A DNA stretch of 38,922 bases from a bacterium (GTDB lineage: Bacteria; Vulcanimicrobiota; Vulcanimicrobiia; Vulcanimicrobiales; Vulcanimicrobiaceae). The DNA is taken from positions 1 through 38,922 of the forward strand of contig JAGWSR010000102.1 of the NCBI GenBank assembly GCA_028869385.1, given 5' to 3'. Within the stretch, counting starts at the first letter, position 1, and the number at the start of each line of letters is the position of its first letter. Below the pieces are notes generated by a model. That model saw only the letters and a program-made list of their open reading frames with translations. It was not told where the DNA came from and searched no databases. This document shows, piece after piece, positions 1-38,922 of this stretch. Position numbers and translations under genes: made by a program.

Positions 1-876
1 ATCTTCGGCATCATCTCCGAAGTGCTGCCGACGTTCTCGCGTAAGCCGATCTTCGGTTATAAGATGATCGCGTTCTCGTCGACCTCGATCGCGCTGGCCG
101 GCTTCATGGTTTGGGCGCACCACATGTTCACGTCCGGATTGGCGCCGTATCTCCAGCTGCCGTTCATGATCCTGACCTTCACGATCGCGATTCCGACCGG
201 CGTGAAGATCTTCTCGTGGGTCGCGACCCTGTGGGGCGGTAAGGTGCAGTACACCACCTCGATGATGTTTGCGCTCGGCTTCCTCGCGCTCTTTACGCTG
301 GGCGGCATCACGGGCGTCTTCCTCGCGGCGGTGCCCTTCGATCTGCACGTGCACGGCACGTACTTCGTGGTCGCGCACTTCCACTACGTGCTCGTCGGCG
401 GCTCGCTCATGGGCGTCTTCGCCGGCATGTACTACTACTTCCCGAAGATGACCGGCCGTCTCATGAACGAGACCCTCGGCAAGTGGCACTTCTGGCTCTT
501 CTTCGTGGGCTTCAACGGCACGTTCTTGCCGCAGCACTGGCTCGGTATGCTCGGCATGCCCCGCCGCGTGCCGGTGTACGATCCGCAGTTCCAGTTCTGG
601 AACGACGTGTCGTCGATCTCGTCGTATGTGATGACCTTCGCGATCCTGCTCTTCTTCGTCAACGTGCTCGTGAGCATCCGCAAGGGCAAGAAGTCGGGAC
701 CGAATCCGTGGGGCGCGCGCACGCTCGAGTGGCAGATCCCCTCGCCGCCGCACTACTACAACTTCAAGCACATTCCGACGGTGTACGGACTGCCGTACGA
801 CTTCTCGCAGCCGCTGCCGTACAAGGGACTTGAAGAAGAACTCACCGATTCGCCCGTGCACGTCGGGGCGCACTAG
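1..876 (+). CDS. ctaD: Cytochrome c oxidase subunit I, C-terminal part (5' end outside window)
   Basis: This is the catalytic heme-copper subunit of the terminal oxidase in the inner membrane, which reduces O2 to water with electrons from cytochrome c and pumps protons. The frame is open from base 1, so the gene starts upstream. The visible 291 residues include the CuB histidine pair (codons 118-123, WAHHMFT), the AHFHY motif holding the heme a3 and heme a histidines (codons 376-378 and 382-384), and the GMPRR loop before the last helices. The usual HDTY before AHFHY reads HGTY here, so the aspartate that helps bind the non-redox Mg is a glycine (codon 355-357). Subunit III follows after 8 bases with a strong ribosome site. 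Family assignment is certain. The exact oxidase subclass cannot be fixed without the N-terminal half and subunit II. Confidence 0.97.
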   Translation: MFGIISEVLPTFSRKPIFGYKMIAFSSTSIALAGFMVWAHHMFTSGLAPYLQLPFMILTFTIAIPTGVKIFSWVATLWGGKVQYTTSMMFALGFLALFTLGGITGVFLAAVPFDLHVHGTYFVVAHFHYVLVGGSLMGVFAGMYYYFPKMTGRLMNETLGKWHFWLFFVGFNGTFLPQHWLGMLGMPRRVPVYDPQFQFWNDVSSISSYVMTFAILLFFVNVLVSIRKGKKSGPNPWGARTLEWQIPSPPHYYNFKHIPTVYGLPYDFSQPLPYKGLEEELTDSPVHVGAH

Positions 877-884
877 AGGAGATC

Positions 885-1514
885 ATGGCAGTAGCAACTC
901 TTCCCCACGCGCCCGCCGGGCACGCGGATCACGGCGAAGTGGATCAGCTCTACGTGGAGACGCGCGCGCTGCGTCTCCAGGGCTTCCTGCTCTTCCTGAT
1001 CTCCGACTGCGTGCTCTTCTCGTCGTTCATCTTCGCGTATCTCTACATGCGCAACAGCGGCCAGAGCTGGCCGCCGCCGGGCATCAGCCACCTCGACGTC
1101 GCGTTCGCGGCGCTCAACTCGGTGGTGCTCTTCGGATCCGGCGCGACGATGCACTACGCGCTCGAGAACTGGAAGCATAACAACTTCGGTCGCTATGCGT
1201 TCTTCATGATCTCGACGATCGTGCTCGGCGTGCTCTTCCTCAGCGGTCAGGCCTACGAGTACACCAACCTGTACTTCAAGGAGCACGTCTCGTGGGCGGG
1301 CAGCGGCATCTTCGGAGCGTCGTTCTTCACGCTTACCGGTATGCACGGTTTCCACGTCTCGGTCGGCGTGATCATGCTGCTCGTGCTCTTCCTCCAGTCG
1401 GTCCACGGCGTCTATACCAAGGACAAGTACTTCGGCCTCACCGCGGGCACGCTGTACTGGCACTTCGTCGACGTCATCTGGGTCGCGCTCTTCTCGATCT
1501 TCTATCTGATCTAA
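885..1514 (+). CDS. ctaE: Cytochrome c oxidase subunit III
   Basis: This integral membrane subunit packs against subunit I and stabilises the oxidase. At 209 residues it is the short bacterial form, with about five membrane segments instead of the seven of the mitochondrial protein. Typical signatures are the FFTLTGMHGFH motif and the C-terminal YWHFVDVIW motif. The ATG is preceded by GAGGAGA at ideal spacing, overlapping the end of the subunit I gene, so the two are translated from one message. A hydrophilic N-terminus rich in His and Ala precedes the first helix. Confidence 0.96.
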   Translation: MAVATLPHAPAGHADHGEVDQLYVETRALRLQGFLLFLISDCVLFSSFIFAYLYMRNSGQSWPPPGISHLDVAFAALNSVVLFGSGATMHYALENWKHNNFGRYAFFMISTIVLGVLFLSGQAYEYTNLYFKEHVSWAGSGIFGASFFTLTGMHGFHVSVGVIMLLVLFLQSVHGVYTKDKYFGLTAGTLYWHFVDVIWVALFSIFYLI

Positions 1515-1532
1515 GGAACGCGTGAACGCATA

Positions 1533-1742
1533 ATGGACATCTCCAACATCGAACGCATCATCGCCATCGTCGGCGGCATCGTCGTCGCCATCGTTTCGGC
1601 GATCGCGCTCAAGAACGACTGGAAGACGCCCGGTCTCGACAACCAGGTCTTCAAAGTGATGCTCGCGCTGCTCTTCGTCGGTGCGATCATCGCGTTGCTC
1701 GCCGGCGCGCACGTGCTCGGCAACTTCCCGAAGGGCGCATAA
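1533..1742 (+). CDS. Small two-helix membrane protein of the oxidase operon
   Basis: This 69-residue protein has two hydrophobic segments (about residues 9-26 and 41-62) joined by a short polar loop containing KNDWKTPG. I do not recognise a family. Its place 18 bases after ctaE and before another small membrane protein suggests a small structural or assembly subunit of the oxidase, comparable in role to subunit IV proteins, but no sequence signature proves this. Codon usage matches its neighbours. A GGAA about 14 bases upstream is a weak ribosome site, so coupling to ctaE translation is likely. Confidence 0.75.
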   Translation: MDISNIERIIAIVGGIVVAIVSAIALKNDWKTPGLDNQVFKVMLALLFVGAIIALLAGAHVLGNFPKGA

Positions 1743-1745
1743 GCC

Positions 1746-1955
1746 ATGATCGTCAGCGATAGCGAATATCTCGACTTCAGCCAAGTCCCGCAGTCGAAGG
1801 GACTCAACACCTTTACGATCGGGCTCATCATCGTCGGCCTGATCATGATCTTCGTCGTCGGCGGCCTCGTCATCGGGTTCGCCGGTTTCGGGCACATGTG
1901 GCCCTCGACGCACTCGATGCGTATGGACCTCGGCTCGATGCCGACGATCCAGTAG
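1746..1955 (+). CDS. Small single-helix membrane protein of the oxidase operon
   Basis: This 69-residue protein has a polar N-terminus (about 20 residues), one long hydrophobic segment (about residues 23-49) and a short Met/Ser-rich tail. No family is recognised. It lies 3 bases after the preceding small gene and is the last gene before a strong terminator, so it belongs to the oxidase transcript. A role as an accessory oxidase subunit or assembly factor is inferred from position only. The tail carries HMW and HSMRM, which could bind metal, but this is speculation. Confidence 0.72.
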   Translation: MIVSDSEYLDFSQVPQSKGLNTFTIGLIIVGLIMIFVVGGLVIGFAGFGHMWPSTHSMRMDLGSMPTIQ

Positions 1956-1978
1956 TTTCGAGCGCGGAAGTTCCTGAA

Positions 1979-2016
1979 GCGAGCCCGGCGAGCGATCGCC
2001 GGGCTCGCTTTTTTTT
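1979..2016 (+). terminator. Rho-independent terminator of the cytochrome oxidase operon
   Basis: A perfect 12-base stem (GCGAGCCCGGCG with its complement) closes a 6-base loop (AGCGAT) and is followed by eight T residues. It lies 23 bases after the last + strand gene. The gene ending on the other strand stops at 2032; read in that direction the hairpin lacks a T-run, so it should act mainly on + transcripts. Confidence 0.95.
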
Positions 2017-2031
2017 GCGGTGAGGCGCGCG

Positions 2032-2622
2032 TTACTGCGGGTGCGTGCCGCGACGCGGTGCGATGCCGATCGCGAGCGGCGGCAAGTCCTCGGGTAAGAG
2101 CCCCGTCGAGCGGCCGTCGATGCGGTGAATCCCGGCGAAGACCGAAAACTCGACCAGCGCCGGAATCGTCTTGTTCGGCAGCTTCTTGGTTCCGAAGCAC
2201 TCCCACTCGCACGCGATCGAGCGGTCTTCGAAGAGCGTCGCGACATAGCCGACGCCGTCGAGATCCGAGGCTTCGTCGGGTTCGCGGTAGCGCACGTAGC
2301 CGTCGATGACGTAGATCGGCTTGAAGGTCTGCAGATAGGCCAGGAACGGCGCGACCAGCACCGCGATGAAGTAGCCGAGAAACGCGATGGCGCCGATCGC
2401 GAAGATCCATGCGATCTTGATCAGATCGCGGTCGTCGGGCACGTGCTGCGAGCGATAGACGATGCCCCACGTGAGAAAGATCATGAAGATCAACCCGAGC
2501 AGCGGCTCGATTGCAATGGCGAAGCGCCCGGTCAGTCCGCGCCAGACGACGCGGCGCTCGCGTTCGGTCCACGCGCGCTGCGCGAGCATACGCGCCCGAT
2601 CGTTGAAGATGCGGTACTTCAT
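2032..2622 (-). CDS. Membrane protein of unknown function (196 aa)
   Basis: The protein has a basic N-terminal stretch (about residues 1-33), two membrane segments (about 36-54 and 69-93) and a C-terminal soluble domain of about 100 residues. I do not recognise the family. The start is the ATG at 2622 (MKYRIFND); the frame is open far upstream through the aidB gene, but that region is a shadow in another frame. It is the last gene of the minus-strand run ctaA-ctaB-MFS-CPBP-aidB, 38 bases after aidB. The short spacing supports cotranscription, but gives no functional clue. Confidence 0.8.
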   Translation of the reverse strand: MKYRIFNDRARMLAQRAWTERERRVVWRGLTGRFAIAIEPLLGLIFMIFLTWGIVYRSQHVPDDRDLIKIAWIFAIGAIAFLGYFIAVLVAPFLAYLQTFKPIYVIDGYVRYREPDEASDLDGVGYVATLFEDRSIACEWECFGTKKLPNKTIPALVEFSVFAGIHRIDGRSTGLLPEDLPPLAIGIAPRRGTHPQ

Positions 2623-2660
2623 GTTCTGTGCTCTATAACGCGCTTCGGGGGCCGGCTGTT

Positions 2661-4286
2661 TCAGCGCGGAGCGGCGCGCTCCACGATCCCGCGGAGCGCC
2701 GTCTTGATCGGCAGCGTGCCGAGCGTGTGCCCCCAGTTGCCGACCACGCGGCTCTCGACGAACCCATCGCTCACGTAGTTCGGCGCGTGCTGAACGAGCA
2801 GCGCCGCCTGCCAGAGAATCGCCATGCGCTCGACGAGCGCCCGCGCGCGCCACTCGATCTCGTCGAGCGTCGCAAGATCGCGTTCGAGTGCGTGGATAGC
2901 CTCGCGCATGCGGCGATCCTCGAGCGCGGGCGTGAGCTCGATACGCAGGGCCTCGAGCGCCTCGGGTTGCTTCTGCAAGATGCGCAGCACGTCGAGCGCG
3001 TTGATGTTGCCCGATCCCTCCCAGATCGAATTCAGCGGCGCCTCGCGATAGAGCCGCGGCATGAGCGACTCCTCGACGTAGCCGTTGCCGCCGAGGCATT
3101 CGAGCGCTTCGGCGCTCGCGGTCGCCGCGCGTTTGCACACGTAGTACTTGCCGATCGCCGTGCCGATACGCTTGAGCGCGGCGGCGGTCGGGTTGTGCGG
3201 GGCGTCGTCCACGGCGCGCGCGAGGCGGAGCGAGAGCGCGGTCGCCGCTTCGGATTCCAGCGCGAGATCCGCAAGCACGTTCTGCATGAGCACGTGATCG
3301 AGCAGCGGCGCGCCGAACGTGCGGCGATGGGTCGCGTGGTGAATCGCTTGCGCGAGCGCCTGGCGCACGAGCGCTGCCGAACCGATCACGCAGTCGAGTC
3401 GCGTCTGATTGACCATCTCGACGATGGTCTGCACGCCGCGCCCCTCCTCGCCGATCAGCCAGGCGTGGGTGCCCTCGAACTCGACCTCGGCCGAAGCGTT
3501 GCTGCGATTCCCGAGCTTGTCTTTTAGGCGCGCGATGGCGAACGGATTGCGCGATTCGTCGGGGAGAACGCGCGGCACGAAGAAGCACGAGAGCCCGCGT
3601 TCGGCTTGCGCCAGTACCAAGAACGCGTCGCTCATCGGCGCGGAGCAGAACCACTTGTGTCCCTGCAGCAAATACTCGCCGTCGCCGGTCGCGCGCACCG
3701 CGCGCGTCTGGTTGGCGCGCACGTCGCTGCCGCCTTGCTTCTCGGTCATCGCCATGCCGCAGATCGCACTCTGCTTGCGCGCGATCGGCGCGAGGCGTGG
3801 ATCGTAGGCGGGAGCCGCGAGCTTCGGCACCCACTCCTCGGCGATCGCCGCGTTCGAGCGCAGCGCGGGTACCGCGGCGTAGGTCATCGAGATCGGGCAG
3901 CCGTGCCCGGCCTCCACCTGCGACCAGAGATAGAACTTCGCCGCGCGGCGCACGTGCGGGTGCGGACGCTCGTCGAGCCACGGTGCCGCGTGCAGCCCGC
4001 GTCCCGCCGCGGTCGCCATCAGCACGTGCCACGACGGGTGAAAGCGCACCTCGTCGATGCGGTTGCCGTAGCGGTCGTGCGTGTGCAGTTCGGGCGGATG
4101 CTCGTTGGCGTCGAACCCAAGCGCGATCACGTCGGGATGCCCCGCGAGCTCGCCGATCGCGTGCACGTCATCGAGATCGGCGCCGGGCGCCTCGCGCGCG
4201 ACGCCCTCGAAGAGCGCGCGATCGGTAGAAAAGAGATCGTAGTCGTCGAGCGGAGGCGGCTGGTTGGTGACGACGTGCGTGCGCAT
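2661..4286 (-). CDS. aidB: AidB-type acyl-CoA dehydrogenase
   Basis: This is a flavoprotein of the acyl-CoA dehydrogenase superfamily, closest to AidB, the alkylation-response protein of E. coli that has weak isovaleryl-CoA dehydrogenase activity and binds DNA. The length (541 residues) matches AidB. Diagnostic motifs are NQPPPL near the N-terminus, VEAGHGCPISMT, MTEKQGGSDV (flavin site), KDKLGNRSNAS, and the late LYREAPLNSIWEGSGN, which contains the catalytic-base glutamate. Many acyl-CoA dehydrogenases lack this long C-terminal domain. It sits between a CPBP protease gene and an unknown membrane protein, with no alkylation-repair gene nearby, so its physiological role (DNA protection or acyl-CoA oxidation) is open. 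The symbol rests on family similarity. Confidence 0.93.
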   Translation of the reverse strand: MRTHVVTNQPPPLDDYDLFSTDRALFEGVAREAPGADLDDVHAIGELAGHPDVIALGFDANEHPPELHTHDRYGNRIDEVRFHPSWHVLMATAAGRGLHAAPWLDERPHPHVRRAAKFYLWSQVEAGHGCPISMTYAAVPALRSNAAIAEEWVPKLAAPAYDPRLAPIARKQSAICGMAMTEKQGGSDVRANQTRAVRATGDGEYLLQGHKWFCSAPMSDAFLVLAQAERGLSCFFVPRVLPDESRNPFAIARLKDKLGNRSNASAEVEFEGTHAWLIGEEGRGVQTIVEMVNQTRLDCVIGSAALVRQALAQAIHHATHRRTFGAPLLDHVLMQNVLADLALESEAATALSLRLARAVDDAPHNPTAAALKRIGTAIGKYYVCKRAATASAEALECLGGNGYVEESLMPRLYREAPLNSIWEGSGNINALDVLRILQKQPEALEALRIELTPALEDRRMREAIHALERDLATLDEIEWRARALVERMAILWQAALLVQHAPNYVSDGFVESRVVGNWGHTLGTLPIKTALRGIVERAAPR

Positions 4287-4329
4287 GCCGGATGGCTTCG
4301 CCGATCGGTTGCGGGCGTCTTGCGCGCGC

Positions 4330-5196
4330 CTACGGGAGCATGTGGCGCAGCGCGTCGAGCGAGAAGTGGAGGACGATCGGCATCGCGAGGCTACGCGTGC
4401 GTAGGGCCAAGAGGCTCATGGCGACGCCGAAGGGCAGATTTTCGCCGATCGTGTTCGCGATCGCGAGCACGACGTGTCCGTGCTCTTCGAGTGCGAGCGT
4501 GACCGGCACGTGGAAGAGCGAGAAGGCGAGCGCCGTTGCGTAGATCGCCCACGGGGTCGCGAGCCACGCGCGGCCGTACGACATGAGCACGCCGCGAAAG
4601 AACGTCTCCTCGGGCAAGCCGTTGTTGAGAAGATTCATCGCGAGGATCAGGAACGCGTCGCCGAGCGTGTGGTGGCCGGCGGTGAGGCCGACGATCAGGA
4701 TGCCGACGGGAAGCGCGAGCATCGCAAGCGCGGCGACGCGGCTGCGTCCATCGGGGAGGCGCAGACCGAGGTCTCTCGGGCGAACGCGCGCGAACGCGAG
4801 CACCGCGAGCGGCACGATGACGAAGGCGAGCGTCATAAAGAACGGTTGTCCGCCGAGCTCGTAGCCGGTGTGCAGCCCGGCAAACCAGGCGATGACGTTC
4901 GAGAGCGGGGCGATGTGCGGGCCGCCGAACATCTGCCAGATCACCGCCTGCGTGGCGAGCATGAGCGCGCCGAAGAGTACGGCGATCGCCGCGCCGGTTA
5001 CCGCACCCGCATGCGCGCGGGGGATGCGCAGCGTATCTTCAGGATCGGCGCTGCCGGTCGCGCGCACGATCCCGATCAGCACGAAGCAGAACGCCCCGAA
5101 CCCTAGGGCGATCTGCAGCGGCCCCCAATCGCGCGCGAACGCGAGCGTTACGAGCGATACGATCCAGGTGCTGCCGCAGGCGAACCACGCACGCAT
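4330..5196 (-). CDS. CPBP family intramembrane metalloprotease
   Basis: This is a polytopic membrane protein (288 residues, about eight segments) of the CAAX protease / bacteriocin-processing (CPBP, Abi) family, whose members cleave substrates within the membrane. The three motifs of the active site are present: EETFFR at 196-201, FSLFH at 225-229, and HFSLD at 277-281. All the expected glutamates, histidines and acidic residue are kept, so it should be active. It lies 25 bases after the MFS exporter and 43 bases before aidB on the same strand. In other bacteria such proteins give self-immunity to peptides or process prenylated substrates; nothing here identifies the substrate. Confidence 0.88.
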   Translation of the reverse strand: MRAWFACGSTWIVSLVTLAFARDWGPLQIALGFGAFCFVLIGIVRATGSADPEDTLRIPRAHAGAVTGAAIAVLFGALMLATQAVIWQMFGGPHIAPLSNVIAWFAGLHTGYELGGQPFFMTLAFVIVPLAVLAFARVRPRDLGLRLPDGRSRVAALAMLALPVGILIVGLTAGHHTLGDAFLILAMNLLNNGLPEETFFRGVLMSYGRAWLATPWAIYATALAFSLFHVPVTLALEEHGHVVLAIANTIGENLPFGVAMSLLALRTRSLAMPIVLHFSLDALRHMLP

Positions 5197-5221
5197 GAGC
5201 GGGCGGTTTCGGATGGTCGGG

Positions 5222-6607
5222 CTAGGCGGCCTCTTCGAGGGGCTCGCGGCGCTCGGCGGCGCGCGATTTCAGGGTGGCGCTGATGACGAGCGCGACGAGC
5301 GCGACGGCGCAGAAGCCGAGATACGCGTTGCGGTAGCCGGCGCTCTCGCTCTTCGCGAGGCCGATGACGCCGCCCGCGAGCGAGCCGCCGAGGATCTGAC
5401 CGACGATCAGCGCTTGGCTGAGGAGTCCGACCGCGGTGCTGCGCGTGCGTTCGCTCGTCTCGTTCGTGATGATGTAGCGCGTCGGTGCGCCGAGGAGCGC
5501 GCCGAATCCGCAGCCCGCGACGACCATCGAGAGCAGCGTGAGCGGCAGCGACGCGAATCCGATGGCGAAGATCGCGAGGCCGATCTCGGTGAGGATCGTT
5601 CCGACCAGCAGCACGTTGCGGCTGCCGACGCGGTCGAGGGCGCGACCCGAGATCGGGATTACGACGACGAACATCAGCGCGCCGAGCGCGGCCACGAGAC
5701 CGGCGGCCGCGTACGACAAGCCTTGCGCGCCGACGACGACGGTCGGAATGAAGAAGAGCGAGCCTTCCAAGATGCCGATCGTGATCTCGAGCAGATAGGT
5801 CTTGGCGAGTTGCGGCTCGGTGAAGAGGCGCATGGGCACGATCGGGTTCTTCGCCGAGCGCTCGGCCGCGACGAACGCGACGAGCAGCAGCGCGCCGATG
5901 GCTGCGATGATGACGCGCGCCGTCGTCAGGCCGTCCATCACGAGCAAGAGGCCCGCGCAGAGCAGTACGAGTCCGACCACGTCGAGCGGGCCGCGAACGC
6001 GCGGCGCGTTGCGGGGCACGTGCCGGCGCGCGAGGTAGATCACGACGAGCGCGAGCGGAAAGTTGAACGCGAAGATCCAGCGCCACGAGACGAAGTGCGT
6101 GACGAGTCCGCCGAAGGTCGGCCCGACGATCGCCGCGATGCCCCACGTCGCCGCCACGAGGCCGAGCGCGGCGCCGCGGCGCTCCTTCGGCACGACGTCG
6201 GCGATCGCAGCGGTCGCGACCGGAAAGATGCCGCCCGCGCCGAGCGCTTGAAGGCCGCGCGCGATGAGAAACACATCGTAGTTCGGCGCGAGCACGGCGA
6301 GCAGGCTGCCGAGCGCGAAGAGCGTGACGCACGAGACGTAGACAACGCGGCGCCCGTAGCGATCGGCGAGCGTGCTCGCGATCGCGATCGACGCGACGTT
6401 GACCAAGAGATAGAGTGTGAAGACCCACGCGAGGTCGCCCGTGAGGACGCCGAAATCGCGCGCGAGCGCGGGGAGGGCGGGCGAGAGGACGCCGAGGTCG
6501 AGCGCGCCCGCAAAGACGCCGAGGCCGAGGGTGAGCAGCAGCGGCAGCGTCGAGCGATCGATGTCGTGCCCGGCGATGCTCTCGGGCTGCGTCGCGTTCG
6601 AACTCAC
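5222..6607 (-). CDS. MFS transporter, probable drug exporter (EmrB/QacA type)
   Basis: This is an inner-membrane transporter of the major facilitator superfamily, 461 residues, with roughly 14 predicted membrane segments. Motif A reads ADRYGRR after segment 2, and the antiporter motif C region has GIAAIVGPTFGG followed by WRWIFAFN, the combination usual in DHA2 drug:proton antiporters. The start is a GTG at 6607 that overlaps the stop of ctaB as GTGA; the longer reading upstream is only a shadow of ctaB. The 25-base gap to the CPBP gene suggests one transcript. The substrate cannot be predicted from sequence. Confidence 0.9.
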   Translation of the reverse strand: MSSNATQPESIAGHDIDRSTLPLLLTLGLGVFAGALDLGVLSPALPALARDFGVLTGDLAWVFTLYLLVNVASIAIASTLADRYGRRVVYVSCVTLFALGSLLAVLAPNYDVFLIARGLQALGAGGIFPVATAAIADVVPKERRGAALGLVAATWGIAAIVGPTFGGLVTHFVSWRWIFAFNFPLALVVIYLARRHVPRNAPRVRGPLDVVGLVLLCAGLLLVMDGLTTARVIIAAIGALLLVAFVAAERSAKNPIVPMRLFTEPQLAKTYLLEITIGILEGSLFFIPTVVVGAQGLSYAAAGLVAALGALMFVVVIPISGRALDRVGSRNVLLVGTILTEIGLAIFAIGFASLPLTLLSMVVAGCGFGALLGAPTRYIITNETSERTRSTAVGLLSQALIVGQILGGSLAGGVIGLAKSESAGYRNAYLGFCAVALVALVISATLKSRAAERREPLEEAA

Positions 6608-7473
6608 GAGTGGACGATGATCCGGTCGAGCACCATCACGAGGCACATGAGCGCGAGGTACAGGAGCGAGAATTTGAACGTGCGCCGCGCCCAAGTGGTG
6701 CCGGGATCGCGCCACGTACGCAGTGTGTCGTACAAGAAGATGCCGCCGAGCACCGCCGCGGCGGCCGTGTAGACGGCTCCCATCACGTGCAGCGGATAGA
6801 GCGCAAGCGATGCGACGACGAGCAGCACCGTGTAGTAGATGATCTCGCGCTTGGTGCGTTCGTCACCCGCGACGTTCGGCATCATCGGAACCTTCGCTTT
6901 GTGATAGTCGAGCTCGGTCATCAGCGCGAGCGACCAAAAGTGCGGCGGCGTCCACAGAAAGATCAAGGCGAAGAGGCCGAGTGCGGGGCCGCCGATCTGG
7001 TGCGTGACCGCCGCCCAGCCGACGAGCGGCGGAACCGAGCCCGCCGCGCCGCCGATGACGATGTTGAGCGGGGTGATGCGCTTGAGCCACATCGTGTAGA
7101 TCACGACGTAGTAGATGTTTCCCGCAAGCGAGAGCCACGCCGCGAGCGGATTGACGAGAAAGTAGAGGATCGCGAACGACGCGACGCCCAGGGCGACGGC
7201 GTAGATCGTGGCGCTGCGAATGCCCACGCGCCCTTGCGGAATCGGACGCTCCATCGTGCGCCGCATCAGCCCGTCGATATCGGAGTCGTACACGCAGTTG
7301 AGCGCGCCGGCCGATCCCGCGGCGAGCGCGCCGCCGAGCAGCGTCCAAAGCGCGAGGCCGAGGGGCGGCATACCGCGCGACGCCATGATCATCGCCGCCG
7401 CCGTGGTGATCAGCAGCAGAACGATGATGCGCGGTTTCGCGAGTTCGAAGTAGTCGCGTGCGATCGCGAGCAC
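6604..7473 (-). CDS. ctaB: Protoheme IX farnesyltransferase (heme O synthase)
   Basis: This enzyme attaches a farnesyl chain to protoheme IX to make heme O, the precursor of heme A for the oxidase encoded upstream on the other strand. It is a polytopic UbiA-family prenyltransferase of 289 residues. The first Asp-rich motif appears as NCVYDSDIDGLMRRT followed by ERPIP; a second polar loop has DYHKAKVPMMP. The start is GTG at 7473, directly abutting the TAA stop of ctaA, and its own stop overlaps the GTG of the MFS gene. This tight packing implies translational coupling. Confidence 0.96.
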   Translation of the reverse strand: MLAIARDYFELAKPRIIVLLLITTAAAMIMASRGMPPLGLALWTLLGGALAAGSAGALNCVYDSDIDGLMRRTMERPIPQGRVGIRSATIYAVALGVASFAILYFLVNPLAAWLSLAGNIYYVVIYTMWLKRITPLNIVIGGAAGSVPPLVGWAAVTHQIGGPALGLFALIFLWTPPHFWSLALMTELDYHKAKVPMMPNVAGDERTKREIIYYTVLLVVASLALYPLHVMGAVYTAAAAVLGGIFLYDTLRTWRDPGTTWARRTFKFSLLYLALMCLVMVLDRIIVHS

Positions 7474-8379
7474 TTAGTTGCCTACCGCATGCGCGCGGAG
7501 CGCGCGTGCGTCGAGGGTCGCGAGCAGCGTCGCGATGACGAACGACAAGAAGACGAGCGCCGCGTTGAATGCGTGCGCTTCGCGCAGATCCATCGGCAGA
7601 CGCAGGGCGACGTTGAGCAAACCTAAGACCACCTGTACGAAGACGAGCGTCAAGCCCGTGCTCACGGCGACGCGCACGCGCGACGACGTCTGGCGCGCCC
7701 ACGCGAGTGCGAACGACGTGACCGCGCACAGCACCGTCGCTGCGGCGACGATGCGGTGAAGCATCTGCACGAACTGGCCTTGGTTGTATACGACGACGTT
7801 GCCCGCGCATCCCGGAAGCGAGAGGCACGCGAGGCCCGCGCCGCTCGAACTGACGTACGCGCCGATGCACATCGTCGCAAAGGCGATGACCGAGGTTCCC
7901 GCGAGCATGCCGAGCAGCGCCAGCTCCGCCGGCGACGCATCGCGCGGCTCGTCGGTGGCGGCCCCGGCGAAGACGTACATCGCGCAGAGCGATGCAACGA
8001 AGGCCATGGCCGTTCCCCAGTGCAGCACGACCGAGATCGGGCTATTCGAAAGGTGTACGGTCGCCGCGCCGAGACCGACCTGCACGAGGAAGAGCGTGCC
8101 GATGGCGGCGAGCGTCGGGCGGATGAGCGGCGAGCGGTCGCGCTCGCGCCACGCCACGACCATGACCGCGATCACGATCGGCGCGACCATGAAGGCGAAG
8201 AGGCGGTGCGACCATTCCCAGATCGTCCCGTCGGCGAGCGAGGGAATGAGCATGCCGTGACAGAGCGGCCAATCGGGACAGGTCATGCCTGCGCCGTTGA
8301 TTCGCGTCCAGCTTCCGAGCAGAACCGTGCCGAGCGCGACCGCAAGCGCGGCGGCGGACAGGCGTCGCAAAGTGTTCAT
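7474..8379 (-). CDS. ctaA: Heme A synthase
   Basis: This inner-membrane enzyme oxidises the C8 methyl of heme O to give heme A. The 301 residues form about eight membrane segments in two four-helix halves. Visible conserved features are the N-terminal extracytoplasmic loop GMTCPDWPLCHG with Cys34 and Cys40, the heme-ligand histidines in EWSHR, LHWGTA, MLHR and REAHAF, and a second cysteine pair in CLSLPGC. All four ligand histidines and both cysteine pairs are therefore retained, as in Bacillus-type CtaA. It precedes ctaB with no gap. The 53-base region upstream may carry a promoter, but no clear -35/-10 pair is seen. Confidence 0.95.
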   Translation of the reverse strand: MNTLRRLSAAALAVALGTVLLGSWTRINGAGMTCPDWPLCHGMLIPSLADGTIWEWSHRLFAFMVAPIVIAVMVVAWRERDRSPLIRPTLAAIGTLFLVQVGLGAATVHLSNSPISVVLHWGTAMAFVASLCAMYVFAGAATDEPRDASPAELALLGMLAGTSVIAFATMCIGAYVSSSGAGLACLSLPGCAGNVVVYNQGQFVQMLHRIVAAATVLCAVTSFALAWARQTSSRVRVAVSTGLTLVFVQVVLGLLNVALRLPMDLREAHAFNAALVFLSFVIATLLATLDARALRAHAVGN

Positions 8380-8432
8380 CGTGGGACTTTTAGGGTACGG
8401 GCGGGCACCCGGCTAGGGCAACGACAGTGGTC

Positions 8433-9182
8433 TTAACAGCCGCTCCCGGCCGCGTCAAAGTGCTCGGCGGCGGTCATCTCGTCGCGGACGATGTCGGGGA
8501 TGCGGCGCTGAAAATCGCGCGAGGCGCTCAGGCTCATGCGGACGTCGTCATCGAGCGACTCCTCGCCGGCGAGCCGGCCCGCATCGGGCTGCCCGGGAAT
8601 GTTGGCGAGGATCGGGCTCTCGGCCGTGTCCGGCACGCGCGGAAAGTTCGAGCCGAAGTCGGGGGCAAGGCCTTGCAGGTCGCTCCGGTCGTCGGGCGAG
8701 CTCGCCCGCATATCCGACGTCTGGAGATACGCGACGAAGCCGTCGAGGTCGCGTTGGATGAGGTGCTGGCGGTAGAGCGCGCCGCCGAGCGCGTCGGCGG
8801 AGGCCTTGAGGGCGCTCTTCTGATCCTCGGTCGGCGCCGTTTTGGCGAGCTCCCGCAGGCGATCGACCTCTCGCATGCCGCTGCGATAGTTGCCGTAGAT
8901 CTTGTCGGCGAGTGCGCTGAGGCGGTGCTCGGCGCCGACGCGCTGCAGGTCATCGTGGCCGAGCGCGTCGCTGCGCAGCGCGCCCACCGCCGCGGAGAGC
9001 GCGGCGTCGCTGTGGACGGCCGAATCGATCGCGGCGTTCGCGTGCGCGGCGAAGGCCGTGCAGTACGGCGACGATTTCAGCGTCACGATCGTTTTGAGCG
9101 GGGCGGATGACGGCGACGCCGACGGCGACGCTGACGGCGACGGCGATCCCGCGGTCAGGATGACGAGCAACAGGTGCAGCAT
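8433..9182 (-). CDS. Secreted protein with Ser/Pro/Ala linker, unknown function
   Basis: This 249-residue protein has a short hydrophobic signal (MLHLLLVILTAG), then a low-complexity Ser-Pro-Ala stretch (about residues 13-32) encoded by a 12-base tandem repeat, then a helical domain of about 200 residues containing several Arg/Asp/Leu-rich helices. No family is recognised. The ATG at 9182 was chosen because GAGGT lies at good spacing upstream; an in-frame ATG at 9194 is possible. It reads in the same direction as ctaA, 53 bases upstream, and could be cotranscribed. It lies divergent from a lipoprotein gene at 9264. The Ser/Pro linker suggests the domain is held away from the envelope. Confidence 0.78.
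   Translation of the reverse strand: MLHLLLVILTAGSPSPSASPSASPSSAPLKTIVTLKSSPYCTAFAAHANAAIDSAVHSDAALSAAVGALRSDALGHDDLQRVGAEHRLSALADKIYGNYRSGMREVDRLRELAKTAPTEDQKSALKASADALGGALYRQHLIQRDLDGFVAYLQTSDMRASSPDDRSDLQGLAPDFGSNFPRVPDTAESPILANIPGQPDAGRLAGEESLDDDVRMSLSASRDFQRRIPDIVRDEMTAAEHFDAAGSGC
9109..9144. repeat. 12-base tandem repeat, three copies, inside a secreted-protein gene
   Basis: Three consecutive copies of GACGGCGACGCC (second and third copies differ by one or two bases) encode the Ser-Pro-Ser-Ala linker just after the signal peptide of the minus-strand gene 8433-9182. Because the unit is 12 bases, copy-number change would keep the reading frame and only lengthen or shorten the linker. Confidence 0.9.
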
Positions 9183-9263
9183 GAGGTACCTCATCAACGA
9201 TTCTACCGCGTCGGCGGTGACAAGAGGAATGTGTGCGCCCCCGCCCCTCGAAACCGAGGCTCG

Positions 9264-9695
9264 GTGAAGCGTTGGTGGGTGCTGGCGGTCCTCGTGCTCT
9301 TGAGCGGCTGCCGCGAGGTGCGCGTGAAGACCTATGCCGTCGGCACGACGACGGTGCCGGGCGGCGATCAGATCGTCGTCGTGCGCGACCGCGCCTCGCT
9401 CGAGCACCTCGGCATCAAGGCGGCCGTACGCTTTCGCGGCGAGTTCGGCGTGGTGCTGCTCATGGGGCCGCACGACCGCACGGGGTACCGTCAGATCATC
9501 GAGTCCATCCGGGCGAGCGACGAGCGCGTGCGCGTGGTGGCCTTCGAGGAGCCGCCGGCCGATGGCGGGGAGCCCACGCAGCCGTACCGCACCTACACGC
9601 TCTGGATCGTCCCCAACACGGTGTATCGCAGCGGGATCGCGGTGGACGTGGTGACGCCGAGCGATCGGCCGATCGCCCAGTCGGCACTCCCGTAA
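9264..9695 (+). CDS. Lipoprotein of unknown function (143 aa)
   Basis: The start is GTG at 9264, with GAGG just upstream, giving VKRWW followed by a hydrophobic run ending in a lipobox (LLSGC). The cysteine at about residue 16 would be lipidated. The mature part (about 125 residues) is a mixed alpha/beta domain with no family that I recognise. The frame is open upstream, but that part has no signal and is not used here. It is the first gene of a plus-strand run and is divergent from the Ser/Pro-linker protein, so the 81-base gap probably holds both promoters. Confidence 0.78.
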   Translation: MKRWWVLAVLVLLSGCREVRVKTYAVGTTTVPGGDQIVVVRDRASLEHLGIKAAVRFRGEFGVVLLMGPHDRTGYRQIIESIRASDERVRVVAFEEPPADGGEPTQPYRTYTLWIVPNTVYRSGIAVDVVTPSDRPIAQSALP

Positions 9696-9723
9696 TCCCC
9701 CCGAAAGGACGATACACTCAAGC

Positions 9724-10782
9724 GTGATCGAACCGCTGGTAAATTTCGAAGCATCGGTGCGCCGCCTGGGGCTCGTGCTCGAACCCGAAGGTAGCCCGAC
9801 CGAGGTCGAGGGCGTGCTCAACCCCGCGTGCACGCGAACGCGCGACGGGTCGCTGCTGCTCTATCCGCGCGCCGTCGCCAAGGGCAACATCTCGCGCGTC
9901 GGCCGCGTGCGCGTCGATCCCGCGGTCGACGGCTTCGCGACGCGCCGAGACGGATTCGCGCTCGAACCGCGCGCGGAGTACGAAGTGCGCCCGCATCCGG
10001 GGTACGGTTGCGAAGATCCGCGCGTGACCTTCGTGCCGGTGCTCGACGCGTACGTGATGGCCTACACGGCGTTCGGCCCGATCGGACCGCGCATCGCGCT
10101 CGCGCTCTCCGACGACGGGATCGCGTGGCAGCGTCTGGGCCTGCTGCGCTTCACCGAACCGGGCATGACGCTCGGCGACGATAAGGATGCGGCGTTCTTC
10201 CCGGAGCCCGTCGTCTCGCCGAACGGCGTCGTTTCGCTCGCGTTCTATCATCGCCCGATGCTGCATCTCTCCGCCGTCGACGGACGCGCGGCGATCCCGA
10301 TGATCGAGCGCATGCCGTACGCGGATCGCGAGTCGATTCGCATCGGCTACGTGCCGCTCGATCCGGTGCTGCAGGATCGCAACGCGCTGCTCGACGTGCG
10401 CGAGAGCGCGCTCGTGCTCTCGCCGAGCGAGGAGTGGGGCTCGATCAAGATCGGCGCGGGTACGCCTCCCGTGCGCATCGCCGAGGGATGGATGTCGTTC
10501 TATCATGCGGTCGATCTGATCGACAACAGCGGCACGAAGCCGAAATTTCGCTACTGCGCCGGCATCGTGATTCACGACCACGAGCAACCGCACCGCGTGC
10601 TGTATCGTTCGCCCCAGCCGGTACTCGTACCGGAATCCGAACTCGAACGCAGCGGAATCGTCGATAACGTCGTCTTTCCGACGGGGATCGATCCGCGCGC
10701 GGATCTCGGCGAGCGCGTCTTCGACGTGTATTACGGCATGGCCGATTACACGATCGGCGCCGCGCGCGTCACGCTCGCGTAG
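9724..10782 (+). CDS. Glycoside hydrolase family 130 enzyme (beta-mannoside phosphorylase-like)
   Basis: This 352-residue cytosolic enzyme has the five-bladed beta-propeller pattern of GH130, a family of phosphorylases and hydrolases acting on beta-mannosides (for example mannosylglucose or beta-1,4/1,2-mannobiose). Family landmarks are the GCEDPRV motif at about 97-103, the DKDAAFFPEPV motif at about 156-166 and the FYHAVD segment near 259-264. The start is a GTG at 9724; an AAAGGA about 14 bases upstream is rather far. It has no neighbouring sugar transporter or mannanase, so the substrate cannot be told from context. It could act on a storage or cell-surface mannoside. Confidence 0.87.
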   Translation: MIEPLVNFEASVRRLGLVLEPEGSPTEVEGVLNPACTRTRDGSLLLYPRAVAKGNISRVGRVRVDPAVDGFATRRDGFALEPRAEYEVRPHPGYGCEDPRVTFVPVLDAYVMAYTAFGPIGPRIALALSDDGIAWQRLGLLRFTEPGMTLGDDKDAAFFPEPVVSPNGVVSLAFYHRPMLHLSAVDGRAAIPMIERMPYADRESIRIGYVPLDPVLQDRNALLDVRESALVLSPSEEWGSIKIGAGTPPVRIAEGWMSFYHAVDLIDNSGTKPKFRYCAGIVIHDHEQPHRVLYRSPQPVLVPESELERSGIVDNVVFPTGIDPRADLGERVFDVYYGMADYTIGAARVTLA

Positions 10783-10791
10783 CGGCGCACC

Positions 10792-11289
10792 GTGCCCATG
10801 TACCGTGCGGTCGCGTTTGCGACCATCATCGTTCTCGGCGTCGTCGTGGCCGCGACCGCGTGGGTGCATCGCGACCTGATTCGCATCCGCATCGCATCGA
10901 CCAGCGTTCCGGTTCCGCCGAAGGCGGGGGACGCGCAGAGCCCGGCTCCGGGCGGCGGCGGCGACGCCTTTCGCGGTGTCGCGCCGTGGGCGCTCTCCGC
11001 GCTGCCGGATTGCCTCATCCAGGACTCCATCGCAACCGGCAGCCTCGCATACGTGCGCTCCAAACTTCCCACCGGTGCGACGATCGTCGCATCGGGGAGC
11101 ACGCTGCATTTCGGGCCTTGCACGATTTTTCTGCGTGGTGACGAAGTGCTCGTGCGACGCGGCGCCGATCGGCTCGTCATCCCCCCGCACGTGACGCTCT
11201 ATCGCACCGCGCGCGGGCTCGCGCTCCTACGCAAGCGCGACGGGCAATGGGAGATGCGCGTGTACGATCCACCGTCGCCTTCGGAATGA
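10792..11289 (+). CDS. Membrane-anchored protein of unknown function
   Basis: The protein (165 residues from GTG at 10792, or 163 from ATG at 10798) has one N-terminal membrane segment (about residues 5-24), then a Pro/Gly-rich linker and a domain of about 110 residues outside the membrane with two cysteines (CLIQ and GPCTIF) that could pair. No family is recognised. It lies 9 bases after the GH130 gene and 4 bases before prfC, so it should be in the same transcript. Neither candidate start has a good ribosome site. Confidence 0.75.
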   Translation: MPMYRAVAFATIIVLGVVVAATAWVHRDLIRIRIASTSVPVPPKAGDAQSPAPGGGGDAFRGVAPWALSALPDCLIQDSIATGSLAYVRSKLPTGATIVASGSTLHFGPCTIFLRGDEVLVRRGADRLVIPPHVTLYRTARGLALLRKRDGQWEMRVYDPPSPSE

Positions 11290-11293
11290 CAGC

Positions 11294-12919
11294 ATGAATT
11301 TAACCGACGAAGTCCGCAAACGCCGCACGTTCGCGATTATCTCGCACCCCGACGCCGGCAAGACCACGCTCACCGAGAAGCTGCTGCTCTACGGTGGAGC
11401 GATTCACGTCGCGGGTCAGGTATCCGCGCGCAAGCGGCAGCGCGCCGTGACGAGCGATTGGATGGAGCTCGAACGGGAACGCGGCATCTCGATCACTTCA
11501 ACCGTGCTGCAGTTTCCGTACGAAGGGCACACGATCAATCTGCTCGATACGCCGGGGCACCAAGATTTCGGCGAGGATACCTATCGAACGCTCCTCGCGG
11601 CCGACGCCGCGGTGATGCTCATCGACGCCGCCAAAGGCGTGGAGCCGCAGACGAAAAAGCTCTTCGCCATCTGTCGCGAGCGCAAGATCCCGCTCTTCAC
11701 GTTCATGAACAAGATGGATCGCCCGAGCCGCGATCCGTTGGAGCTGCTCGACGAACTCGAGAGGGTGCTCGGCATCGGCGCCTTCGCGATGAACTGGCCC
11801 CTCGGCAGCGGCGATACGTTCAAAGGCGTGTACGACCGCGAGACGCGCGAACTGCATCTCTTCGAACGCAGCGCGCACGGTGCCAAGCGCGCCGCGGTGC
11901 AGACGGTCGCCGACGCGCGCGATCCGAAGCTGCGCGAACTCGTGGACGACGTAACCTATCAGCAGTTCATCGACGGCCTCGATCTGCTCGAAGGCGCGGG
12001 CGAAGCCTTCGATCGCGACGCGATGCTGCGGGGCGAGATCACGCCGGTCTTTTTCGGCTCGGCGGTGACGAACTTCGGCGTGCAGCTCTTTCTCGATCGC
12101 TTCATCGCGATGAGTCCGCCCCCGGCCGCGCGCGCCCTGCGAGAAACGCAAGACGACGGCGGTTCGGTCGAGCCGGACGACGCGCGCTTTAGCGGATTCG
12201 TTTTCAAGATTCAGGCGAACATGGACCCGCGCCATCGCGATCGCATCGCCTTCGTGCGCATCTGTTCCGGTCGCTTCGAGCGCGACATGACGGTCCGCAA
12301 CGCGCGCACCGGTAAGGACGTGCGCCTTTCGCGCGCGATGAAGCTCTTCGCCGACGAGCGCGAATCGCTCGACGACGCGGTGGCGGGCGACGTGCTCGGC
12401 TTCGCCAACCCGGGCTCGTTCGCGATCGGCGATACGCTCTACGAAGGCGCGCCGATCGAATTTCCGCCGATCCCGTCGTTCGCCCCGGAACATTTCGCGG
12501 CGGTGCGGAGTATCGACACGGGGAGCTACAAATCGTTCGGTAAGGGCATCGCGCAACTGCGCGAAGAGGGAGCCGTGCAGATCTTCTACCCGTGGGGCTC
12601 GACCCGCAGCGAGCCGATCGTCGCGGTCGTCGGCGAACTGCAGTTCGAAGTCGCTAAATATCGCCTGCAGGCGGAGTACGGCGTGAAGACGATCTTCTCG
12701 ACGCTTCCTTACGCGCTCGCGCGGCGCGTCGAAGCCGACGCGCAACGCGCCGCGCGCGCGCAACTGCCGAGCAACGCCAAGCTCGTCGAGGACTGGGAGG
12801 GCCGTCCCGTCGCGCTCTTCGAGAGCGAGTGGAGCCTGCGCCTCGCGCAGGAATGGAACGCCGACCTCGTCTTCGCGCCATTCGTCGCCGACATTTCGCA
12901 GGAGACCGTATCACCGTGA
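11294..12919 (+). CDS. prfC: Peptide chain release factor 3
   Basis: RF3 is a translational GTPase that removes RF1/RF2 from the ribosome after termination. The 541 residues match the family length. GTPase motifs are HPDAGKTT (P-loop, 18-25), RERGISITS (switch I), DTPGHQDFG (G3) and NKMD (G4). The domains after the GTPase include the EF-Tu-like barrel and the C-terminal region with PWGSTRSEP and GELQFEV. The final stop overlaps the GTG of the next lipoprotein gene as GTGA. It differs from EF-G in lacking the domain IV signature and in the early SHPDAGKTT sequence. RF3 is non-essential and patchily distributed. Confidence 0.96.
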   Translation: MNLTDEVRKRRTFAIISHPDAGKTTLTEKLLLYGGAIHVAGQVSARKRQRAVTSDWMELERERGISITSTVLQFPYEGHTINLLDTPGHQDFGEDTYRTLLAADAAVMLIDAAKGVEPQTKKLFAICRERKIPLFTFMNKMDRPSRDPLELLDELERVLGIGAFAMNWPLGSGDTFKGVYDRETRELHLFERSAHGAKRAAVQTVADARDPKLRELVDDVTYQQFIDGLDLLEGAGEAFDRDAMLRGEITPVFFGSAVTNFGVQLFLDRFIAMSPPPAARALRETQDDGGSVEPDDARFSGFVFKIQANMDPRHRDRIAFVRICSGRFERDMTVRNARTGKDVRLSRAMKLFADERESLDDAVAGDVLGFANPGSFAIGDTLYEGAPIEFPPIPSFAPEHFAAVRSIDTGSYKSFGKGIAQLREEGAVQIFYPWGSTRSEPIVAVVGELQFEVAKYRLQAEYGVKTIFSTLPYALARRVEADAQRAARAQLPSNAKLVEDWEGRPVALFESEWSLRLAQEWNADLVFAPFVADISQETVSP

Positions 12920-13278
12920 AGTCTCGCATCCTCATCGCCGCGGCGCTCGTCGCCGTCGCGCTCGCCGCGTGTTCGTTCGAGAACAAGTACGAACGCGAAG
13001 CCGATCGCATCACGCGCGCCGTGATGGCGAACGATCTCGCGCCGGTGCAGAAAGATCTCACCCCCGGCCTGAACATCTCGCGCGTCAAAGTCGCCGAGTG
13101 GTCCGATGAGTTGAGCGCGCAGGGCAAGCTGCTCTCGATCAAAGAGAGCAAGGAGTGCACCCCGGGCTACCACTGCTTCGTCGTGAAGTTCCAGAAGCAT
13201 ACGTATGCCGAGCGGCTGCAGATGGACGATCAGAATCGCGTCACGCAGTGGCAATTCCACATGCTCGATCGTGGTTGA
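12916..13278 (+). CDS. Lipoprotein of unknown function (120 aa)
   Basis: A GTG start at 12916 overlaps the prfC stop (GTGA). The N-terminus VKSRILIAAALVAVALAAC is a clear lipoprotein signal with lipobox LAAC. The mature domain of about 100 residues has two further cysteines (ECTPGYHC) in a CxxxxxC arrangement and looks like a small alpha+beta fold; I cannot name it. Its end overlaps the start of the dehydratase gene by 8 bases. The stretch of overlapping genes suggests coupled translation, though the protein acts outside the cytoplasm, unlike its neighbours. Confidence 0.82.
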   Translation: MKSRILIAAALVAVALAACSFENKYEREADRITRAVMANDLAPVQKDLTPGLNISRVKVAEWSDELSAQGKLLSIKESKECTPGYHCFVVKFQKHTYAERLQMDDQNRVTQWQFHMLDRG

Positions 13279-14221
13279 TTTCACCGACGTCCGAGCGGCG
13301 GCGAGCCGCATCGCGGGGATCGCGCATCGCACGCCCGTCGTCACGTCGCGCACGATCGACGAACGCACGGGCGCGACGGTCTTTCTCAAGTGCGAGCAAC
13401 TGCAGCGTATGGGCGCGTTCAAATTTCGCGGCGCGTACAATCGTCTCGCGCAGCTCGACGCGGGCGAACGCCGCGCGGGTGTCGTCGCCTATTCGAGCGG
13501 CAATCACGCGCAGGGCGTGGCGCTCGCGGCGCAGTTGTTGGAGATTCCGGCGACGATCGTGATGCCGCGCGACGCGCCGGCGAGCAAACTCGCGGCGACG
13601 CGCGGCTACGGCGCCGAAGTGGTGCTCTACGAACGCTCCGAAGAGAATCGCGCGCTGATCGCGCAGGGCATCGCGAAGGAGCGCGGCGCGACGATCGTCC
13701 CGCCGTACGACGACGAACGCATCGTCGCGGGCGCGGGAACCGCGGTGTTGGAGCTGCTCGAAGAGACGGGGTCGCTCGATATCGTGATCGTGCCGGTCGG
13801 CGGCGGCGGACTCTTCTCCGGCAGCGCGCTCGCGGCGCACGGCGTCGATCCGACGATCGCGGTATGGGGCGTGGAGCCCGAGGCGGGCAACGACGTGCAG
13901 CAGTCGCTCGCGCGCGGCGAGCGCGTCGTGATCGACGTGCCGCAGACGATCGCCGATGGACTGCAGACGCAATCGCCCGGCGAGGTGACCTTCGCGGTGC
14001 TGCGCGAGCACGCCGCGGGCATCGTCACCGTGAGCGACGACGAACTGATCGAAACGATGCGCGTGCTCTTCGAGCGCTGCAAGCTCGTGGTCGAACCGAG
14101 CGGTGCCGCGGCGCTCGCTGCCGTGCTCTCTGCGAAGATTCCGGTCGCGGGCAAGCGCGTCGGCCTCGTGCTCAGCGGCGGCAACGTGGACCGCGCGCGC
14201 TTCGCCTCGCTGATCGCCTAA
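13271..14221 (+). CDS. Threonine/serine dehydratase-like PLP enzyme
   Basis: This is a fold-type II pyridoxal-phosphate enzyme of 316 residues related to catabolic threonine dehydratase and serine racemase. Threonine would be converted to 2-oxobutyrate and ammonia. The PLP lysine is in the FKFRGAYN motif (about residues 46-53), the substrate loop reads SSGNHAQG, and the phosphate-binding loop is the glycine run GGGGLFSG. There is no C-terminal ACT regulatory domain, so it is not the allosteric biosynthetic IlvA. The start is the GTG at 13271, overlapping the lipoprotein gene by 8 bases. Its TAA stop overlaps the TAG stop of the converging AhpD-like gene. Confidence 0.9.
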   Translation: MVDFTDVRAAASRIAGIAHRTPVVTSRTIDERTGATVFLKCEQLQRMGAFKFRGAYNRLAQLDAGERRAGVVAYSSGNHAQGVALAAQLLEIPATIVMPRDAPASKLAATRGYGAEVVLYERSEENRALIAQGIAKERGATIVPPYDDERIVAGAGTAVLELLEETGSLDIVIVPVGGGGLFSGSALAAHGVDPTIAVWGVEPEAGNDVQQSLARGERVVIDVPQTIADGLQTQSPGEVTFAVLREHAAGIVTVSDDELIETMRVLFERCKLVVEPSGAAALAAVLSAKIPVAGKRVGLVLSGGNVDRARFASLIA

Positions 14222-14799
14222 CCGCTCGTCCGTCCCATCGTGTAGAACTCGGCGTTGGGGCGCATATCCATGAAGCCTGCCATGCGATTGGAGAAGCCGA
14301 AGAAGCCGGCGATCGCGGCGATGTCCCAGATGTCGTCGTCGGAGAATCCGGCCGCGTGCAGCGCGGCGATCTCGTCGTCGGTCGCGGCGAAGCCCGGCTC
14401 GTTCACGCGCGAGGCGAAGGCGAGCATCGCGCGCAGGCGCGGGGTGAGATCGGCGGTGCGCCAGTTATTCGCGATCTGCTCGGCGAGAAGCGCATCTTTG
14501 CCGAGGATTCGCAGCGCCGCTCCGTGCGCGGTCATGCAGTACTGACAGCGATTCTCCGAGGAGACCGCCACCACGATCGCCTCGCGTTCGGCGCGCGTGA
14601 GATTACTCGGCCCGCGCATGAGCACATCGTGGTAGTGCATGAAGGCGCGAAAGTGTTCGGGGCGTTTCGCGTACGCGCGAAAGACGTTGGGGACGAAGCC
14701 GAGCTTCGTCTGGTTGGTCTCGTAGATCTCGCGGATATCGTCGGGCAGCTCGTCGGGCGACGGCTCGCCGAAGCGCGAAGCGGGCGAAGTGCGGTTCAT
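14218..14799 (-). CDS. AhpD-like / carboxymuconolactone decarboxylase family protein
   Basis: This 193-residue helical protein belongs to the AhpD/CMD family, many of which are peroxidase-related reductases using a CxxC pair. The key motif ENRCQYCMTAHG is complete, with Glu, both Cys and His in register. The ATG at 14799 was chosen for its AAGGA ribosome site 7 bases away; ATG at 14823 is possible. It is the last gene of a minus-strand run after a small secreted protein. Family members called 'uncharacterised peroxidase-related' have this length and the second domain seen here (DDDIWDIAAIAGFFGFSNR). The electron donor is unknown. Confidence 0.9.
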   Translation of the reverse strand: MNRTSPASRFGEPSPDELPDDIREIYETNQTKLGFVPNVFRAYAKRPEHFRAFMHYHDVLMRGPSNLTRAEREAIVVAVSSENRCQYCMTAHGAALRILGKDALLAEQIANNWRTADLTPRLRAMLAFASRVNEPGFAATDDEIAALHAAGFSDDDIWDIAAIAGFFGFSNRMAGFMDMRPNAEFYTMGRTSG

Positions 14800-14836
14800 G
14801 CCCGCGTCCTTCGCCCACTTCATGCGCGACGCCCTA

Positions 14837-15241
14837 CTACTTGATGTTGCCGCAGGAGGCGTAGGTGCCGAGATCCGTCGTGCTCTTGTGCACGTTGATC
14901 GCATAGTGGCCCATCAGAAGGTCGGAGAGCTTCACGCCCTTGACCGTCGAGGTGCCCTTGCCGCCGACCGTGTTCTGAAGCGCGTACTCGGGCGCTTTGT
15001 TGATGTTGCCGCAGGTGCCGATGTGGATGTGGGTCGGCTGCGCGTCTTTCGGCGCGTTCTTGAGGTTCACGACGACCAGCACGCCGTCCGACTCCTGCGT
15101 GAGGGTCGCGGTGCCGTTCTCGCCGCTGCCGTTGAGCGCGGCCATTTTGATGGTGAGCGTCTTGGGCGTCGCGGCGACCGCGACGGTGCCGAGCGTCGCG
15201 ACGAGGGCGGCGGCGGCGGCGAGCGTTTGAAGATGACGCAT
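14837..15241 (-). CDS. Small secreted protein, CHRD/superoxide-dismutase-like
   Basis: The protein has 134 residues with a classic cleavable signal (about 1-23, ending AVAA). The mature part is beta-rich and contains GENGTATLTQ, the HIHIGTC motif and a later ASCGN; this arrangement recalls CHRD and Cu/Zn-superoxide-dismutase-like folds, with an HxH pair and two cysteines that could form a disulfide. It lacks the full set of SOD metal ligands, so catalysis is not implied. AAAGGAG precedes the ATG. It lies between the BNR-repeat gene (58-base gap) and the AhpD-like gene. Assignment to CHRD is tentative. Confidence 0.78.
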   Translation of the reverse strand: MRHLQTLAAAAALVATLGTVAVAATPKTLTIKMAALNGSGENGTATLTQESDGVLVVVNLKNAPKDAQPTHIHIGTCGNINKAPEYALQNTVGGKGTSTVKGVKLSDLLMGHYAINVHKSTTDLGTYASCGNIK

Positions 15242-15299
15242 GGAGTGCTCCTTTAGCGAATGGATCGTGCGATCGGTAGAGAGTACGTTGCTAACGAAC

Positions 15300-18272
15300 T
15301 TACGGATTGCAGAGGGGGTTGCGGGTGGGAAGCATGTGCTGGGCGTTCAGCGACTGCGTGCGCAGCGTGCAGTAGCTCTTGACCGCCGCCGCCGTGACCG
15401 GAGCGTCGGCCCCATCCACGATGTCGAGCAGGTAGCCGAGCCCGCCGTTGAAGCCCGCGAAGCGGTGCTGCGCGGTCGCGTCGTGCGCGGCCTTGGCCCG
15501 CTCCATCGCCCCGTAGGTCATGTCCATCAAGGTCGTGATGTCGTGGGCGATGGCGTACTGCTCGGCGAGCGCGCGGGGCGAGATCGTCACGCGCGGATCC
15601 ATCGCGATCTCGAGTGGGGCCTCGCTGCGCGCGCCGTCCACGTCGAGCACGACGCGATAGCGGCCCGGCGTCACGATGGCGCCCTGCGGCGAGAACGGCG
15701 TGTCGGCGTCGTTCGCGGAGATCGGCAAGTCGACGTTCACCGCCCGCGGCGACGCTTCGTGCAGATCCCAGACGAAACGGTGCATTCCGGCGCTCGCGGC
15801 GGGCCGCACGAACGGTTTCTCCCAATGCGCCGGTTTGTCGAGTTCGATCGGTGCCGGAGCGACGTCGTCGCTCGAGTAGCGGCGCACGGTCGCACCGTGC
15901 GCGTCGAGGATCGAGATCGTGACGTGCGCCGCGTCCTTCGGCAGCGCGTAGTAGAGAATCGCGCCGTCGGGCGGATTCATGCCGTGCGGAATCTCCGGAG
16001 GCAGCGGCGTGTCGGTGTTCGTATTGCGTCGCACGCGATAGGCGAGCGCCGGCGTGAAGAGGTGCGGCGCGTTCCAACTCGCCGTGCGCGCGAGTTCGCG
16101 CAGCGGTTCGATGTCGTCCATGATCCAGAAGCCGCGGCCGTGCGTGGCGACCACGAGATCGTCATCGTGCACGATGATGTCGCGCATCGAGGTGTGCGGC
16201 AGGTTCATCTGCAGCGACTGCCAGTTGGCGCCGTCGTCGAACGAAACGTACACGCCTCCCTCGGTCGATGCGTAGAGCAGGCCTTTGACCTTCGGATCTT
16301 CGCGCACGGCGTTGACCGGCTCGTTCGCGGGAAGGCCGCGAACGATCGCGCTCCAATGCGCGCCGCCGTCGTGCGTGCGATAGACGTACGGATGCAGATC
16401 GTCGAGTCGGATGCGATTGACGGCGACGTAGGCCGTGTCGTCGTCGAAACGCGACGCGTCGATCTGCGAGATCTTGCTCCACGGCGTGAGTTCGGGCGGC
16501 GTCACGTTCTTCCAATGCGCGGCGTCGCGCGTGATCCAGACCAACCCGTCGTCGGTGCCGGCCCAGATCGTGCCTTCGTGGCGGTACGACGGCGCGAGCG
16601 CGTACACGACGCCGCGATGCGCACCCTTGCTCGGATCGGCGCTCTCGAAGGCCTTGATGACGCTCGGCATCGCCCAGTGCTCGCGCGTGAGATCGGGGCT
16701 CACCGTGTGCCAGGTCATGCCGCCGTCGCGCGTGGCGTACACCTGATTCGCACCGAAGTAGAGCGTGTGACCGTCGCGCGGGTCGAACGCGATCGGCTCG
16801 GTGCGCACGACGCGAAAACCACCGCTGCGCAGCGGATTGGGCGAGACTTCTTGCGTCTGGCCGGTGTGCTCGTCGAATTTCTCCAGCTTTCCGCCGTAGA
16901 ACACACCGGGGTGCAGCGGATCGGGTACGACGTAGCCGTACTCTTCGGCGCCGGCCGGATGCCAGTCGCGCTCGTTGATCTGACCCCACGGGCCGCGGCT
17001 GCTCACGCAGGCCGAACCCGAATCTTGCTGGCCGCCGCAGACCCAGTACGGGAAGCGGTTGTCGGCGTTGACGTGATACATCTGCGCGGTCAGTTGGTCG
17101 TACCACGAGCTCCACGTCTTGCCGTGGTCCACCGAGATCGTCGCGCCTTGATCGGCCGCGAGCAGGATCACGTTCGGATCGTTCGGGTTGATCCAGACGT
17201 TTTGATAGTCGTCGCCGCCGGGCGCGCCTTTGAGCGCGACGAAGCGCTTGCCGCCGTCGCTCGAGCGGTAGGTCGTGGTGTTGGTGAGGTAGAGCGTCTG
17301 CGGATCTTTCGGATCCACGGCAATCGCCACGAGATCGTCGCCGCGCTCGCCGATCGTCGCCTGATCGTCGTTCGTCATAGCGAAGTGCTCGCCGCCGTCA
17401 TCGCTGCGATAGACGGCACCGCCGACGTCTTGGAATCCATCGACGTACGCATAGACGATCTGCGGATTCGACGGCGCGATCGCGATCTCGGCGCGTCCGA
17501 TGCGCGGCGGAATGCCGTTCATCAAGCGCGTCCAGTGATCGCCGCCGTCGGTGGATTTGTAGATGCCGCTTCCGGCGATCTCGAACGAACTGCCGATCTC
17601 CCACGGCGCCTGACGCGCCGCCCACATCGTGGCGTACACGATCTGCGGATTCGAGGGATCGATGCGCACGTCGTATCCGCCGACGTTTTCGTTGGTGTAG
17701 AGCACCTTGGTAAAGCTCTTGCCGCCGTCGGTCGAGCGGAAGATACCGCGTTCGGGGTTCGGGCCGTACGGATGACCGAGCACCGCGACGAAGAGCCGGT
17801 TGGGATCCTTCGGATCGACCGCGATCTGCGGAATCTGCTCGCCGTCATGCAATCCGAGATGCGTCCAAGTCGAGCCGGCGTCGTCGGAGCGGTAGATGCC
17901 GTTGCCGACCGAGAGATCGGGGCGCTGCAGCCCCTCGCCGCTCCCGGCATAGACGACGTTCGGATCGCTCGGCGCGACCGCGAGCGATCCGATCGACTGC
18001 GTCGGCTCGTTGTCAAAGAGCGAGGTCCAGGTGAGTCCGGCGTTGTCGGTGCGCCACACGCCCCCGTTGACGGCACCGATGTAGAAGCGATACGGCATCG
18101 ACGGCACGCCCGCGACCGCCTTCGTGCGGCCGCCGCGCAGCGGGCCGATCTCGCGCCAGCGCAGGCCGGCGTAGTTGGCCTCCGGCACGGTGCCGGCGGC
18201 GACCGGCCCCGGCACGAGGGCGGACACAAGCGAGCAGAGCGCCGCGAGGGCGAGCAGTCGGTGCAGCTTCAC
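15300..18272 (-). CDS. Large secreted BNR/Asp-box beta-propeller protein (VPS10/sialidase-like repeats)
   Basis: This 990-residue protein has a signal peptide (about 1-26) and then about eleven Asp-box repeats of the form S-x-D-x-G-x-x-W, such as RSDDAGSTW, KSTDGGDHW, ATRDGGMTW and RTHDGGAHW, spread over residues 50-680. These form one or two beta-propellers. The final 250 residues contain a beta-sandwich with PGRYRVVLDV and a helical end, as in the common 'glycosyl hydrolase BNR repeat' proteins of Acidobacteriota. No sialidase catalytic set (RIP motif) is seen, so enzymatic function is doubtful; a binding or peptidase-associated role is possible. The start is GTG at 18272 with GAGGA upstream. 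It follows the cysteine-cluster gene by 24 bases. Confidence 0.9.
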   Translation of the reverse strand: MKLHRLLALAALCSLVSALVPGPVAAGTVPEANYAGLRWREIGPLRGGRTKAVAGVPSMPYRFYIGAVNGGVWRTDNAGLTWTSLFDNEPTQSIGSLAVAPSDPNVVYAGSGEGLQRPDLSVGNGIYRSDDAGSTWTHLGLHDGEQIPQIAVDPKDPNRLFVAVLGHPYGPNPERGIFRSTDGGKSFTKVLYTNENVGGYDVRIDPSNPQIVYATMWAARQAPWEIGSSFEIAGSGIYKSTDGGDHWTRLMNGIPPRIGRAEIAIAPSNPQIVYAYVDGFQDVGGAVYRSDDGGEHFAMTNDDQATIGERGDDLVAIAVDPKDPQTLYLTNTTTYRSSDGGKRFVALKGAPGGDDYQNVWINPNDPNVILLAADQGATISVDHGKTWSSWYDQLTAQMYHVNADNRFPYWVCGGQQDSGSACVSSRGPWGQINERDWHPAGAEEYGYVVPDPLHPGVFYGGKLEKFDEHTGQTQEVSPNPLRSGGFRVVRTEPIAFDPRDGHTLYFGANQVYATRDGGMTWHTVSPDLTREHWAMPSVIKAFESADPSKGAHRGVVYALAPSYRHEGTIWAGTDDGLVWITRDAAHWKNVTPPELTPWSKISQIDASRFDDDTAYVAVNRIRLDDLHPYVYRTHDGGAHWSAIVRGLPANEPVNAVREDPKVKGLLYASTEGGVYVSFDDGANWQSLQMNLPHTSMRDIIVHDDDLVVATHGRGFWIMDDIEPLRELARTASWNAPHLFTPALAYRVRRNTNTDTPLPPEIPHGMNPPDGAILYYALPKDAAHVTISILDAHGATVRRYSSDDVAPAPIELDKPAHWEKPFVRPAASAGMHRFVWDLHEASPRAVNVDLPISANDADTPFSPQGAIVTPGRYRVVLDVDGARSEAPLEIAMDPRVTISPRALAEQYAIAHDITTLMDMTYGAMERAKAAHDATAQHRFAGFNGGLGYLLDIVDGADAPVTAAAVKSYCTLRTQSLNAQHMLPTRNPLCNP

Positions 18273-18296
18273 GCGATGATCCTCTTTAAGAACAGG

Positions 18297-18965
18297 TTAA
18301 CGGTGACGACGTCGGCGTTTCGGTTGGAACGCTGGGCCGACCTTGAAGTTGCCGCCTCGCGGAAGATCGGTGTCCACATCCTGGCAGCCGATGGGCGTGA
18401 AATCGCGGCAATCGTGCGGGCGGCCTTCGTAGATGCCGCAGTAGTATTTCCCGCTCTTGCCGCCCATCAGGAAGACGCAATTGTCGGCGATGTCGTCGGT
18501 CACCTTACGCACCCAACCGACGTGGAATCCGTCGGCGGAGGGACGCTGGACGATGTATTCGTCCAGCACGTCTTGATAGCTCATGCCGAGGTGATCCGCG
18601 ATGCGCTGCACGTCGGCTTTGCTGACGAAAGGCTCGTAGCCGCTGCAGCACTCGGCGCATCCGGGCGGACACGCGAGATTCTCGGGGAGATCCTTGAGGT
18701 GCTTGCGCGAGAGATCGATGACCTTCGCGATCGCTTTGACGAACTCGGGATCGTCGTTGTACTTATACACCCACTCGCGGTTCACGGTCTCGTTGACGTT
18801 GTAGTAGCGCGTCGTGGACTCGTTATAGGTGATCGTGATGAACTCTTCGGTGATCTCGATCTCTTTGACGTGCTCCATCGGACGCGCGTCGAGGAGTTCG
18901 GGATGGGTGGGCTGCCCGGTTTCGCGCGTAAAAGCGCGCAGGGCCGTGAGGTCGATCGTCTCCAT
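18297..18965 (-). CDS. YkgJ-family cysteine-cluster protein
   Basis: This 222-residue soluble protein carries a cluster of cysteines: ACPPGCAECCSGYEP, then DNCVFL, KYYCGIY, HDCRDF and IGCQD. This is the pattern of the YkgJ / 'Fe-S oxidoreductase-like' family, thought to bind zinc or an iron-sulfur cluster. The C-terminus ends in a run of Arg and His residues (RRRRHR). The ATG at 18965 (METIDL) is preferred over an in-frame upstream start at 19016, which would run toward the divergent ROK gene. It is the first gene of the minus-strand run and sits divergent to the ROK kinase. Function is unknown in the family. Confidence 0.87.
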   Translation of the reverse strand: METIDLTALRAFTRETGQPTHPELLDARPMEHVKEIEITEEFITITYNESTTRYYNVNETVNREWVYKYNDDPEFVKAIAKVIDLSRKHLKDLPENLACPPGCAECCSGYEPFVSKADVQRIADHLGMSYQDVLDEYIVQRPSADGFHVGWVRKVTDDIADNCVFLMGGKSGKYYCGIYEGRPHDCRDFTPIGCQDVDTDLPRGGNFKVGPAFQPKRRRRHR

Positions 18966-19027
18966 AGTCCGGTGATGGTTCGCTGCGCATTGCGGGTATG
19001 GCCTCGCGTCGCGCAAAAGAAGAGGCT

Positions 19028-19978
19028 ATGCGCACGGCAATCGGTGTTGATCTCGGCGGCTCGCACGTCACCGCCGCGGTAATCGGCGAAGACGGCAAGA
19101 TCTACCGCCAGCACGAGGTCGATCTCGAGGATCGCTCGTTCAAGAACGTGACCGAGATTCTGGTCGAGACGATCGAACAGGCGCTGAAGGATCCCGAAGC
19201 GGAGGATGTGGCGGGCATCGGCATCGGATCGCCCGGCAATATCGAGGCTCGCTCGGGGGCGGTGCTCTACAGTCCGAATTTCGGCTGGAGCAACGTGCCG
19301 CTCGGCGAGACGCTGCGCTCGCATTTCGAGCAGCCGCTCTTCGTCGGCAACGACGCGCGCTGCGCGACGCTCGGCGAGTACACCTTCGGCATCGGCAAAG
19401 GGACGAAGGATTTTGTGCTGCTCACCCTCGGCACGGGCATCGGCGGCGGCATCGTGGCCGACGGCAAGCTGATCCTCGGCAATCGCTTCGGCGCTGGCGA
19501 GATCGGCCACCATCAAATTCGTCCGACCGACGGCTTCATCTGCAGTTGCGGAAAGATCGGCTGCTTCGAAGCGCAGGCGTCGGGAACGGGACTGATCCGT
19601 CATGCGTTTGCCGTCGCGCCGTCGTTTCCGCGCAGCACGCTCCTCGACGTCAATCGCGACAAGCTCGGCTCGAAGAAGATCCGTAAGGCCGCGCAGGCCG
19701 GCGATCGTCATGCCCTCGCGGCGTGGTCGCGCTTTACCGAAGATCTCGCGCTCGGGCTCGCCAACATCGTCGCATTCGTCAATCCCGAACTGATCGCGCT
19801 CGGCGGCGGCGTCTCGAGCGCGGCGGACTTCATGCTCGATGCGGTGCGCGGACGCGTGGACGAGCTCAGCACGATGGTGCCGCGCGGCACGACGCGCATT
19901 GCCGTCGCGCAACTCGGCAACGACGCGGGCCAGGTCGGTGCGGCGACGATGGCGTTTCGCGGCGGCCTCACCACGTGA
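19028..19978 (+). CDS. ROK family sugar kinase (glucokinase-like)
   Basis: This is an ATP-dependent hexose kinase of the ROK family, 316 residues from ATG at 19028. The phosphate-binding DLGGS motif is at the N-terminus, the GNDARCATLGE segment holds the catalytic aspartate, and LGTGIGGG is the second ATP motif. The ROK zinc motif is complete: GHHQ followed by ICSCGKIGCFE. It probably phosphorylates glucose or a related sugar. The ATG at 19028 has AAGAAGAGG just upstream; an in-frame ATG at 18998 would add ten residues. Its stop overlaps the GTG of the following dehydrogenase gene. No repressor-type DNA-binding domain is present, so it is a kinase and not an NagC-type regulator. Confidence 0.92.
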   Translation: MRTAIGVDLGGSHVTAAVIGEDGKIYRQHEVDLEDRSFKNVTEILVETIEQALKDPEAEDVAGIGIGSPGNIEARSGAVLYSPNFGWSNVPLGETLRSHFEQPLFVGNDARCATLGEYTFGIGKGTKDFVLLTLGTGIGGGIVADGKLILGNRFGAGEIGHHQIRPTDGFICSCGKIGCFEAQASGTGLIRHAFAVAPSFPRSTLLDVNRDKLGSKKIRKAAQAGDRHALAAWSRFTEDLALGLANIVAFVNPELIALGGGVSSAADFMLDAVRGRVDELSTMVPRGTTRIAVAQLGNDAGQVGAATMAFRGGLTT

Positions 19979-20733
19979 AGGCGCTCGTCACCGGCGCCTC
20001 CGGCGGTCTCGGACTCGAATTCGCGCGGCTCCTCGCCGCCGACGGATACGATCTCATGCTGGTCGCGCGCTCCGCGGATCGTCTCGAGGCGAACGCGCGC
20101 GAGTTACACGCGGCGCACGGCGTGACGGTCGAAACGATCGCCGCCGATCTCGGCCGTCTCGATGCAGCGGCCGAACTCGTCGCGCGCGTGCCGTCGTGCG
20201 ACGTGCTCGTGAACAACGCGGGCTTTGCGAGCAACGGTCGATTCGACACGATCGCGCCGGAGCGCACCCGCGAGGAACTGCTGCTCGACGTCGTGACCCT
20301 CACCGAACTCACCCGTGCCTACCTGCCGGCGATGCGTGCGCGCGGAGCGGGCCGCATACTCAACGTCGCCTCGACGGCGGCATTTCTGCCGGGCCCGTTC
20401 ATGGCGGTGTACTACGCGTCGAAGGCCTACGTGCTCTCGTTCTCACAGGCGCTCGCCGAGGAACTGCGCGGCAGCGGCGTCACGGTGACGTGCCTCTGTC
20501 CGGGCGCGACCGCGACCGGATTCGTCGAGCGTGCCAAGATGCAGGAGAGCGTGCTGAATCGTCTGCCGCTCGCCGATGCGGCGTCGGTCGCTCGCGCGGG
20601 CTATCGCGGCATGCTGCGCGGCCGCGATCTCGTGATTCCGGGCATCAGCAACAAGCTCGTCGCGTTCTCGCCGAAGATCACGCCGCGCCGCGTCTTACTC
20701 TGGACGTCGCGAAAGGCCGTCGAACTGCCGTAA
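19975..20733 (+). CDS. Short-chain dehydrogenase/reductase
   Basis: This 252-residue NAD(P)-dependent oxidoreductase has the classical SDR signatures: TGASGGLG near the N-terminus for cofactor binding, NNAG, the catalytic serine in NVAST and the YYASK catalytic Tyr/Lys pair. An Arg after the second strand (ARSADR) favours NADP. It resembles the DltE/YqjQ-like acyl-chain or ketone reductases, but the substrate cannot be told. The start is GTG at 19975, overlapping the ROK stop as GTGA, so the two are coupled. The C-terminal 40 residues (PKITPRRVLL) may be an amphipathic end. Confidence 0.92.
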   Translation: MKALVTGASGGLGLEFARLLAADGYDLMLVARSADRLEANARELHAAHGVTVETIAADLGRLDAAAELVARVPSCDVLVNNAGFASNGRFDTIAPERTREELLLDVVTLTELTRAYLPAMRARGAGRILNVASTAAFLPGPFMAVYYASKAYVLSFSQALAEELRGSGVTVTCLCPGATATGFVERAKMQESVLNRLPLADAASVARAGYRGMLRGRDLVIPGISNKLVAFSPKITPRRVLLWTSRKAVELP

Positions 20734-20735
20734 GG

Positions 20736-20755
20736 CGCTTCGCTAGAGCGAAGCG
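20736..20755. terminator. Inverted repeat between convergent genes, possible shared terminator
   Basis: Perfect 9-base arms (CGCTTCGCT and AGCGAAGCG) around AG overlap the last codons and stop of the minus-strand glycosyltransferase and begin just after the plus-strand dehydrogenase stop. Being symmetrical, it can fold in both transcripts. There is no T-run on either side, so intrinsic termination is not certain. Confidence 0.45.
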
Positions 20756-21936
20756 ACCGCGCGCAGTCCGAGCGCCATATCGTCTTGCGCCGGAATCGTG
20801 CCGTCGTTCGCGATCTGGGCGATCAGCGACGCGATACGGCGCGAACTGCGCTTGGGGGCGACGATCTCTTGGTTGCGCCGAATCTGCGCCAGGCGCTCCG
20901 GCGTGCGGATCATGTTGCGCACCGCTTGCACCACCTCGCCCGCACCGTGCAGCGCGACGGCACCGAGCCCGTTGTGTCGCACGAAATCCACGTTGCCGCG
21001 CTCTTGACCCGGCACGTAGTCGTACACCACCACCGGCAATTGCGCCGCGTTCGCCTCGGCGAGCGATCCGGGACCGGCCTTGGTGACGAGCAGATCCACG
21101 GCGCGGAAATACTCCGGAATCTGATCGGTGAAGCCGAGCACGGTCATCGGCGTCGGCAGCGACGACGCCGCCTCTTCGAGCTTCAGGCGCAGCGGCTCGT
21201 TGCGGCCGCAGACGACGAGCAGGTGGATCGGCAGGCGCGCCCGCGCGAGCGCGAGCGTCGTCGGCAAGAGTTTGCCGCCGCCCTCGCCGCCGGCCATCAG
21301 CATGACCACGAGACGATCCTGCGGCAGGCCGAGCGCCGCGCGCAGTTGCTCTCTGGTACCATCGACGTCGTCGAATTTGGGGTGGATCGGCTGACCGAGC
21401 ATGCGCAGGCGCGAGGGCGAGATGCCGCGCGAGAGCGCGCGCTCGTAGACTTCGCGCGCGGGCACGACGACGGCGTCGGCCTCGGGCGTGAGCCACGACT
21501 CGTGCACCTTGCCGAGGTCGGTGATCACGGTGACGATCGGAATGTGCTGCATCTCCGCGTCGGCACGGGCGCGCAGCGCCGCGTGGTTGAGGAGGGGATG
21601 CACCGAGACGATCACGTCGGGTTTATAGCTGAGAAAGAGGTCCCGCAGGCGCTCGCGATAGAGCGGCTCGCAGAAGCGCACGAGCGCGCGGTAGCGTCGG
21701 CGACCGTTGGTCGCATAGTAGAGCGCTCCGTACACCGGCGGCGCATAGCGCAGGGCCATGCTGTAACCGAGGCCGAGCTGTGTCAGCGGAAAGGCACAAT
21801 GGGCGGCGACATCTTCGATCCGATGCTCGAAGGCGTAGGGCGCCTGGATCTCGTCCAGGGCGGCCGTGATCGCGTTCGACGCGCTGCGGTGGCCACCGCC
21901 GGTATCCGAGATGAGGAAAAGGGCCCGTTTGGTCAT
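20743..21936 (-). CDS. Diacylglycerol glycosyltransferase-like protein (MGDG synthase / UgtP type, GT28)
   Basis: This 397-residue membrane-associated glycosyltransferase has the N-terminal MGDG-synthase domain with SDTGGGHRSA near the start and SVHPLLNH near residue 112, and a C-terminal GT28 domain with MAGGEGGGK and the nucleotide-sugar motif TKAGPGSLAEA. Such enzymes transfer a sugar from UDP-sugar to diacylglycerol, or act on other lipid acceptors. It differs from MurG in the long N-terminal domain. It lies 17 bases after the fatty-acid-hydroxylase-like gene, which suggests a lipid-modifying pair. Acceptor and sugar are not determinable. Confidence 0.9.
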   Translation of the reverse strand: MTKRALFLISDTGGGHRSASNAITAALDEIQAPYAFEHRIEDVAAHCAFPLTQLGLGYSMALRYAPPVYGALYYATNGRRRYRALVRFCEPLYRERLRDLFLSYKPDVIVSVHPLLNHAALRARADAEMQHIPIVTVITDLGKVHESWLTPEADAVVVPAREVYERALSRGISPSRLRMLGQPIHPKFDDVDGTREQLRAALGLPQDRLVVMLMAGGEGGGKLLPTTLALARARLPIHLLVVCGRNEPLRLKLEEAASSLPTPMTVLGFTDQIPEYFRAVDLLVTKAGPGSLAEANAAQLPVVVYDYVPGQERGNVDFVRHNGLGAVALHGAGEVVQAVRNMIRTPERLAQIRRNQEIVAPKRSSRRIASLIAQIANDGTIPAQDDMALGLRAVASL

Positions 21937-21953
21937 CGATGCTCCGGTCGAGG

Positions 21954-22484
21954 CTACGCCTGCGCCGGAACCCGTTGCTTGGCCCGGCGGGCGGCCGCGT
22001 TACGCGTGCGACGGCTGGTGGGCGCAAGTTTGGCTAGCAGTGCCCGAGCCGGTGCATCGTAAAAGCGGAAGATATCGCCAAACTCGATGTCAGGGTTTCG
22101 GTGGTGGCCGTCGTGGTCCTCGGGCAGGACGATTTGGAGAGGGCGAGCGAGCGCTCGCGCCCAGTCGGGGGTCCTCCAACCGAGCTCGGTCGTATGACGC
22201 CACCAGACGTGCAGTTGGCCGAGGGCGAGGCCGAGCAGGGCGCCGGGCCACGAGATGCGCCACACGAGCGCGGCCACGACCAGATACGGGACGGCGCCGA
22301 GGAAGCCGTCGAGCAGCACTTCGAAGTTGGTCGAGAGCACCGCGTGATCCCAGTACGAGCGCTTGCGGTCGTGATGGGTGCGAAGGTGGAGCGTGAACCA
22401 AAGATGTTGCGGCACGTGATAGAAGAACGTCGACGCGAAATCTCCCATCACGAGAACGATCAGAAGTGCCGCCACGAAAGCCAT
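21954..22484 (-). CDS. Fatty acid hydroxylase / sterol desaturase superfamily membrane protein
   Basis: This is a small (176 residues) membrane protein with the di-iron histidine boxes of the superfamily: H23-x3-H27, H33-x3-H37H38, H92-x4-H97, and H124-x2-H127H128 (HDGHH). Around them are hydrophobic segments at about 2-20, 62-75 and 80-92. Members hydroxylate or desaturate fatty acyl, sterol or carotenoid chains using O2. At 176 residues it is shorter than most (usually 220-300) and has little before the first box. A basic C-terminal tail follows. It precedes the glycosyltransferase gene, pointing to glycolipid modification. The ATG at 22484 lies within 19 bases of the divergent transglycosylase start. 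Confidence 0.8.
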   Translation of the reverse strand: MAFVAALLIVLVMGDFASTFFYHVPQHLWFTLHLRTHHDRKRSYWDHAVLSTNFEVLLDGFLGAVPYLVVAALVWRISWPGALLGLALGQLHVWWRHTTELGWRTPDWARALARPLQIVLPEDHDGHHRNPDIEFGDIFRFYDAPARALLAKLAPTSRRTRNAAARRAKQRVPAQA

Positions 22485-23209
22485 TGGTACGAGTCCTTCA
22501 TCCGAAGACGGTCGCCGGGTGCAGTATTGCTCTTGCCATCTTGTGCGGTTGCGGGCAAAGCACCTCCGGGTTTCTCGCGCAAAATAGCGGTGTTGCGACG
22601 CCCGACGCGTCGCGCGTTCTTAACGACGTGTTAAGCTGGCCGAAACCGTCGTACGTCGACGCGCTCAAAGGCGCGCGGCTCCTCGCCGACGGCGCGCCGG
22701 TGCGTGTGCCCGCGCTCGCGATTGCTCGTGCCGTCCTGCGAACCAACGCCCGCATCACCGCGATCGGTGCGCTCTCGCTCGCCGAAGCGACCGTGCGCGC
22801 CGCGCGGCACGAATCGCTCCCACCGGAGTTTCTCGCGGCGACGCTTCTGCAAGAGTCGGCTTACGATCCGTATGCGTTCTCGTCGGCGGGGGCGCTCGGC
22901 ATCGCGCAGTTCGAGCCCGAGACCGCGCGCGAGCACGGCGTGGATCCGTACGATCCGCTCGACGCGATTCGCGGGGCCGCCGCGCTGCTCGCCGACTATC
23001 TGCGCGCGTATCGCGACCGCTACGCCGATCCGTACGCCGCCGCGCTCGCCGCGTATAATGCCGGTCCGGGCGCGGTTGCCTACTACGGCGGCGTGCCGCC
23101 GTACGCGCAGACGCGGGAGTACGTCGAGCTGATCTACGAGCGCTGGGCGCGCATCGGCTCGTACGAGGGCAGCGGAAATCGTTCTCCGGCGTTGAAGCGA
23201 AAAGAATGA
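22466..23209 (+). CDS. Lytic transglycosylase (SLT family), probable lipoprotein
   Basis: This is a cell-wall enzyme that cleaves the glycan strand of peptidoglycan. The 247 residues begin with a basic N-terminus and hydrophobic signal ending in ILCGCG, a likely lipobox. The SLT domain (about 110-240) has the catalytic glutamate in LLQESAYDP, followed by SSAGALGIAQFEPETA and the AAYNAGPGAV motif. The GTG at 22466 overlaps the divergent hydroxylase gene by 19 bases; a TTG at 22484 would still give a full signal. Its stop overlaps the next ATG (ATGA), so a lipoprotein is coupled to it. Confidence 0.9.
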   Translation: MPPRKPLVRVLHPKTVAGCSIALAILCGCGQSTSGFLAQNSGVATPDASRVLNDVLSWPKPSYVDALKGARLLADGAPVRVPALAIARAVLRTNARITAIGALSLAEATVRAARHESLPPEFLAATLLQESAYDPYAFSSAGALGIAQFEPETAREHGVDPYDPLDAIRGAAALLADYLRAYRDRYADPYAAALAAYNAGPGAVAYYGGVPPYAQTREYVELIYERWARIGSYEGSGNRSPALKRKE

Positions 23210-23694
23210 AGATCAATCGCCTCGTTCTCGCCGGTGCCGCGCTCGTCGCTCTCGCCGCGTGCGGAAGCGCGACCGATTCCATCACATTCAAAGCTCCCGC
23301 GAACTACACGCCGAAGGCGCAAATCGGCCCCTTCATGCAGGTCTGGACGACGGCCGACAAGCACAGCGCGCTGATTCTGATGCAGTTGCCCACGAAGGTC
23401 AGCCTCGACGACATCATGTCGCAGACCAACGTCAAGGACGCGCAGGTGAAGGTCAAGCGCACACTCACCATCTGCAACAATCAGCCTGCGATCTACGCCG
23501 AAATGACCGGCACGACGGGCGGTATGGTGAACGTCGGCACGTCCGACGGCGACACGAAAACGACGCAGGGCGACGTGGACGTGCTCGGTACCAACGTCAA
23601 CGGGCATACCTACATGGCCATGTACGTGCGCGAGAAAAATGCGGCGTCGGATCCCGCGGCGGTCGCGGCGATTCACGACATCTGCCCGAAATAG
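23206..23694 (+). CDS. Lipoprotein of unknown function (162 aa)
   Basis: The N-terminus MKINRLVLAGAALVALAAC is a clear lipoprotein signal with lipobox LAAC at residue 19. The mature domain of about 140 residues is beta-rich with two further cysteines (ICNN and the final DICPK) that may pair. I do not recognise the family. Its ATG overlaps the stop of the transglycosylase gene (ATGA), implying coupling. A gap of 86 bases separates it from egtD, so egtD may have its own promoter. Confidence 0.85.
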   Translation: MKINRLVLAGAALVALAACGSATDSITFKAPANYTPKAQIGPFMQVWTTADKHSALILMQLPTKVSLDDIMSQTNVKDAQVKVKRTLTICNNQPAIYAEMTGTTGGMVNVGTSDGDTKTTQGDVDVLGTNVNGHTYMAMYVREKNAASDPAAVAAIHDICPK

Positions 23695-23780
23695 CGACGC
23701 CCGAACGAAACCGAACGTTAGATTCGCGCGTTCGGGTGGTATAGAGAGCTGCAGTACGGGTGCTGCGCTTGGGAGGATAG

Positions 23781-24779
23781 ATGCTCGAACCGTCAACCAC
23801 CGCCGAACCGCGTCTCGAGTTCGTCAAACTCCCCAGCGCCGCCGCCGAGCACGCCTTCTCGGACGACGTTCGCGCGGGGCTGAGCGCCGCGAGCAAGACG
23901 CTGCCGTCGAAGTATCTCTACGACGATCTCGGCTCGTCGCTCTTCGAAGCGATCACGCATCTGCCGGAGTACTACCTCACCGGCGCCGAGACCGAGATCC
24001 TGCGCGAGTGGGGCTGGGAGATCGTGCGCATGCTCGCGGGTTCGATCGAACTGCTCGAACTCGGCAGCGGAAGCGCGATCAAGACGCGCCTGCTTATCGA
24101 AGAGGCGCTGCGCGTGCAGCCGACGCTACGTTACAGCCCGATCGACATTTCGTTCGACGCCTTGCGCGCGTCTTCGACCGCGCTCGTCGAACGCTACGAA
24201 AAGTTGCACGTCCGCGCGTACGCGGGAGACTACTTTAGCGTCCTCGCATCGCGCGAACTGCGATTCGAACGCCCCGTGCTCGCACTTCTGATGGGATCGA
24301 ACATCGGCAACTACGCGCCCGATGAAGCACGCGCGCTCGTCGAACTCGTCGGGTCGGCCTTGCGACCCGGTGACGGGCTGCTCGTCGGAACCGATCGTAA
24401 GAAAGATCGCGCGACGCTCGAGCGCGCGTACGACGATCCGACCGGCGTGACCGCGGCATTCGACAAGAATCTGCTCGGGCGGATCAATCGCGAACTCGGA
24501 GGCACGTTCGACCTCAAGGCGTTCGATCACGTCGCGCACTACGACGAGGCGCGCGGCTGCGTGGATTCGTTTCTACGCTCGCGCTTCGCGCACCGCGTGC
24601 GGATCGAGGCGCTCGATCTCGAGGTGACGTTCGAGCCCGGCGAGCGCATCCACACCGAATCGTCCTATAAGTTCGACGATCGGGATATCGAACGGCTCGC
24701 CGTCGCGGGCGGTTTTCGTGTGGCGAAGGCGTGGTACGACGCCGGACATCGCTTCGCACTTCACCTGCTCGAGCGATAG
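23781..24779 (+). CDS. egtD: L-histidine N-alpha-methyltransferase, ergothioneine biosynthesis
   Basis: EgtD uses S-adenosylmethionine to trimethylate histidine to hercynine, the betaine precursor of ergothioneine. The 332 residues match the family. Visible features are YDDLGSSLFE, LPEYYLTGAE (Tyr64/65 region), the SAM motif ELGSGSA, GSNIGNY with the substrate-binding Asn174, AYDDPTGVTAAF and TESSYKF with Glu293 and Ser295 (equivalents of Glu282 and Ser284 of the mycobacterial enzyme). The methionine usually found in the EM(R/H)L segment is Ser263 here (VDSFL), so one histidine-contact residue differs. No egtB follows. GGGAGG lies 4 bases before the ATG. Its 3' end overlaps the converging permease gene by 19 bases. 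Confidence 0.94.
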   Translation: MLEPSTTAEPRLEFVKLPSAAAEHAFSDDVRAGLSAASKTLPSKYLYDDLGSSLFEAITHLPEYYLTGAETEILREWGWEIVRMLAGSIELLELGSGSAIKTRLLIEEALRVQPTLRYSPIDISFDALRASSTALVERYEKLHVRAYAGDYFSVLASRELRFERPVLALLMGSNIGNYAPDEARALVELVGSALRPGDGLLVGTDRKKDRATLERAYDDPTGVTAAFDKNLLGRINRELGGTFDLKAFDHVAHYDEARGCVDSFLRSRFAHRVRIEALDLEVTFEPGERIHTESSYKFDDRDIERLAVAGGFRVAKAWYDAGHRFALHLLER

Positions 24780-25384
24780 CTCACGAGGCGCTCGACGCCG
24801 CGCAGCGCGAGGTCGAAGGCGATCGCGAGCGCGCACGCGGCGATGCTCCCCGCGATGATTTCGTCGGGGTGGTGCAATGCGAGGCCGGTGAAGATGAGCG
24901 TCCCGAGTCCGCTCGCGCCGACGTAGCCGCCGAGGGTCGCGAGCGCAACCATGGCGACGGCCGCGATCCGGACGCCGCCCACGATGACCGGCAATGCCAG
25001 CGGAAGTTCGACGCGCGCGAGCACCTGCCGCGCGGTCATGCCCATCGCGATCGCCGCTTCGCGCTCCGCCGCGTCGACGCCGCCGATGCCGGCGGCGACG
25101 TTGCGCACGAGCACGAATTGCGCGTAGGCGACGAGCGCCACAAAGATCGGGAGCGTGCCGAGTCCGAGCGCGGCGACGAGCAGCGCGAGGAGCGCGAGGC
25201 TTGGAATCGTGTACACCGCCCCGAGCGCGCCGAGCAGCAATCCGGCGACGCGTCCGCCGCGCGCGCATCGGATGCCGAGCGGCAACGCGATCGCGAAGGC
25301 GAGCGCGAGCGCGCCGAGTACGAGTTCGACGTGCGCGCCGAGCGCGAGCGCGACGCGCAGCGGATGCGCGGCGAGGTAGCTCAC
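24761..25384 (-). CDS. Osmoprotectant-type ABC transporter permease (OpuC/YehW-like), distal gene
   Basis: This is an inner-membrane permease of 207 residues with about five to six segments. The permease loop motif contacting the ATPase is visible as EREAAIAMGMTARQVLARVELP, shortened here to its core AMGMTARQ. GTG at 25384 overlaps the ATPase stop (GTGA). Together with 25381-26157, 26154-27035 and 27032-27634 it forms a complete importer with two permeases, as in OpuB/OpuC and YehWXYZ. The family imports glycine betaine, choline, carnitine or, in the EgtUV branch, ergothioneine. The substrate here is undetermined; egtD converges on this gene. Confidence 0.92.
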   Translation of the reverse strand: MSYLAAHPLRVALALGAHVELVLGALALAFAIALPLGIRCARGGRVAGLLLGALGAVYTIPSLALLALLVAALGLGTLPIFVALVAYAQFVLVRNVAAGIGGVDAAEREAAIAMGMTARQVLARVELPLALPVIVGGVRIAAVAMVALATLGGYVGASGLGTLIFTGLALHHPDEIIAGSIAACALAIAFDLALRGVERLVSYRSSR

Positions 25385-26157
25385 GGGATGCGCGCCGCCG
25401 CGCGCAACTCGGCAATGGCGTCCTCGGCTTCGAAGAGCTCGCGCACGAATGGCGTGGCCGGATGGTCCACGATTTCGAGCGGTGCCGCGCACTGCTCGAT
25501 CGCACCCGCTCGCATGACGACGATCCGATCCGCGAGTCGCAGCGCTTCGTTTACGTCGTGCGTGACGAAGAGCGTCGTCGTGCCGACCTCGGCCACGATG
25601 CGGCGCAGTTCGCGCTGCAGTTCGCGCCGCACGATCGCGTCGAGCGCGCCGAACGGCTCGTCCATCAGAAGCACGCGCGGCGCCGCCGCGAGCGCGCGCG
25701 CGACGCCGACGCGCTGCGCCTCGCCGCCGGAGAGTTCGCGCGGACGACGGTCGCGATAGCGTACCGGATCGAGGCGCACGAGTTCGAGCATTGCATCGAC
25801 TCGAGCGGCGATGCGCGCGCGGTCCCATCCGAGCAACTCCGGAACGATCGCCACGTTGCGCGCGACGCTCATGTGGCTGAAGAGGCCGGTGGCTTGGATG
25901 GCGTAGCCGATCGAGCGGCGCATGGCGATCGGATCGAGCGAGGCGCTATCGACGCCGTCGAGGTCGATGCGGCCCGCGTCGATCGACGTGAGGCGGTTCA
26001 CCGTGCGCAAGAGCGTCGTCTTGCCGCAGCCCGACGGCCCGACGAGCGCGACGAACTCGCCCGGCGCGATCCGCAGGTCGATCGGTCCGAGCGCGTCGCG
26101 CGACGTTCCCGGATAGCGCACGCGAACGCCCGCGAACGACAGCGAGGCAGCGCTCAT
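25381..26157 (-). CDS. Osmoprotectant-type ABC transporter ATP-binding protein
   Basis: This is the nucleotide-binding subunit, 258 residues. Walker A GPSGCGKTT (about 39-47), the Q-loop AIQATGLF typical of OpuCA/ProV relatives, signature LSGGEAQRVGVARAL, Walker B VLLMDEPFGALD and the switch His in VTHD are all intact. It ends soon after the core domain and lacks the tandem CBS domains of OpuCA, so regulation by ionic strength through CBS is not expected. Its ATG overlaps the stop of the binding-protein gene (ATGA), and its stop overlaps the following permease GTG. Confidence 0.95.
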   Translation of the reverse strand: MSAASLSFAGVRVRYPGTSRDALGPIDLRIAPGEFVALVGPSGCGKTTLLRTVNRLTSIDAGRIDLDGVDSASLDPIAMRRSIGYAIQATGLFSHMSVARNVAIVPELLGWDRARIAARVDAMLELVRLDPVRYRDRRPRELSGGEAQRVGVARALAAAPRVLLMDEPFGALDAIVRRELQRELRRIVAEVGTTTLFVTHDVNEALRLADRIVVMRAGAIEQCAAPLEIVDHPATPFVRELFEAEDAIAELRAAARIP

Positions 26158-27035
26158 CGCGCCTGCGCGGCGAGAAATGCGGCCGCGACGTCGGCGGGAT
26201 CCTTGCGCTCGCCCTCGACCGCCGCGTTCATCCGTTGCGCCGCCGCGCTGGTGATGGCGGGGGCGATCGCATCGAGCGCGTGCGCGATACGCGGTTCGCG
26301 CGCGAGCACCGCGCTGCGCACGATCGGCGCCACGTTATACGCGGGCCACAGGTGGCGATCGTCGTCGAGGAGCACGAGGTGCGCGCTCGCAATCTCGCCG
26401 TCGGTCGTGAAGGCCGTCGCGACGTCGGCCGAGCCGTCGAGCAGGGCTTGATATTTGAGCGCGATGTCATACGTGCGCACGCTCGCGAAGTGGAAGCCGC
26501 CGTAGCGGCGCTGTAAGCCCGGCAGTCCGTCGGGCCGGCTCAGAAACTCGGGAATCGTCGCGAGGCGAAGGCGGGGCGCCGCGAGCGCGAGATCGGAGAG
26601 CGTGCGCAGGCGATAGCGCGCGGCGATCGCCGCCGTCGTCGCGATGCCCTGCGAGTCGTTCATCGGGGACGGAGCGAGCCACGTGATGCCGTACGAACGC
26701 GCGAAGGCCGCGCGCACCGTCTCGTAGATCGCGTGCGGGGAGTCGAGCGGCGCGAGGTGCAGCACGTCGATGAGCGCCGTGCCGGTGTACTCCGGGTAGA
26801 GATCGATATCGCCGCGCGCCATTGCGGCGAGCGCGATCTGCGTGGAGCCGAGGTTGAGGCGCCGCTCCACGGAGAGCCCCGCGCGTTCGAGCGTCTGTGC
26901 GTAGATCTCGGCGATCACGATCGACTCGGTGAAGTTCTTCGATCCGACGCGGATCGTGCCGTTGCGCGCGGAGCAGCGCGCGAGCGCGGGCACCGTCGCG
27001 AGCAGCGCGAGCGCGCGAGCGCGGGAAATGGTCAT
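26154..27035 (-). CDS. Osmoprotectant-type ABC transporter substrate-binding protein
   Basis: This exported binding protein (293 residues, OpuAC/ProX-like) captures the substrate outside the membrane. The N-terminus MTISRARALALLATVPALARC is a Sec signal, possibly a lipobox (ALARC). Family motifs include VGSKNFTES, GSTQIALAAM, LYPEYTGTAL, FTTDGEI and WPAYNVAPIVR. The binding pocket of this family uses aromatic residues to hold trimethylammonium groups, and several Tyr/Trp residues are available here (YPEY, ITWLAP, WPAY), but the cage cannot be assigned without a structure. ATG at 27035 overlaps the upstream permease stop (ATGA). Hercynine and ergothioneine both carry such a group. Confidence 0.92.
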   Translation of the reverse strand: MTISRARALALLATVPALARCSARNGTIRVGSKNFTESIVIAEIYAQTLERAGLSVERRLNLGSTQIALAAMARGDIDLYPEYTGTALIDVLHLAPLDSPHAIYETVRAAFARSYGITWLAPSPMNDSQGIATTAAIAARYRLRTLSDLALAAPRLRLATIPEFLSRPDGLPGLQRRYGGFHFASVRTYDIALKYQALLDGSADVATAFTTDGEIASAHLVLLDDDRHLWPAYNVAPIVRSAVLAREPRIAHALDAIAPAITSAAAQRMNAAVEGERKDPADVAAAFLAAQAR

Positions 27036-27634
27036 GACGTGCGTACCTCGAGTGCGCGCGCGGCGCGCGTAAAGAAGAGTTCGGCGGCGAAGGCCATGGC
27101 GGCGACGGTGATGCTCGCCGCGGCGAGCAGGCGTAGGTCGTCGGTCTGCAGCGCGCGCACGATGTCGTCTCCCAAACCGCCCGCACCGATGAAGGTGGCG
27201 AGCGTCGCGCTCGCGATCACCTCGACGCTCGCGGTGCGGACGCCGGCGAGCGCGACCGGCAGGGCGAGCGGTGCGACGACGCGTCCGAAGCGCTGGCGCG
27301 CATTCATGCCGAGCCCGGTCGCGGCGTCGATCGCGGCGGGGGCGACCCCGCGAATGCCGAGGTCCACGTTCACCACGATCGGGGGCAGCGCGAGAACGAC
27401 GAGCGCGACGAGCGCCGGAGCCGTCCCGACGCCGAGCACCGGGAGCAGCAAAGCAAGCAGCGCTATGCTCGGAATCGTGCGCCCGACGGCCGCGACCGCG
27501 AGGAGCGGCGCGCGCAGGGCCGGGCGATGCGCGCCGAGCGCGGCGAGCGGTGCGCCCACGAGGATCGCGAGTGCGAGCGCCTCGCCGCAGAGCAGCGCGT
27601 GTCGCCCGGCGTGCTGGAGGATGCTCGCCCACAT
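27032..27634 (-). CDS. Osmoprotectant-type ABC transporter permease, proximal gene
   Basis: This inner-membrane permease (200 residues from ATG at 27634) is the first gene of the importer operon. The ATPase-contact loop contains ATGLGMNARQRFGRV, and helix-rich hydrophobic segments fill the rest. A GTG at 27652 would add six residues. It is paralogous to the distal permease 24761-25384, as expected for a two-permease OpuB/OpuC-type system. Only 40 bases separate it from the divergent ppk gene, and this region holds a perfect DnaA-box sequence. Confidence 0.92.
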   Translation of the reverse strand: MWASILQHAGRHALLCGEALALAILVGAPLAALGAHRPALRAPLLAVAAVGRTIPSIALLALLLPVLGVGTAPALVALVVLALPPIVVNVDLGIRGVAPAAIDAATGLGMNARQRFGRVVAPLALPVALAGVRTASVEVIASATLATFIGAGGLGDDIVRALQTDDLRLLAAASITVAAMAFAAELFFTRAARALEVRTS

Positions 27635-27644
27635 GACGAGAGAT

Positions 27645-27653
27645 TTATCCACA
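27645..27653 (+). promoter_or_regulatory. Perfect DnaA-box sequence in the importer/ppk divergent region
   Basis: TTATCCACA matches the high-affinity DnaA box of E. coli exactly and lies in the 40-base space between the importer operon and ppk. With about two-thirds G+C, such an A+T-rich 9-mer is expected well under once in this window by chance. A single box is not an origin. It may be a DnaA-responsive promoter site or coincidence. Confidence 0.4.
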
Positions 27654-27674
27654 TCCGCGGAGAATCCATCGGTA

Positions 27675-29780
27675 ATGCTCTCGCATGAGTCCGTCGCGTC
27701 CGCTCCCGCACCCGTCTCGTTGGACGATGCCTCGCTCTACTTCAGCCGCGAGCTCTCGTGGCTCGAGTTCAACGACCGCGTGCTCGAGGAGGCGCTCGAC
27801 GCGCGCAATCCGCTCTTCGAACGCCTGAAATTCGTCGCGATCTACGGCAACAATCTCGACGAGTTCTTCATGATTCGCGTGGCGGCGATCAAACAGCAGA
27901 TCGAGGCGCAGGTCGTGCGCCGCTCCGAGGACGGACGGCTGCCCGCCGAGCATCTGGCGGCGATCTCGGAGCGTCTGCGACGCTCGCTCGCACTCCAGAT
28001 GCGCGTCCTCAACGAAGAGCTGCTCCCCGCGCTCGAGACGCACGGCATCCGCATTCTCGCGGTCGCCGATCTCGACGAAGCCACCCAGAGTGCGCTCGAA
28101 CGCACCTTCGACGACCGCCTCTTTCCGGTGCTCACCCCGCTTGCCGTGGATGCGGGGCATCCGTTTCCGTATATCTCGAATCTCTCGCTCTCGCTCGCGG
28201 TCGAGCTCGAAGAGCCGACGGCCGAAGGCGTGGAGCTGCACTTCGCGCGCGTCAAGATTCCGCCGATCATCCCGCGCTTCATCGCGATCGAAGGCGCCCC
28301 CGAGGGCGAGCGCCACTTTGTGCTCCTCGAAGATCTGATCGCGCATCATCTCGACGGGCTCTTCCCCGGGATGAAGGTGCGCGACGCGTATCTCTTCCGC
28401 GTCACGCGCGACGCCGACCTCGACCTGCAAGAGGATGAGGCCGACGATCTCCTGCGCGCGATCGAATCGGAGCTGCAGCGCCGTCGCTTCGGCGAGCCCG
28501 TGCGTTTGGAGATCGAGCGCGGCATGCCCGAGTACATGCGCGACTTTCTCTTGCGCTCGCTCGATCTCTCCGAAGTGGATTGCTACGAGACCGACGGCAT
28601 CGTCGCCCTCTCGGATCTCTGGCAACTGATCGGCCTGCCCGATTACGAAGCGTTGCGCGACGAACCGTTCATGCCGACGATCCCGCGACCGCTGCTCGGC
28701 AAGAGCGATCTCTTCGCGCAGATTCGCGAAGGCGACGTACTGCTGCATCATCCGTACGACTCGTTCGATCCGGTGGTGCAGTTCGTGCAGCAAGCCGCGG
28801 AAGATCCGGACGTGCTCGCGATCAAGGCGACGCTCTATCGCACCTCCGGAAAAAATTCGCCGATCGTGCGTGCGCTGCTGCACGCCGCCGAGAACGAGAA
28901 GCAGGTCGCGGTCGTGATCGAACTCAAGGCGCGCTTCGACGAAGAGAACAACATCGAATGGGCGCGACGCCTCGAACGCGCGGGCGTGCACGTGGTGTAC
29001 GGATTCCCGGGTCAGAAGGTGCACGCGAAGACGATGCTCGTCGTGCGGCGCGAAGAGGACGGCATTCGCCGCTACATGCACTTCGGTACCGGCAACTACA
29101 ACGAAAAGACCGCGCGCTTCTACACCGATTTAAGCCTCTTCACGTGTCGGCGCGAACTCGGCGCCGACGTGACGCAACTCTTCAACGCGCTTACCGGCTT
29201 CTCGAAGATCACCGATTACGAGGATCTTCTGGTGGCGCCCGTCACGCTGCGCCGCGAGATGCTCGCGCTCATCGAGCGCGAGACCGAGCACGCACGCGAG
29301 GGGCGTCCGGCGGGCATCCGCGCCAAGCTCAACGCGCTCACCGACGGCGAGATCGTGCGCGCGCTCTACCGCGCCTCGCAGGCTGGCGTGCCGATCGACC
29401 TGCTCGTGCGCGGGATGTGCGTGTTGCGTCCGGGGCTGCCCGGGGTGAGCGAGACGATCCGCGTGCGCAGCATCGTGGGACGCTTTCTCGAGCACTCGCG
29501 CATCTACGTGTTCGAAAACGGCGGCGAACGCGAGCTCTACATCTCGAGCGCCGACTGGATGGGGCGCAACCTCGACCGTCGCGTGGAACTCGCCGTCCCC
29601 GTGCTCGACCCGGTGATCGCGGAGAGCGTCAACAGCCAGATTCTGAGCGTGCTCGCGAGCGACAACGTCAAGATGCGCGAGCTCATGCCCGACGGTTCCT
29701 ACAAACGTCGCGGTCGCCGACCCGACGAGATGCCCGTCAACGCCCAGCGGATCTTCCTCACCCAGGCTCAAGCCGTCTAG
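27675..29780 (+). CDS. ppk: Polyphosphate kinase 1
   Basis: PPK1 reversibly makes long-chain polyphosphate from ATP. The 701 residues match the family. The N-terminal domain starts with YFSRELSWLEFN and NNLDEFFMIRVA. The catalytic histidine is His450 in KVHAKTMLV, followed by HFGTGNYNEKTARFYTDLS, which includes the second conserved histidine. The C-terminal phospholipase-D-like domain ends with SADWMGRNLDRRVE. The ATG at 27675 precedes MLSHESV; GGAG lies 12 bases upstream, which is long. The reading frame continues upstream, antisense to the importer, but that part is not coding. Polyphosphate may link to the phosphodiesterases at 33777-36508. Confidence 0.97.
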   Translation: MLSHESVASAPAPVSLDDASLYFSRELSWLEFNDRVLEEALDARNPLFERLKFVAIYGNNLDEFFMIRVAAIKQQIEAQVVRRSEDGRLPAEHLAAISERLRRSLALQMRVLNEELLPALETHGIRILAVADLDEATQSALERTFDDRLFPVLTPLAVDAGHPFPYISNLSLSLAVELEEPTAEGVELHFARVKIPPIIPRFIAIEGAPEGERHFVLLEDLIAHHLDGLFPGMKVRDAYLFRVTRDADLDLQEDEADDLLRAIESELQRRRFGEPVRLEIERGMPEYMRDFLLRSLDLSEVDCYETDGIVALSDLWQLIGLPDYEALRDEPFMPTIPRPLLGKSDLFAQIREGDVLLHHPYDSFDPVVQFVQQAAEDPDVLAIKATLYRTSGKNSPIVRALLHAAENEKQVAVVIELKARFDEENNIEWARRLERAGVHVVYGFPGQKVHAKTMLVVRREEDGIRRYMHFGTGNYNEKTARFYTDLSLFTCRRELGADVTQLFNALTGFSKITDYEDLLVAPVTLRREMLALIERETEHAREGRPAGIRAKLNALTDGEIVRALYRASQAGVPIDLLVRGMCVLRPGLPGVSETIRVRSIVGRFLEHSRIYVFENGGERELYISSADWMGRNLDRRVELAVPVLDPVIAESVNSQILSVLASDNVKMRELMPDGSYKRRGRRPDEMPVNAQRIFLTQAQAV

Positions 29781-29792
29781 GGAGAAGAAGCG

Positions 29793-30140
29793 ATGAGCGT
29801 CGCTCGAGTGCGATTCTCGTTGACGGCGATCGGACGCTGGGTATCAGTGCCCTGGATCCTGATCGCGGTGTGGTGGACGGCCGAGATGCTCGCCGAGGCC
29901 CGCATCTCGTGGGCGCGTGCCGGGTCGTGGCTCCTTGTGGATGTCGCGCTCGTGGCAGTCTGTGCGCTCGGTGTGCGCCTCTCGGCGTGCCTGGGACCCA
30001 GGCTCCCGCCACTACCGCCGGAGGAACTTGCTGCCGCGAACGTCCTCATCGGCTCCCTCACCTGGCTCTTGATCGCCGTCGCGTTGGCCGGGGCGCTGGC
30101 GATCGACCTCCATCGGGTGTCGCTGCCAGGCCCGGGATAA
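29793..30140 (+). CDS. Membrane protein of unknown function (115 aa) downstream of ppk
   Basis: This protein has three hydrophobic segments (about 15-32, 44-65 and 84-105) with a Pro-rich link (PRLPPLPPEEL). I do not recognise a family. GGGAGAAGAAG precedes the ATG. Its gene lies 12 bases after ppk, so the two are probably cotranscribed. A role in polyphosphate handling is only a guess from position. Confidence 0.75.
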   Translation: MSVARVRFSLTAIGRWVSVPWILIAVWWTAEMLAEARISWARAGSWLLVDVALVAVCALGVRLSACLGPRLPPLPPEELAAANVLIGSLTWLLIAVALAGALAIDLHRVSLPGPG

Positions 30141-30177
30141 CGTCGCCTTAAACTTTTTCCCTTACACTTCTCAGGTT

Positions 30178-30199
30178 GCCGCGGCAATGCCGAGGCGGC
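30178..30199 (+). other. Leader hairpin before the TonB-dependent receptor gene
   Basis: GCCGC (30178-30182) pairs with GCGGC (30195-30199), and the inner GGC pairs with GCC around AAT, with a small bulge. It sits 30 bases before the receptor start in an 88-base leader that otherwise shows a T/C-rich tract and no clear promoter. Its role is unknown; it could be a transcript-end or leader structure. Confidence 0.3.
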
Positions 30200-30228
30200 G
30201 TTTCTATTGCTTCCTTTCTGGAGGATGA

Positions 30229-33213
30229 GTGAAAACTTTCGCTCGCGTCCTGGCTGCGATCATGATCGCGGCGTTCTCCGTTGGACCCGTCAGCGCGGCA
30301 ACGGCCAAGAACGTCACGACCGTCGTGGCTCAGGCTGCAACGACCGGTGCCATTACCGGCACCGCCCTCGACGAATCCGGCTCCCCGGTCTCCGGTGCGA
30401 GCGTGATGATTCGCGGTGGGCAGACCTACACGACCACGACCGATGCCAAGGGCTCGTTCACGGTCGAAAACATCGAACCGGGCCTCTACATCGTCTCGAT
30501 CCGCAAGGCGGGCTACGAGACGGCGACGCAGCCGGACTTCGCGATCTTCTCCGGTGAAGTCGAGAAGGTTGCCGTCACGATGCACTCGGCCACGCTGACC
30601 ACGCTGCGCACGATCGCCTCGATCCGCGCCGTCGGCCGCGGCACGTTCAATACCTCGGCCGCATCGGTCTCCACGATCTCCGCGGCGACCTACGCGAACC
30701 AGGGCCAGCAGCAGGTCACCCGCGTGCTGAACCAGGTTCCGGGCGTGCAGATCTCGCTTCCGGGCAACAGCGCGAACGACGCGGTGCCGGGCGCGATCAC
30801 CTTCCCGAACGTCCGCAACGGCCTCTCGTTCGAAACCGCCTCGCTGATCGACGGCCACCCCGTCTCGGTCGGCCTCTATGGCGACTACGTTACGACGTTC
30901 CTCAACAGCGCGATGTTCGGCTCCACCGATATCATCAAAGGACCCGGCGCGAACTCGCCCGAGGTCAACTATGCGATCGGCGGCACGATCAACTTCCGCA
31001 CCAAGGATCCGACGCAGACCGCGACGCCGACCTACACGATCGGCGTCACGAATCACGGCGGATCGTTCTACGATTTCGGTATCTCCGACACGATCAACCG
31101 CCTCGGTTTCGTCGCGGAGATCGCGGGCGTCAACGATCCCTCCGCGCTCCACGGTCAGCAGTACTACTATGACCCCGGCGCCGGTAACGTGACGCTGCTC
31201 AACGGCAAAGAACTCTTCGACTCGCCGGCGTTCAATACGCTCGCTCCGACCAGTTCGAAAATCAAAGATGGCTATCACACCATCGCGTGCTGTGCGACGC
31301 TCTACGGCGACTACGACAACACGACCGAGCTCCTGAAGGCTCGCTACAAGTTCTCGTCGGCCACGACCGCCACGGTCTCGTACCTCGGCGGCCAGACCTT
31401 CGCCAACCAGACCGGCAACACGTCGGAACTCGGCGGCGGCGCGACCTTCAACCCGGGCGCGGGATACTCGGGTAGCCTCGCGGGCGGTCCGATCTCGGCG
31501 CTCTTCGGCTACTACGCGACCTCCGGAACCGGCGAGCGCGAAATCAACAACGAGCCGATTCTGCAGGGCGAAGTCAGCACGACCCTCGGCAACGACACGA
31601 TCCTCGCGCGTTACTATCACGCGACGATCAACCGTCAGAAGCTCGGCGGCGGCCCCAATCCGCTCGTTCCGACCACGATGTCGGTTCCGGTGTGGGGTAC
31701 GGCTTCGGGCTTCGCGCCGTTCAACGGCACGACGCAGAACCTTCAGGTGTACGACTACTACGACAATCCGGAGACGGATCGTCTGAGCGGTCTCTCGTTC
31801 TCGTACGATCACCCGATCAACAACGGGAACGGCGACATCACGTTCGCCGTGGATCAGACCAATTCGAACACGATCGTGAAGAGCACGAGCGTCTCGTACA
31901 ACTACAACGGCCAGCAGTGCCCGTACGACGAGTCGCAGACGCTCTGCGCCAACACCTCGACCTCGCTGCCCTCGGGCGCCTCGCAGCTTTTCACGACGTT
32001 CTTGCTGCGCGGTCACGATCAGCTCACGAACAAGCTGAGCGCGACGCTGAGCCTCTACAGCAACACCTACCGCAACACGTACCCGACGGACTGCAGTTCG
32101 ACGGCGACGAAGGCGACCGCAACGACGGTTACGTCCGTCGTCTGCCGTCCCGACGGAACGATCGACACCGCGGTGTACACCAAGGCCTCGAAGACCACGG
32201 CCGTCACGAGCGCGCCGGTTGCGTTCGCGACCACGAGCACCTCGCACTTCGACCCGCGCCTCGCGCTCGAGTATCGTATGAATGCCGATACGTCGCTGCG
32301 CTTCGCGGCGGGCTCGTCGATCGCGCCGCCGTACATCAGCCTGCTCTCGAAAGCGAACGGCTCGACCTCGTACAGCAGCTCGACCGGTAACGTCTATCAG
32401 ACGATCAACTCCGGTGCGTTCCTGAAGCCGGAGACGGCGTTCGGGTACGACCTCGGCGGCGATATCCGTCTGAAGGACAAGGTGACCTTCGTTTCGGCCG
32501 ACGTCTACCTGACGAACTTGTTCAACCAGTTCATCGCGCAGACGTACGATAGCGGACTCACCTGCGGTACCATCTCGGGCGTGTCGTGCCCGGCGACGGC
32601 GGGCGTGACGCCTGCGACGCCGGTGTTCTACAGCGCGAACGTCAACCTCTCGAACGCGCGTTACGAAGGCATCGAGCTTTCGATCAAGCGCATTCCGGAG
32701 TACGGCTTCGGCTACGAGCTCTCGGGCTCGACGCAGCGCGGCTACGTGTACAATCTCCCCGCGTGCTTCTACAGCACGACGGGCACGAATTGTACGCTCG
32801 CCAACGCGGGAACGAACCTCGCCGTCATCGCGAACCAGAACTTCACGGGCGGCGGCATCGGGTTCAACAGCGTTTCGAACCAGAACGTGCCCTATCTCCA
32901 GGGACATCTCGAGCTGAACTACACCTTCAAGAACGGCGCCTACGCGGCGTTCGGCGACACGCTCTACGGCAAGAACAACTCGCTCAACGAGCCGCCGTTC
33001 GGTATCGCCTACGCGACCGTGCGCTACCCGTTCACGAAGGACGTCTCGGTGCAAATCTCCGGCGACAACATCTTCAACGCGTACAGCGGATTGATTCCGG
33101 TCTACGGCGGCGGCGTTGCCGTGCCGCTCGTGAACGGCGGATCCGGTGCGACGCTCGGAAACGTTGTCGGTCCGGCGACCTACCGCTTCGAGCTGACCAA
33201 GACGCTGCCGTAG
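30229..33213 (+). CDS. TonB-dependent receptor with carboxypeptidase-regulatory N-terminal domain
   Basis: This is an outer-membrane active transporter of 994 residues. It has a signal peptide (about 1-24), a CarboxypepD-regulatory-like domain (about 38-115: GAITGTALDESGSPVSGASV, shortened core ITGTALDE), a linker beginning TLRTI, a plug domain (about 145-260: VTRVLNQVPGVQIS, IDGHPVS, IIKGPGANSP) and a long beta barrel. The start is GTG at 30229 with GGAGG at ideal spacing. It ends FELTKTLP, not in the usual terminal aromatic residue. No TonB, ExbB or ExbD gene is in the window. The substrate is not predictable. It is followed by a strong terminator. Confidence 0.93.
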   Translation: MKTFARVLAAIMIAAFSVGPVSAATAKNVTTVVAQAATTGAITGTALDESGSPVSGASVMIRGGQTYTTTTDAKGSFTVENIEPGLYIVSIRKAGYETATQPDFAIFSGEVEKVAVTMHSATLTTLRTIASIRAVGRGTFNTSAASVSTISAATYANQGQQQVTRVLNQVPGVQISLPGNSANDAVPGAITFPNVRNGLSFETASLIDGHPVSVGLYGDYVTTFLNSAMFGSTDIIKGPGANSPEVNYAIGGTINFRTKDPTQTATPTYTIGVTNHGGSFYDFGISDTINRLGFVAEIAGVNDPSALHGQQYYYDPGAGNVTLLNGKELFDSPAFNTLAPTSSKIKDGYHTIACCATLYGDYDNTTELLKARYKFSSATTATVSYLGGQTFANQTGNTSELGGGATFNPGAGYSGSLAGGPISALFGYYATSGTGEREINNEPILQGEVSTTLGNDTILARYYHATINRQKLGGGPNPLVPTTMSVPVWGTASGFAPFNGTTQNLQVYDYYDNPETDRLSGLSFSYDHPINNGNGDITFAVDQTNSNTIVKSTSVSYNYNGQQCPYDESQTLCANTSTSLPSGASQLFTTFLLRGHDQLTNKLSATLSLYSNTYRNTYPTDCSSTATKATATTVTSVVCRPDGTIDTAVYTKASKTTAVTSAPVAFATTSTSHFDPRLALEYRMNADTSLRFAAGSSIAPPYISLLSKANGSTSYSSSTGNVYQTINSGAFLKPETAFGYDLGGDIRLKDKVTFVSADVYLTNLFNQFIAQTYDSGLTCGTISGVSCPATAGVTPATPVFYSANVNLSNARYEGIELSIKRIPEYGFGYELSGSTQRGYVYNLPACFYSTTGTNCTLANAGTNLAVIANQNFTGGGIGFNSVSNQNVPYLQGHLELNYTFKNGAYAAFGDTLYGKNNSLNEPPFGIAYATVRYPFTKDVSVQISGDNIFNAYSGLIPVYGGGVAVPLVNGGSGATLGNVVGPATYRFELTKTLP

Positions 33214-33239
33214 TACGCTACGGTCCTCGTCGCAACGAG

Positions 33240-33273
33240 CGAGGGAGCCGCATCTGCGGCTCCCTCGTTTTTT
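33240..33273 (+). terminator. Rho-independent terminator of the TonB-dependent receptor gene
   Basis: An 11-base perfect stem (GAGGGAGCCGC with its complement, with C33240-G33267 extending the base via the flanking pairs) closes a 4-base loop (ATCT) and is followed by six T residues and then CTTT. It begins 26 bases after the receptor stop and lies just before the end of the converging EVE-domain gene. Confidence 0.95.
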
Positions 33274-33280
33274 CTTTCGC

Positions 33281-33745
33281 CTAGCCGGGCTTCTTCGCGA
33301 GTGCTAGGATGATCTTCCATTCGTGGGCTTCGATCGGCTGTACCGAGAGGCGTTGTCCGCGCTGAAGAAGCGGCATCGCCGCGAGCCGCCGATCCTCGCG
33401 CATGCGAGCGAGCGTCACGGGATGCGCGAGCGGTTCGACATACGCGACGTCCACCATCATCCAGATCGGCTTCGCATCGGTGCTGCGCGGGTCGTAGTAT
33501 TCGCCGCCGCGCTCGAGCGCGGTGAAGTCGGGATAGGCGGTGCGCGCGACTTTGACGATGCCGACGGCCGCGGGCTCGGGAATGCTCGAATGGTAGAAGA
33601 GTCCGAGATCGCCGGCCTTCATCTCCATCATGAAATTGCGCGCTTGATAATTGCGCACGCCGCTCCACGGCGTGGTGCCGTCTATGCGAAGCTGTTCGAA
33701 ACTATACGCGTCGGGCTCGCTCTTGAAGAGCCAGTGGCGGGACAT
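33281..33745 (-). CDS. EVE domain-containing protein
   Basis: This 154-residue single-domain protein belongs to the EVE family, a PUA-like fold that recognises modified bases in DNA or RNA. It starts MSRHWLFKSEP, contains WSGVRNYQARNFM and GDLGLFYHSS, and has YPDFTAL, all standard landmarks. Start is the ATG at 33745; the longer reading upstream overlaps the phosphodiesterase gene. It converges with the receptor gene and is divergent from the phosphodiesterase pair. EVE proteins are often linked to modification-dependent restriction, but no nuclease is nearby, so a housekeeping role is equally possible. Confidence 0.94.
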   Translation of the reverse strand: MSRHWLFKSEPDAYSFEQLRIDGTTPWSGVRNYQARNFMMEMKAGDLGLFYHSSIPEPAAVGIVKVARTAYPDFTALERGGEYYDPRSTDAKPIWMMVDVAYVEPLAHPVTLARMREDRRLAAMPLLQRGQRLSVQPIEAHEWKIILALAKKPG

Positions 33746-33776
33746 GACGACTCCTTCGATTAACCGCGTGCGGAGA

Positions 33777-35225
33777 ATGGTACGCGTGCTCGCCTTCGTC
33801 TTCGCAGCTTGTCTGCTCCTCGCAGGGGTTCGTGCCCCGGCGGCCGACGCGCCCGTCGCGGCGCGCTGGCTCGTGGTGAGCGACGTCCACTTCGATCCGT
33901 TCGCGGATCGGCACCTGACGGAACGCCTGGCCGCCGAGCCGGTCAACCGTTGGCGCGACATCTTTCAGAGCGGCGTCGACCGTCGCTTCGCCGGATACGG
34001 CTCCGATACCAACGACGCGCTGCTCGAGTCGGTGCTCGATGCGATGCACGACGCCGATCCCGATCCCGGCGTCGTCTTCATCGACGGCGATTTTCTCGCC
34101 CACGGATTTCGCGAAAAATTCGATCGCTCGCTCGCGCGTCACGACGACATCGCGTACGCGGCCTTCGTCGATAAGACGATCTCGTTTCTCTCGCGCGAGT
34201 TTCAACTCGCGTTTCCGCGCGCGCGGATCTTGCCGGTGATCGGAAATAACGATAACATCTGCGGCGACTACGAGAGCACGCCCAGCAGTCCGTTCCTCGC
34301 GCACGTCGCCGCGGAGTTCGCGATCGCGACCGGCGCGAGCGATCCGAATGCGTTCTCCGCGCAATTTGCGACCGGCGGATACTACGTTGCATCCCTTCCG
34401 GTGGCGGGCGCGCAGGCACTCGTGCTCAACGACGTCATGTGGTCGGCGCGCTATCGCAACGCATGCGGCATCGCGGGCAGCGATCCGGGCGGCGACGAAC
34501 TCGCATGGCTGCAGAAGACGCTGCCGACGCTGCACGGTCCCGTGTGGGTGTTCGCGCACATTCCACCCGGCATCGACGTGTATTCGACGCTGCGGGCCCG
34601 CGACGGCGCGCCCGTCTCGTTTCTCGCGCAGCGCTACAACGACGCATTGATCGCCGCGCTCGACGGTAGCGCGCCGCGCGTGACGATCGGCATCTTCGGG
34701 CACACGCACATGAGCAGCTTCGCCGTCGGCGGCGCGAGCGCGCCGATGACGCCGCTGCTCGAGGTTCCCTCGGTGAGCCCGATCTTCGGGAACAATCCTT
34801 CGTTTACGATCCTCGACGTGGACGGCAATGCCAACGTGACCGACGAGGACGTCGTCACCCTCAACAACCTCGGCGCGCTCGCAAAGAACGGTCGATTGAA
34901 AGCCGTGTGGCGCCGCGACTACGCTTTCGACAGCATCTATGGCCGCGGCATTCTCGACGCGGCGCATCTGGCGGCCGCGCAAGCGCGGATATTCTCCGAC
35001 GAGCGCGTGCGCAAGCGCTTCGTCGAACTCTACGACGGCGACGCCCCCGGCGATCCCATGCCCGACGGCACGTGGCGCGCCTATTGGTGCGGCGGCGTGG
35101 CGCTCGAGCCTGTCGCGTACCAGGCGTGCTCGATGCCGCAGATCCAGACGGCGTTGCCGACGCATCCGCCCGCGCCGCCGCCGCCTTCGCCGACCCCGAG
35201 CGCGAGTCCAATCGCGACGCCGTGA
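33777..35225 (+). CDS. Secreted metallophosphoesterase, acid-sphingomyelinase-like (first of pair)
   Basis: This is a calcineurin-like phosphodiesterase of the sphingomyelinase/endopolyphosphatase branch, 482 residues. It starts with MVRVLAFVFAACLLLAG, a Sec signal. The metal motifs are SDVHFDP, DGDFLAHGF, GNNDNICGDY, AHIPPG and GHTHM. The C-terminus is a Pro/Ser-rich tail (about 460-482) with no membrane anchor. The GNND and HIPPG forms resemble SMPDL and Ppn1 proteins, so substrates could be phosphodiesters, nucleotides or polyphosphate. ATG at 33777 was chosen for the signal; ATG at 33744 shares a CATG with the start of the divergent EVE gene. Its stop overlaps the next ATG (TGATG). Confidence 0.9.
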   Translation: MVRVLAFVFAACLLLAGVRAPAADAPVAARWLVVSDVHFDPFADRHLTERLAAEPVNRWRDIFQSGVDRRFAGYGSDTNDALLESVLDAMHDADPDPGVVFIDGDFLAHGFREKFDRSLARHDDIAYAAFVDKTISFLSREFQLAFPRARILPVIGNNDNICGDYESTPSSPFLAHVAAEFAIATGASDPNAFSAQFATGGYYVASLPVAGAQALVLNDVMWSARYRNACGIAGSDPGGDELAWLQKTLPTLHGPVWVFAHIPPGIDVYSTLRARDGAPVSFLAQRYNDALIAALDGSAPRVTIGIFGHTHMSSFAVGGASAPMTPLLEVPSVSPIFGNNPSFTILDVDGNANVTDEDVVTLNNLGALAKNGRLKAVWRRDYAFDSIYGRGILDAAHLAAAQARIFSDERVRKRFVELYDGDAPGDPMPDGTWRAYWCGGVALEPVAYQACSMPQIQTALPTHPPAPPPPSPTPSASPIATP

Positions 35226-36508
35226 TGCATCTGCTGCTGGCGGCCGTGCTCTCGCATTGGCTCGTCGTCTCGGACGTCCACCTCGACCCTTACGATACGC
35301 GCCCCGGCATCGTCTACGCGCACGACACCAATCGCGCGCTGTGGAACTCGGCGCTCGCCGCGATGCGCGCCGACGTCCCCGATCCGCAGGTCGTGTTGTT
35401 CGGCGGCGACGCGCTCGCGCACCACTTCGGCAGCCTCGCGCGCTCGCACGGCGAGGATCCGTACCAAGCCGGCATCGCGGTGACGCGCGAGATCGCCGAA
35501 TCGCTCGGCCGCGCCTATCCACGCGCGCGCTTTCTCGTGACCCTCGGCAACAACGACGATCCGTGCGGCGATTATCGGAGCGAGACCGGCGGCCCATATC
35601 AGCGCGCGCTCGCGCGCATCTACGCGCCGCTCGTGAATCGCGACGGCGCCGCGCCGACGTTCGTGCGCGATTTCGAACGCGGCGGGTATTATGCGGCGCG
35701 CCTGCCCAACGGCGAGCGCGCGCTGGTGCTCGATACGGTATTCGACTCGATCGTGTATCGCGGCGCCTGCCAGTCGCGCGGTGGCGGTGCCGCGGCGGCG
35801 CAACGCGCGTGGCTCGCGCGCGAACTCGCCGACGGGGAGCGGACGGTGCTACTCGCGCACGTTCCGCCGGGGTTCGATGCGAGCAGCACGACGCTCGCGC
35901 GCCGCTTCATCGCGGTGCCGTTCATGCGACCGAACGAGGATGCGCTACTGCGCGCATCGCTCGAGCGGCACGCGCGCACGATCGCCTTTGCCGTCGCCGG
36001 GCACACGCATCGCTACGATTTCCGGCTCGCGGGTGGCGTGCCGTGGCTGCTCGTCTCGTCGATCTCACCGGTCTATCGCAATAACCCGGCGTTTTACGAT
36101 CTGCGCGTCGCGCCGGACGGCACGTTGCGCGACGTCGTGCCCTACGTGTACGATCCCGCGGACGATGCGTGGCACGCGCGGCCCAGCTTCGATGCGATCT
36201 TCGGAGCCGATGCCTTCGACGCGGCAAGTCTCACGCGCGCGCACGATGCGATCGCGAGCGACGCCGACGTGCGCGCACGGTGGATCGACGCGTACGATCT
36301 CTGGTCGTCTCCCGACGACATGCGGGCGCACGGGTGGCGGGTCTTTTGGTGCGCGCAGAGCGCGTTTGGGCGCACGTATGCCGCGTGCGCGGGGACGATC
36401 GGGCGAACGCGCGCGGCGATCGTCGCCGCCGCGCTCGCGCTCGCCGCGCTCGTCGTCGGGATCGTGGCGCTAGTTGTTCGTCGGCGCGCCCGTCTCGACC
36501 GGGCGTGA
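35225..36508 (+). CDS. Membrane-anchored metallophosphoesterase, acid-sphingomyelinase-like (second of pair)
   Basis: This paralog of the preceding gene has 427 residues. The metal motifs are SDVHLDP, GGDALAHHF, GNNDDPCGDY, AHVPPG and GHTHR. Unlike its partner it ends in a membrane segment (about 401-420) followed by RRRARLDRA, giving a C-terminal anchor. The N-terminus, MHLLLAAVLSHW, is a very short hydrophobic stretch without positive charge directly joined to the first metal motif, so export needs a weak or unusual signal. Its ATG overlaps the partner's stop, so the pair is coupled. The 3' end overlaps the converging sulfurtransferase gene by 39 bases. Confidence 0.88.
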   Translation: MHLLLAAVLSHWLVVSDVHLDPYDTRPGIVYAHDTNRALWNSALAAMRADVPDPQVVLFGGDALAHHFGSLARSHGEDPYQAGIAVTREIAESLGRAYPRARFLVTLGNNDDPCGDYRSETGGPYQRALARIYAPLVNRDGAAPTFVRDFERGGYYAARLPNGERALVLDTVFDSIVYRGACQSRGGGAAAAQRAWLARELADGERTVLLAHVPPGFDASSTTLARRFIAVPFMRPNEDALLRASLERHARTIAFAVAGHTHRYDFRLAGGVPWLLVSSISPVYRNNPAFYDLRVAPDGTLRDVVPYVYDPADDAWHARPSFDAIFGADAFDAASLTRAHDAIASDADVRARWIDAYDLWSSPDDMRAHGWRVFWCAQSAFGRTYAACAGTIGRTRAAIVAAALALAALVVGIVALVVRRRARLDRA

Positions 36509-37324
36509 GGGATCGGCGATCCACTCGCTCCACGAGCCCGCATAGACGCGCGCGCCGGAGAGTCCGGCGAGCTCCATCGCGAGGAGATTCGCTGCCGCGG
36601 AGACGCCCGAGCCGCACTGATGGATCACCGACGTCGGCGATCCGAATGCGGAGAATCCCGCGCGCAACTCGTCCGCCGGTTTGAAGCGCAAGTCGTCACC
36701 GAAGTTTGCTTTGAACGGACGATTCCGCGCGCCCGGAATGTGCCCGGCGACCGGGTCGATCGTCTCGTTCTGTCCGGCGAAGCGATCGGCGCCGCGCGCG
36801 TCCACGATGGTTGTGGAACCATCGCCGAGATGCGCGAGCACGTACGAGGCGTCCACCACCAGATCGCCGTGCGGCGCCGCTTGAAGCGTGCCGGGCGAAC
36901 GCGGTGCGCTCGGCGACGCGGTCACGGGCAAGCCCGCCGCCGTCCACGCGCCGATGCCGCCGTCGAGCACGGCGACCGCTTCGTGTCCGATCCAGCGACA
37001 CAAGAACCACAAGCGCGCCGCGAACATATCGGCGCCCGCGTCGTACGCGACGATCTGCGTCGTCGGCCCGGCGCCGAGCGCGCGGAGGTACGCGGCGAAG
37101 GCCTGCGGGTCGGGAAGCGGATGGCGCCCGTTCGCGCCCGTCTTCGGACCCGAGAGATCGTGCTCGACGTCGGCGAAGAACGCACCGGGAAGGTGCGCTT
37201 CGTCGTACATGCGCCGGCCCGCGGAGAAGTCCGCGAGCGTATGACGACAGTCGACGATCAGGTAGGACGGGTCGTCGAGGTGCGACGCGAGCGTCGCCGC
37301 GTCGATCAGCGTCGTGAATGCCAC
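36470..37324 (-). CDS. sseA: 3-mercaptopyruvate-type sulfurtransferase (tandem rhodanese)
   Basis: This enzyme transfers sulfur from 3-mercaptopyruvate to thiols or cyanide. The 284 residues hold two rhodanese domains: an inactive N-terminal one (VDCRHTLADF, AYDAGADMFAARLWF) and a C-terminal one with the active-site loop HQCGSGVSA, where CGSGV is the mercaptopyruvate type and not the CRKGV type of thiosulfate sulfurtransferase. It follows glutaredoxin by one base on the same strand, in a BolA-glutaredoxin-sulfurtransferase unit. The 3' end overlaps the converging phosphodiesterase gene. Confidence 0.93.
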   Translation of the reverse strand: MAFTTLIDAATLASHLDDPSYLIVDCRHTLADFSAGRRMYDEAHLPGAFFADVEHDLSGPKTGANGRHPLPDPQAFAAYLRALGAGPTTQIVAYDAGADMFAARLWFLCRWIGHEAVAVLDGGIGAWTAAGLPVTASPSAPRSPGTLQAAPHGDLVVDASYVLAHLGDGSTTIVDARGADRFAGQNETIDPVAGHIPGARNRPFKANFGDDLRFKPADELRAGFSAFGSPTSVIHQCGSGVSAAANLLAMELAGLSGARVYAGSWSEWIADPSRPVETGAPTNN

Positions 37325-37325
37325 G

Positions 37326-37682
37326 CTAGTGCAGGTTGATCGTCGTCTTCGGCTGCACGTCGGCGCCGAAGGCTTCTTTGAGCACGGCCTGCAGTTCGCC
37401 GTTCTGCGCCATCGGCCCGAGGATGTCGGTGTCGCCGTAGAACTTGCCGTTGATGAAGACCTTCGGCAGCGTCGGCCAGTTCGTCATCTCGGAGAGCACG
37501 TCGCGCTTCTCCATGTTCTCGAGCACGTCGATCACTTCGAACGGAAAGCCGAAGTGGTCGAAGAACTGAATCGTCTCGAGCGTGAAGCCGCAACGCGGCA
37601 TCGTCTTGGTGCCCTTGCCGTACACGAGAATCTTGTTCGCGGCGATCTCCGCTTCGATTTGGGACTTGAGTTGTTCCGACAT
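37326..37682 (-). CDS. grxD: Monothiol glutaredoxin, Grx4 family
   Basis: This 118-residue protein binds and transfers [2Fe-2S] clusters with glutathione and a BolA partner. The family pattern is clear: KGTKTMPRCGFT, then WPTLPKVFINGKFYGDTDIL. The active-site motif is CGFT (Cys31), where nearly all members have CGFS, so the Ser is replaced by Thr. Lys23 of the GKGT motif, which contacts glutathione, is kept. The BolA gene lies 5 bases upstream, and the sulfurtransferase gene 1 base downstream. This fixed gene pair supports a joint role in iron-sulfur traffic. Confidence 0.94.
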   Translation of the reverse strand: MSEQLKSQIEAEIAANKILVYGKGTKTMPRCGFTLETIQFFDHFGFPFEVIDVLENMEKRDVLSEMTNWPTLPKVFINGKFYGDTDILGPMAQNGELQAVLKEAFGADVQPKTTINLH

Positions 37683-37687
37683 GTTTC

Positions 37688-37924
37688 CTAGCTTTCGCTG
37701 ACGATGGTCTTCAGTTCGACGGCGTGAACGCGCCCGTCTTTGAGCGCGGCGCGCAGCGTGCCGTACACGAGTTGGTGCTGCTCGATGAGCGTCTTGCCCG
37801 CGAAGGCGCCGGAACGAACGGTCAGGTTGAAGTGATCCATCGTTCCGGTACGGTCGTACACCGTGACCTCGGCGTCGGGGATTCCCGTGCGGACGAGCGC
37901 TACCAGAGACTCGTTGTCAATCAT
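37688..37924 (-). CDS. BolA family protein (partner of monothiol glutaredoxin)
   Basis: This 78-residue protein is a BolA/IbaG-type domain. The signature is HFNLTVRSGAFAGKTL followed by the conserved IEQHQLVY, in which His50 is the expected cluster ligand; the Arg usually before it (RH) is Gln here. Such proteins form [2Fe-2S]-bridged heterodimers with CGFS glutaredoxins. The glutaredoxin gene follows directly. A small membrane-protein gene lies 10 bases upstream on the same strand. Confidence 0.92.
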   Translation of the reverse strand: MIDNESLVALVRTGIPDAEVTVYDRTGTMDHFNLTVRSGAFAGKTLIEQHQLVYGTLRAALKDGRVHAVELKTIVSES

Positions 37925-37934
37925 AACCCGTATC

Positions 37935-38189
37935 TTACGGATTTAGCCGCGTTCGGTCACCGCGTAACGTCTCTGCCAGCGTTCTGGCCTCGCGCAGCGT
38001 CTCGGGAAGGCGCGCGACTCCCTTGGCGAGCATCGAGGCGATGCCGCCCGCGACGACGACCCCGGTCACCGCGACCAGAATCGCGGGAACCCCGGTCGCG
38101 CGGAGCGGACCCAGTTCGAGCGTGAAGCTCGCCTGCGTACGAGCGATGCCCTTGAAGACGGCCTTTACGGTCGCGGCGCGTTTTGCCAT
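37935..38189 (-). CDS. Small single-helix membrane protein upstream of BolA
   Basis: This 84-residue protein has a basic amphipathic N-terminus, one hydrophobic segment (about 33-52) and a charged C-terminal helix (LPETLREARTLAETLRGDR). No family is recognised. Codon usage fits its neighbours and it lies 10 bases before the BolA gene, so it is probably the first gene of that transcript. The 65-base gap to the divergent receptor gene probably holds both promoters. Confidence 0.72.
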   Translation of the reverse strand: MAKRAATVKAVFKGIARTQASFTLELGPLRATGVPAILVAVTGVVVAGGIASMLAKGVARLPETLREARTLAETLRGDRTRLNP

Positions 38190-38254
38190 GCGCGCGCTTT
38201 CCTCGCCCGGCTTCTCAGGCTCCTCTCAGTCCCGCCGTTGCATTGTAGTGCACG

Positions 38255-38922
38255 ATGCATGCTATCTTGCTCGCCGTCTGCTGTGTCGTGTCCGGCCACG
38301 TCCATACCGCCTCGGGTTCCCCGCTCGCGGGTGCCCGCGTCGTGCTGCGCGGACCGACGAACCTGACGCTCTCGACCGACGCGCAGGGCAGCCTGGCGGC
38401 CTCGGCGAGCCCGGGCGACTATCAGGTGGACGCGGTCGCGCCCGGCTACGAAGCGGTCTCGGTGGACGTCAAGGTGGATCACGACGTCGCACTCGACATC
38501 ACGCTCGAACCGCTCGACGCGCCGACGTTGCGCACCATCGGGCACGTGACGGTGGATGGGCGGCTGGCGCCGCTGCGCGGCGTGATCCCCGCTCAAGATC
38601 TCTCGCGCGCCGACATGGCGCGCATGGGGCAGACGCAGATCACGCAGTCGCTGCTCGCCGTGCCCTCGGTGACGTTCGCTCGACCGGATGGCGGCGGCGA
38701 CGCCGCGATCGCCACGGTGGCGCTGCGCGGACCCGATCCGTCGGAGACGCTCGTCGGGCTCGACGGCCAGCTCCTCAACGATGCCAATACCGGCGACATC
38801 GATCTCTCCCGCTTCCCGGTGGCGGCGTTCAGCTCGGTGGACCTCACCGAGGGGCTCGGTCCGCAGGATAGCGAGGGGAGCAACACCATCGGCGGCGCGA
38901 TCAACCTCGTGTCGCTGCGCCC
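38255..38922 (+). CDS. TonB-dependent receptor, N-terminal part (3' end outside window)
   Basis: The frame runs open from ATG at 38255 to the window end (222 codons). It begins with a short hydrophobic MHAILLAVCCVV, then a CarboxypepD-regulatory-like domain (about 14-90: VSGHVHTASGSPLAGARVV, core SPLAGARVVL), a TLRTIGHV linker and a plug domain (about 118-220: ITQSLLAVPSVT, GLDGQLLND, SNTIGGAINLVS). It shares the domain order and the TLRTI linker with the receptor at 30229-33213, so the two are related. It is divergent from the small membrane-protein/BolA unit. The signal lacks a basic n-region, so the true start may lie elsewhere. Confidence 0.88.
   Translation, partial: MHAILLAVCCVVSGHVHTASGSPLAGARVVLRGPTNLTLSTDAQGSLAASASPGDYQVDAVAPGYEAVSVDVKVDHDVALDITLEPLDAPTLRTIGHVTVDGRLAPLRGVIPAQDLSRADMARMGQTQITQSLLAVPSVTFARPDGGGDAAIATVALRGPDPSETLVGLDGQLLNDANTGDIDLSRFPVAAFSSVDLTEGLGPQDSEGSNTIGGAINLVSLR

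Follow-up and report, generated by a model that had tools for sequence, protein, structure and literature searches.

The stretch of DNA analysed here (38,922 nucleotides, hereafter the window) belongs to a member of Candidatus Eremiobacterota, a little-known phylum of soil bacteria, and carries an egtD gene that converges on a complete four-gene ABC importer operon. With moderate confidence, we propose that EgtD is a working hercynine synthase and that the importer takes up a carboxylated quaternary ammonium compound (a betaine), the ligand class being deduced from pocket residues and homology. Judged from its sequence, the importer would be a new, uncharacterised variant of the F-III betaine importers with a conserved link to egtD. 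The following features were distinguished in this region:

23781-24779, plus strand: egtD, L-histidine N-alpha-methyltransferase (makes hercynine), 332 aa (TIGR03438, PF10017)
24761-24779: 19-base overlap of the convergent 3' ends (egtD stop codon 24777-24779, permease 1 stop codon 24761-24763)
24761-25384, minus strand: permease 1, last gene of the operon, 207 aa (PF00528), ProW/ChoW-like, below the equivalog cut-offs
25381-26157, minus strand: importer ATPase, 258 aa (PF00005), best NCBIfam match the proV subfamily, covering the ABC part only
26154-27035, minus strand: substrate-binding protein, lipoprotein-like, OpuAC family, subcluster F-III, 293 aa (PF04069)
27032-27634, minus strand: permease 2, first gene of the operon (PF00528), with an alternative GTG start at 27652
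27675-29780, plus strand: ppk, divergent neighbour of the importer in the window's family (f1), a backbone gene outside the proposed unit

The egtD gene and the importer operon

The original prediction of a full egtD gene was confirmed, as the encoded protein exceeds the cut-off of the TIGR03438 EgtD equivalog in a profile search (313.4 versus 290.9 bits). Of the 12 residues which we take to form the substrate and SAM sites of Mycobacterium smegmatis EgtD, 11 are identical in the window's protein (Y39, F47, Y56, G86, D141, G161, N166, Y206, T213, E282 and S284). The differences from the mycobacterial system are the replacement of M252 by Ser and the location of the gene outside any egtABCDE cluster. 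In four relatives, a gene of the Peptidase C26 (gamma-glutamyl hydrolase) family is placed just 3' of egtD on the same strand, and it is possible that its product could replace EgtC:

L110, 5682-6434, minus strand: Peptidase C26 gene
L113, 3477-4184, plus strand: Peptidase C26 gene
L115, 3336-4088, plus strand: Peptidase C26 gene
L118, 5000-5749, plus strand: Peptidase C26 gene

The importer operon (27634-24761, minus strand) has the predicted OpuC-type composition (permease, ATPase, binding protein and permease, all encoded on one strand). Consecutive genes overlap by 4 bases, which argues that the four genes form one translationally coupled operon, and the stop-codon coordinates agree exactly with the predicted 19-base overlap between egtD and the importer. 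In a domain search the ATPase matched only ABC_tran and a generic AAA profile; CBS domains were not detected, as had been claimed. The further argument that their absence speaks against osmotic control carries little weight: the binding protein is the only PF04069 protein of the host genome, so that import of betaines in general is no less open than import of ergothioneine.

The binding protein matches PF04069 with 216.9 bits. Its Cys21 is invariant in an alignment of nine family sequences, which suggests that it is a lipoprotein. The nearest solved structures are sensors derived from OpuBC, followed by EgtUC and ProX. The predicted model has the F-III fold throughout (mean pLDDT of 85, TM of about 0.8 to the F-III group), although the fold search does not resolve subfamilies.

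Conservation of the egtD-importer pair

The egtD and binding-protein genes were found in convergent orientation, at most 8 kb apart on one contig, in about 87 genomes of three families and two orders (72 genomes of f1, 4 of f2 and 11 of f3, counted by hand from coordinates). The comparison of gene order proposed originally thus revealed an adjacency that is conserved in relatives and that, in a second order of this class, has outlasted the arrangement of the genes around it. Only one genome (G057) carries both genes on one contig but far from each other. On its contig C40 (L119, L120 and L229) the importer is missing between egtD and ppk, and a diverged importer, with Glu at position 129 of the binding protein, lies 70 kb from egtD. 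Both genes are jointly absent from G003, G119 and G120, the first of which also lacks an EgtB-like gene. In genus g35 and family f14, the vicinity of egtD contains no such importer; its neighbour there is an EgtB-like gene.

It is plausible, at a probability somewhat below even, that the pair has no functional link and simply occupies a slowly rearranging stretch of the chromosome, an explanation that is compatible with the betaine importer proposed above. Within f1, 15-18 of 18 loci retain a backbone composed of g18297-glk-GT-FAhx-LT-egtD-importer-ppk, in which unrelated genes are conserved too; for the stretch from glk to ppk the figure is 16-18 of 18. The pairing inside this family is therefore weak evidence of function. 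In many genera, 1-6 kb of unrelated genes, among which no single theme was found, separate egtD from permease 1; moreover, the two partners are encoded on opposite strands and hence share no transcript. The situation is different in f3, which belongs to the other order: near the pair, ppk, GT, LT, glk and EVE have disappeared, whereas the pair itself is present at all 11 loci examined. In f2 the pair is still intact after a move of ppk to the opposite flank, beyond egtD.

The background was determined by setting 597 kb of sequence from an f3 genome against 819 kb from an f1 genome. Of 30 convergent junctions that had one or more reciprocal best hits, two (approximately 7%) were conserved by direct adjacency between the orders, a low rate that argues against synteny as the whole explanation. 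One of the two is glk-GT, which has no ergothioneine link and also reaches f3 after parting from egtD. The survival of the egtD-importer junction exceeds expectation, yet it is not unique and is only somewhat above this background. The pairing is one ancient event observed many times, not 87 independent events. The backbone test led us to discard synteny within f1 as proof of function; the findings in the other order reinstated it in part.

The binding pocket

In the family alignment, the pocket residues K33, F35, Y83, T86, D127, Q129, E163, R167, D169, F209 and Y233 are nearly fixed, and those that bind the betaine carboxylate in AfProX and EgtU are kept in almost every sequence. Two positions distinguish the family:

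26649-26651, minus strand: codon of Q129, replacing the cage residue Tyr111 of AfProX and Tyr341 of EgtU
26931-26933, minus strand: codon of F35, replacing Gly244 of EgtU (Ser in Helicobacter pylori EgtU)

Among 51 aligned family sequences, position 129 is occupied by Gln in 49 and by Glu in two, and position 35 is Phe in 50, the remaining sequence being frame-broken.

The protein shares with AfProX, OpuC and OpuB its fold and with AfProX (whose sequence was checked against the PDB) the equivalents of K13, T66, E145, R149, F15, Y63 and Y214, but Tyr111 is replaced by Gln and Tyr190 by Phe; PDB entry 3mam has Ala at the Tyr111 position. Instead of the four-aromatic cage of F-III betaine binders, the pocket thus contains three aromatic residues and Gln129. 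The ProX protein of M. tuberculosis, which is devoid of cage aromatics, does not bind betaine, choline or carnitine (PMC5894108). The top NCBIfam match is OsmF/YehZ, with a score (154 bits) well short of the 400 bits required for OsmF.

The comparison with the ergothioneine importers EgtU/EgtUBC of Streptococcus pneumoniae and EgtU of H. pylori revealed a common PF04069 domain, the F-III fold (TM of about 0.8), and conservation of the carboxylate-binding Lys, Thr and Arg and of the E375-type Glu (K242, T296, R379 and E375 of EgtU correspond to K33, T86, R167 and E163). In contrast to S. pneumoniae EgtU, which is fused to a permease, the window's binding protein is separate and lipoprotein-like. 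Its family carries Phe in place of Gly/Ser244, Tyr in place of Phe293 (also Tyr in H. pylori), Met or Phe in place of Tyr337 and Gln in place of Tyr341; the F293/Y337 switch of EgtU is replaced by Tyr83 and Met125. Of positions 244 and 293, the two solved EgtU proteins agree only in having a small residue at 244 (for H. pylori, a comparison of one segment), and Phe35 stands there in the window's protein. The G244F substitution weakens ergothioneine binding by EgtU about 100-fold, and F293Y and Y419F cause smaller losses of affinity (PMC9732360); all three weakening states occur naturally in the window's protein, as F35, Y83 and F209. The EgtU-type identity was consequently not upheld, and membership of EgtU was rejected on the residues F35, Y83, M125 and Q129 in place of G244, F293, Y337 and Y341 (PMC9732360).

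Phylogeny and relatives of the binding protein

In the phylogenetic tree, which leaves out EgtU, the window's protein groups with proteins of Bacillota, Spirochaetes, Chloroflexi, Clostridium and Vampirovibrio, most of which also have Gln129. A 100/95 split parts this clade from ProX (AfProX), OpuB (OpuBC), OpuC and the importers linked to ergothionase-like lyases. The tree thus places the protein apart from characterised glycine betaine and choline binders. Of the two observations named in advance as speaking against the original prediction, tight clustering with such binders and absence of the adjacency from all relatives, neither was made. Searches of the literature retrieved no member of the clade with a measured ligand, and nothing that joined Eremiobacterota with ergothioneine.

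In a Treponema locus (L205, 5953-10493), a gene for a 317-aa 4Fe-4S protein is inserted between those of the binding protein and the ATPase, with an O-acetylhomoserine sulfhydrylase gene downstream; similar gaps occur in L204, L207, L209 and L210. These Spirochaete neighbours hint at a sulfur-containing substrate.

Importers that are 40-47% identical to the window's are encoded in Burkholderiales MAGs (L206 and L213), Martelella and Rhizobium together with a histidine-ammonia-lyase-like enzyme. These enzymes lack the MIO (Ala-Ser-Gly) motif, and the one that was tested (L206) has ergothionase as its best PDB match (2e-79). The lyase genes located within OpuC-type importer operons are:

L206, 1418-2932: MIO-less ergothionase-like lyase
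L213, 3793-5304: MIO-less ergothionase-like lyase
L233, 3363-4874: MIO-less ergothionase-like lyase
L234, 4321-5826: MIO-less ergothionase-like lyase

Those in the two plasmid records are annotated as hutH despite the missing motif. A Klebsiella plasmid (L237, 468-5338) carries the genes of an OsmVWXY-like importer and, after them, one for a histidine-ammonia-lyase-like enzyme. The linkage to MIO-less lyases suggests that the importers of the Burkholderiales, Martelella and Rhizobium, closely related to the window's, take up ergothioneine or a different trimethylated histidine. These importers share the transporter type and F35 with the window's protein, but retain Tyr at position 129, show no link to egtD and lie across the 100/95 split, so that they provide a hint, not proof, regarding the window's importer. 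The only histidine-ammonia-lyase-like gene of the host has an intact ASG motif, which identifies it as a normal hutH; a search of the host genome yielded no ergothionase-like gene. A catabolic model, with import serving an ergothionase, was rejected on these grounds.

Possible salvage of histidine betaines

The original prediction of ergothioneine or hercynine import survives as a minority hypothesis: the adjacency is conserved and the binding protein stands apart from the glycine betaine and choline binders, but its pocket is not of the EgtU type. In its present form, the importer would be the phylum's own importer of ergothioneine, hercynine or selenoneine, with a non-EgtU pocket, recovering leaked or environmental histidine betaines, and the two loci would stay together since both feed one pool. 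We regard this as unlikely, though it has several observations in its favour, namely (i) the close pairing across three families, (ii) its persistence in f3 without the backbone and in f2 after the move of ppk, set against the low background between the orders, (iii) the joint absence of both genes from three genomes, one of them also without an EgtB-like gene, (iv) the operons shared by proteobacterial cousins with MIO-less lyases, and (v) the retention of E163 (E375 in EgtU) and R167. Against it stand F35, where both solved EgtU proteins have Gly or Ser, together with the affinity losses described for the residues found here; the placement of the lyase-linked proteins on the other side of the split; the lack of egtD in 10 of the 13 genomes that encode importer relatives; and the occurrence of egtD beside an EgtB-like gene in g35 and f14 with no such importer nearby. 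A more specific proposal, similarly unlikely, is that the importer represents a second type within the ergothioneine family, distinguished from EgtU by its pocket of three aromatic residues and a Gln, and serving producers rather than scavengers. If true, the importer would return ergothioneine, hercynine or selenoneine to organisms producing the sulfur compound as well as its selenium counterpart.

Ergothioneine and selenoneine genes of the host

No egtB-like gene was found in the 20-31.5 kb part of the window around egtD or among the flanking gene calls, so that the absence of a nearby egtB holds locally; genome-wide it does not, as EgtB/SenA homologues are present on contigs C39 and C148. 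Contig C39 carries a complete senB-senA-senC selenoneine cluster (L074, 9683-12960), whose SenA and SenB score above their cut-offs (497 versus 420 and 354 versus 300 bits, respectively), with SelD/SenC adjacent. This cluster has no adjoining egtD, and its hercynine would need to come from the window's egtD. Contig C148 encodes a 421-aa sulfoxide synthase with EgtB-IV (8vih) as its best PDB match; it matches OvoA and EgtB profiles, and the GH and HxxxH iron-binding histidine motifs are visible in the alignment, although its score against EgtB TIGR03440 (195 bits) is below the equivalog cut-off of 360. In genus g35 its orthologue is arranged head to head with egtD, with approximately 90-120 bases between them, which ties this type of enzyme to hercynine. 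EgtD and EgtB-like matches are present in 96 and 93 of the 99 genomes of the window's family, respectively.

It is most likely that the hercynine made by EgtD is turned into ergothioneine and selenoneine. The suggestion that hercynine is instead an end product, recaptured by the importer, would fit the lack of an egtB adjoining egtD in the host, but is very improbable given the EgtB-IV/OvoA-like synthase and the complete sen cluster in the same genome and the EgtB-like genes throughout the family, and was rejected once these genes turned up.

Proposed function and significance

In the betaine importer model that we favour, hercynine would be used elsewhere in the cell, by the EgtB-IV/OvoA-like synthase to yield ergothioneine and by SenA to yield selenoneine. 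The membrane-anchored binding protein would clamp the carboxylate of its ligand through K33, T86 and R167, hold the trimethylammonium group in a three-aromatic cage (Y83, F209 and Y233) complemented by Q129 and W230, and deliver the ligand to the ATPase and its two permeases. The egtD gene and the importer would be kept together mainly by inheritance and probably partly by selection. A general betaine role fits the single PF04069 protein of the genome and the importer relatives that occur without egtD. Two observations speak against this reading: a betaine binder that lacks one of its cage tyrosines is unusual, and the link to egtD outlives the backbone in the other order, which a purely generic osmolyte importer leaves unexplained.

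A producer phylum thus pairs egtD with an importer of an uncharacterised clade that has a nearly invariant, unusual pocket, and carries selenoneine genes in the same genome. This bears on whether ergothioneine makers also import ergothioneine, and on the cargo of those F-III binding proteins that belong to no characterised group. The identity of the ligand would extend to the relatives in Spirochaetes, Clostridium and Chloroflexi.
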